A DNA stretch of 64,000 bases from Pseudo-nitzschia pungens (taxonomy: Eukaryota; Bacillariophyta; Bacillariophyceae; Bacillariales; Bacillariaceae): NCBI GenBank assembly GCA_037355855.1, contig CM074767.1, forward strand, positions 372,001-436,000, written 5' to 3'. The notes below the pieces were generated by a model. That model made no database searches. It was not told the origin of the DNA and saw nothing but the letters and a program-made list of their open reading frames with translations. Shown here piece after piece: positions 1 to 64,000 of this stretch (positions within the stretch are counted from its first letter, which is position 1; every line of letters starts with the position of its first letter). A program made the position numbers and the translations under genes.

Positions 1-1290
1 TTCGTACGGTATTGGTCTTGGTCTCTTCGTCCTTCGTCCTTCGTTTGCGGTTTGCTTTTTGTGCTTTTTAAAAAGGTTTGGAATGCCTCTCATTTACCGT
101 AATCTCACGCTATCAACAAAACAGGGATGACAAAAGTGGTCGAAGGGGGTTGGAATGATGTTCGTATTATTTGGGGGCAAGGGAGAGAGCCTGTAGAAGC
201 CTCCTCTGATAACTATAACTGGTATCATAATACGTACCTATCTTACCTATCGGTACGGACAAGCATCACGAGTGGGTTCGTGTGCCGAGAAGAGCTGCAT
301 CGTTAAGGTTTACTAGTACAAGTAAGCCTTACTTCTGTTACGAACCCGTACTTGATTCCGATCGATCAACCCGTCGGTTACAACCAGCAATGATGATGAC
401 AGGGGGCATCACCAGGAGGAATCACACAACAGCAGGGGTCATGCTGTTGTGTGATTCCTCCTGGTGATGCCCCCTGTCATCATCATTTCTATTATCACCC
501 CTGACAACAGGATGTCAAGAGACAGAAGATCAAACTCCAGAAGTAAGGTTAACCTTACTTGTATGAAAAATAAAGTAATAATAATACGGCACCTGCCACG
601 CACACCCAACTGAGTAGTAGCAATCGCGTATTCAACAGCGGAGAATTTGGAAGAGGGTTAAACAAAAATATGGGAAGAAAATACTTTTATCGTCTCATCT
701 AAAACTCAACAACAATATCATGACTATCATAATTACTACGTAACCTTAATACACTTTCAATACTACTCTTGTTGAAAAACTATCATTATAATTAAGATCT
801 TACTACTAGTACGGTCTGACTTATTGCTGATTACGAGTAATTACCTTAGCCTTAAGATTACTGCTTAATGAAATGATTTCGCAATTGAGAACAAGAAGTT
901 GCCCCTCATCACATTGCTGACAGCTTTTCGCATGTTAAATACTATCAGTACGAAGTACGAAATCATTACTGGTATTAATTATTTAATATTACTTGTTGGG
1001 GTTGGGTACTCGTAGTAGTAGTAGTAGTGATAGTGAAAAAGCAAGCAATTACTACTAGTTCTAGTACTAGTAGCAGAAAGGTGCACGTATGTATGAAGCC
1101 TGAGACACGAAGAACGAACAACATTTGCATCGTGGTACTTATAATGCAACACAACAACATATGATGATTCCAAGAATCAGCTAGATCCTAGTAGTAGTAG
1201 TATAGCATCTAGTTCACAAACTTCATAGAGCCCCTACCCCTCGGAATAAATGCTAACATCGGAGAAAGCGATCATTACTATTACTTCTAT
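1..1290. other. AT-rich spacer without a recognised gene
   Basis: No open frame here resembles a protein. The spacer holds a near-perfect palindrome (389-487, listed separately), short TAGTAG/TACTAC triplet runs (about 1010-1030 and 1190-1200) and several copies of the short GTAAGGTTAC-like word that recurs in spacers across the whole window. It is the 3' flank of the minus-strand gene that begins at 4227. Confidence 0.6.
389..487. repeat. Perfect 46-bp inverted repeat with 7-nt loop
   Basis: The arms 389-434 and 442-487 are exact reverse complements, separated by the 7-nt loop GGGGTCA. The arm reads AATGATGATGACAGGGGGCA at its outer end. A stem this long and mismatch-free implies a young foldback element or strong gene conversion. 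No terminal duplication is evident and no coding gene overlaps it. Confidence 0.9.
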
Positions 1291-4227
1291 TTATTTAGAA
1301 TTCACACCTTGTCCTAGTATCTCGGCCAAGAGGCGATCCGCCCTCGGGCCGCTCACTCGTTCGTGGGCTTCGCTGATCTTCTCGAACGGGATCCTCGCCT
1401 CGCCGTGGGGTTTTTTCAATGCCGCAAAGAGTTCTTTGAGTGCGTTGTTGAACGTCTTGGAGGCCGAGTTGTTGCCCGGTTTGCGCTTGACGAGTCCCCT
1501 GCGCCTCGCTACCACCAGCGACATGCAGTCCTTGTCGGGAAGAAGCGAGAATCCATTGCTCGGATCGCTCCCGAGCCAGTAGACAATCTGTGGGACGCTC
1601 TGGCCACCGCTTCTTTGGAACTCGCTCAGCCATTGATCGCGAACCGATCCGGGTGAAATGTCGTACGGTCCCAGAAACAATACAGGCAGGTAGCGCTTGT
1701 CCCACCGAGCAAATCCCAGCTTGAGGAAGCGTTTCTTGACGTCGTCCGGGAGTCTGCTTTCCACCTCTTCTTTCTGCTTCAAAAAGGCGGATTTTAGTTT
1801 CTTTAGTTTCTCGTCTCGTTTGGGATCGTTCTGTTCCCTAGCCCGAATTGTTTCGTACAAGGCAAGACCTTTTTTCATTTGATTCGAGTCGAAAGTTTGG
1901 ATACCACGCTCGTCAAACGAAATGGTCCAGCTCGATGCATTGCTGGGTCGCAACTTCATTCCGAGGACGTTGCAGTCTTTGACGGTTCCAAAGTGCACGT
2001 TGTCCTCCCTGAAGCGGTAGGCAATTCGATCCCCAGTAGTCACGCTAGAAAGAGGTGGGACGGAATGGGGTGATTCATCATCTCCGTCGGTGACTTTTTC
2101 CTTCCTTTCGTCGATACTAGGAGGCGAATGTTTCTTTTCCCAAGCCCGAATTGCTTCGGACAAGGCTATGCTCTTTTTCATTTCTTCGGCATCGAAGTTG
2201 TACACCTCGCCATCATCAAATCCAATTTCCCAGGTCCATTTCGACTCAAACTTGTGCTCGGTCCTGCACTTTAGGATGCTTCCCAAATACACGCCGTTTC
2301 CAAAGGCAAAAACGATTCGATCGCCCACTGCTAGGCTGCGGAGTTTTGCACCAGCAGGTTTCCAGCAGCGAGCTTCCTTATTCATGATCCTATCGTACCA
2401 GGCGAGGGCCTTTCTCATGTCGTCACAGTCGAATTCATACAAATCGCCGTCGTCAAAGAGAACTTCCCAGCTCCACTTCGACTCGCTCGAGTGATCCGTA
2501 TTGCGCGTCTCGATGGTTCCAAAGTATACTCCGTTTCCAAACTCGAACGCGACTCGTTGTCGGACCATTACACCAGAGAGAGAAGTTTCACCAACCTTGG
2601 AAATCGAAGGAGTGCTTTGGTTCTTGGAACTGCTGGCAGCTGCCGACTGTGACTTCTTGTTTTGCTTTGCTTCAATCGTTTCTCTTTTATTAGCTCCAGT
2701 TTTTGGCCCCAATATGCTACTCTGTTCAGCTCTGGTGCCGCGACTCGAATTACTGTGAATTTCCGACCTCTTTCTTTCGCCTGTGTTGGCTTTGCTGACA
2801 GTTCCTCGCCCGCTTGTCTTGCTTTGGTTGAATTGCCTAGAAATCTCAGACATGGTCTTTTGGTTTTCTTTGTTTTTTCTGATGTTTCGTTTGGCTTCTT
2901 CGTTGGCAGTGTTCGATAGTAGGTTTTCGTCTTGGTTGGTTTCTCTGGAAATTTTAGAGCGCTTTTTGTTTGGTTCGCTTGGTTGGAGCAACACCGTGTT
3001 GTTGCACCAGCTTTGCAATGGCTTGGCTGTGTCGACAACCATGTTGGACTCCGTCTCAGGGATCTTTGTGGTTTGTTCGGCTACGGGAGTGGTGTCTTTC
3101 TTTCTCGTGGAACGCGGATGGCCTCTCGGAGACAACATCACATCGCTAAGCTTGATCTTTTGCGGAAGTCCCCAAACCCCGTTCCCAACACGCACGTTAA
3201 GCCTCATGGTTCGCGCCCCCTTTCGGCCTCTAACGGACACGGAAGAATCGGCGGCAGCGCTCGTCTTCGTCTTCGCATCCACATCAGCAGTGGCACTTGC
3301 GTTCTTCGATCGATGAAAGCGGCGTTTCCGAGCCGCCAACAAGTCGCTGCGTTCGAGTTGCTGTGGAAGTGTCCACGCCTTGTTTCCTATGCGCACCTTC
3401 ACAGCCATAGTGGTTCGTTCCGTTCGGTCTGGACCGGATCCCGCAACATCGGTCGTTCTGGCGTGCTCGGTGTCCACTCTTATTGCTGCGTTGGCACAAT
3501 CGTTGTGACTTGCATCCTGCAAAGTGAACTGACTGGCTTCTCGTGACACAACCAAATCGTTCTCCACCAGTTCGGGTTGTTTTGGTAGACCTGCGGGTGT
3601 TGATTCCGGGAGATCTCCGATGAAATAGCTCGTTCTCGACCGTTTCCGCGGCAGCAGGGGATCACGGATTTTCGTGGAGTCGTCTTCCTTGTCGTCGTTG
3701 TCCTCGGGTTCCGAAACATGCCGCGCAATCTCCAAGAGCGGGCTCTCCGCGGTAGCGAGGGCATTCATGGCATGCCTTCTCTTCCGGCGGGACAGCTCGA
3801 TCGATTTCTGCGATTGTTCTTGTTCTTCTTGTTCGTCAAGCCAGCGAATTTTGGGCATCATGGCTTCCAGAAAGACTTCCTTGGGTTTGTGGGAATGCCT
3901 TCGGGAAAGGTAATGCGAGTTCTCGCTGTTGTGGTGATGGTTGTTGCGTATCGTGATGCGCTGGACGCTGTGCAGTCCACTCACCGGATTGTAGGACCGG
4001 ATCACGTAGTTCTTTCGTTCTCCGGTGCTCGTGACGTACTGAAACGACCTTCCGATCTCCGGAACCCATAGATTCCTTTCGGGTGCGGGCGTGATCTGCC
4101 GGTAGTTGTTGCCGCTTCCGTAGCGCTGCTGCGAGTTCTCGTTCTGCCCGAACGGAACGGAGGTGTCCCAGCCCTCTGCGTATTGTTTCGGTCGGGACGA
4201 CAGGGAGGATTGTTTCGTTCTCGCCAT
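1291..4227 (-). CDS. Large basic protein with repeated Tudor-like blocks and an H3-like N-terminus
   Basis: A single 978-residue frame with a good ATG context (ACCATGG). I do not recognise a named family. The C-terminal half has three related blocks of about 60-70 residues (roughly 550-800). Each reads like a small beta-barrel: R(V/I)xFxFGNGVY(F/L)G, then SKWxWE(V/I)xFDDG(D/E)xYxFD and a following MxKxxA. This resembles Tudor/PWWP-type chromatin readers, by inference only. Two shorter repeats near residues 274-298 and 341-364 share VR(I/V)GNxxWxLPQ. The middle (about 370-540) is low-complexity and rich in K, S, N and E. The last 150 residues form a distinct domain with WDKRYLPVLFLGPYD and VPQIVYWLG. 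Residues 2-6 are ARTKQ, identical to the start of histone H3. The Tudor-like resemblance and basic tracts suggest a nuclear role, but this is not proven. Confidence 0.8.
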   Translation of the reverse strand: MARTKQSSLSSRPKQYAEGWDTSVPFGQNENSQQRYGSGNNYRQITPAPERNLWVPEIGRSFQYVTSTGERKNYVIRSYNPVSGLHSVQRITIRNNHHHNSENSHYLSRRHSHKPKEVFLEAMMPKIRWLDEQEEQEQSQKSIELSRRKRRHAMNALATAESPLLEIARHVSEPEDNDDKEDDSTKIRDPLLPRKRSRTSYFIGDLPESTPAGLPKQPELVENDLVVSREASQFTLQDASHNDCANAAIRVDTEHARTTDVAGSGPDRTERTTMAVKVRIGNKAWTLPQQLERSDLLAARKRRFHRSKNASATADVDAKTKTSAAADSSVSVRGRKGARTMRLNVRVGNGVWGLPQKIKLSDVMLSPRGHPRSTRKKDTTPVAEQTTKIPETESNMVVDTAKPLQSWCNNTVLLQPSEPNKKRSKISRETNQDENLLSNTANEEAKRNIRKNKENQKTMSEISRQFNQSKTSGRGTVSKANTGERKRSEIHSNSSRGTRAEQSSILGPKTGANKRETIEAKQNKKSQSAAASSSKNQSTPSISKVGETSLSGVMVRQRVAFEFGNGVYFGTIETRNTDHSSESKWSWEVLFDDGDLYEFDCDDMRKALAWYDRIMNKEARCWKPAGAKLRSLAVGDRIVFAFGNGVYLGSILKCRTEHKFESKWTWEIGFDDGEVYNFDAEEMKKSIALSEAIRAWEKKHSPPSIDERKEKVTDGDDESPHSVPPLSSVTTGDRIAYRFREDNVHFGTVKDCNVLGMKLRPSNASSWTISFDERGIQTFDSNQMKKGLALYETIRAREQNDPKRDEKLKKLKSAFLKQKEEVESRLPDDVKKRFLKLGFARWDKRYLPVLFLGPYDISPGSVRDQWLSEFQRSGGQSVPQIVYWLGSDPSNGFSLLPDKDCMSLVVARRRGLVKRKPGNNSASKTFNNALKELFAALKKPHGEARIPFEKISEAHERVSGPRADRLLAEILGQGVNSK

Positions 4228-5258
4228 GGTTCAAAATGAATTCCACAGATATTGTCTTTGGTAATGTGAGATAGAAGGTAATTCATTCAGATCCCAACAT
4301 TCCAACGGAAGTACTTGCACACTTTTTTCAAAAACAAAAATGATGACCACCCGCATAATTGATACTTCGATTTTACGCAGAATTTTAGAATTGCTCAAAT
4401 AGCAGATTTTCTCAATCAAGAACAACTTCCCTATGATGAACGTAATTAATCTTACCGTAAGTTACCATATGAATCATGTCAAGCGTTGAGCGCACCGGTG
4501 CAAGAAAAATATTGACACGTATCGGTTTTCTTGGATCGGTCTTCTTGGTCCTGTCTTCCTGTTGGCTAGATAACATAATCACAAATTAGAACCCTTGAAC
4601 GATAAACGACCAAATTGTACTTTTGATGTAATCAAAAAAGTCTTGCTTATAAATGTTTTTATTGTTCCGGCGAGCCTTATGTGAGTAAAAAGAGAAGAAA
4701 ATGTCATCCACCAGTGTTCAATATTATAGATCCATGACTTACTTCCTGAAATATATATATATATTCTGACTACAATATCGAGACAAGACAATGTTCTTCT
4801 TGCTAAGAATTGGTTACTACATGCTTCTTGAATGACGCTTAAATACTTCGTAATCAATAAGGCCTACTTCGTGTTAAGAAGTCTCGATCTAGAAGTAAGA
4901 ATACTGGTAAGGTTTAAAACTACCGCAGCATAATACCGATTCTGTTTGCATGTTGTAGGAAGTTCAAGAAAGATTGCTCGTGTCCTCACTTATGAGACTT
5001 CAATGTGATTTTATCTTGATGGCGTGATCCCACATCATCGATGAATTGTAAAACTTGTGTAATCCATGTCACTTATTGTACACGTCGTTAGTCCAACGTT
5101 CGCTAAAGTTCCTTCTCTTTTATCAATGGAACAGAACAGTGAATGTGACTTTCTTTCCGAACCACAGTGGCAGATATGTTTGTTCAGGAGACATGTGAAG
5201 GAGGCATAAGATTCACGAGAGGAACGTCCGCACACCGTAAGGTTATGGTAAGCTTACC

Positions 5259-5357
5259 TACTACAAAGTTCCTATCAGCTGTCCCCGGTTCTACATCCTC
5301 AACTACGGTACTAATTCCTACGGAAACCGGGGGACAGCTGATAGGAATTCCGTAGTA
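5259..5357. repeat. Foldback/MITE-like element, copy A
   Basis: Terminal inverted repeats start TACTAC and end GTAGTA. The arms carry CTATCAGCTGTCCCCGG on one side and its complement with one extra G on the other. The arm sequence and the roughly 35-nt loop are shared with copies at 5754-5848 and 53551-53634, so this is a dispersed family rather than a chance hairpin. Confidence 0.8.
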
Positions 5358-5753
5358 CCGTACTCTGTGCAACTGAACTTCAGTGTCAACTTCGTTCGGG
5401 ATAAAAAATAGCCCCTTCCGAAACAAACTGCAATGATTTGTTTGCGGAGACCAACACTGGAAAATCTGCACGAAGGAATGGAACAACCGGGTTCCACTTC
5501 CAGCGTTTGTTATTTATCGTGTGTCTGCGAAAACAAAATCCAAGCAGATGCAGTTGAGATTTTGGTTTACCTTCTTTTCTATTATTGACTCGTTCGACTA
5601 GAAAACTGGTCTCTAAATCTCTACATTACCGTACTGATCCCGTTGAAGGCGTCACTCGTGTTGGGATCAGTGGAGAGTACGAATTCAGTGTTGATTTTGA
5701 TGAGTGTTGACTTTGAGTGTTGATTTCGAGTGTTGAGTGCTGATTGTGGTACG

Positions 5754-5848
5754 TACTACAAAGTTCTTATCAGCTGTCCCCGGGTTCTGCGTCCCCGACT
5801 ACTAATTTCTACTGAAACCCGGGGACAGCTGATAGGAATTCTGTAGTA
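5754..5848. repeat. Foldback/MITE-like element, copy B
   Basis: Same family and orientation as 5259-5357: TACTAC terminus, ATCAGCTGTCCCCGGG arm, loop containing GTCCCCGACTACTAATTTCT, complementary right arm ending GTAGTA. The loop matches copy C (53551-53634) more closely than copy A. Confidence 0.8.
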
Positions 5849-6017
5849 AAAACCTTATTCTGAATACCGAAGTACCGTACTTCATAACGATAATACTCAA
5901 TAAGTAGGTAAAGTATTTACGGTATCTATTCGTCCCACGACAGGATCGTGCATGTTCTACAATTACTCGTACGTACATAAGGTTTACCTACTTACGGTCC
6001 GAGTATGTTTTTCTTGG

Positions 6018-6172
6018 AGACGGATGGGGACGGATGGATGGATGGATCGACGGATCGACTGATGGACGGATGGACTGACGGATGGACTGACTGATGGATG
6101 GACGGATGGACTGACGGATGCACTGACGGATGGATGGACGGACGGACGGACGGACGGATGGATGGATGGATT
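6018..6172. repeat. GGAC/GGAT tetranucleotide tract
   Basis: An imperfect tetramer array of GGAT, GGAC and TGAC units over about 155 bp. It is open in several frames on the minus strand, producing Ser-Ile-His-Pro-rich pseudo-proteins that should not be annotated. Confidence 0.85.
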
Positions 6173-6522
6173 TGACGATCGGACAGTTGGACGGAAGACT
6201 CACTCACTTTCACACCCCAGAGCGAAAAGAAAATAGTTTTCGCAAGCTTTCTGGCGTCACCTACCGTAACCTTACTCCTACCGTACTCCTACTACAATAC
6301 AGCTCTCGGCAAGGCATCGTAATTATCCCACAGTACGAGAACCTTACTTCCCCTAACCTACCGTAACTTACCTAGTAAATTACTACACCGGTAGGGGATG
6401 GGATTTTAAATTTTTAGCCGGTTTTGTTTCTCGTTTCTCGGTTTCTCACGAATCATCCAGACGACACACGACAGATGCTTCAACTTCACATTTCCCGACA
6501 CCGATCTCCATGCGATCTCGGT

Positions 6523-6568
6523 ACGACACGACACGACACGACACGACACGACACGACACAACACGACA
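6523..6568. repeat. ACGAC pentanucleotide array upstream of the carrier gene
   Basis: About nine near-perfect CGACA/ACGAC units ending about 240 bp before the chosen start of the carrier gene. Similar pentamer arrays precede other genes in the window (27785-27855, 41813-41842, 53154-53300). Confidence 0.8.
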
Positions 6569-6810
6569 AGGGAAGGATACGGTAACTAGTAACTACGAGT
6601 TCGACGAAACGACGAAAGTCATTCCCAGATCAACGTCCGAAGAACGAAACGATCATTTTTGCAACCCGAGATTAGTTGCTGACCCGAGCAATTCATTCAG
6701 AAGTGCATTTCTCCATAGCCTCCCTCCTGCTCTTCTTTGACCCTGACCCCGATCCCAATTCGGGCTTTTTCGGAATCCGAGTCGAAATCTTCGCTCTTCG
6801 ACGGAAAACC

Positions 6811-8229
6811 ATGTTGCCACACTCTGTTCCTGCCCGTGACGGGTGCTTCCAGGAATGTCCCTGCCTGCGAGAAAGGCGTATTGGTGGCAACGACAGCAGC
6901 AGCAGCAGCAGCACAAAACCATTCACGAGGAGACGGAGACGGAGATCCGCCGCGTCGTCGGCGAATGTTTTCGCGATTTTCTTGCTACTGGCGCTGGCTT
7001 GCGTTGGGTTCGGTGCCGCCTCAAGTTTGGGAAGCATTCCCACCGCTGTCCACCACCGAACGAGATGGCTGGGCGTTGCATTCTCATCGATGTCCTCTCT
7101 TTCCTCCCCCTCCTCCTCAACGACTTCTGCGTCAGCTTCTGCGTCTGCTGCTGCTGCTGCTTCTATGTCTGTGGAAGCCCGCAATCGCTCCCTCTGGCGG
7201 ACCCGCGCCGGAGCCGCAACCGCCACCGCCGGATTCGTTGCCCCCACCCTGGAGCCCCTCTCCTACTACCTGCGGATCGCCCTCGCGGGGGGACTGGCCG
7301 GAGCCACCGGAAGCGCCGTCCTCTATCCCATCGACTCGGCCAAGACGCTCCGCCAGTCCAATCCCAAGGCCTACCGGTCCGTGAGGGACGCCCTCTGGAC
7401 GATGCTCCGCTCCAAGCACGCCCTCCAGCGGGTCTACCGGGGCATTGGTCCGGCGGCACTAGGAGCGATCCCGTCGTCGGCTCTGTACTTTGGTGCCTAC
7501 GAGTCCTCCAAGGTGGCGCTCAAGCGGTGGGTCTCGAGACACCCGGCAGGGAGCGAAACCGGCGAGCACGGCTACCGCACGCGTCTCGTGGTCCACGGCC
7601 TGGCGGCCGCCAGCGGCAACGTCCTGTCCTCCTTTGTGTTTGTTCCCAAGGAGGTCATCAAGCAACAGCTCCAGATCCGCGCGGCCGACGGAGTCGGCGG
7701 CTTTCGCGCGATCGGCAGCATCGTCCGCGAGAAGGGACTCTCCGGGCTGTACGCCGGGTACGGAGCGACCCTGTTGCGGAACATTCCGTCGGCGACGATT
7801 CGCTTCGTGCTGTACGAGGAACTCAAGCGCAAGTGGGCGTCCTCCGGCGAGAAAGGCGACGCCGGGAGCGACCGCCTCCGGTCCGCCGGGACCTTTCTGG
7901 CGGGGGCCGTCGCCGGATCGACATCCAGTTTCGTCATGACCCCCATCGACGTCGTCAAGACGCGCATGGCGACCGGGAGCTGTCCCCTCGGTGTCCGATC
8001 GTGCATGCTGCACGTCGTCCAGGACGTGGGATGGAAGGGGCTCTACGCGGGGGCCGGATCGCGGGTCCTCTGGAGCGGGGCCTTTTCGGCGATTGGCTTT
8101 GGAACCTTTGAGCTGGTCAAGGGCTGTCTGGGGGTGTCGGCATCTTCGGCATCGAAGACGAGCGAGGCTACGCCGACGGCAGCAAGGGCGTCGACGACAA
8201 CCACGAATAAATCCGTGACCGATCGGTAA
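6811..8229 (+). CDS. Mitochondrial carrier family protein, SAM-carrier-like
   Basis: Three tandem solute-carrier modules are visible, each opening with the family signature: PIDSAKT, then VPKEVIKQQLQ, then TPIDVVKTRM. Each is followed by the usual small-residue helix and a YxG motif (VYRGIG, LYAGYG, LYAGAG). The unusual first signature and the KQ in the second resemble S-adenosylmethionine carriers (SLC25A26/SAMC type), but substrate is not certain. I chose ATG 6811 (AAAACCATG), giving 472 residues. The frame stays open upstream to 6676 (517 residues). The N-terminal 130 residues contain a poly-Ser and poly-Arg stretch, then a hydrophobic segment (VFAIFLLLALACVGFG) and an Ala/Ser linker. This is longer than a typical carrier and could be a targeting presequence. 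If it is an SAM carrier it would move SAM across a mitochondrial or plastid membrane. Confidence 0.85.
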   Translation: MLPHSVPARDGCFQECPCLRERRIGGNDSSSSSSTKPFTRRRRRRSAASSANVFAIFLLLALACVGFGAASSLGSIPTAVHHRTRWLGVAFSSMSSLSSPSSSTTSASASASAAAAASMSVEARNRSLWRTRAGAATATAGFVAPTLEPLSYYLRIALAGGLAGATGSAVLYPIDSAKTLRQSNPKAYRSVRDALWTMLRSKHALQRVYRGIGPAALGAIPSSALYFGAYESSKVALKRWVSRHPAGSETGEHGYRTRLVVHGLAAASGNVLSSFVFVPKEVIKQQLQIRAADGVGGFRAIGSIVREKGLSGLYAGYGATLLRNIPSATIRFVLYEELKRKWASSGEKGDAGSDRLRSAGTFLAGAVAGSTSSFVMTPIDVVKTRMATGSCPLGVRSCMLHVVQDVGWKGLYAGAGSRVLWSGAFSAIGFGTFELVKGCLGVSASSASKTSEATPTAARASTTTTNKSVTDR

Positions 8230-9632
8230 CGCGAGTGGATTTCCGCGTGCACGAGACGCAACGCAAGACAAGACAAGACAACACAAGACAATGCAATGTT
8301 TGAAATAATAATGACAAAACGACGGCGGGTCGAAGCATTGTTTCCAACACCTTCGAGACTCCGTCTCCCGCGATGCGGAAATCTTGTTTCCCTTGCGTTT
8401 TGCTGTTTCCGACCGGAACTGCTTTGCTATCTTCTGTTCAGCACTCGACGGTTTGCTATCTTCTGTTCAGCACTCGACGGTTCGGAGCGTCGCATAACAC
8501 CGAACCCTTCCTTTTTTCCGGCGGAATGATTCATTCGCGCGCGGCAGACACCGAGCTGACCCGTACCATTTCGGCCCACAAACCTACAAATACTGCGGTT
8601 TCCGATGTGCCGACGCTGCACCGACTCTGACACCATTATTACGTTGCGATCGAACCAACCGCAGTAGAGAGCTCATCTATCATCAGCTATCCATCTCAAT
8701 TCTATTCTAAAAAAATAATGAACTATCAATTTTGGCACACGCATAGGCGGTTCGGAATCAGCGCAAAACGCAGCATTGTTGTGATTGTGATCCGTTTGCG
8801 ACTATACCACAATACCTTAAACTTGTTGTGCTGATTGCCCACCGCAAGGGCCTGTCTCGTTCCGGGTTGCGCGTCAGTCGAAAGAAGTCACTGCCAAAAC
8901 CCAAGATTGTATGCCGGGGGACGCAGAGGAACTGATTTTGGAGCATGCATCGTTCTTGGATGTACGCGGATGTACGGCATGTCGAACGACTGTTCCCCGA
9001 CCAACAACGAAATGTCGGGGAACCAAGATATTCTATTATTCTTGCTCGGTGTGTACCATTTTTTGATGCGTGACAGTGCTCGGGCAGTCTCGGTATTTGT
9101 CACGTGCAAGCCTGCCCCGTTGAAGGGGATGCCATCCTCCTTCTCGACGGAAGAGGATACAGAAATTATTTTTGAAGCGTCACGCGGTATCCAAAACAGA
9201 TTTCGTGAGAAACCGGTAGGAAGGAAGTTATTTTTAGTTCATCGGTACGGTAGGTTGGGATACGGTATGAACATGCAGCTTCGGCCCATTTTTTTCATGT
9301 GATTTCCGAGCAAGTCACTTCATACGACTAAACTCAATATGGCTAAAAATAAATCAATCAGAACGAATCACCGTTTCATAGAAACACACATGATACAAAT
9401 TATGACAAACGAATGAGCCTTTCGATCACAATTCACATTCGAATCATCCAATGCAAAAGAATCATGATGCGATCGACGAAACGGAAGCCCATCGCCCATT
9501 CAAGACTCGGCAGAGCATCACAAAACTCGAACATCAAATCCGTTGTGATTTAGTTACAAAATAATCTGACCCACATACTTTCTCTCTCGGGCGTGCACGC
9601 ACAACAAACGACACTTTTTTCACAAAGATAAC
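8230..9632. other. Spacer without a recognised gene
   Basis: The carrier stop is followed by a CAAGA pentamer run (about 8255-8290) and a 27-bp direct duplication near 8445-8495 (GCTATCTTCTGTTCAGCACT twice). A frame at 8835-9302 has no protein-like features. The AT-rich stretch 9300-9630 leads into the next gene. Confidence 0.55.
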
Positions 9633-11465
9633 ATGCCCGGATTTTCTTCCAGCAAGTGGGAGAATTCTGGTGCTTTTCCAAGTCGTGACAAGGGTCGACC
9701 CATCCTACCCAAAAAGTCTAACATAGAACCCGCCCCCAGCCACAGCAGCAACAGCAGCGAGGGGGACAAGATATTTGAGGACGGATTCGAGAGCACCTTC
9801 GATACAGACAAGAAAAAGCTCTTCGACGCCCTGGCCACCGTCAAGGAGGGGTCCCGAGAAAAGTCCATCTTGTCGAGCACCTACGAGGGGCTCATGACCG
9901 TGTCCCATTCCAGTACGGAGACACCTGCTATCAGCAACACCACCACATCGGTAGTTCGAAACGCCGTAAAGAAGAGCAAGGAAACGCAAAAGTCGGGATC
10001 TACCGAGAGCAGCCGGGTCCAAAAAATCTATCCCTACAACGTCAACGTCTTTCGATCCATGGCCAGCAAGAACAATGGATCAACCATTGTCTCAGCAAGA
10101 AGGCGGAAGGACTGTCTCAACAAATCAAAAAGACCAAGGATTTGCAACTGCAACTTCAACCACAATCGCAACCCCATCCGGCACTTCCCAGCCCTCCAAG
10201 ACAGAACCGAAACGGGGCACGGATCGTCCGTCCCCAAGGCGATCGCCCCCCATTCCGTCCCCGCTCCTCTCCGCCGTCGAGGACGAGCTCTCCTCCATCA
10301 GTCACGGAGGATCACCACCAGCAGGAACCCACTCAGTACGTCTACGACTACATGGCCGACAACCAGCATCCCCCCATGAGTATCGCCTCGGCCCGGTCTC
10401 GCCGGGGCGGGAGCAAGCACCACATGGTCCGGCACACGCTCGCCACCACCCAAAAAATTTCCGCTAATCCCTCCAACATGCTGAGAAACCTCTTCATCAG
10501 CATCGAGGAAGAACGCCACCTGCACCGGCTGACGGCTCAGCACCTCCGGGCCCTCCACAACTGGTTTCTCTTTCTGCCGTCGATCCTCCTGGCCCTCGTG
10601 GCGGGACTGGTGGTCCTGATCTTCGAGGCCGACATCAACTCCAGCGAAGAGGTCCGTGTTTTTTCCTCCATTGGGGTCGGCGTCCTATGCATGGTCTCCG
10701 TCGTCTGGCAGGCCCTCGGCAAGCAACTGGACCTGGGTGTCAAGAGCTCGCTCCACGATTCGTGCTCGGTGGCCCTCAAGCGCCTCTCGGAGGACATATT
10801 GCTTACCATGTCGTCCGCCCCGGCCGACAGCATTCCGGCCGAGTACGTAGCACTCATCGGAGAAAAGTACGGCCAGGCCGCCGACGCCTGTCCCTTTCCG
10901 ATTCCCCTACAAGCTGGAGGCCGCGGCCGCCCACCTCTCGGATCGCATGATCCTCATGCTCCGACCCCCGCTGCCGGAGCAGCCATTGCCGGCATCGCTC
11001 GCGCAGAAACACAAGAACTTTGACCTGCTGCGGCTCTACGCTACCGCCTACGACGAACTGACGGCGGAGGTCATCCACTTTGTCGGTTTTCCTTTTGCCA
11101 TTCCGGATCCGCGAGCCACCAGCGAGGCCGCCCTCCGGAGTTTCAAGTCCATTGTCACCGAGGGAAAGGAGGTCGACCGGTGCCGGTGTTGTCGCCACTG
11201 GAGGTCGATCTTCCCGTGCCTAGAAGGATCCCGAACAAGAACCTGGGTTGTTCGATGTCTTGCAGGGTGTGGAGGGAGACTCTATATATCGGTCGCAGCG
11301 GAGTTTCTGAGGTTTCACATTAGGAATATCTGGTCTTGCAATAATCAATGTTTTCCGAAACAAGCTGCTACCGAGTGTGACTACAACAAGACTTGCAGAG
11401 AGGTTCAACACAGAGAACTAGCTCGCAGATCATCGACCGTGTTTCGGATACTAGTGAAGGTCTAA
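9633..11465 (+). CDS. Two-TM SLATT-like membrane protein, coding frame broken in two places
   Basis: The protein-like sequence runs through three pieces in changing frames. Frame A from ATG 9633 has a low-complexity N-terminus reaching FRSMASK. Frame B continues from about 10070 (EQWINHCLSKKAEGLSQQ) through a Pro-rich linker to the conserved core: RNLFISIEEERHLHRLTAQH, a hydrophobic pair (FLFLPSILLALVAGLVVLIF and IGVGVLCMVSVVWQAL), then LKRLSEDILLT and EYVALIGEKYGQ. Frame C from about 10908 carries YKLEAAAAHLSD to the end near 11465. The core resembles SLATT-type 2-TM domains, a tentative assignment. The B-to-C change is one extra C in a CCCC run (10904-10907). The A-to-B change is one missing base near 10069, or else a weak GT-AG intron 9951-10066. 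The last 80 residues look non-coding, so the true stop is uncertain. Confidence 0.55.
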
Positions 11466-11955
11466 ACGACTAAGTGTTATTGGTTTTGGTTTCTTGCTCG
11501 TCCCTACTAGTAACGAATACTAATGTTCTGCTGCAGTTTGACGAAATCTTGGAAATGTAAGACGAGAACTCACATTTCGTATACTAGTAGTAAACCTTAC
11601 TAGGTACCCGGGTACTCCTACTATGTTTGAGGATGCAAAAAGTCAACTCATAGTAATAGTAATTGCATTGCATGATTCTGTACGAACCAATCTCAAAAGA
11701 AGCAAACTAGTAGTAGTAGTGGTATCAGGACGGTGAGTAAGAAACAAAGGTTCAAAGGGTTTTAGTGAAGGAAGAACTACTATTACTGCTACTAGTACCG
11801 AACAACCACCAACTTCTACCTGCCTTGATTTACGAAATCTCTTGGTGGACGAGTGAGAAACACTACTAATCAGAAGACAAAAACTCTGGACCACGAGAGG
11901 CATAAGGTGCTGATAATAGTAGTAGGAGTGAAACAGTGGTAGTACAAATGAACTT
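11466..11955. other. Spacer between convergent genes
   Basis: AT-rich DNA with TAGTAG/TACTAC triplet runs and AACCTTACT words. I see no coding potential. It holds the 3' ends of the flanking convergent genes. Confidence 0.5.
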
Positions 11956-13314
11956 CTAAATCTTTTCTATGACAAGATAGGAGTGAACATAGTCCATACC
12001 GTGTGTCTCCGGCGATTCGGCCACCAAATCTTCATAGTTCGACCAAAACTGTTCGAGGATCCTTTCTTTTTCTTCTTCGGATCTGTTGTCATTGAGCGCA
12101 GCCTTGAAAGTCGAATGGGACCATGTTCGGGTGGTCTGTGGGATCGCAAGAAGCAAAACGAAAAAATTGAGAGAAACGATATATGAATATGTGTAAAGCG
12201 ATAGTGGTGACTTGTTGGAGGGACATACCGGCACAAATGTTTTGGCGTATTCGGCAGGGGACACCTTGCTCTCGCTCTTGATGTATTGCTCACGATACGG
12301 GCATCGGACGACCTTTTCTTCAGCCGAAACCAGTTTGAGGTCTGGACAGCGCTCGATTCCCGCGAGAAACTCTTCGGTGGTCCGATAATAGTTCGGAAAG
12401 GATACACCGGATTGCTCATCGGCGTTGATGATACCGTCCTCCGCAAGCTTGTTCCAGGCGTGGTCGAAGGAATCCCACATGCTGGAACCGACGTCGGTTT
12501 GACCCAAGAAGTATCCCTCTTTCGAGACGCAGAAATTGGCGCACACAAAACGTCCACCGGGGGAGAGTTCCCGTGATCGTGCCTGCAGAATCTTGAGCCA
12601 ATCGGCTTCGGCCTGCAATCGCTCTGCTTCTGGCGGTCCGTCGAGGCACCGCGCAGCATGCATGTACTCGGTGCCCTTGAGCGACGAGGGGGAAGAGCTC
12701 AGCCAGTGCATGGCTGTGAAACTCACACCCAAGTCGATAGAGCCGGAGGCATAGCATTGTTGGTGGAAACCTATCCCGTTGGCCTCTACAAAGACTCCCC
12801 CGAGGCTGTAGGGAGTGTCGATTTCCTGGTTGTAAGCGTCTGAAACCTTGATGTTCCCCAGGGCGTGATTGAAGACGCTCTTCCACTCGTTGTTGAGTTG
12901 ATCTTCGTAATGGATGACGACTTCTTTTTCGTCGTCGGTATCTGTGGTTTGTTCTCTAACGGCACGCACGACCTTGGAAAGCAATCCCAGGCTTGTGCCT
13001 GCATCTGCCGTCCCGTAATCCGCGACGTGAAATGCCCTGCTTTCGTGGATTGGCTGCTTTGAGACTTCCTGCAAGACAAGGGGTGTTGCTGCATCAATAA
13101 CGTCAAAACATCCCTTCGTTGCTGCGGTGTACGCCCCTTCACCATCTTTTCCGACTGGAGTGTGGACGTTCTCGATCGGAATAACAGCGGGCTTGGCTTT
13201 TCCTTTCAAAGCGAATGCCGTTGCTCCGTGAAAGGATGCGCCGCAGATAGAGGCAAACGAGACGCCTATCATTCGTTTCATCATTCTTGGCTTCACCTGG
13301 ATCATTTCGTGCAA
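11956..13314 (-). CDS. SABATH-family carboxyl/N-methyltransferase, probably plastid-targeted
   Basis: SABATH (methyltransferase 7) features occur in order. An SAM-binding VADYGTADAGTS lies near residue 100. IHYEDQLNNEW corresponds to the family's NDLxxNDF position. GVFVEANGIGF and SFTAMHWLSS match the GSFYxRLFP and SxxxHWLS blocks. A C-terminal cap follows. Plant members methylate carboxyl groups or ring nitrogens of small metabolites using SAM; the substrate here is unknown. A 93-nt GT-AG intron at 12136-12228 (minus strand) keeps the frame open, so a naive translation reads through it; removing it joins AKTFVP to TTRTWSHSTF and gives about 421 residues. Met11 (13284) gives the cleanest signal peptide, ending GATAFALKG, a diatom plastid-import motif. 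It is divergent from the dehydrogenase/oxidase fusion at 14169 across 854 bp. Confidence 0.85.
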   Translation of the reverse strand: MHEMIQVKPRMMKRMIGVSFASICGASFHGATAFALKGKAKPAVIPIENVHTPVGKDGEGAYTAATKGCFDVIDAATPLVLQEVSKQPIHESRAFHVADYGTADAGTSLGLLSKVVRAVREQTTDTDDEKEVVIHYEDQLNNEWKSVFNHALGNIKVSDAYNQEIDTPYSLGGVFVEANGIGFHQQCYASGSIDLGVSFTAMHWLSSSPSSLKGTEYMHAARCLDGPPEAERLQAEADWLKILQARSRELSPGGRFVCANFCVSKEGYFLGQTDVGSSMWDSFDHAWNKLAEDGIINADEQSGVSFPNYYRTTEEFLAGIERCPDLKLVSAEEKVVRCPYREQYIKSESKVSPAEYAKTFVPVCPSNKSPLSLYTYSYIVSLNFFVLLLAIPQTTRTWSHSTFKAALNDNRSEEEKERILEQFWSNYEDLVAESPETHGMDYVHSYLVIEKI

Positions 13315-14168
13315 GTTATATGTTTCGAATGAATATTGTTCTAGTTTCGAATGATGAATTTTTCCAACAGATCGATTCCCCCCTTATCGGATTCCCGGAA
13401 CGAACGGCTAGAGAGAAGTGAGAAAGGAAAAATCCAAAATCTTTCTTGTGTCAGAATTTAAGACTGTCCACATTGAAATCCACGTTTTTTGAAACTCGAA
13501 GTCGTAAGCGTTTTCTCAAAATAGCCCGCTAATTTGAATCAGATATAATATGCGCTTATTGGAATGACAATTAGATTACTGTACTAAAAGAATGCAAATG
13601 ACACATGTTTCGTACCTGGTAACTTACGCACTATACCTCTACATTCTTCTTTTTCTTGAGTCACAATCCTGAGTAATTTTTTCAAAAAATGCGAAAACCA
13701 AATTTTATCATCGATCAAGACATCCCGCTACGTTTAGCGACCTCTAATTCTATTAGGTTATCCGCTAGCATATCGCGCTTGGGGCATGGTACAATCACGT
13801 GCCGAAAAACAAAAGACTGGATATTCTACGACCTTCTGAGTGAGCTCCTATTGCCTTGCAGCCTGAATGGCTCTCACGGAACTTCTAAAGTGACGACGGA
13901 ACTTCTAAAGTCAGCAAACGATAGTCCTTTGCGAAGCCTACTGCGAGAATCTTAGTCAGCAAATTCGCTCATGCTCCTCAGTATCACCATCATTCGAAAG
14001 TGCAGTCATCATCGAATGATGTTCTGACCTGGGGTGAAGGTACAAAGTCGCCTGGCTCTCGAAACATCGACGGAAGAAGAATCTGTTCCACCACAATTTT
14101 GAAATCTGGGAAAGCACAACAACAATTTTAAACAGATACAATACCGGACCTTCAATCCATCCGCCACC
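13315..14168. promoter_or_regulatory. Shared divergent upstream region
   Basis: An 854-bp AT-rich interval between the SABATH methyltransferase (leftward) and the dehydrogenase/oxidase fusion (rightward). It must hold both promoters. I see a 13-bp direct repeat (ACGGAACTTCTAA, about 13875-13910) and no gene. A frame at 13689-13955 is AT-driven and not protein-like. Co-regulation is an inference from the arrangement only. Confidence 0.45.
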
Positions 14169-16953
14169 ATGGTATCCTTTCGTTCTGCTATTCGATCGGC
14201 GATATTTTCCGGAGTGCTTCTCTCCTGTGAAGTGTACGGACTGTCGTCGATCACATCCAAACCACCCACCAATTCGTTTCCGGACATCAGCAATGCCGTC
14301 CAAGAATTCTTCAAAGTGGTCGGGTCTACCAGAGATGCAAAGGTTTTCGAAGCCCCCGTGAGACAGGACGGAATCAAATTATACATTGCCACAGACGGAG
14401 ACTTTGACCACGAGCGACCTGGAAATGGAGGGATTCGGCTGTTGGATTATCAATCCGATCGACACGCCATCGACGACGCGGTAAGTGGTTAGGGCAAATG
14501 GGTGACTGGAATGGAGTATACGAGTCATTATTTTCCATTGGGAGAAATCAGAAGGAAACTAACTTACTCTATTTGTGTCTGGTCTGTTTCACAATCGCTA
14601 GATTCGGCTCGCAGAAGGCATGACCCGAAAGCACGACATGTTCCGAACGGGGTTCTCGGGAGCAAAATTGGTAGCAAATACCGACATCCCTCTAGGCAAA
14701 GTCAAACGAAAGCAATTGATGGAAGATATTGCGAACGCTTTGGAAGGTACGAATTCTCTTTTTTTGGTGCACAAGATTTTTGCGTTTGGTTTTGCTCGCC
14801 CATTATACTTGAAAAGCGTCCATCTGACCTGTTGTTGATCCATGCCTTGCATTTCTACAGTCCTCGCGGGATCCGTTTACACCGGATGCGATTTGAACAC
14901 GTGCGACATCGATATGGACTACCTCACCCAAGCTACGAACGAACAATACGTGTTGGCCGGTCGCGATTCGGCGGTCGACACGAACGTTGCCACGGCAGCC
15001 AGTGTCATTGGCAGTATCCTCGGATTGATCGAATCCCACAAGAACGATGGCGTCAAGATTTCCGATCTGACCTTTACGGTCCAGGGATGTGGAAAGGTCG
15101 GATCCACCGTGGCGAAAGAACTGGTGCGCCTGGGGGCCAAGAAGGTTCAAACCTGCGACATTCGGGAGTCGGCCGCGGACATTGAGGGCTGCACCCCCAT
15201 TGCGGATTGGTCGAAGACACCGACCGATTTCTTGGTCCCGTGCGCCAATTCCCTTGCAATCACCGAAGACATTGCGACCAACTTTCCGGAGGGGATCCGA
15301 TTTTGCACCGGTGCCACGAACAGTCCCTTTGCCGACAACGCCAAGGCCATATTCGCCAAGCGCGGTGTGTTCCACGTGCCGGAAAGCATCAGCAGTGCCG
15401 GAGCCATCCTGGCGGATTCCGTGGAGTGGTACGATCTCGATCTATATCAAAAGGTGGAACCGATGCTCATGTACGGATGGATTCGTGGATTGAGCCAGAA
15501 GAAAGCAAAGACCATGGTCGATCTCGCCGATAAATCCTCGGTTCGAATGATCGACGTGGTCCCGGATGTGGTTCCATCGCGATCCGGAGATCCCATCGGG
15601 AAGTCGTTTCCCGAATGGATCCGAGACAACACCCAGAAAACCGAAACATTGATCGTTGGTGGGGGCATGGCCGGCTGTAGCACGGCCTTCGCGCTCGGTG
15701 AAAAGAAGGTCAAGTCGATTCTGGTCGAACGAGGATCCTCTCTGGCTCCACCCACCGCCAGCAGCAACGGGGATTCACGAATGTACCGCAAAATGTATTC
15801 GGACGAATTCTTCAGCAAGATGCAAGCCACCGCACTGGAACGATGGAAGGTGGTCGAAGAGAAAAGTGGCGAGACGCTACTGCAGAAAAACGGATTGCTT
15901 TTTTACGGGGAAGACACCGGCGAAACCGTCGAGGGATCGGTCCTTGGTGCCAAGAAAACCATGGAAAACCTCGACCTCGAGCACACATTTTTCGAAACCG
16001 GCGACGCGATCACCGAGGAATACCCCGCCCTGAAGGGATGCGAGGGCATGCCCTACAGCGGTGTGTACGAGGCGGACGCGGGGCACATCAAGGCATCCAA
16101 GGCATGCCAAGCCATGGCAAGCATTGCTCAAGACGTGTGCGACGTCCATCTGGACACCCAGATCGTGTCATTGAACGTCGGGGAAGAGAAAGTCACCGCC
16201 ACTACCCGGGACGGATTGACCATCGAGGCCGACAACGTGGTGATTGCGGCAGGTCCGTGGACCAACAGCGTCCTGGAATCGGCCGGATTGCCGAAACTCA
16301 ACGTCAAGGTCTGGGAAATCCAGTGGGCCCACTATCGAGTCAAAAAATCGGTGGCGTCGTCCATTCCCCAGGCCTTTTACTTTCGCAAGGGACGGTGCAA
16401 GGAAGATGGTGGACTGTATTACGTGTTTCCAGCGAGTGCCACCGAATCTGTCAAGAGTGAAAACGCGAATTCGAACAACAACGACGACGACTACACCTAC
16501 GTCAAGGTTGGCGTCGACTTTCCATCGGGAGGAGACATGGAGGGCATGGATGCCTTCGACTACGGTGGATCCGACAAAATCCTGGAACTCATGGACGGCT
16601 GGGTTGCCGAGCATCTCCCGGACGTGGAAGAGAGGGTCGAATCCTTCACATCGCCCTACACCATGACAGAGGACTCGTACTTTGTCATGGACACCGTGGC
16701 CGACAGGGTGGCCGTCTTTTCGGGTGGAAGCGGCCGGGCCTTCAAGTTTGGGCCGCTGATCGGGGACTGCATGGCAGCGTTGGTGACGGGCGAAAAACCA
16801 CCGGTGGCTCTGGAGCGTTTCTCGGCCTCCCGGGAGGCAATTGTTGCCGCCACCGCCAACGTCCGAGTTGCCGGCAGCAGCGAGGAGGTTTCGTCGTCGA
16901 CAGCTACAACGACAACGACAGCACAAACGGAACCCGAGGCTGCCCTCGCGTAA
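14169..16953 (+). CDS. Fusion: leucine-dehydrogenase-type ELFV domain plus sarcosine-oxidase-type FAD domain
   Basis: Three exons, 14169-14480, 14602-14746 and 14861-16953, joined by GT-AG introns of 121 and 114 nt, give 849 residues. Residues about 50-390 are an ELFV amino-acid dehydrogenase of Leu/Val/Phe type. Lys114 (MTRK), Lys126 (SGAK) and Asp163 (GCD) match the substrate and catalytic Lys-Lys-Asp of leucine dehydrogenase, with the same 12-residue Lys-Lys spacing. VQGCGKVGS (225-234) is the NAD(P) Rossmann loop. Residues about 414-830 are a DAO-superfamily flavoprotein of monomeric sarcosine/pipecolate oxidase type: LIVGGGMAGCSTA binds ADP of FAD, and SPYTMTEDSYFVMD plus GGSGRAFKFGP form the C-terminal flavin site. 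The Cys that binds FAD covalently in that family is Ser here. The N-terminus is signal-peptide-like (VLLSCEVYG). One polypeptide could interconvert keto and amino acids and oxidise N-alkyl amino acids; the substrates are unknown. Confidence 0.88.
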
Positions 16954-18142
16954 TCGCACCTCACGCGACTAAGGATCCAATCGCGCAGGTTCGAGTTGAA
17001 CAGCGTTCGACCTGCTCGTTAGAAGGCGTACAACAAGGGGACAATATCGTTCCTCATCGTTAGAAGGACTCACGAAGCACAGAAATTGTTACACATGAAG
17101 TACGTTATTGCATGTGGATTATTTTAGGTCAAAAAGAAACGAAAGAAAATCAAAAGCACGAAGATTATTTGAACTTGTTTGGGTTCCGACCATTCTGTGC
17201 TACTTACGTACGTAAACCTTACTCGTACAAGGACATACCAGTCGACTAGTCAGCATGCATTTTTACCTTGAAAGCCATGGCATGCGCTCCGAGCATTTCT
17301 TTTGAAAATATTTTTTTTTACTTTCATTACTTTCCATGAGCAACTAAGAAGCAGCAAGAAGTTGTCATCACAACAAAACCTATCAGTAATTAGTAGTACT
17401 GCCTTCTTTTTGACAGCTACCGTACTACTACTATTAGTACTGGCGCGTATGCTTTCATTACAGGTCCTCGTTACTCATGATGCGCTGTTGCTTGCAGAAC
17501 AGCACCAGGACTACTACTAGTAGTAGTAGTACTAGTACTACTAATACGCCGCACAAAAACCTCTCGCCGGGCAGCCAACTACTACTGGGGAGGAAAGGGA
17601 GGAAAAGAGAAGCAACCGAGAAGAGGAGGGCTCTCTTTGGAGAAGCGATGTGTGCATGAAGAAGAAGAAGTACTACCTTCACCGCACCATGCACCACAGA
17701 ATCCTCCTCTGCCACCAACTGACTTTGGGTCTTCTTTCCTCTGTTCTGCTGCAGGTTTCAAACACCATTTCTTGCAAAGGGCACAAAAGCTGCAAAGCAG
17801 AACTCCAGCAACCAAAGAATGAGTCAAGAAGAAATATGAGGTACCAGTAAGGTTACTAGCAGTGAGTAGTAATAGAAGTAGCTACTACGGTACTACTACT
17901 ACTAGTAGATTACTCTAGTGTCGATCTTTATTTCTTTCTTTGGACTACTGCTACAAGTAGTAGTAGTAGTCGTTGCACTTATCGGGTTTGAAACTACTAG
18001 TAGTAGTAGTAATCTTACTGTGGTTGTATGGAGAGCTAGTTACGAATAGATTTAAGAAAAAATGATATGGAGTACGACTAAGGTTTACCTAACGGGTACC
18101 TAACTACATGAAGTGCGGTAATCTGTAATCTATTCATCCAGT
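16954..18142. other. Spacer rich in TAG/TAC triplets
   Basis: No gene seen. Triplet runs of TAG and TAC (17400-17550, 17870-18015) alternate with GTAAGGTTAC-type words, and an AATAATAAT run begins at 18142. Short frames at 17302-17850 are not protein-like. Confidence 0.55.
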
Positions 18143-20347
18143 AATAATAATAATAATAATATACTTATTTAAGTAGGAAAATCCACCGAAGGTGGTTAAA
18201 AGCTACTCAGTCTGTAACCAGACTTTATCGTCGCCTCAATCGAAGAGAGGTTAGGCCCCAAGTTGTAGAACGACGCGCCGCCTCAACCATGGGGAATAGG
18301 CCCCAGGTTGTAAGGACGGCTATTTTGCAAACGAACCTTGGTAAGAAACAGGAAAAAAAACGAACCAGTCCAGAGCACAACAGACACTGCTGTTGCAAAG
18401 CGTACAGGAAACGGGGTAACAAGAACGTGAAAGGGAAAGACACAAGCAAAACTGTCCCTCCAATGCTGGTGTGCAGCATCCGTAATGCTAGTGGTCAGCT
18501 GACACAAGCAAAACCCTGACTAGATACATGGTATCTGTAATGCTAGTGGTCAGCGTACAAAAGCAAAACTCCTCTCTGAATGCTGGATTGCAGCATCACC
18601 AGTAATGCGAGTAGTCATCCCCAAACACATCCCGAACCACATTCCTTACCACTGTATGGTACATAAAGTACAGTGCCTACTACCAAATTCAGAACAGCTG
18701 TCCTCCTGTTCGAACTTAGTAGTAGCCGGAAACACGTAGAGGCGGTGGAGCCTACTACCAAATTCAAATTCGTAACAGCTGGCCTTCTGTTCGAACTTGA
18801 ACTTGCTCTCCTGTAGTAGCTTGGAAACAGGGCCTTTAAGTGAAAACACTTATGGACCATCAGGACTGTAGGCTTGAAAACAGGTCTCTGCTGTATTGTG
18901 AACTGGAGGGGTATATGTAGGTGGTGGTGCGTTAAGTAACATGTACTTAGCAGCTTTGGGGCTTGGGTCATAAAAACAGTAGGTCCATAATCAAAAACAA
19001 TTATGGACTATCAGGGCAGTAGACTTGAAAACAGATGACAGTTGAAGTGTGCATCTGAGAGGGTTATGTAGGTAGGAGAGCCTTAAGCAAGCTGTACTTA
19101 GCGGCTTTGGGGCTTGGGTCAGGAAATAGTAGGACCTTAAGTGAGAACACTTATGGTCCAGCAGGGCAGTAGACTTGAAAACAGATGACAGTTGAAGTGT
19201 GCATCTGAGAGGTATATGTAGGTAGGAGAGCCTTAAGCAAGCTGTACTTAGCGGCTTTGGGGCTTGGGTAAGGAAACAGTAGGACCATAAGCGAAAACAC
19301 TTATGGTCAATCAGGGCAGTAGACTTGAAAACAGATGACAGTTGAAGAATGCATCTGAGAGGTATATGTAGGTAGGGGAGCCTTAAGCAAACTGTACTTA
19401 GTGGCTTTAGGGCTTGGGTCAGGAAACAGTAGGACCATAAGCGAAAACACTTAGGGTCCATCAGGGCAGTAGACTTGAAAACAGATGACAGTTGAAGAAT
19501 GCATCTGAGAGGTATATGTAGGTAGGGGAGCCTTAAGCAAACTGTACTTAGTGGCTTTAGGGCTTGGGTCAGGAAACAGTAGGACCATAAGCGAAAACAC
19601 TTAGGGTCCATCAGGGCAGTAGACTTGGAAACAGATGACATTTATACAGTACACCTGAGAGGGTTATGTAGGTGGTGGAGCCTTAAGCAAACTGTACTTA
19701 GCGGCTTTGGGGCTTGGGTCAAGAAACAGTAGGACCATAAGTGAAAACACTTAGGGTCCAGCAGGGCAATGGACTTGAAAACAGATGACAGAATTTCTTT
19801 TTTTAAAAAAAAAGATTCCTACAGTGGAAGGGGCTGTTCGTGAACTTCGACTTGAAAAGACTTAAGAGGACTCAGCAAGGAACTTCGAAGAATGTAGAAC
19901 ATTAAGTGAGAATCACTTAAGGAGCTTGGAAACAGTGTAGAACATTAAGTATAAGATATACTTAAGGGCCTTGGAATGGAGCTGGGAAACAGATCGAAGC
20001 AGAAATACAACGTTGTTGTCGGTTTTGCTGTACGGTAGAATCTGTACTGGAAGTGCTGTAGAAAATTATGTGTCGGTTTGCTGCTGCTGCTGCTGCTCGA
20101 TCGGCCGAGTGGTGAATTGGCAACCAAAGCAACCAAACGAAGCATCCAGCAACTGAACCGATAGCAGAAACGAAGAGCGCAGGTCTTGGTTAATACATGT
20201 AGGTCCTGGGGTTGTGATTGGGGGTGTATAAGGGAGCGAGATATCGCATGGTAAAGTTGTGTAGAAATCTACGTATTTTTAGTACTGGAACATCGGAACG
20301 TCGGACAAAATGCGCTTCGCGCAAATTGTGTAATCTATTCATCCAGT
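18124..20347. repeat. 2.2-kb repeat block bounded by a 19-bp direct repeat
   Basis: TGTAATCTATTCATCCAGT occurs exactly at 18124-18142 and 20329-20347. Between them lies almost only repeat: a duplicated GTAATGCTAGTGGTCAGC segment (18480-18610), a roughly 95-bp duplication (18675-18800), the 150-bp array (18836-19790) and short hairpin derivatives (19895-19975). The flanking repeats could be the edges of an insertion or short terminal repeats. No transposase or reverse transcriptase motif was found inside. Confidence 0.6.
18836..19790. repeat. Tandem array, about seven 150-bp units each with a small palindrome
   Basis: Units start near 18836, 18986, 19137, 19286, 19436, 19586 and 19736. The conserved core is GGGCAGTAGACTTGAAAACA and GGCTTTGGGGCTTGGGT. 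The later units are the most alike, so expansion there is recent. Each begins with a palindrome of the type CCATAAGTG-loop-CACTTATGG. In the second unit it is CCATAAT-loop-ATTATGG: the sequence changed but the pairing was kept. Because 150 is divisible by 3, the minus strand is open as a 216-residue frame with a 50-residue period. I treat that as a by-product. Confidence 0.85.
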
Positions 20348-20757
20348 CAAATGTGGTGTAGACGACGAAACTGAGAAGGTAATGAGACGGTGAGACGGTT
20401 CGCGGAGTAAGGTTACTATCGTAATCCGAAGTTTTCTCGGATGAGCACGTGCACTCGCACCTAAATAATAATTTGAAAAAGCGCGCACAACGGAAAAAAT
20501 GAGAGTCATTTCTTTAGTAATGGAGTTATTTCTTTGGTAATGAAATTGCATTTCTTTGGCAATGAATTGCATTACTTCGGAATTGCTTCACATTGATCCT
20601 CCCAGAACGCACAAAGGCACTCACCAGGAAGGGACAAAGCATATGCCAAAATAACGCTGAGAATGGTCAAATAGACCAATCTCTTGCCAGAGAGCACATC
20701 ATGGTGAATATTGAGGCTGTAGATGCCAAAAAGGACAGGATCTTCTTGCAATTTGGT

Positions 20758-20869
20758 GCAGCGCTCGAAATGCTCTTAGTTCGGACGGAGGCTTCGTTGC
20801 AGCGCTCGAAATGCTTTTAGTTCGGACGGAGGCTTCGTTGCAGCGCTCGAAACGCTCGTAGTTCGGACA
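20758..20869. repeat. 41-bp tandem repeat, 2.7 copies
   Basis: Unit GCAGCGCTCGAAATGCTCTT plus 21 further bases repeats at 20758, 20799 and 20840. The last copy is truncated after TTCGGACA. The copies differ by only a few bases. It is not part of a recognisable gene. Confidence 0.85.
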
Positions 20870-22176
20870 ACAACAGACGCGAAGCAACGGCAACACGTCA
20901 AACAGCAGCGCTGCAGGATCGAATGGGAACTTGGGGTATCAATGTTGAACAGAACAGCAACAGAGCGCACAGCTTCTAGATACTCCGCAGCAAGAAGAAC
21001 AGCAATGCAATCGCAACACGTTAGAAACGGCGGTTACAATAGGAAGAAACAGACGCGAAGCAACAGCAACACATCAAACAGCAGACGTGGCAGCCGCAGC
21101 AGCAGACACAGCAGGAGAAGCAGTCGCAGACGCAGCCGCCGCCGCAGCAGCAGCAGCAGCAACGACACCTTACAGGACTTACACTAGCAGAGTAGCAGCA
21201 GAAGTCTTCCCCACCATGGTCAAAACAAAAAAAGTAGCAGCGTGTGAGAAAATAGGAAGCAGCATTTGCAGACACAGACGCAGCAGCCACCACAGCGGCA
21301 CAACAGCAGCCGCAACCGCAGCAACAGAACCCGCAGCCGCAACAGCAGCGGCAACAGCGACAACATAGGCAACAGCGCAGCAGCAACAGTCGCAACAGTC
21401 GCAACAGTGGCAACAGTGGCAACAGCGGCAACAGCGGCAACAGCGGCAACAGTCGCAACAGTCGCAAGAACAGTTTCAACAGCAGCAGCAGATGCAGCAG
21501 CGGCAACAACAACAGCAACGCGTTGAGCAACAGACGCGACAGCAGCAACGACAGCAACGACAGCAACAACAGCAACAACAGCAACAACAGCAACAGCGTC
21601 GCGTTAGAGGACTTACAGGCACAGGGGAACTGGGCTTTAACCATGGTCGGCAGCAAATTTGCTTTTGAAACTGATCAGTTTCGAAATTATGAGCGATCGG
21701 TGGTGGGATCCAAAAAAAACAAGCTCACACTATAACACCGTGTAAAGATGTAGGCCTCAGTACTAATTCTACTGAGATCTTCAGTCCCACCTACAAAATG
21801 CGCAAGTCTGTTGGATCTCTGTTAATGCGTGCATGCGCACGACTCGTTTGCTCAAAGCACGGAGTTGTGTATGAAAATCGTCCCCTCATTTCTCTCCTAC
21901 ACAACACTGTGTACTGCTCATCTACAGAGTCCCACAACAAAAAACAAACTTATTACTTCAGTAACATTCTCCAGTTTTCGTGTACGAATACCTAAAAGTG
22001 CAGTACAAGTTTTTGCGTACCGGGATCGAAGTTTTCGTGTACCGGTATCGAAAACACCCTGCAGCAGCAACAAGCAGCAAGCAACGCTCGCTGGCAACAG
22101 TCCCCTCCATTGTGCTGCTCACCTCGAAACTTCGGATTACGCAACTAATATACCTAGCCTCCTTAACCTCCTCCTT
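20870..22176. repeat. CAR/CAACAG triplet-rich tract and flanks
   Basis: From about 21050 to 21600 nearly every triplet is CAA, CAG, CGG, AGC or a close variant, with 9-bp sub-units CAACAGCGG, CAACAGTCG and CAACAGTGG (21380-21470). All frames are open, giving Ala/Thr, Ser/Asn or Leu/Cys-rich strings, and none is bounded by protein-like sequence. The flank 21600-22176 carries two copies of GTTTTCGTGTAC (about 21977 and 22032) and no gene. Confidence 0.65.
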
Positions 22177-22291
22177 GTGGTCACCAGAAGAAACAGCAGC
22201 AGCAGCAACATCCCCGGCTCTTTTCCCTCGGCGGCGCCTCGGAAAAAGAGCAGGGGATGTTGCCGCTGCTGCTGTTTCTTTTGGTGACCAC
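22177..22291. repeat. Long palindrome 1 of an adjacent pair
   Basis: The left arm starts GTGGTCACCAGAAGAAACAG and the right arm ends with its near-perfect complement CTTTTGGTGACCAC. The arms are about 50 bp, with the loop around GGCGGCGCC. Another long palindrome begins 11 bp further on. Confidence 0.85.
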
Positions 22292-22302
22292 TCGGAGTCG
22301 GA

Positions 22303-22395
22303 TTGGTTGACACGTGTCCACCGTAAGTATTGAAATATTCCTCGGCGCGCGCGCCTCGGAATATTCAACACTTACGGTGGACACGTGTCAACCAA
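22303..22395. repeat. Long palindrome 2 of an adjacent pair
   Basis: The arms are TTGGTTGACACGTGTCCACC onward and its complement ending GTCAACCAA, with a GCGCGCGC centre. Arm length is about 43 bp with a slight mismatch near the AAATATTCC part. Each arm contains the sub-palindrome GACACGTGTC. Confidence 0.85.
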
Positions 22396-22682
22396 AACAG
22401 GAGGTCGGTATATTACTTACAGTATTGAGTATGGAAGAAAACAGTATGTCAATACTGTTTTCATGCTTGCAACAAGAAATTTCAGATTGCGATACTTATC
22501 TATTCCGTGGCGCCAATCAATCTTCGCAATGAAGTATGCTAAAGCAAAATTTTATTGATTATGAGTAAGGGTCAGAACATTAATTGCTTCGTATTTCTTG
22601 TTGATATTCATTGATATATTGCAAAATTTCATTGTTTTTCCTTACTGTTACAGAAGTCGATACGAAAACAATAGAACTTACA
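22396..22682. other. Short AT-rich spacer
   Basis: AT-rich DNA between palindrome 2 and the inverted-repeat element. It contains a local inverted pair around CAGTATTGAG and GTCAATACTG (22420-22460). No gene is seen. Confidence 0.4.
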
Positions 22683-23735
22683 GGGCCCTCCGGAACTGAA
22701 AAAAAATCGCGCGTACCGCACTTTGTGTCGAGTCCCGTTAAAAAAAATCAATTTTTACAACAGTGCGGTTCCCTAGGGGGAAAATATTTTTTTAAGGGGT
22801 AAAAAACGTGGGTTTTTTTTCACCATCAATAACCCACGAGTTGCAACGTGGGTTTTTTTTCACCGTGAAAAACCCACTTGAACCCACGTGACTCCACGAA
22901 CCCACGAATGGAATAATTGTGGGTTCATATGAACCCACGTTAACCCACGTTAACCCACAAAAATAACCCATGAAAACCCACAAAAACCCACAAAAACCCA
23001 CGAAAACCCACAAAAACCCACGAAATAACCCATGATAACCCACGACTTTTTTCCGTGAACCCACGAACCACGAGCGAGCGAGTTAGCGAGCGCGCGCATC
23101 GATTCAAATACAGGTGTCAGTAAAAGGTATGGTCAGTACGTAGAATTAAGTACTGGACCTACACACCCTGACCCTTTACCGACATACGAATCAGCGATAT
23201 GGAACAATTATTTCGGCATTCTACAAGGAGCTATGTACGATGTTGAGTACTGGCATGAATCACGGGGACTATGAAGATATTTCACCTCGATACTATTATG
23301 CTACTTACCGTCGGGGTATTTTGTGTACAATACGTACTATAACCAGATACCCAGCCCCTGCAGTAATCCAAGATACCAAGTTTCACCGAAAGTTGACCCA
23401 CAATCGGTTCGTGGGTTCACGAAAAAAGTCGTGGGTTATCGTGGGTTATTTCGTGGGTTTTTGTGGGTTTTCGTGGGTTTTAGTGGGTTTTCATGGGTTA
23501 TTTTTGTGGGTTCACGTGGGTTAACATGGGTTAACGTGGTTTCATTCGTGGGTTCTTTTTCACCGTGAATAACCCACGAATGCAACGTGGGTTTTTTTTC
23601 ACCGTGAAAAACCCACGTATTTTAGGGGGAGGAAAAAATAAAGGGGAGAATGAATGTAAGTTCACGCAAAACAAATCAGTCCCGAGTTGACACAAAATTG
23701 CATGCGCGCGCAAATTATTTAGTTCCGGAGGGCCC
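22683..23735. mobile_element. 1.05-kb non-autonomous element with long inverted termini
   Basis: The outer 15 bp are exact inverted repeats: GGGCCCTCCGGAACT at 22683-22697 and its complement at 23721-23735. Inside each end lies a degenerate inverted copy of about 350 bp, including a TTTGTGTCRA segment and a block built from CGTGGGTTT/AACCCACG words (22802-23060 and 23396-23617). The core (23070-23390) is unique, with no transposase-like frame. This is the structure of a foldback or long-TIR MITE. No target-site duplication is evident: flanks are ACTTACA on the left and AGGTAAA on the right. Confidence 0.75.
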
Positions 23736-24344
23736 AGGTAAAAGAATGTTTTGGCGAAGAACGAATGGACTGTAATTTACTTTTAGCAACACTTCGGTTG
23801 TCCCAAACTTCCTCCTCCACAAAATCCGGAAAAAGAATTTCATGCTTCGTATTATCAATTACGAAGTATTTTTGAAAACGACTAACTAAGCCTTACGGTA
23901 TGATAGTTTGTTGTGCATTTGTACGTACGTACATGGTCAAACCCTGAAATAATGGTACCGTTCATGCTTCAAACCGGCGAAGGGAACAGTAAGTTACGGT
24001 AATCTTACCAGAAGTGGTTTCGGGAAGCAAAGGCTGTGGTACATGTCACGATGCATTTTGGATAAGGATACCTCCTGCACTTTTGCGGAGATTCTTCGTT
24101 AAAATGGATTTCTTATTATTCGTTAACGAGATTCAATCCACGAGAGGAATTAATGTTCTATTGTTTTATGAATTCCACCGATACCGCTTGGTTTTGCTTG
24201 TGAATCTGACCAAAAAGAAAATGGATGCAAATAGGCGGGAATGCATGGCCACGGCTTTTGGCTTGCATGAGGAGAATTCTTAGCTTGCACGTGTCTTCTT
24301 TCCAGTGACATAGTCATCGTAACCCAGGCCAATGGCCAATCCCT
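23736..24344. other. Spacer without a recognised gene
   Basis: AT-rich. A frame at 24014-24283 is not protein-like. The right end is the 3' flank of the minus-strand gene at 24345. Confidence 0.45.
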
Positions 24345-25343
24345 TCACTCGTTTCTAACAGGGGTAGTCGCGGGTGAATGCTCTTGTATGGGGTTACCGT
24401 TCTCTTTCAGGTCCTTCGAATCATTCTTGATTTCGATGTTTCGCCAGTAGTCTGCCGCCATCTCCCAAAGGAGCTCCTGCTCCCGTTCCTTCGAGACTCC
24501 CTTGCGCAACCTGCGGATGCGCCGGGTGCAGAATTCCAGAACAGCTTGAATGTCGTGGACGGCCGTATCCGCCAAGGCAGTGCTGCTTTGACGCTGCTGG
24601 CGGAGTTTTGCCAGCTGGCGGTTGGCTGCCGCAATCTCGTTCTTGGAACAATTGGTGTGCTCCAGCAAAATCTTTTCTCTGACGTTTCCGGGAACGGGTT
24701 GGATCTTGAGCCAGCTTGCGCTTAGCTGGTTGATTTGCTCCTCTGTTAGCATATCTCTCTTGGCCGGATCGAGCTTGGTACCGTCTCGGAAAAAGAAGTG
24801 TCCGGTGCTTGCCTGCCGCTGGTGCTTTCGACTGCTGTTGGCCCTGATCTGCTTCTCTGCCTTCTCCCTGAGTTTCATTATATTTAGCAATCGTTTGCGG
24901 CGCTTTTCGATCGCCATGTGTTCGAATTCGTCCAAAGGAATCACGGTAGAGTCCTCCGAGTCCCCTTCTTGGGTATCGTTGTCGCTGCTCTGGGTGGTGG
25001 CATTGTCGCTGCTTCGGGTCCCGGGGAAGCTGCTTCGCTTGACAATATAGTAGTCCCAGTCTAACCCTAGTGGACATCCTCCCCTCGCTGAAGGGTTGTC
25101 CCCCAACGATCGAGCATACTCCCGTATTTCAACGCCACGAAACTGTACCTTGCTCTTGCGCTCAGAGCTTTCGTCGACGATTAGCCCACTGGTATCTTCG
25201 ATAGGCTGGGTCTCTTCGCTCTCGAAGTGCTCTTCCCCCTTTTCTGCCAGTTCTATTATTTTTTGAATTTGTGGGGTCATTCTGTTGGTTGCTTCCATCA
25301 ATCTCAAAGAGTGGAACAGGTTGCGTTGTCGGCTGCAAACCAC
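24345..25343 (-). CDS. Diatom-type hypothetical protein with REYxRxxGDNP motif
   Basis: A 332-residue frame. The only hallmark is VQFRGVEIREYARSLGDNP followed by GGCPLGLDWDY, near residues 70-100. I recall this short motif (VxFxxVExREYxRxxGDNP, then GPPLxLxW) as frequent in diatom proteins of unknown function. The rest is charged and helical: an acidic Ser/Asp linker, a KRRKRLLNIMKLREKAEKQ coiled stretch, and a C-terminal part with RRIRRLRKGVSKEREQELLW. No membrane segment or signal peptide is seen. Alternative starts are Met17 and Met22. The motif suggests a real gene; its function is unknown. Confidence 0.7.
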   Translation of the reverse strand: MVCSRQRNLFHSLRLMEATNRMTPQIQKIIELAEKGEEHFESEETQPIEDTSGLIVDESSERKSKVQFRGVEIREYARSLGDNPSARGGCPLGLDWDYYIVKRSSFPGTRSSDNATTQSSDNDTQEGDSEDSTVIPLDEFEHMAIEKRRKRLLNIMKLREKAEKQIRANSSRKHQRQASTGHFFFRDGTKLDPAKRDMLTEEQINQLSASWLKIQPVPGNVREKILLEHTNCSKNEIAAANRQLAKLRQQRQSSTALADTAVHDIQAVLEFCTRRIRRLRKGVSKEREQELLWEMAADYWRNIEIKNDSKDLKENGNPIQEHSPATTPVRNE

Positions 25344-27879
25344 CTACCACCTCCTGTATTTCGCAAAACTCTATGGTATGCAACACCAATACCGTAATGA
25401 CAAAATGTATTGGGTGCTAATCACACCAACAAAAGAACATGGGCGCAGGTTTGTGAGAGATGAGAGAACATGAATTTTCGTTCCAATTTACAATTGGCAC
25501 TATGGTTTGGAGTTCTGTCGCTTTTGAAGAATTTTTGTTCCATACCATGGAGAGCGTTCAGAGCAATAATTGTGTTTCCAATAAGTGTTAAAAAGGGAAT
25601 GGTGTCAGAAACACTCGCAGTGCATAAGTTCACTGATGGAATGATCGTAAACAGGTTCTCGTCTCCCCACTTTGTGAGCAGAGAACATGTACGTAACAAT
25701 GTAACATATAAAATACATCTAACGTGTCCTTCCGGAAGAATCGTTGACACGTTGTACGGCAGCGATATTGCTCGACATTTTGGAAAATGTCAATACCAAT
25801 GGGGACTTTGAGGAAATGAGTATTCTGCAGTCACTCCAATTCTCTCGGAGAAAGCACATAAAAGAAGGTAGAGAGATCAATATTAGTGCTGCAAACTACT
25901 TGTTTACTATATTCCTGGAAACCCCAACCACGGAATAAGAATGCTTCGAATTTTTTTCTCGGCGATTCATTCCACCTCGATGTCACACGTAGTTCGTCAA
26001 GTTGGGTCATGCAAATTTATTTGTATTCGTTCTTATTGATTTTTCTATGCCACAGTTTCTGCAAGTTCCGCGACGGGTATGAAAAATGGGACCCCTAAAT
26101 ACCAATTTAAAATTACGAACTTACGTTCTCGAGAGGAACGTACAAACTCTTAAATCGGATGCTTATACATTTCAAGTACTGTTAAGTATTGTATTTAACA
26201 TTCATATAGTGTTCCCATGTTGTAGGGTAAGGAAGAACAGATCCATCCATTGTTTTATCAAACATGTTCGTTCTCCAATCGCTACTACATTACGGGTAAG
26301 GACAGTGCCGTAAAGTACAGAGCGCTTGTTCAAACCAAAGAATTCATGATCGCGCATGCCTACAATCCTCCCTCTCTTCGTCTCAACCGGTACGTACGAT
26401 GAGGACAAAAGTTATGTTGCTGATGTTTGACGCACACAAGAAACAAACGCGAAGAACTGTTATTGATACGCTACGAATGCGGTTGTGAGAAATAATAATA
26501 GAATAGTACAAGTATTGTTGTGCTTGTTATCCGAGTATTGTACTTGTGCAGTAAGGTTTACTAGTAACAATTAGCATCATTGTGCTGGCTGCTGTAAGAA
26601 TCCATGACACCATGTGCGAGGAGGAGGAGTCAGAGGAGCTCCTGCTACCATTTGCACTCACGACGGTGACTTGAAGAACACGGACATTCGTCTTGCACAA
26701 CGCATCCTAATGATTGTTACGGTACTAGTAACCTTACGGAACGCTTCGCTTGCTTCGGGTGCGGTGTTGACATACTAAGGTCTTATGATGAATATTGCTG
26801 TGCCGTAGTATACTGCTGGTAAGTTACCGATCGATTGGTCGAGGGAACGCAGTGGAAGACGTACATGTTGACTTTCTACGTTACGAGTAACTTTACGAGT
26901 AACCTTACTACTTGTGCTTCTTGGTAGTAAGGTAACTACGGGTAACCTTACTTCTTGTGGTACGGGTAATCCAATCAATCAAAATGGAGAACATGACATC
27001 ACCATCACGACACGAACGACACGTCGCCATAAGATCTTACGTACAAAACCGGTACAGTAAGTAACCTTAACTTAACCTTACTTAGTAAACCTTAGTTGTG
27101 ATTGTGATTGATTCCCAGATCTTCGGTTCCAGGCAGTCTTGTTGAGAATGAACGAACGAATGAATCATTATCCGTACCGTACGGTAAGTCAACTGTTCCT
27201 CTTCCAAATTTAGAAAAAAAATACGAATGATACGAAATTGATACTTCGTATTCTTCCTCGTACGAGTAAGTTACGAGTAAGATTAACCTTACTGTAATTA
27301 GTAACTTACTTGTGATCCTAAGTTACTCGTGCTCGTAGTCGTCTTCTCCCAAATGCGAAACCAAAAGGAATAGAGGCATCATCATCTCATCAATCATCCA
27401 CTCTCCAGCAACTGTTCTGCTTCTGTCAATCAATCAATCCATCCATCCATCCATCAACGATTGATTGATTGATTCATTCATTCATTCAATCGTACGATAC
27501 ATTTTTTTGTATTTTGTTTGTAGATTGGAACAAAAACGACCCAAAAGAACACTACGGTAACCTTACGGTACGCTTCCCGAGACGAGACAAGGAATCCAAC
27601 GGAACGGAACGGAACGAACGAAACGGAACAATAGCAAAGACTTTGTGCGACCATACGGCACGCAACAGGTAATATCCCACAAAAGACTTCGTTTCGAACG
27701 ACAAAGCGACATTTGCGGAGACAATCAATACGAAGCATCACAGTAAAATTAGCGCGTACCCCAAAGAGCATCCGTGGCCAACCGAGCAAATACGATACTT
27801 GGATCCAACACATCCAATCCAAACCAAACCAAACCAAACCAATCCAATCCAAACAAACGTAATCAAAAACGTCACCATC
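25344..27879. other. AT-rich spacer dense in GTAAGGTTAC-type words
   Basis: There is no convincing gene. A 113-residue frame at 25470-25811 has no recognisable feature. The interval 26540-27320 is especially dense in the recurrent GTAACCTTAC / GTAAGGTTA words (for example near 26725, 26890, 26925, 26950, 27060 and 27290). A pentamer run of CCAAA and CCAAT (27785-27855) forms the leader immediately before the next gene's ATG. Confidence 0.55.
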
Positions 27880-30800
27880 ATGCAGCGGCTCTCGAGAACA
27901 GCCTCCCGAGCGGTTGCGCAACGCAACCGGGTTTTGGTTTCTCCCCTGTCCACTCTCCAAGAATCGCTCCGAATCGCTTCGCGTGAGACGTTGTCATCAC
28001 CATTGTCATTGCCATTTCCATTTCCATTTTCATTGTCATTGTCATTGTCATCATCTTCTTCGCCGAACGCCCCGAGACTGTATTCCACCACGGCAATCAC
28101 ACGCACCATTGCTAGCGCTGCTGCTGCCGCTGCCGCTGGTTCGAGTGACAACGATGACGATGATAACAATGACGGAGACGACGCTCCCCTGTTTCGCAAG
28201 GTCCTGATCGCCAACCGCGGCGAGATTGCCATTCGCGTCGCCCGGACCTGCCGCCGCCTGGGCATTTCCACCGTCGCCGTCTACGCCACCAACGACGCCC
28301 ACTCCCCCCACGTTTCCGAGTGCGACGAGGCCTTCTGCCTGGGTCCGTCCTACCTCGATCCCCCTTCCATTCTCCGGGCCCTCGAGGCCACCCGGGCGGA
28401 CGCCCTCCACCCCGGCTACGGCTTTCTGAGCGAGAACGCGGGCTTTGCGAGGGCCGTGGTGGAGGAAGCGGGGGTGGCCTGGCTGGGACCGCCGCCGAAG
28501 GCGATCGTCGACATGGGCTGCAAGCTCCGCAGCAAGGAGATTGCGAGGGATGCGGGCGTGGCGATCATTCCCGGTGGGGACGACGATCTGGACTCGCTCG
28601 AAGACGCCCTGGAATTGCTCAACAAGAAGGAGGAGGAGGAGGAAGACGACAACGGCAACGGCAACGGCAACGGAACCCAAAACCAAAACAAGCTGAGGTA
28701 TCCGGTCTTGCTCAAGGCGGCCGCGGGGGGTGGCGGCAAGGGCATGCGCATCTGCTACAACGATCGAGAACTGGCAGAGGGATACCCGCTCGCCAAGAGC
28801 GAGGGCCTCAAGTTTTTTGCCGACGACCGGTTGCTCCTGGAACAATATCTGGAGGATCCCCACCACATCGAGTTTCAGGTCGTCTGCAGCAAGCGGCGCG
28901 ATGGCAACGACGGTGGCAACGAAAACGAGTTGGTCGACGTGGCGATTTTTGTCGAGCGCGAGTGCTCGGTACAGCGCCGGAACCAAAAGGTGGTGGAGGA
29001 ATCTCCGTCGTGCCTCCTGACCGAGGACACGCGCCGCCGCATGATGGAGCAGACGGCGTTGCTCTGCCAGAGCGTGGGCTACGAGGGGGCCGGGACCGTC
29101 GAGTGGCTCGTCACGAGCAGCGGCAAGGGTGAGGAAAATGGCGAGGACGAGGATTCCGAACAACGGCAATCCTTTTACTTTTTGGAAATGAACACCCGAT
29201 TGCAGGTCGAGCACCCCATCACCGAGGCGGTGGCCAACAACACCGATCTGGTCGCCGCCATGCTACGGGTGGGAGCCGGCAAGGGGCTCCCTCCGGACTG
29301 GTACGAGAAAGCCGAGGTGGTGCCCATGCCCACCGCACGCAACACAAACGACAGCAACAACAACAATACTAGTGGTGGTGGTGGTAGTAGTGGCGGGCAA
29401 CATGCTCGTCATGCCGTGGAACGGACACGCCATCGAGGGACGCATCTACGCCGAGGATCCGTTGCGGGGATACCTGCCGTCGACGGGACCGCTGGTGCCC
29501 TACAAGGAACCCTCGCACGCCGTTGCGGTCAGCGACGGGAGCGGTCCGGAATCATCATCGACATCGACATCGTCAATATCAATGTCGTCATCCTCGTCGT
29601 ACCTGAGACTGGATTCGGGAGTGGCGGAGGGACACGTTGGTGCGTTTTTGGTTCGTTGGGTTGCGTTGGGTTGGGTTGGGTTGCGGTTTTGGTTCGTTGC
29701 GCAAAGCGAGCTCTGCTTGTTTCGTTTTCGTTTCGTTTGTGCATTCTGCGTGGACCTCATCGCGATGCCTTGCTTCCTTCTTTTTCTTTCTTCCTTTCTT
29801 TTCGGTGTGCTCTGTGGCCGGCTGATGGGCTGGATATTTCTTCCGCCCGGAAATCCGATGATTCCTGGTTGGATTTTGGTGGATGATCCATTTCGTTGCG
29901 TCTCGAATTTCACCACGGATGGATGGATTCATTCATCCATTCATTGATTGATGGATGGATTCACTCGTTCATTCCTTGGCAGTCACCCCCTTTTACGATC
30001 CGATGCTCTCCAAGATCATTTCGTACGCTCCCACCCGCGAGGAGGCCATCGATGTCCTCTGCGAGGGACTGGATTCCTACGTCATTGAGGGAGTCAACCA
30101 CAACGCCAGGCTGGTGCAGGCCGTTCTGAGGAATCCGGCGTTTCGGTCCGGAGACACGCCGACGTCCTTTCTCGACGTTCACATTCCCGACTTTGCAACC
30201 TACTCGGTGCGGGATGGCGATGGCAATGGCGATGGCAACGACGACGACGCACAACCCTCGCTGCTGACCGCGAAAGAGGAAGAAGAACTGGCCGTGGCGG
30301 TGGCGCTCATCTGGAAGGAACGGGAGAAACGCCTGGGACGGCCTCCCACGGGGGGCGGCGGAACATCGGTGGTGGTCCGGCCGGACGGAATGTTCGGAAC
30401 CGGCGATGCGATTTCCGTCGAACTGGACGGGGCCAACCGCGAAGCGACCGTCGCGAGGCTGGCGGCCGATGGCAGCGGCAATCGCCGCGGAACGAAACGG
30501 CTCGTGGCGCTGGGATCCGGCGGCGGTGGCGGAGAGTCCGCCGTCTCGCTCGATTTCGCCAACCATCTGGCCAGCGTCACGCTCGACGGCACCACGCGGA
30601 CCCTCCAGGTCCTCGGCGAGACGGTTTCCGGGAGCCTCTCGGTCCAGATGTGCGGCGCTCTGTACGAAGGGTGCCTCGTCCAGAGCCCGCGCGAACACGA
30701 GCTGGCGGGGCACATGCTCCCGCCCGTTCCGGAGGACACGAGCGACAGGGTCCTCTCCCCGATGCCGGGAACCCTCATCGGATTTTCCGAAAAGGTCTTC

Positions 30801-30992
30801 GAGGGGGCGATCGTCGAGGAGGGGCAGGAACTCTGCGTCGTGGAGGCCATGAAGATGCAGAACGTTTTGCGGGCACCGCGGGGGGGCACCATTGCGAGCC
30901 TGAGAGTAGAAAAGGGTGCGGCACTGGTGACGGACCAGGTCATTCTGGAATACGAGACGGAGGGTGGTGACGACGACAGCGTCGCGGCGTAG
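27880..30992 (+). CDS. PCCA: Propionyl-CoA carboxylase alpha chain (biotin carboxylase plus biotin carrier)
   Basis: The start is ATG 27880, opening a basic mitochondrial-type presequence (MQRLSRTASRAVAQRNR). The biotin carboxylase core is complete: RKVLIANRGEIAIRVARTCR, HPGYGFLSEN, AAAGGGGKGM (ATP Gly loop), EMNTRLQVEHP (active site) and GHAIEGRIYAEDP. The C-terminal half has the BT-type beta region and the biotin site EAMKMQN; Gln-Asn after Met favours propionyl-CoA over methylcrotonyl-CoA carboxylase. A GT-AG intron at 29640-29982 (343 nt) joins GHV to VTPFYDPMLSK. Between VPMPTARN and GHAIEG the frame shifts by one base near 29370-29392, inside AAC and GGT repeats, and no legal intron fixes it. 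There are acidic Asn/Gly insertions near residues 250-270. The enzyme carboxylates propionyl-CoA from Val, Ile and odd-chain fat in mitochondria. Confidence 0.88.
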
Positions 30993-31767
30993 CCGACCGG
31001 GACAGAACGAATACCGCGCACGGTGTTATGAGACGAGTGTGGCAGGGACGGATTGGGATACGATAGAATGAAACCAAAGGGAAGCTCGAAACGAGCCTTG
31101 CAAAGTGTTTTTCTTTTCCGTGTAAACCGATTTTTAACAACGAAAAAGCCCGGAACATCCCAGTGGATTAGCCCCAGCGCCGTAAGCAGTTTTTTTTTCC
31201 CTCTCTCTCTTCAATCATCGTTGATCGTTGCTGTTGTCATTGCCACCGACGATCAACTAAACGTCTGGGTTTTTATTTTTTTCGTGGATCATTTGCGATC
31301 CATTTTTCGACGCGCTTCGAGCTACGCATTCTGCGATGAGACGATTGATTCGTGGTGAAGGGGGAGCGGGATCCGTTCCTTGGAGAGTGATATCCTTCCC
31401 GGACAATCCGAGCCGATTTTCGAAAGAAAAGCAGGGAACCAAAGCCGTGGAAGACTCAGAATGCCGGAATCCCTTCTCCACTCGCCGTCCGGCATCCGCA
31501 AACGATTCCAATTCCCGTTCCGGAATTTTCGAAAAGAGTGACTTCGATCCGTGGGAGTGGAACACGCATTGTGAAACACTATCGACTGCTACGAATTCAT
31601 CGCATACATTTCACCACGATCCGATCCTAAACTGCACACTCATTTCCAGTCAATTCCATATGATGCTGGTATTGTATTCATTTCTTTGGGTCTTCGAGCC
31701 CAGACTCCGCCTATCTCGCTAGTAATTTTGCGCTGGCGGTAAAAAAGAGTTTGCTACGTGCAATTTA
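30993..31767. other. Spacer between convergent genes
   Basis: Contains the 3' ends of the carboxylase and the HA-repeat gene. It has a T-rich stretch near 31190-31290. No gene is seen. Confidence 0.5.
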
Positions 31768-34575
31768 TTAGTACGCTATCATGTTGTCGTCGTCGAACAG
31801 GTGATCCATTCCAGCAAAGCCCCAATCGTCGTCGTCGTCCCCTCCCTCCGAGGGAGCGTATATGTTCCACTCCACCCCAATCTTATCCAGCCGCTTCTGC
31901 AGGGTGGCGTCCAGCTTGTCCTTTTTTTTCTTTTGGCGCTGGCTGTCCAGCCAGCTCCCGAGCTTTTTCGAGTCCTCGGTGTGGTCCTGGGGGACCCGGC
32001 AGTGCCCCTCCCGATCCCGGAACGCCATCAGCAGTGCAAACATGGTCTCCCACTTTTGCCCGTTCCGGTTCAGGACGACGCCGACGTCCTCGAGGCGTTT
32101 CAGGCGGGTGGGATCCAGGCTGCCGTCCTTGTAGAGCTTGCGCTGCCGGTTCAGCCACACGCCGAGTCCCTTGCCGCCTTCCCTGTGGAGCCTGGGAACT
32201 CTGCTGTCGCCCTCTCGTTCCCGGTACGCCAGAAGCAACGAGAACATTTCCTCCCACTTGTGGGCGAGCTTGTCCCAGACCACGCCAATCTCGTCGAGCT
32301 GGTCTCGCTTGACCGGATCCAGTGTGTTCCTCTTATAGAGTTTTCGCTGCAGATCCAGCCAAGTTCCGAGGGCCTTTCCTCCTTCTCGGTGGGCCTGCGG
32401 AACCATGCAATCGCCCTCTCGTTCCTTGTACTGCAGGAGCAAGGAGGCCATGTCGTCCCACTGGTCCGTCGAGACGCTCCAGATCATGCCCAACTCCTCC
32501 AGCTGCTTCTCCTTGACCGGATCGAGGGTGCCGTTCCGCCTGGCCTGGCGCTGCGAGTTGAGCCACGTCCCGAGGTTCTTGCCGTCTTCCGTGTGGCTCT
32601 GCCGGACGCAGCAGTGGCCGGTGCGCTCCTTGTATTGTTCCAGCAGCGCAACCATCGAGTCCCACTGGGCCGCCGCCACGTCCCACACGACGCCAATGGC
32701 CTCCAGGTCCTCGCACTGCTGGTCGGTGAGACTCCCGGTCTTTTTTCGGGCCCGCTGATTGTTCATCCAGATGCCGAGGTTCTTGCCGTCCTCCTTGTGG
32801 TTCTGGGGGACCAGGCAGTCGCCCTCCCGCTCTTGGTAGCGGATGAGGAGCTCGTACATTTCGTCCCACTTGGCATACACCTCCCACTCCACTCCGAGCT
32901 TGGCGAGTCGCTTTTCGCGGCGCTTGTCAAGGGTTCCCTCGCGCTTGCAGCGGCGCTGCGTCTGCAGCCAAATGCCCAGGTTGATCGTGACAACATCGTC
33001 GTCGCTTTCGTCGTCCTCTACCAGCCTGACCTTGTAGCGGTTCGGCACGTCGCAGTGGCCCTCCCGCTTCGCAAAGTCGCACAGGTGGGAAAACATTTCG
33101 TCCCACTGGTGGGCATTGACGTCCCAGACCACGCCGAGGTCTTCCAATCGCTGCTTTCGATCGGCATGGAGCTCCCCGTTCTTTTTCAAGCGGCGCTGCC
33201 GGAGCAGCCAGCGGCCGAGCTGTCGGGATTGTGATTTTTGGTCGTCCACGATGTGGTCCCGCGGCACGTTGCAGTCTCCTCGTTGGTCGCGATAGTCCTT
33301 GAGGAGGGAATACATGGCATCCCATTGATGCGCGCCGGGAGGAACCCTCCAGGTGAAGCCCTCGATGGCCTCGAGCTTTTTCGCCAGCGACGGTTCGAGG
33401 GTACCGTGCTTGTACGACTGCCGCTGGGTGTTGAGCCACGTCCCGAGGTTCTTCTTGCGTTTGTTGTCCCCATCCTTGTAACTCTGGGGGACGGAGCAGT
33501 GGCCCTCTCTTTCTTGGTACTGTTGCAAACGCCGATACATGTCCTCCCACCGCTTGGAGTGAACGCAGCCCTCGCCTGGTCCCACCACCACACCGGCGGC
33601 TTCCAGCGTGCGCTGGTGGTCGGGATGGAGGCTTCCCCGAGCTCCGGCCCGGCGCTGCCGGTCTAGCCAGTTCCCGAGCCGCAGCACGGTTCCGGTCTCC
33701 GCGTCGGTCTCCGTGTACGTTGGTGGAACCCAACAGTGTCCTTCCCGGTCCCGGTAGGCGCAGAGCAACGCCAGCATGATTTCCCACTGCTTCTGCTGCG
33801 CCGCATTGGGGTCGTGCTTTTCCCAGGCCAAGCCGTCGAGGTTTTGCAGTTTGTGAAGCTTGTCGGACGAAAGCTTTCCTTCTCTCTTGAGCTTGCGCTG
33901 GTACGAAAGCCACGTTCCGAGGTTCTCGCCGTCTTCGCTGTGGGAGTGGGGAACGTTGGGGTTGCCCTCCCGATCGTTGTATTGCTCGAGCAACCGGAAC
34001 ATTTTGTCCCACTTGGTCCGGGCTTTCGTGGAGGACACGCCCAGTTTTTGGAGCAGCTCGAGACGGTCCGGGGGTAGGCTCCCGTTGCGGATGCGCGTCC
34101 GCTGGTAATGCAGCCACGTTCCTAATTTTTCTCCCCCTTCGGCGTGCAAATACGGGACCCTGGTGTGGCCCTCCCGGTCATGGTACTCGACCAGCAATCC
34201 AAATAGCTTTTCCCAGCGCTCGACCGATTTCGATCTCGGTGTCGATCTAGATCTCGACTCGGACGACAGAGCGGAAGCTATCGTGGCGTTGGTTGGAGAC
34301 AGTTTCGAGGAGGTCATGCTAACAATGGTGAGCGGCCGGTCCGTCATGGCGGTTCGTTGTCTCGGGCAAACATGGGTGTTTCGTTGGCGGAGTCGCTGAG
34401 TGGTGGTGGGTCTCGTTTGGAACGAATAAACCAAAGCGTTCCGGGTTTGGTGATGGTGGACCGTCAGTAGCAATAAACCGGCAAGCAACCGCGGTAACAA
34501 TTTTCTAGCATGCCCCTCGCCCCGCGCCGCGGCATGCGGTCGATGACATTTGTTCAGTTGTTCCATGATGGTCAA
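31768..34575 (-). CDS. Protein of eleven helicase-associated (HA) domain repeats
   Basis: A 935-residue single-exon frame. After an N-terminal hydrophobic segment (LLPRLLAGLLLLTV) and a Thr/Ser-rich linker, residues about 125-910 are eleven consecutive HA repeats of roughly 65-75 residues. The consensus is W(D/E)xMxxLLxxYxxREGxCxVP, then LGxWLxxQR and a short linker ending LxxLGVxW. In other proteins HA repeats sit at the C-terminus of DEAD-box-like helicases and probably bind nucleic acid. Here no helicase motif is present (no GKT Walker A, no DEAD). Insertions enlarge repeats 3, 5 and 6. Stand-alone HA proteins are frequent in diatoms, to my knowledge, with unknown function. The N-terminus could be a plastid or ER signal, but the A-F motif is absent. 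Confidence 0.88.
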   Translation of the reverse strand: MTIMEQLNKCHRPHAAARGEGHARKLLPRLLAGLLLLTVHHHQTRNALVYSFQTRPTTTQRLRQRNTHVCPRQRTAMTDRPLTIVSMTSSKLSPTNATIASALSSESRSRSTPRSKSVERWEKLFGLLVEYHDREGHTRVPYLHAEGGEKLGTWLHYQRTRIRNGSLPPDRLELLQKLGVSSTKARTKWDKMFRLLEQYNDREGNPNVPHSHSEDGENLGTWLSYQRKLKREGKLSSDKLHKLQNLDGLAWEKHDPNAAQQKQWEIMLALLCAYRDREGHCWVPPTYTETDAETGTVLRLGNWLDRQRRAGARGSLHPDHQRTLEAAGVVVGPGEGCVHSKRWEDMYRRLQQYQEREGHCSVPQSYKDGDNKRKKNLGTWLNTQRQSYKHGTLEPSLAKKLEAIEGFTWRVPPGAHQWDAMYSLLKDYRDQRGDCNVPRDHIVDDQKSQSRQLGRWLLRQRRLKKNGELHADRKQRLEDLGVVWDVNAHQWDEMFSHLCDFAKREGHCDVPNRYKVRLVEDDESDDDVVTINLGIWLQTQRRCKREGTLDKRREKRLAKLGVEWEVYAKWDEMYELLIRYQEREGDCLVPQNHKEDGKNLGIWMNNQRARKKTGSLTDQQCEDLEAIGVVWDVAAAQWDSMVALLEQYKERTGHCCVRQSHTEDGKNLGTWLNSQRQARRNGTLDPVKEKQLEELGMIWSVSTDQWDDMASLLLQYKEREGDCMVPQAHREGGKALGTWLDLQRKLYKRNTLDPVKRDQLDEIGVVWDKLAHKWEEMFSLLLAYREREGDSRVPRLHREGGKGLGVWLNRQRKLYKDGSLDPTRLKRLEDVGVVLNRNGQKWETMFALLMAFRDREGHCRVPQDHTEDSKKLGSWLDSQRQKKKKDKLDATLQKRLDKIGVEWNIYAPSEGGDDDDDWGFAGMDHLFDDDNMIAY

Positions 34576-35351
34576 TGTCGCAATTCTGTGAAAAAAGTTT
34601 GCGTTGTTTTCTTTGTCGCCGTCGGCGGTTTTGTTGCCTCGGAAATTTGTCCAAGATCTATCCGTTGGATGTTGCTTTTTGTGGCATTACTGGGGTGAGG
34701 TTTTGTGACCGCGGATCGATTAGTTCTGGAGACTATCTTACTTGCACCTTCCCGGAGTTGTCGTTGCGTCACCCTCTTAGGATCACGACGGCAAATGCCA
34801 TGATCGGGTGCTAGTCAATCCTATTGCTCCGACCCTGAGGCAGGAGGCACGCAGGGTATGAATGACGTTTCTGGCTTACATCATGTATCATTATTTCGGA
34901 TCGATCCAGGATTGATCCAAACCGAAATCGCAACCTACGTCTTACCTACTCCTCGTCAAAAATGTAGAGAAATATTGGCTAAAAATAGTAAAATGTTGGA
35001 ACAAGATAGAAAAATAAATACAACGTGTACTTCGTTCATACTCGTACGTATGACGTACGTACGAGTAATATTTTTTGTTCTTCTTATGTTGCGTATTCAT
35101 CCTTATTAAGGGGAGGGTTATAGAAGGATTCGTCACAACGGCTTTTTTTCTTTGTGAGACAAGGACCAATTGGAATTGAATTGTATCTTGAAATTCCTTA
35201 CGACTTTCGATCGAACGAATTTTTCGGAGAATACTTGCATCATTCGGCATCATTTCACAATCCAATAACCGATAATATCAGTATTTGGATATGTAACGTA
35301 CGCAACGCAACACAAACAGTGATTCCGATCCAATACCATCCCAACCCGACA
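34576..35351. other. Spacer between divergent genes
   Basis: Two promoters must lie here, for the HA protein (leftward) and the lumenal protein (rightward). It contains GTACGTA/ACGTACG words near 35040-35065 and a short ACGCAACGCAACAC run about 40 bp before the next ATG. The frame to the right is open from 35154, but the segment before 35352 is not protein-like. Confidence 0.45.
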
Positions 35352-36071
35352 ATGAAGACGATGGCCTGCTACCGCAGAGCATTCCTCTCGGCGATCCTGT
35401 GCCTCCTGGCAGTTGCCAGAACTGTTCGTTCACTCCGGCCCAATTCACCTACCGGCAGCACCTCCCGCAGGGCATGGCTGGCCAAAACGACGACGACGGC
35501 TTCCGCAACCATCGTCGCGGGTCCGAAAATTTCCAACGCCGCCCCGTCCCAATTCTCGGAACTCCAGGGGTCGATCCAAGACACAATTGCCCCCGGCCAC
35601 TGGATCGGTCAGTTCCTCGGCCTCAATTCGAAAACCGAGACGTGGGAATTTCCCAACGACCCTCCCGAACTAGTCTCCAAGGCACTCGTCGACGTCCTCA
35701 ACTCGCTGACGGAAGACCGCAAGGCCAAGCTGTACATGCCCGAGTTTGAGATACAGACCGCCGACGCCTCCAAGGTTCATGTCCTCACCTGGACCAGGCT
35801 CGAGTGGCTCGACACGCTCGACGTTGCCTTGGCTAGCAGCACCAAGAACACTAACGGGTGCACCGCCAAGGCCAGTTTCTACGCGACGGGATTTTTGCCG
35901 ACCAACATTCCCGGCGCTCCGCTCTTGAACACGGCCCTGTTTTTCTTTCCCTTTGCGTCGCCGGGACCCCGGGGGGAGATGCTGCAGCAATTCCGATTGC
36001 GGGCACTCAAGGGACTCGTGACCAAAAAACTGGAGGAAAACAAGGTCACGCCCGATTTGTACTTTCCGTGA
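35352..36071 (+). CDS. Predicted plastid (thylakoid-lumen) protein of unknown function
   Basis: 239 residues from ATG 35352. The N-terminus has two stacked targeting parts: a signal peptide (YRRAFLSAILCLLAVARTVRS), then a second segment with a twin arginine (SRRAWLAKT), a weakly hydrophobic run (ASATIVAG) and an A-x-A-like cleavage site before APSQFSE. This is the layout of proteins sent to the thylakoid lumen by the Tat route. The mature part includes GHWIGQFLGLNSKTETWEFP and FYATGFLPTNIPGAPLLNT and matches no family I know. An AATAAA polyadenylation-like word follows at about 36191. Confidence 0.7.
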   Translation: MKTMACYRRAFLSAILCLLAVARTVRSLRPNSPTGSTSRRAWLAKTTTTASATIVAGPKISNAAPSQFSELQGSIQDTIAPGHWIGQFLGLNSKTETWEFPNDPPELVSKALVDVLNSLTEDRKAKLYMPEFEIQTADASKVHVLTWTRLEWLDTLDVALASSTKNTNGCTAKASFYATGFLPTNIPGAPLLNTALFFFPFASPGPRGEMLQQFRLRALKGLVTKKLEENKVTPDLYFP

Positions 36072-36246
36072 ACAAACACCAACGCATACACAACACAGCA
36101 ACCATAACAACCAAACAACCACAACATCAACAGCAACCAATGGAACGCTTACGAACCGCACTGGACACAAAAACACACTGCTAACAATATGAAATAAAAG
36201 ATAGAATTGAACACAATGGTACAATGAATCAAGTACCATTTGTGGA

Positions 36247-36746
36247 CATTCCATTCCAAACTAGTAACTCGTTCACTGGATAATGACCGTAATGACGACT
36301 TATTGGCATCCAACCATCATTCGACATAGGTTTGGAATCCCTTCTCCGACGATCGGCCCCAGCCTCTCAATCATTGCTACGAGACGAACGAAATAATACC
36401 AACTAAACCATAAAGTACCACGCTTAATGCTGTATGAACAAATCATTGCAAACTAGGAACTCATTCACTAGAAATTATTGATGATCTCTGCCTCTATTTC
36501 TCAGAGAATCGACCCCGGCCACGCGATCATGGCCACCAGACCAAACAGGGGTTCTGTCGGGGGATCCTCTTGGATGGCAATGCTTTCGGATTCGTCGGCG
36601 TCGTGTTGTCGTCGTCGTCCCAAATTTCCATTCCAAACAACTCACTAAGTTGCTAGATGACGAAGACGACGGCGATGATGATGATGATGATAACGACGAC
36701 TGCCATGGCGACAGCTCTTTCCGCAACCTTGTTTTCGAATTCGTAA
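36247..36746. repeat. Decayed tandem copies of the 3' end of the adjacent transporter gene
   Basis: The 3'-terminal coding segment of the minus-strand transporter (core GCAATCATGGCGACGAGACC, 36771-36790) recurs downstream. A good copy lies around 36507-36600 (GCGATCATGGCCACCAGACC). On the minus strand it reads a degenerate DESESIAIQEDP, then FGLVAMIA and a stop, with a deletion of about 12 residues. A more decayed copy lies around 36335-36385 (TCAATCATTGCTACGAGACG). Each copy is preceded by a related AACTAGTAACTCRTTCACT segment (about 36257, 36451 and, degenerate, 36636). So the gene's tail and its downstream flank were duplicated twice. Confidence 0.8.
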
Positions 36747-38987
36747 TTAGACGATCGACCCCAGTCCCGCAATCATGGCGACGAGACCAAACAGGACGTA
36801 AAACATGGCAACCGCAAAATCCACCAGTCCGGGGGGTTCTCCCTGGGGATCCTCCTCGATTGCAATGTCCTCGAATTCGTCGGTGTCATCCCCGCCGTTC
36901 TGTTGTTGGGCGGCCCGTGCCATGGCCATGGCCCCGATTTTCTGGTTGATGGACTGGTAGTCGGCGGTCTTGCCATTGCCACTGCCACTGCCCATTGCGC
37001 GGGGCGGCATCAAGGCCGGGAGCGCGACAATGGTCCCGTCGCTCGTGGTCTGCATCTTGTACCGATCGCTCGATACCTTGGGGCACGAGTCGGCCCTCAG
37101 GAGTTTCGTTCGGACTCCAAAGCGCTGGAGGGCAATCGCATCGGCCTCCGCTTCGGTTTCTCTCGTTTCGGAAGGAGCTGTACCGGCCATGGTCTGGCGG
37201 CTGCCCGGGCTCTGGAGCATCACCACTCGCGTGTAGTTGCTGCCTCCCGACACCTTGGCCCGGGCAAATCGCACGTTGCCGATCCGTATCGGGTGGGGAG
37301 ATTTCAGTGCCATTTCTGTCACGTGGGTCGTCAGGCATCCCTTTCCGATCGATGCCAGGGCCGTCCACACGGGCATGCCCGTAAGATACCACAGGATCGT
37401 TTTGAGGAGCCACTTCACCAAAGACTCCCCGTCATTGTCGGTTTGTGGCTTGACGATGCCCGTTGCTGCTGTCGGTTCGCTTCCGGGAAACAGTGGGGTC
37501 GACTCCTCGTCTGTCTCGCTGCAGCTTTCGTCGTGGTCGCCGTCTCCCCAGGTGTTGGGCAAAAACTCGCGACCAAAATACCGTTCCGTCAGCTCCAGGA
37601 ATCGACCGCCGTGGATTCCAATGTAGACGATCCCCGGTCCGACGTAGCTCAGCGTGCTCCCTCCGATGCTCCCGGACACGGCCAGAACGCCCCCCAGGTC
37701 CTGGAATACCGCCGCCGGGATAACGGCGCTCAGGTACAGGACCACCGTCAGCGTGATCCTCCGGTCCCTCCGATTCAGGACGCTCGTGTCGTCTCCCTCG
37801 TGGGCCTTTCGTCCCTCGAACAACAACACGACGCAGGCGTGCCGCGCCACAAAGGACTCCATGGGATACACAAAGACCATGGTCGTTCCCAGAAGACCCT
37901 TGGCAACCTGGGCCAGCTTGGACCGCTGGGGCAGGCTGTTCAGAATGTTGCCGGTGACGCGGCCTCCGACGCGCTCGCCGAATCCCAAACATCCCGAGAT
38001 GCCCATGAGCAGGGCCAGGCACGCCGCAAAGCCCAGGGCGTTTCGGGTGACCCGCGACCAGCGCCGCTTGGTGGGATTCTCCAACGAGCCGGCAATGATA
38101 AAGGCCGAGTGCTGGCAGACAAAGGCAAAGCTGAGGACTCCCAGCCCGACAAATATGGTGTCCCACCGAATCCTCCATATCGAGTCGTTGTCGATTGGTT
38201 CGTCGTCGAATTCGAACGTGTCCACGTCGCCGAGAACGCTCTCGTAGTGTCTTCCAGCGGCGGCGGTGTTGTGAAAGGCCAGATACACCACGATCAAGAC
38301 CATGATCAGGTCGAAGCAGACGTTCATTTTGGACGTCTTGGCCAGATCGGCCATGTCTCGCTGGCAGCTCAGGGGCAAAATGACCAGGGAGGAAACGGTG
38401 ATCAGCACGCCGGCGCGCGTCGAGACGTCGTCTTTTGCAACGCCCAGCAGCGACGAGAAACTGTCCTTGACGATCATCAGGTACGTCAGCATGGCCCCGT
38501 ACGCCATGACAAACATGCTGACGGTGACAAACAAAAAGCCAAACTTTCCGTAGGCGGCCTCTGCCAGCGTTTCGTAGGACGGAACATCGGAATGCTTGGC
38601 GGTTTCGATCAGGAGGCGGAGGGACTTTTCGGTGAGCAGGGCGCACAGGATGGTCAGGACGATTCCCGGCACCAGACCCGATTCCTGGATCGCAAAGGGC
38701 AGGCCGACAATCCCGGCTCCCACAATGGCATTGATCAGGTTCGAGCTGCAACCCAGGATCGTCGATTTGTGTTCTTTCTTGTCGTCCGAATCGGGGTGTC
38801 TGCTGTTTTTCTTCTTGGACCGCGAGACCTTTCGCACGGTGGTTCCTCGGGGTGTCCGCGCAAAACTTCTCCCCGCGCTGCCGATGTCGCCGTCGTCTCT
38901 CGGTCGGAAAAAGGGTGAGTTTGGCGGTGCGGCGGAGGACGGCATCTTTTGCGACAACGGGTAAATTGTATGCCACGACCGGGGCAA
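36747..38987 (-). CDS. Amino acid/auxin permease (AAAP) family transporter
   Basis: 746 residues (704 if translation starts at the second Met, 38861+84 on the map, position 38945). The family's first helix is clear: NLINAIVGAGIVGLPFAIQE, followed by the usual string of membrane helices (VLTILCALLTEKSLRLLIE, FLFVTVSMFVMAYGAMLTYL, VLITVSSLVILPLSC, IFVGLGVLSFAFVCQHSAF and others), about eleven in all. It resembles SLC38/vacuolar AVT transporters that move neutral amino acids with protons or sodium. The N-terminal 75 residues are basic and cytosolic. A long hydrophilic insertion (about 490-690) separates the last helices, and a final hydrophobic segment (VDFAVAMFYVLFGLVAMIAG) ends the protein. 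This extended tail is unusual for the family. Confidence 0.85.
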   Translation of the reverse strand: MPRSWHTIYPLSQKMPSSAAPPNSPFFRPRDDGDIGSAGRSFARTPRGTTVRKVSRSKKKNSRHPDSDDKKEHKSTILGCSSNLINAIVGAGIVGLPFAIQESGLVPGIVLTILCALLTEKSLRLLIETAKHSDVPSYETLAEAAYGKFGFLFVTVSMFVMAYGAMLTYLMIVKDSFSSLLGVAKDDVSTRAGVLITVSSLVILPLSCQRDMADLAKTSKMNVCFDLIMVLIVVYLAFHNTAAAGRHYESVLGDVDTFEFDDEPIDNDSIWRIRWDTIFVGLGVLSFAFVCQHSAFIIAGSLENPTKRRWSRVTRNALGFAACLALLMGISGCLGFGERVGGRVTGNILNSLPQRSKLAQVAKGLLGTTMVFVYPMESFVARHACVVLLFEGRKAHEGDDTSVLNRRDRRITLTVVLYLSAVIPAAVFQDLGGVLAVSGSIGGSTLSYVGPGIVYIGIHGGRFLELTERYFGREFLPNTWGDGDHDESCSETDEESTPLFPGSEPTAATGIVKPQTDNDGESLVKWLLKTILWYLTGMPVWTALASIGKGCLTTHVTEMALKSPHPIRIGNVRFARAKVSGGSNYTRVVMLQSPGSRQTMAGTAPSETRETEAEADAIALQRFGVRTKLLRADSCPKVSSDRYKMQTTSDGTIVALPALMPPRAMGSGSGNGKTADYQSINQKIGAMAMARAAQQQNGGDDTDEFEDIAIEEDPQGEPPGLVDFAVAMFYVLFGLVAMIAGLGSIV

Positions 38988-40291
38988 TGAGAAAATGCAG
39001 CGATTTCTGTGAATATGGATACTCGGTGTTCGCCCTTGCCACTTTGCTTGTTTTCGAAGACGTGTGAGAGTATTCTTTGCGTAGTTGTTTGTTCTCGAGA
39101 CGATTGTTATTTAGTTGATCAACAAAAATCCATTTGAATTCGAAGGGGGCATCTATTCGTCCGCTGGTAGTCGAGAGCTCGGTGCAGTGCCAACACGAAA
39201 TGCGAGTTTCAGACGCGCTTGTACGTATGTGTTGTGTTTGTTGTAGGGGAGAGCGAAAGGGAATGAATGAATCTCACTCGCACCCACCAAAAACCAATGT
39301 AAATGTTGTTACCGGTATCCGGCGCGGTATGTTGTAACCTTACCGGTATGTTATTGTTTCGTTGCGAGAAACGAAGGAAAAGAATGATGATGGATTGAAC
39401 GAGGTGTCAAAATAGAATTATGGACGTGTGCGCAAGTGCACAAAATCCAATCGATGGGAGGGAGACTGCAAGAAAGCACCTTAATTGTTTTGATCGCGAA
39501 ATTGCAAAAGCATTCCAATCGGATACTAGTAAATAATTGTTGTTGTTCTGTATCAACGTGTCCGTTTACAGTTGCGTGAAGTAACCTTAGGCACAAGTAA
39601 GGTTACGGTATGTATGTACTCGGAACGTACGTACGTACTTGTCAAACTTGTACTGTACTTGCACGGACATGCCAAACGGATCGAAAAATCGAAAATAAAT
39701 AAATGGCGTGAACCGAACCGAACCAAACTGCTGGCATTTCTTTGGTAGAACAATGATGATGCGTGTTTTTTTGACATCGTATTATCAGTTGTCCCAGCAC
39801 GAGAGAGAGAGAGAGAGTGAGGGAGGGAGGGAGTGAGGTACGAAGATCTTACCGTACTTCCACCAATGCTATTGTTTTCTTGCTGTTCCCCTGATCCCCG
39901 TTCCCGTACGCTGTTTTGGTTCTACCGGTATGTACTGCGGCAAAACGCCAACCTGTTTGCTGCCGCTGCGTATTTGGATTTGTTCAAATTGTTCCTTTAC
40001 TAATTTCTCTATTACAAAACAACTATTTGCCATTGTTACTGATTGATTCGGCAGTTAGCATGCTCCTGGATTTTTAGAACCGTTGATATTGTATTGTAGC
40101 ACTGTATGATTTTGTATGTTTGGTATGGTCTGATTGAACTAGTACCGGTAGTAGTTAGCTGGGGCACGCTAGTATTCGTTAGAGTTCGATCCTTTGCTAG
40201 TTTCTAAATGATGGGTTCATTGCATTGCATTGCATTGATCTGAATTGAATTGCGTCCATTCGATTCGCTTCGATTCGCTTTCGCTTCCCTT
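38988..40291. other. Spacer without a recognised gene
   Basis: Includes GTAACCTTAC words (39335, 39580), a GAGAGA/GAGGGAGG run (39800-39835), an ACGTACGTACGT run (39625-39640) and a TTGCA pentamer array (40217-40237) at the 3' end of the next minus-strand gene. Small frames are not protein-like. Confidence 0.5.
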
Positions 40292-41794
40292 TTATTCGTC
40301 GCAGAACTGTTCCTGCAGATACCGCTTGAAGGTTTCGTAGGTCGTCCAGGAAATGGCCACCGCCGGCGTGTGGCTCAATATTCGCGGCGTGACCCCCCGG
40401 AAAAAGCCGGCGTACCCCTCCTGCTGATAGATCCGCAGGGCGGCCTGCCTCCAGTCGGCCACCACGGGCTTGTACGGTTTTGCCGTCGTCGTCGTCGTTG
40501 CCGTCGTCGTCGTCGCTCCGCCGCTCGCTCCGGCGGCTCCCGCCGGATTGCTTCCGCCGCTGCCGCTGCCGCTGCCCTTGAGCGGGCAATTCTCGGGGGA
40601 AACGGACGCCGGATGGTTCTGCAGCAGGCAGCTCGGTGCCAGCTGCTGGGTCTGCAGGTACGTCTTGATGCGATCCAGGGGTGTCGTCGTGGCGGCGGCC
40701 ACCAGTCCCGCCAGAGAGGACGCCCCGAGCGTCACGCCGAGGGTCAGCTCGCTGTGGTCGATGTGGTGATTGTTGCTATTATTGTTGCTATTGTTGTCGT
40801 TGTCGTTGCCGTCGTCGTCATCCGCGTTGCGGACGACGATGCGCGTCCACTGGTCCTTGAGAAATTCGTTGGTCCCGACCATGATCATCCCGTACGGAAT
40901 GTTGGTCGCCAGCGTGATCGGAAAGCTCCGCAAGAGCGACACGGCTCCCTCGTTGCGGATCATCTGCCCCAGGGCGTCCGTCAGTCCCCGGTAGTGCCCC
41001 AGCTGCAGCCGCTGCTTGACCGTGTCGAGGGGACCCAGCACCAGGTCGTGGCCAAAGACGGCGGCGCCCCCCGCCAGGGCGCTCCCCCAGGCCGTCACGT
41101 TGCCGTCGGGGTCGCGGGTCTGGGCCTTGACGATCTCGTACGTGCTGAAGTAGAGGGCGTGGGCGGGGATGCAACCGACCAGAATGGTCTGGACGCCCCG
41201 CCACAGCCGGGTCATGTCGGCGGCTCGCGGTGGGGGCAGTTCGGGGGCCACGGCCGTCCAGGTCGCGGTGGCAGTGGCGGTCGCGGAGGACGCGGTGGCG
41301 GAGGACGCCACGGACCGCTGGGAGACGAGCTGGCGGACGGCCTGGAGCATGGAGAGATTGTTGGTCTGGGTCGACAGTTGCGTTGTCGCCGCCGTCGCCG
41401 CCACCGCCCTCGACGCAACATTGGTCTTGCAGACCAGTTTGGCACCCGCCGCAGTATTCGACGACGCCCCCGCGGCCGCGGCAGCCGCCTGCTGGAGTAT
41501 CGCTCCGGGGGGAAGAGCGGGCTTGGGATTGAGCTTGCTCGCCGCCATGGATGCCGCCTGGGTCGAGGCGTTGTGGGTGGCCGGATTGAAATTGCAGGCG
41601 GCGCAGACCTGTATGTGGGTTCGGACCGTGTCCAGCGGATAGACCAGTACGTGCTCGGCGACCCCCGCCATCGATCCGGCGACGCAGTGGACCCAAAAGG
41701 GGGACTTTCCGTCCCATTCTTCCCAGTCGTCGTCAAAGTCTGCGGCGGTTGTCGTCGTCGTCGTCGTTGTCGTCGTTGTTGTTGTTTGATCCAT
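40292..41794 (-). CDS. Mitoferrin-like mitochondrial carrier
   Basis: 500 residues from ATG 41794 (MDQTTTTTT). The frame is open to 41887, but that part is a TCACA repeat and looks like leader. Three carrier modules are present: VYPLDTVRTHIQ, LGPLDTVKQRLQ and TTPLDRIKTYLQ. Mitoferrin-type features are AGSMAGVAEHVLVYP in helix 1, IPAHALYFSTYE in helix 2, and KQRLQ in module 2. Mitoferrins (MRS3/4, SLC25A28/37) import iron into mitochondria for haem and Fe-S synthesis. The protein is about 200 residues longer than usual because of Ala/Thr-rich loops after modules 1 and 2 (residues about 60-190) and a Gly/Ser/Thr-rich loop in module 3. These are encoded by triplet-rich DNA. Iron as substrate is inferred from the family only. 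Confidence 0.82.
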   Translation of the reverse strand: MDQTTTTTTTTTTTTTAADFDDDWEEWDGKSPFWVHCVAGSMAGVAEHVLVYPLDTVRTHIQVCAACNFNPATHNASTQAASMAASKLNPKPALPPGAILQQAAAAAAGASSNTAAGAKLVCKTNVASRAVAATAATTQLSTQTNNLSMLQAVRQLVSQRSVASSATASSATATATATWTAVAPELPPPRAADMTRLWRGVQTILVGCIPAHALYFSTYEIVKAQTRDPDGNVTAWGSALAGGAAVFGHDLVLGPLDTVKQRLQLGHYRGLTDALGQMIRNEGAVSLLRSFPITLATNIPYGMIMVGTNEFLKDQWTRIVVRNADDDDGNDNDNNSNNNSNNHHIDHSELTLGVTLGASSLAGLVAAATTTPLDRIKTYLQTQQLAPSCLLQNHPASVSPENCPLKGSGSGSGGSNPAGAAGASGGATTTTATTTTTAKPYKPVVADWRQAALRIYQQEGYAGFFRGVTPRILSHTPAVAISWTTYETFKRYLQEQFCDE

Positions 41795-43345
41795 TGTGCA
41801 GTATTGTATTCTGACCCGATGTGATGTGATGTGATGTGATGTTTGGGTTGTTTCGAGTTGGAATGAGTGGTCGGTGGTCGGTTTCAATCCCGTTTTGGCT
41901 CGTCAAAAGTTGGGGATCAAAAGACGAGAGGGTGGATTCCAACAAGAGTTGAGTTGATGCGTCGGACTGGTTGTCGTATACGATTGCAATCAGATCGTTT
42001 CTTTCCCTCTATCGGATCGGAGTTGGAATAATGATAAGTAATGGCTCGGACTCGGTGATTTCCCGCTGAAATTTGATTGCGGACAACAAACGATCGTTTT
42101 CTTTGGTGATGAGAGCGATCCGCACGGATGATCCAAGACCCAATCGTTTCTGTTGGGTTGTTAAAAGTGGAACGAGATACGATGCTCGGCGGCGAAGCTT
42201 CCAGCAGGTGGCAGGCTGGAACGGAAACAAGGTTGATGACTTTCGTTTCCCTCGGTTCACAGTTGCTTGTGGCTACGGTGAACAATGATGTGGTGCTGGA
42301 ACGGTAGGGTACCGGTGCCGTAGGGTAATGAAGGAATGATAAAATGATGATGGAATGAAGGAATCATCAATCGTTTTGTGTTTCGACAAGGATCCGGATG
42401 CACCAAAAAATCAATTGGTGTGGGGAACACAAAATTCTTTCCTCTTTTTGTGTAGTGGTTTGCCGTGCGGTAACTTAAGGTACGCACGCTACGGTTCAAA
42501 TCTACCTGCCGTTGTTCCGCGAGGCGCACTCTCCGTCTCTCTCTATTGCACAAACTTCGAAGCAGCGTGCATTTGTGACCAACTCGTTAGGGTTTCTGGA
42601 GGTTTCTCCTCGTCGCAAGCTTGCCTAAACTTTACCTACCGGTTCCAAAAAATAATCGTGAGTGGTTGTCGGGTGTGCGGCTTCGCCTCCGATAATGCGC
42701 GGCTTTGCGCGCCACAACTCTACCAATGAGTCCGTCCCTCGTCCGTATTTGTGCATACCTCTCGACTCACGGTTGATGGCCAGACACGACACCCACGGAT
42801 CGCGATTCCAAACCGTTCTTCTTCTTGGAGCGTCCCCGCAGTGGATTGATTCGATTGATTGATTGATTTTGATTCATTCATTCATTCTTCTTCGTTCTGC
42901 CGGTGCGTACCGGTAACCTTACGAGCACAAGTACGATGGATTCTACGTATTTGCACCGTTGATATTATGTACCGTACATCATTTTAACATTCCATGACAA
43001 CGACATCTGTCGGCCTGACAACTCCTTGCAGTTGCCAATGGAAAATGGAATTTGTGAAACAAAAAACCGGAAGATGATCAATCCATGATCCAATCTTCAA
43101 CCAAAACATACCGTGCGGTACGGTACTACCAATTACTCCTCGAACCAAACCTCCCCAAACAGAGGCCATCAAAGGAACAACACAAACCCATCACTACCGT
43201 ACGGCATAGCAAGCAACTACTGTACGGCATAGCAAGCAACTGCCGTCACTGCATAAGATTACTGCATACCACAACCACAACAGCACTACTATCGTGTAGT
43301 GTACGGGCAATCGAAAGAAATAATAGCACACGCAGCACGACACGA
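41795..43345. other. Divergent spacer with a TCACA leader repeat
   Basis: Promoters of the mitoferrin-like gene (leftward) and the HCF173-like gene (rightward). A GATGT/TCACA pentamer array (41813-41842) lies in the leader of the former. Other short runs are GATTGATT (42845-42870) and GTAACCTTAC words (42910). Frame 43085-43345 is joined to the next gene but is not protein-like. Confidence 0.5.
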
Positions 43346-46300
43346 ATGATTACGATGGAGCCGGACCTCGGCAGCGGCAACCGGCTCCAACAATCGGCGA
43401 CGAGGATGCGAAAGCAGCGCCGCATGAGACCGAGGATCGCGAGTTCAACGGGAACAGCGACAGCGACAGCGACAACGACAACGACACCGGGAAGGTTCGC
43501 CCTTGCCTTCTTTACGGCAACCACGACGGCACTCTTTCTCATCGCCGGCTGCCTCGAAACCGCGACCGCCTTTGTGGTGGTCTCTCCGTCCACCTCCGAA
43601 GCATCGTCGCGAATTCGAATTCGGATCGATGGGAGGAACGGAATCATTCGCGACGATCGCTGCCGAACCGCAACGTCTCGTCCCGCTCCCGGATTCCCGC
43701 GGGACCAATGCCGGAAATGGGATCGCTTTGCACTGGCGGCCGGTGCCAATGGCAATAGCAACAACAACAACAACAAAGACAACAGTGGGAACAAAGACAA
43801 CAGTGGGAACAACAACAACAAACAAAAATCGAAAAAGGCCAACAACAATCACAACAGCAGCAATAACAATAACAACAAACATCCTGCGAAAAAGAACAAT
43901 CATTCCAAATACAAAACGAGGAAATCCTCCAACAATCCCAACAAAAAGAACAAAAAGTCCCCGGTGGTAGATCCTTCCAAACAAAAGAAACGAGAGCTCA
44001 TGGACCAAATCAAGGCAAAGATAAAGGAAGAGGGGGAAGAAAAAAAGAAGAAACAACAACAACAGCAACAAAAGTCACAGCAAAAACAAAAGCAAAAGCA
44101 GAAACCACAGCAGCGAAGCCAACAACGGTCGAACACCAACACCAACAACACTCGCAAAAAGGGAGGTCAAACAGCAGCAGATCCTTCCACCAAACCGCAG
44201 ATTGCCACGGCGCAGACGCGGGACAGCCCCGAGGCTACCACCACCACCACCAATAATCGGCAGCAAACGCTCGAGGACGACGATTTCGATCCGGAAGCAC
44301 CCGACGACGAAAACGAAGGGTCCGGTGGTTCTTCCGCAAAGCGCAAGCGCCTCTTCATGAACCCCTTCGAGGCCGGAAAATCCCTGCGGGAAACCCTCAA
44401 CAGCCTCTCGACGCTCGGCCGGGGCCTTCCCAAGGAAACCAAGCAAAAGTACTTTCTGGACGATCGATTGCTGGACGGGGACGACGAAATGCTCCCGCTG
44501 GGATCGTCGTCGTCGTCGTCCTCGTCTTCCTCCCCGCTGTTTGCCAACCGCCTCCTCCGCGAGTTTGCCTCGTCGGGGGAGCTCGAGCCGTACGTCCCGG
44601 AGGTCCTGGTGGTCGGCGCGACGGGAGAAATCGGACGCCTGGTGGTCCGGCGCCTGCTGCTGGAGGGCCGGGGACGGTTCCGGGTCCGGGTGCTGGTCCG
44701 GGATCTGTACTCCCAGACGCTCAACCTGCTCGGGACGGGCGTTTCGTACTGCCAGGGCGATCTGTCCAACGTCGAATCCCTCGAGTACGCGCTGACGGAC
44801 GTGGACAAGATCGTCTGCGTGGCGGGAGCCCCCAAGCCGGACGAGTCGGACTTTCAGCGCAAGTTCCGGTGGTACCTGCGGGAACAGGGGATCGATTACG
44901 AGGACGACGGCAACGAAAACGATGACAACGACAATAATGACAATGACAGTGAAAACAACCACGGCGTCGGGGATGGTCGTGGCAAACCGGCAAAGATCAA
45001 CGACCGGGAGTGGGAACAGCTGGCGAGCGTCCTGGAGGTCCGGTCCGAGCTGGCGGAACAGGTGGACTTTGTCGGGATGAAGAACCTGGTCTCGGCCTAC
45101 CAAAACGTCCGCCACACGGACTACGGGACCTCGCAGGCCGCCAAGCGGAGCCTCTTCAAATTCTCGGAAAAGTCGGGCGACTTTGATCTCTTTGCCCTGG
45201 ACGAGGACGACGGCGGCGGCGGCGAAAACACGGGCAGCCCGGTGTACGGTGACAATGACGATAGTGTCGGTGACGATGATGACGACGATGGGTCGGGCAA
45301 GTATCGCAACGACTACGATCCGGACCAGGCCTACAGCAACTACGACGAAACCGACGACGAGGACCTCTACGCCGACTATTACGATGATTATGATGACGAC
45401 GACGACGACGACGAGGAGTACGGGGTGGAACTCGAGTCCCGCAACGCCAGGGACAAGAACCTGGCCAAGATCCAGGTCCGCTGGCTCCGCAACAAGTTCC
45501 ACAACGGCGTCTTTGTGGGGAGGGTTCCCCGGGCCGTTCCCCCCCACGCCGTGGGAGGGGAGGCCGCCGTCATCAGCAGCCGGCTCCGGGCCCGGGAGGA
45601 CCCCGAAGCGGGCATCGACATGAGCAACTTTGCCGGCCTCATCCTGCGGCTCGTCTCGGACGGGAACACCTACGAGGCCTTTGTCCGGACCGGTTTGTAC
45701 GAGAGCGAGGGCATCGAGTACGTGTACCAATTCGGGACCGACAGCAAGGCACCGACCGCCGACAACAAATCCAAGAGCCGCTTCAAAACGATCCGGCTGG
45801 CCTTTGAAAACTTCAAGCCGGTGCAGCAAAGGCAGCAGCAGCAGCAACGGCAAACGGCGACCGAGGATGGCGAAGAAGAAGAAGAAGAAGAGGGTGACGA
45901 CCAGTGGACGGTTCCCCCCTTTGTCGGCAGCGACGTCCGATACATAGGATTTCGCTTTCGGTCCTCCAGCAACCCGGAAAAACATTGGCGATACAGCCCC
46001 GGCCGAGAATACCAACGATTCTACATGGCGCTCTCGTACATCAAGGTGTACCGAGCGCAGCCCGAACCAGAGTTTGTGTATCTGAGCGATGCCCGGATCC
46101 CTCCCGTCATTACCGACGGCATGGTGCACCACGACCGCAAGCTCCTCCTGACCCACGATGCTTCCGACCCGGACACCCGAGAGGAATCGTCGTCCGCGAC
46201 CCTCTTTGACGAGAAGGACCTGCGGCGAAAATCCGAGCAGGAGCGATCGCCGGAGGAAACCTACTTCAAGTACCGGGGAGAGGAGATCTTGGTCAAGTCC

Positions 46301-46576
46301 GGCCTCTCCTACACCATCGTGCGGGTGGCGGGCTTCAACGAGCTGTCCACCTCCGAGGCCAGCACGATCGATCTGGTGGGGACCAACACGGAGGCGGAGA
46401 TCGTCCCGGTCTCCCGTTCCGAGGTGGCGCAGGTCTGCGTCAGCGCGCTGCTGGATCCCTCCGCCCTCAACAAGATCGTGTACATGACCAAGAAAAAGGT
46501 GGTCGGGAAGAACGTTCTGGACGAGGAAGACATATCGGCCAAGTTCGAGGGCATCCCCAGCGATGTCGCGCCGTGA
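43346..46576 (+). CDS. HCF173-like plastid protein: atypical SDR with inserted CIA30 domain
   Basis: 1076 residues from ATG 43346 (the frame is open to 43085). The N-terminus is basic, then a signal peptide (FFTATTTALFLIAGCLE) ending TATAFVVVSP, a plastid-import motif. Residues about 130-350 are extreme low-complexity Asn/Lys/Gln. Residues about 418 onward form an NAD(P)-binding Rossmann fold (EVLVVGATGEIGRLVVRRLL, VRVLVRD, CQGDLSN, VAGAPKP). A large acidic insertion follows, then a CIA30-type beta domain (about 720-915; DMSNFAGLILRLVSDGNTYE, YIGFRFRSS). The SDR fold then resumes (YFKYRGEEILVKSGLSYTIV, SRSEVAQVCVSALL). This split order is that of plant HCF173, which promotes psbA mRNA translation and photosystem II repair. 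Function here is inferred from that. Confidence 0.85.
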   Translation: MITMEPDLGSGNRLQQSATRMRKQRRMRPRIASSTGTATATATTTTTPGRFALAFFTATTTALFLIAGCLETATAFVVVSPSTSEASSRIRIRIDGRNGIIRDDRCRTATSRPAPGFPRDQCRKWDRFALAAGANGNSNNNNNKDNSGNKDNSGNNNNKQKSKKANNNHNSSNNNNNKHPAKKNNHSKYKTRKSSNNPNKKNKKSPVVDPSKQKKRELMDQIKAKIKEEGEEKKKKQQQQQQKSQQKQKQKQKPQQRSQQRSNTNTNNTRKKGGQTAADPSTKPQIATAQTRDSPEATTTTTNNRQQTLEDDDFDPEAPDDENEGSGGSSAKRKRLFMNPFEAGKSLRETLNSLSTLGRGLPKETKQKYFLDDRLLDGDDEMLPLGSSSSSSSSSSPLFANRLLREFASSGELEPYVPEVLVVGATGEIGRLVVRRLLLEGRGRFRVRVLVRDLYSQTLNLLGTGVSYCQGDLSNVESLEYALTDVDKIVCVAGAPKPDESDFQRKFRWYLREQGIDYEDDGNENDDNDNNDNDSENNHGVGDGRGKPAKINDREWEQLASVLEVRSELAEQVDFVGMKNLVSAYQNVRHTDYGTSQAAKRSLFKFSEKSGDFDLFALDEDDGGGGENTGSPVYGDNDDSVGDDDDDDGSGKYRNDYDPDQAYSNYDETDDEDLYADYYDDYDDDDDDDEEYGVELESRNARDKNLAKIQVRWLRNKFHNGVFVGRVPRAVPPHAVGGEAAVISSRLRAREDPEAGIDMSNFAGLILRLVSDGNTYEAFVRTGLYESEGIEYVYQFGTDSKAPTADNKSKSRFKTIRLAFENFKPVQQRQQQQQRQTATEDGEEEEEEEGDDQWTVPPFVGSDVRYIGFRFRSSSNPEKHWRYSPGREYQRFYMALSYIKVYRAQPEPEFVYLSDARIPPVITDGMVHHDRKLLLTHDASDPDTREESSSATLFDEKDLRRKSEQERSPEETYFKYRGEEILVKSGLSYTIVRVAGFNELSTSEASTIDLVGTNTEAEIVPVSRSEVAQVCVSALLDPSALNKIVYMTKKKVVGKNVLDEEDISAKFEGIPSDVAP

Positions 46577-47624
46577 GGGCTATTTCGCGAACCGTGGTCG
46601 GGCGCGGCCGCAAGCGAGAATTGCGATTGCACGCACCAACAAAAAAAATAGAAGCAACCGCGTTCCGAAACCGGGATTCGGATTACGGGAAGAGTTCATC
46701 GGACATTTTTTTTTTAGATTTTGATTGCTTCGGCATACAACATGGTCAGATCGAGCCAGGAATCGAGTCCGGTCGATACAAACCAAATCCCCATATCTTA
46801 TAGTTGTCTTTACCGCATTCTGCAATTGGTGGATGAGATAGGTTCTGGTCACGAATGAACGGATCAATGCGACTCAACCTCTCACAAGACGATTTATTCC
46901 CAATTCCTCCGATGCTGAAGCCAGTACTGTACCATCACCAAACATGTGAATGCATTGCGAATAATCAATCTCAGTACTAAAGTTTCAAAAACTTCCAAGC
47001 AGTGATAATTCAGATTCTATTTTCATATTGAGTAGCAGTACCTTGTAGAAACAACAAATGAATATTGCATCATAATTTCTTAAGACAGGGGAAACGGAAG
47101 GAGTCATCACTTATTCAAACGTTCACACTTGTTGCTGTCTACCGGGAAAACCGATTCGCCAAAAGTTCCATGATGGGAGACGCTCCAACCCGATTTGTCC
47201 TTGCCGGTTGATTGTAGCGGAGTAAAAAATTGATGCTTTTTCATACCTCTTTGATTCTGTGCTACTGCAGGGCAGTGTGCCGGGCACCTCGCGTTTTTCG
47301 CGGACACAGGGGAACCAAAGACGCCGCGTTGGTTCGCCGAGAAGGAGTGAACCAAATAATGTTTCCATCCGGGATTGAGTGCTCGTACTTCGCTGATGAT
47401 ATCAATAGGCCGACAGGAATTGGAGTGAATACTGCAATGCTAATTCTTGCTTTCAGAGAGCTTGTCGGAGAAGCAGACCCAAACACTCCTAGGAATAGCT
47501 ATTGAATTGCTTCATGAGTTTATTTATTTCCTTGCGAGAGGACGCCGCGAGCAGAAACCATAGCTTCGTTAGGATTGATTCATTCATTCCGTAACAACCT
47601 CACAATTGTGCGTTCGGAGCAACC
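46577..47624. other. Spacer without a recognised gene
   Basis: 3' flank of the HCF173-like gene and 5' flank of the next. A frame at 47230-47505 has no protein-like features. No repeats of note. Confidence 0.45.
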
Positions 47625-48389
47625 ATGCCTATTCTACGTACGTTACTGGCCATAGCAGCAGCGGTTGCTTCCCCTGCATCCGCATACCTCGTGCGCATTG
47701 TCGGTGATCTCGAACCGGACCCCGATCGAGTCCCCTACTTGGCACATTATGGGAGGTGTGGTGGCATACTCATTGCTCCCGGCCGTGTCCTTACCGCGGT
47801 GCAGTGCATCGATGCTATGAACAGCGCGGATTCCTTTTGCGATGCCGACGACTCGTCGAACAACCCGACAGAAATTCATTACGGTGGATGCGGTGGCGCG
47901 CTCGTCGATCCCGACATGGTTCTGACCGCGGCGCAGTGCATTCGGACCCTCAACACGGTTGCCTCGTTCTGCAATCCCGAAAGCAATCCCCCGCAGACGA
48001 TCGAGGCCCACCGCGGCAGGTGCGGGGGCGCCGAACTCATCGCCCCCGACACGGTCCTGACCGGAGCGCGGTGCGTTCGGACCCTCGACACGATCGATTC
48101 CTTGTGTGATGCGGATGGTCGAAAGCGCGCCGAAGCACCGATGCGGATTGCCCCCGACGCGGTTCCTGACCGCGGCGCAATGCCTGCGGATTCGGAACGG
48201 GGCGGTTTCCCCGGACGATGCGAATCGTCCTCGCGCACCAGCAACCGCGGCGAGGATGCCAACTCCCGCAAGAGCAACCCGTGGTTTCGCATCGGCCAAA
48301 ATCCCACCCGTGCCCACTCCACGGTAACTTACCCGACCGAGCCCGAAAGCCAAAGCCGTTTCGTTTCCAACGCAGGAAACCGAGGGTGA
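47625..48389 (+). CDS. Secreted protein of tandem trypsin His-loop modules lacking the catalytic His
   Basis: 254 residues with a clear signal peptide (LLAIAAAVASPASA). Next comes VRIVGD, like the activated N-terminus of trypsins, then CGGILIAPGRVLTAVQC, which matches the family's CGGSLIxxxxVLTAAHC loop with His replaced by Gln. This 44-residue module repeats. Copy 2 (from 47877) has CGGALVDPDMVLTAAQC and copy 3 (from 48009) has CGGAELIAPDTVLTGARC. A fourth copy from about 48136 (CGLPPTRFLTAAQC) lies in another frame, so the annotated C-terminus after residue 172 is probably out-of-frame repeat. The DNA unit is 132 bp. No Asp loop and no GDSGGP Ser loop exist, so proteolysis is excluded. Either it is a decaying trypsin remnant or a new Cys-rich secreted repeat protein. 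Even module spacing and paired Cys argue for some selection. Confidence 0.75.
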   Translation: MPILRTLLAIAAAVASPASAYLVRIVGDLEPDPDRVPYLAHYGRCGGILIAPGRVLTAVQCIDAMNSADSFCDADDSSNNPTEIHYGGCGGALVDPDMVLTAAQCIRTLNTVASFCNPESNPPQTIEAHRGRCGGAELIAPDTVLTGARCVRTLDTIDSLCDADGRKRAEAPMRIAPDAVPDRGAMPADSERGGFPGRCESSSRTSNRGEDANSRKSNPWFRIGQNPTRAHSTVTYPTEPESQSRFVSNAGNRG

Positions 48390-49316
48390 CGCACTGCTTG
48401 CCAAGAAATCAATTTCCGTCGCTCAATCGATTGTCAGATGCTCGATGCTTCACGGATGGTCGAAAACGAAATGCAGAGTCGACTGCCATTCCAGCAGAAT
48501 GAATTCAGATTGAGCCGAATGGGATTGTAATTTTAGGTAGGAAATGAATGTTGTAATACCAATTGTTCTGAGCATGGCACTGCAAGTATCGTTCCAAATC
48601 CTTGGTGTGATTGCTTTATTATCAATCAAACAGTACTGTTGTTGGTTCAACCGACGAAACGGAGCACAAGACACCTCTGGAACCGAAAGGTATCTTTGGA
48701 ATCAATCAATCAATCCATAAAATCCGTCCTATGTCCAACCGATCATCAGACGCAAGTTCAATAGACCAGACACCAGCCTACCGTAAAACCTTGCTTACCG
48801 TGCAGTAACCGAGGATGAGTACGAGTATGCACGTTAGGGAAGTCTTTGATAGTCTTTGATGATTGATTCGTAACTGAATAACGTTCCAACTTACTTTCTC
48901 ATAAAGAGAACACACTCCTTTACGATTGGGCAATAGTAGCAAAATCGCCGATTGCGCGCCTCACCGATTCAATCCTACAGAATTTATGTGAGAGTAACCT
49001 TACGGTAAGGAAAACGAATCAATCATACGGCATAACTGTCCATCAAGTTCGAGGGGTAAGGTTTACGAGTATGAAAATTGTGGAGAACTTTCGAATCCAA
49101 GAAAAACAGTAGATTAATGCTGTTCCGTTTTCTGTTCGGTGCCGGATTTCTCTTGGTCGGTTAGTGACATCTATCTTGTTCCACGAACCGTCGCTCGATC
49201 TCATACTCCAACCCACCAAAGGTTTCAAACACCAATATCGTCCCCAGGCCCAGCGTCCGACGTTTCTCTACCACCCCCAGCACCAATCTCAATCAAAAAC
49301 AGACAAACAAACAACC
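48390..49316. other. Spacer without a recognised gene
   Basis: AT-rich, with GTAACCTTACGGTAAGG near 48995. The frame of the next gene is open back to 49164, but that leader is not protein-like and ATG 49317 has the better context (ACAACCATGG). Confidence 0.45.
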
Positions 49317-50030
49317 ATGGCTGCCATTCTCTGTGAAAGCATCGGCAAACTCATCTCGAACTTCTGCCACGTCCTGACGATCCCCTGCGAAGCCTGCGGC
49401 AAGGGTTGCGGCCAGTGCGGCAAGCTCTTTGGCAGGGGCTGCGACGAGCTCGGCAAGCTCTTTTGCACGCCGTTCTTTCCCTACCTGGCGGCGACCTTTG
49501 CCCTCAACACCCCCGCGCTGGTCTGGGCCATCCAGGGCGCCTTTGGCTATGGCAACGGCTGCTCGCTGGGGCTGCTGCGCTGGCTCGTGATCAACGGCGC
49601 CTTTGCGGTCTCCCACATGATCGCGGCGATGTACATCGTCACCATCATCCGGGCGCCGGCGTCGAATCCGGCCGCCGGGACCATCTCGGCCACGACGGGC
49701 CTGCGGGAGGCCGAGGAGGGAGAGGTCCCCGTGGCCTACGCCACCGGCGGCAACTTCCAGTCCCTCGGCGGCGAGCAGAACGTCCCCGGGGGCGCCAATT
49801 CCTTCAAGCGCATCAAGCACGTTTTGTGCTACGACAAGGGCATGGCGATCTACATCGTGGTCTTTTTGTCGTGGGTGGTCTGGATGGCCATGGGCGTGAG
49901 CCGGAGGTTGTTCGACGCGGACGACTGCGACGAGCTCCTGGGATACGTGTCGATCTCCCTCGTGGTGGGATACATCTGGATGGGACTGGTCAGTCTGGCG
50001 TTCTGCTGCTCGCTCTTGTGCCTGCGATGA
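49317..50030 (+). CDS. Four-TM membrane protein with a Cys-rich N-terminus
   Basis: 237 residues from ATG 49317 (ACCATGG). The first 55 residues are rich in Cys and Gly (IPCEACGKGCGQCGKLFGRG), with a CxxC-like spacing that could bind metal, be palmitoylated, or sit as an amphipathic helix. Four hydrophobic segments follow: YLAATFALNTPALVWAI, WLVINGAFAVSHMIAAMYIV, AIYIVVFLSWVVWMAMGV and YVSISLVVGYIWMGLVSLAF. A hydrophilic loop of about 55 residues lies between the second and third. No transporter or enzyme motif is seen and I do not recognise the family. Codon use is strongly GC-biased, like the other well-expressed genes here. Confidence 0.8.
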   Translation: MAAILCESIGKLISNFCHVLTIPCEACGKGCGQCGKLFGRGCDELGKLFCTPFFPYLAATFALNTPALVWAIQGAFGYGNGCSLGLLRWLVINGAFAVSHMIAAMYIVTIIRAPASNPAAGTISATTGLREAEEGEVPVAYATGGNFQSLGGEQNVPGGANSFKRIKHVLCYDKGMAIYIVVFLSWVVWMAMGVSRRLFDADDCDELLGYVSISLVVGYIWMGLVSLAFCCSLLCLR

Positions 50031-51405
50031 GAAACAAAAAACCGAGATGATGATGCCGCGATCCAAAACACGGGCAGGATTGGTGGAGCCGTTGCGCCCG
50101 CGCATGCGAATGCGAATGCGAATGCGAACAATGCGGAGAGTTCTGTCGCGGCTGCGGCGCTGCTCCGCGGTAGGTGTCCGTTTCGTTTGAGATTCCATCC
50201 GTTGTATTCTATAAAATATATAAAGAATGTTCGTTAATTGTTTTAGCTTTCGAATTCGCATTGCAAACCATCGTGACCAGACATTGCGTTGACTTGGAGA
50301 GAGAGACCTGGAGTATCGGAAGTAGCTTCGTCTTTCATTGGTACGGGTCTCTGCATCCACTGGATAGTGGTACCTGTACAGTTAGAGGTGATTTGATACT
50401 GCTGACATTGTGAAGGACATCGATCCCAAGGATGATATCATTGACAAAATCCTCGTCTGTATCTTGATGATGTTCTTGGCAATGATACATGTATTTGGTG
50501 GTGTGGAAGGATTGGTTTGCTGTTGTGGCCATTAGTATCTGCTGCTAAGATCGATCCAATCGGTGTCGTTTCAATTGATATGGCGCTCCTGTTGATAAGA
50601 ATTACTATAGCTCGGTCATCGATGAGGGCTGCCAACAACTTTGATTTCGAGATTTGTTTTGTACGTAACGAATGATACTGAGCAAGATGGCAGCCACCGT
50701 GCTCCTTGCATAGGTTGTACTAGAAATGAGTCTTGATAAACTTTGCTCCAACACACCTATGTGGGAGCTATTTATGGTTGTTGTGGAAAAGATCTCGAGT
50801 ATTTTCAAAATTCCTGCGGGCCGATGTATTGTGAAAGACCAAACCATTGTAGTACTTTTCATGGCGCTGGGCCCTTATCGATATCGCGTATCGATTTGTT
50901 TCCGTCAGTCGCCTTTGTCGCTTTTTCGATTGCTCGTGCCAATCGAACCTGTTTTTGCTTGGTCAGAAACAGCAGATATTTTCTGATTACCGTAAGTTCC
51001 TTCCACAATCTTTCCGGGAGGTGCTCCGGATGGGTCCGGTTGGCATGTCTTTTCGCTCCTCCCGTTTTTTCCTGCGGCGGGTAGAAGAGGTCTCGAGAGA
51101 GCATTAGCTTGTTGCAACAACGCGGTGATGCGAACATAGTAGGTCTCTTTAGTTTCGAAAATCGAATCAACAAATCAAATCTTTTGTACAGTGTTATTGA
51201 ATAAACCAGTTACAGTGCACTTTTGTGCAGTTTTCTATTGCATTTTAATTTTATCAGACTCTCGTCTGCACACACCGTCAAACTCGACAACCGGGACCAC
51301 TTTTGAAGAAACGATTCCGATCTATTTCAATCAATCCAATCTAATCCAATCCAATCTAATCCAATCCAATCAATTCCAATCAATACCAACCCGAAATGAT
51401 CAACG
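50031..51405. other. Spacer with a GCGAAT run and CCAAT/CTAAT pentamers
   Basis: Starts with a 6-bp ATGCGA/GCGAAT run (50103-50130). It ends with a pentamer-like CCAAT/CTAAT run (51326-51390) just past the stop codon of the methylglyoxal synthase gene. The frames in between are not protein-like. Confidence 0.5.
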
Positions 51406-53153
51406 TTACTGGTTTTCACTGATGGCGCTGATGGTGCTTGGCCGGACCTGGAGGGGCTGTTGAGTGACCATCATGGAGGCCCGTGCCTCCTTCTTTTGGG
51501 AATCGACCACCGCCTTTTGCTGGGCCTTGTAGGCCTCCACGGTGGGCGACTGCAGGGAAAAGAAAAAGGAAGGGATCAGTTCCGCTCGTCCGTTCTGGAG
51601 GGCGGTCCGCAGGCACTCCACCATCATGAGCGCCGACGTGGGGGTCTCGGCTATCATGGTGTTGTGGACCAGAGCCTGTCGCACGAGGCAGTCAATGTCG
51701 GCCCGGTGGGGGTGGGCGTTCATCGGATCCTGGAAGAAGAAAATGCCGCCGATCTTTCCCGTCACCATGTGGGCCACCAGCTCGGCGTCTCCCCCGAGGG
51801 GGCCCGAGGCGCAGGCGGGTCCGAAGGCGACCGTGCCGGGAGGCTCGTCCTTGAAGACCTCCTTGAGCATGGTCATGGTGCTGTTGGTTCCCGTCAGGCG
51901 GAATTTCTTCAGGAGGTTCCTGTTGGCCAAGACAAACTGCCGCATGGTCTTTTTCATCTCGTTGTGGGAGACCAGGGCCAGGCACCGCATCGCCGAGGGA
52001 GCGAATTTTGCCTCAAAGTCCGGATCGTGGGTCTCGCTTACCGAGAGCTCTTCCTCGTCGAATATGCTTTCGAAATCGATCTGTAAGCTCTTGTTGTTCC
52101 CGATGGAGGCGTTGAGGTTGCCTTCCTGGATGCAGAGAATGTCCTTGAACGGGTAAAGCCTGTTGGCGCACCCGCTGAGGATGTGGTAGGTGTCCCGCTG
52201 GGACTTCCCTACCACCTTGTTGACGAGCGCGGTCAGACTGTGCATGGTTTCCGTGCTGCCCCGCCGGGAAAAGAGGGTGTCCGCGCTGTTCCGCCGGGTA
52301 TAGTGGGTGCTCGCGCTGTCCCGTCGGGTCAGGCCGGATGTGTCGCTGCCGCGTCGTGCAAAGACCTGCTCGTGTTCGTCCAAGGTCGAGTCGTCGAAGT
52401 CCTCGTCGCCCTCCTCCATGAGCATGGCGAGTTCGTGCAGACACATCTGAAGAACAACGCGTCGACAAAAAATTTGGCAATAAAATATAATAAAATAAAA
52501 TGTTTGGTAAGCTCTGCCGTTCTTTTCGCTGAATTTCGTGTGACTCGACAACGCATCAATTCATGCATCCATTCAACCATTCATTCATTCGTAAGATTCA
52601 TTCATGCAATCATCCCAATCATTCTCCCGTTCTTACCGAGATCGCAGACGACCTGCGTTTGCTGGATTTGGAATTTCGTTTCACGTATTTCTCGAGCATA
52701 CGGTACTCGCAGAAATCAAGCATACCGTTTTTGTCCCTGTCGAATTCATCGAGCAACGTCTCGACGTGCGACATCGTAATGTCATCCTTTCCGGTGATTT
52801 CGGCAATCGCGTTGCTGAGTTCGGTGCGATTGAGGTGACCTGGAGACAAAAGACACGAAATGCGATGAAAATCACAAAACATGCCGCGCAGAGTGTTCGT
52901 TAGTTTTTGCTTGTGGAAACTGCACACTTCTGGCACGACAGGGCACCACAATGAAAATGAAACGACGTTGCAGACAGAACCGCGGTGGATAGTTCCGAAT
53001 CGATAAGAGTCACTCACCATCGTTGTCTGCGTCGAATCTTTCAAAAATCTGGTGGGACTTTTCTTGTTGAATCAGCGAGACTCTGCGCTGATGCGCCATG
53101 GGGGTTTCGCTCACGACGATCTTGCCTTCTGGATTTGCTTGCGGCTCCGCCAT
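51406..53153 (-). CDS. EF-hand / RRxS-repeat / methylglyoxal synthase fusion
   Basis: Three exons on the minus strand, 53153-53018, 52839-52637 and 52446-51406, with consensus GTGAGT and GTAAGA donors, give 459 residues. Residues 41-52 (DADNDGHLNRTE) and 79-90 (DRDKNGMLDFCE) are two canonical EF-hand Ca2+ loops; the first is split by intron 1. Residues 144-180 hold RRGS, RRDS, RRNS and RRGS at an exact 10-residue period, typical basophilic-kinase or 14-3-3 sites. Residues about 268-390 are a methylglyoxal synthase domain: LALVSHNEMKK, LTGTNS, SGPLGGDAELVAHMVTGKI, FFFQDPMNAHPHRADID. His274, Lys278, Asp333 (catalytic base), His360 and Asp363 match the E. coli MgsA residues. MgsA converts DHAP to methylglyoxal and phosphate. 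No signal peptide, so probably cytosolic. The fusion suggests Ca2+ and phosphorylation control. Confidence 0.9.
52237..52356 (-). repeat. 30-bp in-frame tandem repeat encoding four RRxS motifs
   Basis: Four 30-bp units encode (F/L/Y)(A/T/S)RRxS plus spacer, residues 144-183 of the EF-hand/methylglyoxal synthase protein. Codons differ between units (CGGGGC, CGGGAC, CGGAAC), while Arg-Arg and Ser are kept in all four. This is more than replication slippage alone would maintain. Confidence 0.85.
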
Positions 53154-53300
53154 TGTTGATGAGTTGAGATGAGTTGAGATGAGATGAGATGAGATGAGAT
53201 CAGTTGAGATGAGATCAGATCAGATCAGTTGAGATGAGATTAGATCAGATAAAGTAGAATAAGATCAGATTGGATAAGATCAGATTGGATAAGATCAGAT
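53154..53300. repeat. GAGAT pentamer array at the start of the methylglyoxal synthase gene
   Basis: An imperfect array of GAGAT, GAGTT and CAGAT units running about 150 bp directly from the gene's ATG (53153) upstream. It therefore occupies the 5' leader and core promoter. The distal units are the most diverged (GGATAAGATCAGATTGGATA). Confidence 0.8.
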
Positions 53301-53550
53301 AGGATAAGTTTGCACGCTTGCTCATTTGTCGAGAAAGATTGTAAGTTCGTCACGGAACTCTGTCGTTGGTGTCGTCTGCACGGTAAGGTAAATATACTAC
53401 TACGTCAAACCTTACTTCAGAATTCTTTTTCCCGGAGGGATTTCACAGTGGGATCCTATTGCCTCCATAACCTTACCGTAGAGAAGAATTGATATTGTGA
53501 TTTCTGATGAGAACAGTCAATCAGCTTAAATAGGAGCACGTGACCGACAT

Positions 53551-53634
53551 GTAGCTGTCCCCCAGTTTCTGTTGAGTAGAAATTAGTAGTCGGGGACGTA
53601 GAACCGGGGGACAGCTGATAGGAATTTTGTGGTA
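53551..53634. repeat. Foldback/MITE-like element, copy C (inverted)
   Basis: Opposite orientation to copies at 5259 and 5754: AGCTGTCCCCCAG, loop with AGTAGAAATTAGTAGTCGGG, arm GGGGGACAGCTGATAGGAAT and terminus near GGTAG. The left terminus is truncated. It directly abuts the first copy of the 470-bp duplication. Confidence 0.75.
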
Positions 53635-53635
53635 G

Positions 53636-54106
53636 AAGTAGAAAGTGTGTGGAATTGAAATGTCAAAGTTCGGAAAAAATATGGACGAAAAAAAATCATT
53701 AATGACAAGAACTGCACAAAAAGAAAGATAATGATATACATTATGGTAAAGGTAAGATATCTATTGTTTCGATTCCGCTGCCTAAGCCCTGGATCCCTTA
53801 TGAAAAGAGAAAGGAACAGTTTGGAATTATTCGTTTTCATCTCAACTGAATAAGCAATCAAGCAATACAATATGCCTACGGTACTCGTACAAGTATTTCA
53901 AAAGAATAGGATGACTTTCTTCTACTACTTCCCGGTATCTGTGTCATATCTCGCAAACTTCCTCTGTGATATAATTGACCGGTACAATCTTCGTTGTAAA
54001 AAAATATCAACCATTCGGCCGACACACACTGCTGGGAAAAATAAATATTGAAAAAATGGAAGCACAAAACTTCTACTTCGTACTACGTAAGGTTGCCGGT
54101 AAGGTC
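53636..54106. repeat. 470-bp direct repeat, copy 1
   Basis: Nearly identical to 54181-54650, offset 545 bp, beginning AAGTAGAAAGTGTGTGGAAT and ending GTTGCCGGTAAGGTC. The differences I see are one-base changes in A/T runs. No coding potential is evident. A 74-bp segment separates the copies. Confidence 0.9.
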
Positions 54107-54180
54107 TTACTTCGTACTTCGTATTTTGAACAATAAATAGAAATTAGAAAGTATGGTACAATAGTACGTGTAAGGTTTAA

Positions 54181-54650
54181 AAGTAGAAAGTGTGTGGAAT
54201 TGAAATGTCAAAGTTCGGAAAAAATATGGACGAAAAAAAATCATTAATGACAAGAACTGCACAAAAAGAAAGATAATGATATACATTATGGTAAAGGTAA
54301 GATATCTATTGTTTCGATTCCGCTGCCTAAGCCCTGGATCCCTTATGAAAAGAGAAAGGAACAGTTTGGAATTATTCGTTTTCATCTCAACTGAATAAGC
54401 AATCAAGCAATACAATATGCCTACGGTACTCGTACAAGTATTTTCAAAAGAATAGGATGACTTTCTTCTACTACTTCCCGGTATCTGTGTCATATCTCGC
54501 AAACTTCCTCTGTGATATAATTGACCGGTACAATCTTCGTTGTAAAAAATATCAACCATTCGGCCGACACACACTGCTGGGAAAAATAAATATTGAAAAA
54601 TGGAAGCACAAAACTTCTACTTCGTACTACGTAAGGTTGCCGGTAAGGTC
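54181..54650. repeat. 470-bp direct repeat, copy 2
   Basis: Second copy of 53636-54106. Without TG...CA ends, primer-binding site or polypurine tract, it is better explained as a recent local duplication than as paired LTRs. Confidence 0.9.
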
Positions 54651-56463
54651 TAATAGTACTTCGTACTACGTGATTCAAGATGATAATATACTACCTTCGT
54701 AATCATGATCACGTCGGACATGGAATAAATACGGTATTATGATAAGTGCTACTACGTACATCGTAGAGTAAGGCTAACGTATCACCACATACAAGTTTCA
54801 ACGCTGATATTAGGGCTTTTTTAAAAGTTGAAAACTCTTCCATTTTTTTCTACATGACACCCTAGATTACTCCCAATGCTAACCATAAGTAACACTGTAT
54901 TCCCGAACCTGTGTGACCATCTAAATTTGACAAACTCGACTCAATTTTTTTCCATTGCTCGTCGTCCATCTCTTTCTCTTTGACTGAAATAGCCAGGAAC
55001 CCCCATTGGACAGCAATCGATTCACAAGATGGAAACTTTTACTTTTACGAGTACAAGCACCGGCGGCACAAGTAACCTTAATTTTAAGTTACTTTGTACT
55101 TCATACGGTAGATCTTATGATGAGGATGGTGACTGTTATATCATGTTGCAATTTTGTGTGACAAGTTTTTTTCGAGTCAATAGCTACTAAGAAGTGACAA
55201 GAGCATCTGCTTTTTGTGGTTTGCTCAGTGAACCCACCAACAAGTAGTAGAGTAACACCTGGAATCCCTTCCATGAATTGAGGAGCTCATTTAGAGGAGT
55301 ACTGGCACCACCAGCAGAATCAGGTAGTAGTACTAAAGACGAGGACCACTAGCTGGTGGGGATGAGCAAGCCCTCCAGAACACGGGAACATCCTCATTCA
55401 TTCGTGCACTTTATGGTTCAAGAAGGGACTGATTTGAATTCTTGGAAGTACTAAGGTACTACTAAGTCTTACTCGTAGTACGAAGTACAGGAATTATTTT
55501 CTAGTATCGTACATCACTTGCTCCTGCACAGATCTTCTACCGATAGTCCTGTCATGGTGCCAACCAGAACGAATAGTCTCCTACGACGTAAGTTACGCCG
55601 TTATGCAATCTCATCTTCTGGCGTGAATCCCCGGTAGGAATGTGCTAAGTAAGGTTACAAAGCACGAAGTTCGAAGTAGTAGTAGTTTTTTTGCATCGGT
55701 GTGAACGATGAATTTCGACGAATCTTTTGAAATCTTCTGGAAGAATCCTTTTGGGGTGAGATGGTCAGTGTCAACTAGCGATTGGTTGGTTGGTTTCGTT
55801 CCAATCGGCACGCGATTGTTTCGGGAGCGCTCGGAGTTTCGAATCAATCGCCCGTCGACAATTTTAATGATTAGGTCCGTACAAGTACTATGTAATTGCA
55901 TGTAGCTACACACCTGTTTTAAAGCAAGCACTCAAAATGTCAGTGTCACTCCGATGAAACACAAGAATGAGGTAGTAGGAGCGGTAGGATGAATGAAATC
56001 GGGAAGAAAACATGCAACCTTACCGTAACTTACGGTAGTATTGAAAGTTCAGGTGAGGTACCGGTATTCAAGCATTTACGAAGTAAGGTAAGGTTAACCT
56101 TACCCGATACCAGCAAAAAATAAAGAAAATAATGATGATGATACATTGATTAGAATACGAGTAACGAATTTGGTCAACTTCAAACTAAGACTTACCGTGC
56201 TACCGTACGTACCCCTATCTACGAAGTTTTCTCGTCACCCCAACAACGGACGACAACGCCGGACACTCTCTCTCTCTGCACCTACAGGCCAGTGCGCGAT
56301 ACAAGCAGTGCAGTGAGCAGCAGGACTCACAACAGAAGAGGACGACACGACAAGACAGGACACGACACTAGAAAAGGAGGCGGAACCAACTTCGTTGTGC
56401 CGATTGATTGTTCTTTCGATAGGATTGCATAGGATTGCATAGGAACAGACAGTAGCAGCCACC
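54651..56463. other. AT-rich spacer
   Basis: No gene seen. Contains GTAAGGTTA and ACGAAGTA words, triplet runs (about 55240, 55320) and, close to the polyphosphate-polymerase gene, an ACGAC/AGGAC run (56340-56367) and a doubled ATAGGATTGC (56418-56440). A frame at 55611-55931 is not protein-like. Confidence 0.5.
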
Positions 56464-59011
56464 ATGGTCGGTTTTGGAGAGCATCTGAAGGCTAATATTG
56501 CGCCCGAGTACGGAGCAGAGGCTTACGTAAACTACAAGGAGCTGGATGAGCTGATCCAGCAGCTCTCGGCTACGGCCCCTAGTGGGTAAGTCGCTGTCAT
56601 CTGCCATCGGTATTGGATGTGCGTGTTTTGTTTTGGGTTTGTCGTTTGTCGTTTGTCGTTTGCTGTCGATCCAAGCAGTGAGGAACAAGAAAAGGAGCAA
56701 ACAGGAGCATCCAATTTTGATTCAGGGACAACCGTCTTGGGAGTTCCACCATTCTATCTCGCCAACGCTAACAGTGTTTTCCAACGCGATCCCACGAAAA
56801 CGGCCGTCGACAACATCCGGTTTATTCTTTTCCTGCCATGTTCCCTGTTTTCGGAACGAACGCTTCACGCTTCCAAACACCCTACAACAAACAACAAACA
56901 ACAATCTACATTCCATTGCATCGAATCGCATTGCATCGAATCGCATCGAACCGTGTTGAATCCCAACCCGCAGACCCGATTTGCAAAACCGCCAGGTGTC
57001 GATGACGGTCCCCCCGCAGACCGACGCCCGCGGGTTGGCGGTGACCAACAACGTCGTGACGGAGGAACAATTCTTGCGCAAGATGGACTTTGAACTGGCC
57101 AAGGTCGAAAGATTCACCCTCTTGCAGGTGGACGCACTCCGCACAAAGATCGATGCCGTCGAGAACAAACCCCAGCCGGACATGGACGCGGCCGACGAGA
57201 TCGCCAACGACTTCTTGCAGCTCGAAAAATACGTCAACATCAATTTCATGGGATTTCACAAGATTCTCAAAAAACACGACAAGAATCTTCCCAACGTGCC
57301 CTGCAAGGCCTTTTACGTCTCGCGGATGCACGCGCAGGCCTGGGTCCGGGGGGACTACTCGGACCTGGTGGTCCGGCTCTCCCACATCTATTCGAGCCTT
57401 CGGGACGACCGCGTGGCCGACGAGCGCAACGACCAGCAGTCCTTTTTGCGGCAGACCACCAAGTATTGGGTCAAGACCGAGGACGTCTCACGCGTCAAGT
57501 ACTACATCCTGAGGCACCTGCCCGTCTTTTTGCAAAAGACCTCCACCGGTGAGTCCGACTCGCAGTTCACCAACTCGGTCTACATGGACAACGATCAGCT
57601 CGAGCTGTACCACGGCCGGCTCGAAAAATCCCCGGGAGCGATCGCCCTGCGACTGCGGTGGTACGGAAATGGGAACCCCAAGCTGGTCTTTGTGGAGCGC
57701 AAGACCCACAACGACAAGTGGACCGGGGAGGTTTCCGTCAAGGAGCGGTTCACGGTCGACGAATCGGAGGTCCACCAGGTCATGACCAACACGTACCCGA
57801 TCGAGGAAAAGAAAAAAGCGATGCTCGCCAAGGGCAAATCCCAGACCGAGTGCGACGAGTGGGAAACGCTGGTGAGAGAAATCACCCAGGTCTTTGTCAG
57901 CAAGCAGCTGGTCCCGACCTGCCGGACCCAGTGCATGCGGACCGCCTTCCAGATCCCCTTTGACGCCACGGTCCGCATCTCCCTCGACACGAACCTGTGC
58001 ATGATCTCCGAGCGGGGATACGAGCTCAACGGGATGAAGACCTGGTTCCGGAACCCGGACTGGATCCTCCAGCCGAACGAGATCACGCGGTTCCCCCACG
58101 CCGTCCTGGAGATCAAGCTGGAGCTCAAAGGGGGGAACCTGACGCCGCCCAAGTGGGTCCGGGATTTGCAAAACTCGGGACTTATCTACGAGTGCCACAA
58201 GTACTCTAAATACTGCCACGGAACGGCGGTCCTGCTGCCGGAGGACGTTCGGGCCGTCCCGTACTGGGTCGACGACGTGACGCTTCGGGAGTCCATCCTG
58301 GCCAGCGGCGGGGGCCGAATCCTTATGGAGCCGGGAGAACCCCCGGCTCCCGGCGCTAATGCCGTCTACGACCACCTGCTCCCATTCGGGGACCACTCGA
58401 ACGACCGGAGCCAGAGCGCCGTCGGCCGGACCCACGCCAGCGTGGCTGCCTCCAAGGGCGTCACGGGGAAGGACTACACCAAGACCAACGTGCAGACGGG
58501 CTTTGGCATCGACAGCGGGGAGCCCGAGACCGCAAACGTCTACGACGAGTACGCCTCGGACGACGAGGACGCCATCTGCGGCTGGGTCTTTCCGTTTTGC
58601 AGCCGGTACAACGATTATGCGGCACAGGTGGTCGCACCGACGTCCATCCAAAAGATCGAGCCCAAGCTCTTTTTTGCCAACGAGAGGACCTACCTGCACT
58701 GGCTGCACTACGCGGTCGTGCTGAGCAGCATCGGCTCGGCCGTCCTGAGTCTGTCGCAGGACGACCCCAGCCAGGGATGGCGGCAGTGGTACGCCATGGC
58801 GCTGCTGCCCATCTCGCTGGCCTTTTGCATCTACGCTCTGCACGTGTTTTTGTGGCGGCTGGACCAGATCAAGCGGCGGATCCCGGCCCGCTGGGACGAT
58901 CCGATGGGCCCCATCCTGCTGGGATCGGCCGTGGTGGTGATCCTGATTGTCCAGTTTTTCAGCCACCTGTACGAAATTGCCAGGGCCGACATCGAGGAGG
59001 GGGAGATTTAG
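56464..59011 (+). CDS. VTC4: SPX-VTC polyphosphate polymerase (VTC4-type) with VTC1-like membrane domain
   Basis: Two exons, 56464-56585 and 56974-59011, joined by a 388-nt GT-AG intron (GTAAGT donor) give 719 residues. An SPX domain is at the N-terminus (MVGFGEHLKANIAPEY; basic inositol-pyrophosphate site FHKILKKHDK near 135-144). Residues about 190-460 are the VTC catalytic tunnel: RLRWYG (267-272), VERKTH (281-286), CMRTAFQIPFDATVRISLDT, AVLEIKLELKGG. These carry the Arg/Lys/Glu residues that bind ATP phosphates and Mn in yeast Vtc4. The C-terminal about 100 residues have three hydrophobic helices (LHYAVVLSSIGSAVLSL, MALLPISLAFCIYALHVFLW, LLGSAVVVILIVQFF), a VTC1/DUF202-type anchor. The enzyme makes polyphosphate from ATP and feeds it into a vacuole. 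SPX implies activation when phosphate is ample. The intron's 3' half has GAATCGCATTGCATC-type repeats. Confidence 0.92.
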
Positions 59012-60497
59012 AAAAAGACCAAGACGAAGAAACGAAAACTGCGGTCGGGAGAAGAGCGAGTCATACAACTAGCGCATTCCGAGCGAAACAAATGCGAGGC
59101 CATCGAGCAACGCCACTGCCGAACAGATGTGCCGTACAGGTTGTCTGTTGGCTATCGGTAAGCTTGGAAGGAACGTGGATGGTGATTCGCACACGTGTAC
59201 AAAGCATCGTAACATGACCTTAGAAACTGTCGGAGGCATCTGGGAGGAATTCGTGCAAGTCGTTGCTGTTGCGTCCATCAGCATGGCGTTCCAAAAGCTA
59301 TTATTCATTACTCTAGAAAATTCCGTTCAAACTTCGAGAAGCAAGTGACGAACCACAAATAATTCTTTTTTCTGCTATTCCTGAGAATTATGCACGGTAG
59401 ATAGTCAACCATCTGGGATCGTTTTCGTGATTGGGGTGGGGGAGGGGTGAAATGTCCTTCGTCACCGCTCATCTTCGGATCTACTTCGCGATCACTATTT
59501 CCTCGTCTGTCAAGGTGTCACTTGTCGAATTCTATCTAGAAGTGAATCAGTGAATCGAATTCAGCAGCCAAGAGAGAATTTGGGGAGGACTTGCGTCTAG
59601 ATGAAGTATTCGCAATGCTCTAGTATTTCCCATTATTTTGTGGAAGTAGTTTCCTAGTCATTGTGAGGAGTGATCGTGTCAAATCACGGTTTGAGACCAC
59701 CAGCAAAAGAACGTTACACTTTTCTTGAACGATAGGATGTGGTTACTGGTTACACCACGAGCGTCGCCATTCGACTTTTTTCTATCTTCTGAGCTTCTTT
59801 CGGAAAGAGAAAGGATCATATTGCTCTCAAACAACCAGCAGCATACTACTACTAGAACTACTACTAGTAGTAGTACTACAACAAGTACTATCACCAACTG
59901 AAATTCCTGTAAATCATCAAAAAGTCCAACTCACTACTACTTCTTAGAACAATAATAGTACTAGTAATCCTATTGAGAGAGGAAACAAGTAAGTACGAAG
60001 AGCTTTCTAACAAGCTTTTACATGCTATTGGATGCATACTTTAGAAGTTAGGATTGCTCAAAAATGAACAAGCGCATATGCCGATTTTAGACATAGTAGC
60101 CATCACTACTACTAGACGATATTTCAATAACAATTGTAGAAACAATTGAGGCTAACCTTACTTCTAACAATCTTAACTTTTACAGTGCAAGTAAAAATGA
60201 AAGTCGCGTGTGAGTCGATGAGTCACTCTTCACTTGGGATTGATTGGGATTTCCCTTTGTCGTACGTACGTGTATACGAATAGTAGACGTATGTGAGACA
60301 AACCGTATCTCACTCAGAAAGGATCCTGTCAACAACAAAAAACAAGGCTCTTGTTGTAACAACATCTGTTCCATGTTCCGTGGTTCGAGCACTTTTTCGT
60401 TTGTTTCTTATGTTTCCATTGTTTCCGTCATTGCGCTGGCACTGCATTTTCCAGTTGCTGTGTCACCGAAGCATCGGAAGCATATCACAGATGCACC
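59012..60497. other. Spacer without a recognised gene
   Basis: AT-rich in its right part, with TAGTAG/TACTAC runs (59845-59890) and GCTAACCTTACTTC near 60150. A frame at 59127-59348 follows the polymerase stop but is not protein-like. Confidence 0.5.
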
Positions 60498-62255
60498 ATG
60501 AACTCGATTTCGGCTCCCAATGCTGCGCGCCTCGTTTTTGTGGCCTGGACGACAATTGCATCGTTACAATTGCATGACGGCTTGGTATCTTTTGCTAGAG
60601 CACCGATCGCTGTCGTGGATGCCTTTTCTTCACCATCCACGACGCGAATGAGTAGTGGTAGCAGTAGCAGCACTAGCAACAGCATTATTCTCACGCATTC
60701 ATTAACTCGGCGCGATCAACGACAACGATGCGCAGCATTGTTCGGCTCCAAAGAGTACTACAATCCCATAGAAGAAGAAAGTCCCGAGGAACGCGCGGCT
60801 CGAATGGAACTGGTCCGCAAGCTCCAGCAGTCCTTCTACAAGGGCGATGATGCGGAGTCCAATCAGCTAGAACACGAGTCTTCGGAGATATCAAACTCTG
60901 ACGTGGGAACTACAAATTCTTCGTCCTCAACCAGAATCATTAGGGATTTGCCTTTGTGGAGGGTCCAGTGGACGGAACTTCCCGGCTCGCAAAACGTTCT
61001 CAACGTTCACGTTCCGCATTACACAAACATGTTTCAAAAGATACTCAAGGGGCGGACCAAGCGGTGGGGAGAGTTCGATAGGAACGGGGCTGGGGATACT
61101 GCGAATGACAACGAAAGTGACGACGACGATGATGATGACGACGACGAAAGCGACGGGCCCTTTTACTTTGGCCACATCTTTTTGAAAGACGGGAGCGAAA
61201 ACCTCGACAATCCTGACTACGCTCTGCAAAAAGGAGACGTGGGGGTCCTCATGCGCATCTCAGATTCACGGCAGCTCATGCAGGACGGTCGGCTGACACT
61301 GGTGGTCCAGGCCCTCGAGCGCTTTCGGATCCACAGGGTGGTCCGACCGCACTCCCCCTACGCTATTGCGGACGTCGAAGTGGTGGTCGACTCGGAACAA
61401 GTGGCGGGTGCCGCGGCGCAAGCCGTGACCGCGAGCGTGAGTGTGAGTGTGAGTGACACCACAGACCAACCGGTATCTGCCGAAACCGCCGAGGATTCCG
61501 CGGTGAACCGTGCCCTGGCATGGCATTCCTTCGAGTACCGCAGGGTGCTGATGGACGAGTGCGAGCTCGCCAGGGACGCCACGGGAAGGGTGGCGGGGGT
61601 GGCTATTTCGCCCCTGTCCAACTACGATGCCGCTGCCACGGAAAATTCTCCAAAGGCAGGGTCCCCCGCTGCGGAACGAACAAGGGAAGAAAACCTCGTG
61701 GCCATTGCCGAGCGCAACACGTGGCTCAAGCTGGACCAATTGCTCAACCTCCTGAGCGTCGCCAGCCAGGGGGAAGTCGGGGTTCCGGTTCCGACCCAGA
61801 TCCTGGGGCTGCTCCCCCGCACCGGATGTGCCCTGGGGTCCGAGGAAAGGCGAGCCGTCCTTGATAACAGGAGCCGTGGCCGGAGGACTTTTTCCTGGAA
61901 CGGGCCGTTGCCAAAATGGAGGCCGCAATGACCAAGGGCACCGGTGGGTCGGTGGTGGGGACCCACTCCAAGAGCCCGTTCGTTCGCGTCGATGCCGGCG
62001 ACTCCGACGGCGATTCGGGTTTGGCGCGGTATTCCCCACTCCGGCGGGCCCAGCGGTTGAGCTACGTCATCTGGACCCTCACCGAATCCATCGACCTGGA
62101 CCGCAGCGGGAATCAGCAGCGACCATAGCCGCTACGATCGGGAGAACCTGCTCCGCATCGACAGCACCAGGCAGAGATTGACCCTCGCCATCGAGAAGAT
62201 GGATCGGATCTGCGCACTCCTGCGACAAATAATACGAATGCAGGGGCCTCGATAG
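60498..62255 (+). CDS. Plastid-targeted LON-substrate-binding-domain protein, two frameshifts
   Basis: ATG 60498 opens a presequence ending AVVDAFSSPST, a plastid-import-like motif. The LON/ATP-dependent-protease N-terminal-type domain spans about 155-430: LPLWRVQWTELPGSQNVLNV, HIFLKDGSE, DVGVLMRISDSRQL, TLVVQALERFRIHRVV, VGVPVPTQILGLLP. An acidic Asp run lies near 205-215 and a Ser/Val/Thr repeat near 310. No AAA+ or protease domain follows, so this is a stand-alone LON-domain protein. Near 61865 the frame must move by one base to read PWPEDFFLERAVAKMEAAMT. Near 62110 it must move back to read YDRENLLRIDSTRQRLTLAI and stop at 62255. The two changes compensate. No legal introns explain them. 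Function unknown; related plant proteins act in plastids. Confidence 0.7.
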
Positions 62256-62538
62256 GTGGTCCGAGGCTCGGAGTGAGCGACGCGGCGAGACGAATCCATC
62301 CATACATTCCGACTCGAACGAATAACCTTAACTCGCTAGAAGGTATTCAAATCTGCATTTTATCTTTTACTAATGCTCTGAAGTACGTGTACGTGTCATG
62401 CATTTTGCGTTCAAATATTAAGGTTTGGGCTGCCCTTGTACGGCTCACTCGGTGTTTGAACCAAGTTTAAAGGCGGTAGCTCGATTCGATTGATCAGATA
62501 ATTCCGAGATGGAATGCTGGACTCTCCTCGTTGCTCTT
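62256..62538. other. Short convergent spacer
   Basis: 3' ends of the LON-domain gene and the small minus-strand gene. No feature seen. Confidence 0.4.
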
Positions 62539-62913
62539 CTAGAACAATCCAAACAATTTTTTCTTCTCTTCCTTCGGCGGTTCCTCCTCCTCGGCTCCGG
62601 GGTACTTGAGCTTGACAAAGGACTTTTTCTTGACGTCCTTGAGTTCGGTGAACCCCCTCTTCTTTCGGGCCTCGGAGCGCTTTTTGGCCTCTAGCTCCTT
62701 CAATCGATCCTGTTCCTTGATCTTGGCGTAGGGAGAATTCTCGCCTCCAGCGTATCCGGATTCCATGCTCTTGACCATCTTGTCAAAGATTCCGTGCCTG
62801 GCGGTGGTGCTCTTTCCGACCGATGCCGGCAGGTGCTGCGGTCCGAATCCCGAGACCACCGCTGCGAGTGCCACCACCAGGGACAGCACGAAATAACTCT
62901 TCATCATTGCCAT
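62539..62913 (-). CDS. Small plastid-targeted basic protein
   Basis: 124 residues from ATG 62913 (ACCATGGCA). A signal peptide (YFVLSLVVALAAVVSG) ends in SGFGPQ, the plastid-import motif with Phe at +1. The mature part of about 100 residues is highly charged: GIFDKMVKSMESGYAGGENS, then a KEQDRLKELEAKKRSEARKK helix and an acidic/basic tail ending KKKLFGLF. Peptidyl-prolyl-isomerase-like or photosystem-associated small proteins are possible, but I recognise no family. Met3 or Met4 could also start translation. Confidence 0.75.
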   Translation of the reverse strand: MAMMKSYFVLSLVVALAAVVSGFGPQHLPASVGKSTTARHGIFDKMVKSMESGYAGGENSPYAKIKEQDRLKELEAKKRSEARKKRGFTELKDVKKKSFVKLKYPGAEEEEPPKEEKKKLFGLF

Positions 62914-64000
62914 GGTTGTAGTTGTCGTTTCCGTCGTCTTCGTGTGATAACTGTGCTTTGTAGAGTGTCGAAGGTGATACAAGAACGATAGTTAGGGCTG
63001 AGTCCTTGTTCCGGAGCAGGGATTCTTTCACTTTCCTATGCCGAATCAGTTCTGACAGCTGGTAAGTTGCGGTAAGGTTACCAGGTAAGCCTTATGGTGA
63101 AAGAGCAACACTATTCGTCCGATCCGTGTGAGTGTGTCGTGATTTTGAAAGATGGGTTGATCTTCTTGACACCAGGTGTTCGACTGACGCATTACATACC
63201 GGTACAGTAAATCTTACGGTACGGTATGTTTCGAGACGTGCGCGAGAGATCCAGATCCAATTTTGTTATTATACGTATACTACATACTACAGGTAATTAT
63301 GGGTACCCTGTACCCCTAACCTTTTACGAAATATTAAAATACGAAGTAATAGAAGGAAGCATGGAACATGGAACACTTCACCGGTCAACTTCCCTGCGAG
63401 CCTCGTCTCCCCCTCATCCCTCATGCCTCCCATAACTTGGTCCACTTCTTCTTGCCCTCTTGCCCTTGTTATCATCATTTCCTTTCGTGTTCTGTAACGT
63501 TCAGTTCTTGGCGGTTGTTGGATCGGGACGACAATACTAAGAGGACGAGGAGTGACGTCTCAACAACACCAAACCAGCACCAGGAGACCCGCAATAGTAC
63601 ATCACATTCTTGGTGGCGTTACTAGTAGCAAGAAACTAACATTATTCAACCAAAGTCATTATCACGACAATAATCCAGCGCAACACCGTTAGTCAAATGA
63701 ACGAAGAAGAACGGACAGACGGAGAAAATGAGTAAGTCCCAGTTCGGGAGAAGATATGCTGACAAGCATATGGTAAGTTTAAGGTAGTATTGGCTAGAAA
63801 ATTATCGAGACTAGGTGCACTCAACATTTATGGAATCAACAACTCACATAGTAACCTTACTTCTCTTCTTTTTGGCGAACACGTCACTCTTTTGTTTCCT
63901 ATCTTTGTTCCTACCGTGGTGCGGGCGGGACATCGTCAATCGAGGGAAATCGTGCGGACGAGGTTGCAGCACAAGTTGAACCGGTACTAGTGAGTTGGAT
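62914..64000. other. Terminal spacer
   Basis: The gene above has its promoter here. GTAAGGTTACC near 63070 and AGTAACCTTACTTC near 63850 are further copies of the recurrent spacer word. No convincing gene before the window ends. Confidence 0.45.

Follow-up and report, generated by a model that had tools for sequence, protein, structure and literature searches.

Can a methylglyoxal synthase of the bacterial type be joined, in a diatom, to a Ca2+-sensor-type domain, and what would such a protein do? MgsA is familiar from bacteria as a free-standing enzyme that liberates phosphate and, in doing so, produces a toxic aldehyde. The question is raised by a minus-strand gene in the window, by which we mean the whole stretch of 64,000 nucleotides analysed here (positions 372,001 to 436,000 of contig CM074767.1 from Pseudo-nitzschia pungens, assembly GCA_037355855.1; coordinates below count from its first nucleotide). 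The preliminary description of this gene had proposed a methylglyoxal synthase (MGS) under the control of Ca2+ and protein kinases. As judged by sequence comparison, a conserved family of diatom proteins in which an EF-hand pair is fused to an MgsA-type domain (EF-MGS) is real and represents a variant form of a known enzyme.

Gene model, EF-hand pair and basic sites

The gene comprises three exons. Exon 1 (53018..53153, minus strand) carries the start codon, an N-terminal RRVS site and the first part of EF loop 1; exon 2 (52637..52839) carries the remainder of this loop, EF loop 2 (52741-52706) and a KRRSS site (52660-52646); and exon 3 (51406..52446) contains the RRxS array, a linker helix, the MGS domain, the C-terminal tail and the stop codon TAA. 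Intron 1 (52840..53017, 178 bases) interrupts EF loop 1, and both it and intron 2 (52447..52636, 190 bases) have GT-AG borders. The spliced product has 459 amino acids. Short-unit repeats of the GATGA and CAATC types are found directly before the start codon and after the stop (53158-53308 and 51314-51389).

That these exons encode one polypeptide is borne out by the relatives. P0001, a protein of 454 amino acids labelled as a complete MMETSP ORF (MMETSP being a source of transcriptome databases; PMC13187674), aligns with 99% of the query at 84% identity and has the same architecture and the same start, the first eight residues being identical. The EF and MGS parts also occur together in the MMETSP rows P0014, P0053, P0055, P0057 and P0065, in P0002 (Pseudo-nitzschia multiseries according to its JGI label, 71%) and, within one frame, in relatives whose contigs are only about 1.3-1.6 kb long. 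In the window's genome (66.9 Mb, 28 contigs), which has six MGS loci, EF-hand exons lie upstream of the MGS exon at four, that is, at three loci besides this one. A chimeric gene model, in which exons 1-2 and exon 3 would belong to separate transcripts, is therefore extremely improbable for this gene, and it is ruled out for the family, since the relatives that bear both parts are single proteins.

The two EF loops correspond to residues 41-52 (DADNDGHLNRTE) and 79-90 (DRDKNGMLDFCE). The Pfam EF-hand pair model PF13499 matched residues 31-91 (E 1.1e-10) above its cut-off, as did PF00036, PF13405 and PF13202, while PF13833 scored below. Both loops have the canonical 12 residues and are placed in a helix-loop-helix pair, according to Pfam and to the predicted model of P0001, where the EF helices span residues 21-40/50-61 and 68-78/88-102. 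Among 70 aligned EF-MGS members, the Ca2+-ligand positions 1 and 12 hardly change in either loop, and position 5 of loop 1 varies (K in 27, N in 25). The EF region shares 74 of 83 residues with P0001. Both loops are predicted to bind Ca2+.

Kinase control had been proposed from the exact array of four 10-residue RRxS units (residues 143-182, 52240..52359; motif starts at 144, 154, 164 and 174). This part of the proposal did not hold. The array lies within a DNA tandem repeat with a 30-bp unit (52246-52328, 2.8 copies, 79% matches), so that the four sites do not represent four independent events. With respect to P0001, only 14 of 30 aligned residues of the array region are identical (47%), with 10 gaps, despite 157 of 163 identical residues (96%) in the MGS domain; this relative has one RRxS amid degenerate units at equal spacing. 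The array was consequently rejected as a conserved kinase input. Other basic sites are RRVS at residue 23, which is RRVS in P0001 and RRES in P0002, and KRRSS at residues 106-110, downstream of the EF pair, which is found in P0001, P0002 and P0005 and is not family-wide. As a raw count, 48 of the 70 aligned members have one or more [RK]Rx[ST] motifs ahead of the MGS domain, and 22 have none. Since single basic sites recur in near relatives, the protein may be phosphorylated at these positions.

Between the array and the MGS domain, the linker (residues 183-220, 52126..52239, minus strand) consists of a predicted helix followed by the segment YPFKDILCIQ and is conserved in the EF-MGS family. 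In the P0001 model, which is without inter-domain confidence, low pLDDT values are found on both sides of the linker helix (residues 126-170, 212-219 and 221-226).

Identity and active site of the MGS domain

The MgsA-type domain with its C-terminal extension occupies residues 264-427 (51505..51996, minus strand), as delimited by profile, PDB search, fold and alignment. It holds His274, Asn275 (position 20 of the E. coli enzyme), Lys278, Asp333, His360 and Asp363; in the gene model these residues, Asn275 excepted, as well as the EF loops and the four RRxS motifs spaced by 10 residues, stand where the preliminary description had placed them. Its assignment to the MGS family agrees with the NCBIfam profile NF003559 (methylglyoxal synthase; E 5.2e-29, 100.8 bits versus a cut-off of 84). 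The agreement does not extend to TIGR00160 (MGSA), in which the domain scored 76.3 bits, under the cut-off of 146.9, nor to the Pfam MGS model PF02142, which is absent from the matches of the window protein at E<=1; at 1e-3, the Pfam model matched none of the 70 aligned members.

The MGS-like allosteric domain of carbamoyl-phosphate synthetase has the superfamily fold in common with MgsA. Nevertheless, the sequence search of the PDB returned bacterial methylglyoxal synthases as the best relatives of residues 265-394, and in the fold comparison MgsA outscored the synthetase domain. Together with the NF003559 profile, these results uphold an MgsA-type domain; a synthetase-type identity was rejected and is hardly credible.

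The fold resembles that of the bacterial MgsA enzymes (EC 4.2.3.3) from E. coli (1b93), Thermus (2xw6/2x8w) and B. subtilis (6f2c), and His19, Lys23, Thr45, Thr48, Ser65-Gly66, Asp71, Asp91, His98 and Asp101 (E. coli numbering) are common to both. In contrast with the bacterial enzymes, the window protein has Asn in place of Asp20, TNSTM in place of TGTTG in the phosphate loop (Thr45 and Thr48 are kept, and Gly46 and Gly49 changed), an insert of about seven residues before the SGPLGGD motif, and a fused EF pair, a linker helix and a C-terminal helix. Conserved aspartates of MGS were reportedly examined in a 1998 mutagenesis paper, to judge from its title.

In the family comparison we analysed 279 domains from 259 proteins with a profile that is independent of the His, Lys/Arg and GGD motifs. 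In these domains, His19 is present in 272, Lys23 in 266, Thr45 in 268, Thr48 in 273, Gly66 in 274, Asp71 in 271 and His98 in 275, and Asp91 and Asp101 are present in all 279. The residues listed as catalytic are thus conserved in the window protein and across the family. What the earlier reading of the MgsA pattern had overlooked is a family-wide change at position 20, which is Asn in 263 of the 279 domains and Asp in two. The place of Gly46 is taken by Asn in 237 domains, and that of Gly49 by Met in 269. The bacterial set comprised 75 domains from 80 loci, as five gave none to a pattern that itself demands His, the Lys/Arg place and GGD; there, position 20 is Asp in 74 and Asn in one (L074, Salegentibacter). 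One EF-MGS protein, P0165, has the bacterial Asp at this position (VAHD), and provides a natural contrast to the Asn form. The family amounts to a natural experiment on the loss of an active-site aspartate from nearly an entire clade.

For MGS, the list of the Catalytic Site Atlas given in PMC1877815 comprises H19, G66, D71, D91, H98 and D101, all of which are present in the aligned window protein, and does not include Asp20. According to the account in PMC7843640, D71 is the base and is assisted by H19 and H98, and phosphate is bound by K23, S65 and T45-G49. As Asp20 is absent from the quoted list, we still regard the domain as MgsA-type; because the change to Asn is family-wide, catalysis is not to be assumed, and we do not claim a proven MGS enzyme. 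This substitution is the main question concerning EF-MGS catalysis.

All nine checked residues are intact in 76 of 78 EF-MGS proteins. The same was observed in 156 of 161 proteins with a single MGS domain and no EF match, three of the five misses being cut-off starts. We read the preservation of the EF-linked domains as selection for function, which does not by itself prove the DHAP reaction. In proteins that carry a tandem pair of MGS domains (P0036, P0047, P0067 and others), all nine residues are intact in 16 of 20 first domains and in 7 of 20 second domains, the second domain missing at least one of them in 13 of 20. As far as their sequences indicate, these proteins resemble a pair of a catalytic enzyme and a pseudo-enzyme.

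Distribution of the family and possible functions

The family set contains 258 distinct proteins, taken from three protein searches as the best 120 of 353, 354 and 166 sequences passing the E-value. Among the matches listed, all named relatives are diatoms (Pseudo-nitzschia multistriata, P. multiseries and Chaetoceros tenuissimus), and others were resolved by taxid to Attheya septentrionalis, Coscinodiscus wailesii, Thalassiothrix antarctica and Chaetoceros brevis; the attribution to diatoms refers to these named or resolved rows, as most rows are nameless and may include other eukaryotes. With a profile from the 70-member alignment, and counting the window protein, the EF pair was detected in 78 of 259 proteins. 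Two tandem MGS domains are present in 20, and the 161 proteins with a single MGS domain and no EF match include many from short contigs that are possibly fragments. Since EF-MGS proteins occur in both Pseudo-nitzschia and Chaetoceros, the fusion probably dates far back in diatom evolution. A eukaryotic lineage has made MgsA into a multigene family and fused it to a Ca2+-sensor-type domain.

In the tree, all 58 eukaryote rows fall on one side, on a long stem of 2.12 changes per column. As the neighbour of this clade is weakly supported (60) and the program warns of long branches meeting, we name no donor for the eukaryotic domain. One scan of viral contigs with the exon-3 protein revealed no close relative.

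The preliminary description knew of no described eukaryotic version under Ca2+ and kinase control. With regard to eukaryotes in general this needs qualification, as a goat enzyme is cited (Capra hircus in PMC7843640; a goat-liver reference in PMC11852113), and some relatives are already named accordingly: the EF-bearing JGI rows P0040, P0066 and P0107 are labelled methylglyoxal synthase, and P0210 (C. tenuissimus) methylglyoxal synthase-like. No paper on the combination of EF-hand and methylglyoxal synthase was found among the matches listed, and searches for methylglyoxal synthase with Asp20 or in Phaeodactylum returned none. For methylglyoxal synthase in diatoms, no paper on this architecture was found by title and beginning of the abstract. 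The word methylglyoxal is absent from the main text of PMC13187674, PMC8233357, PMC7283521 and PMC11448323. EF-MGS proteins are easily overlooked, as the 70 aligned members gave no Pfam MGS match at 1e-3 and some public records (P0007, P0106 and P0109) name them EF-hand proteins only.

Fusions of this kind have precedents. Like EF-MGS, the plant EF-hand (p)ppGpp synthetase CRSH joins a bacterial-type metabolic enzyme to EF-hands in a photosynthetic eukaryote, and its activity is reported to be Ca2+-dependent in vitro (PMC6881373). CRSH therefore illustrates that such a fusion can accompany Ca2+-dependent activity, but its enzyme is unrelated and its EF domain C-terminal. The diatom Ca2+-dependent kinases of the PtCDPK2 type also have EF-hands fused to an effector domain; unlike EF-MGS, they are kinases and not lyases, and four EF-hands were predicted in five of the nine reported (PMC13187674).

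MGS strips phosphate from DHAP to yield methylglyoxal (PMC11852113). With somewhat better than even confidence, we favour the reading that EF-MGS likely carries out this conversion, with release of free phosphate, at a Ca2+-adjusted rate. In this mechanism, the Ca2+-loaded EF pair would engage the linker helix and the YPFKDILCIQ segment that immediately precede the MGS domain, thereby relieving or imposing a block on this domain. Phosphate would be released and triose phosphate drawn off, presumably in the cytosol, as the N-terminus shows no signal-like hydrophobic stretch. Asn at position 20 would alter catalysis and not abolish it. Against this reading stand the Asn in 263 of 279 domains, the TNSTM loop and the sub-cut-off TIGR00160 score, and likewise the low pLDDT values beside the linker helix in a model that lacks inter-domain confidence and the two EF-less loci described below. 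A Ca2+ gate is plausible; if true, it would couple Ca2+ signalling in diatoms to their metabolism of sugars and phosphate.

The same Asn, the altered phosphate loop with Met at the Gly49 place and the long stem of the eukaryote clade also speak for a sensor or an altered enzyme. Its MGS domain would still bind phosphate, DHAP or some related triose phosphate, the elimination step having been lost or changed through the Asp-to-Asn substitution, and the protein would read phosphate or triose status along with Ca2+. In a review, the formation of methylglyoxal is said to supply phosphate and to be able to act as a phosphate sensor (PMC11852113), which fits such a role. However, the residues of the Catalytic Site Atlas list, as quoted in PMC1877815, exclude Asp20 and are kept, the EF-linked domains are almost without decay, and there are a bacterial MgsA-like protein with Asn (L074) and an EF-MGS protein with Asp (P0165); we consider a sensor or altered enzyme rather unlikely. 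Enzymatic activity could also be unregulated, with the EF pair serving for anchoring, oligomer assembly or stability and not for gating. Two loci of the same genome retain the MGS domain with a long basic N-terminus and show no EF match in 1.5 kb flanks, so that family members can do without Ca2+ control, and loop 1 varies at its position 5. The near-invariance of positions 1 and 12 in both loops speaks against this reading, and we consider an ungated enzyme quite improbable.

Genomic neighbourhood and phosphate

Upstream of the EF-MGS gene, in divergent orientation, a single open frame (56960..59011, plus strand) encodes an SPX-VTC-DUF202 polyphosphate polymerase (VTC domain, E 8.5e-64), which is not part of the EF-MGS protein. 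Among the best candidates listed from an exon-wise search, it is the only PF09359 match in the genome. ORFs between the two genes encode at most 193 amino acids, and a direct tandem duplication of about 545 bp (spacing 544-546) lies in this interval at 53633-54651, its pieces being 89-100% identical. In Phaeodactylum, several VTC subunits are reported, moderately regulated at most by phosphate limitation (PMC7283521), and the SPX protein Vtc4 is differentially expressed in the dataset of PMC8233357.

To evaluate such neighbourhoods, we considered ORFs of at least 150 amino acids within nearly 10 kb on each side of the other five MGS loci (53, including MGS exons). A Pfam scan of 28 of these 53 ORFs revealed no phosphate gene, and a phosphate-gene neighbourhood was rejected as a family rule. 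The VTC neighbour is consequently a single post hoc observation, and offers a hint of a possible functional context.

Diatoms are reported to sense phosphate resupply via Ca2+ (PMC11448323, PMC13187674). The Ca2+-sensor machinery downstream of resupply was described as unknown in a 2024 review (PMC11448323), and diatom Ca2+ decoding as poorly understood in the 2026 PtCDPK2 paper (PMC13187674). A Ca2+-tuned, phosphate-releasing enzyme would be a candidate that fits this sensing, and the EF-MGS protein is a concrete candidate for Ca2+ decoding. An extended scheme, which we regard as unlikely, is that the multigene family acts as a Ca2+-decoding valve: phosphate status would change the cytosolic Ca2+ signal, which would switch triose phosphate to methylglyoxal and phosphate, making EF-MGS a missing effector of the phosphate-Ca2+ pathway. 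Its head-to-head position with the sole polyphosphate polymerase gene found in this genome would then reflect joint control over the freeing and storing of phosphate.

Matches to glyoxalase I-like and II-like proteins are present in the genome, under the curated cut-offs (exon-wise search). The EF-MGS paralogue L004 (contig C3) sits between two minus-strand ORFs (L097:6574-7989 and L098:4828-5694), which correspond to a fumarylacetoacetate hydrolase/short-chain dehydrogenase fusion and to a mandelate-racemase type; presumably, this neighbourhood resembles a cluster for deoxy-sugar-acid breakdown. Elsewhere in the window, a frame of 972 amino acids (31771-34686, minus strand) contains 11 helicase-associated (HA) repeats but is otherwise without a Pfam match, and another of 704 amino acids (14839-16950, plus strand), with a partial ELFV-type dehydrogenase match and a full FAD-dependent oxidoreductase match, may represent a fused enzyme.
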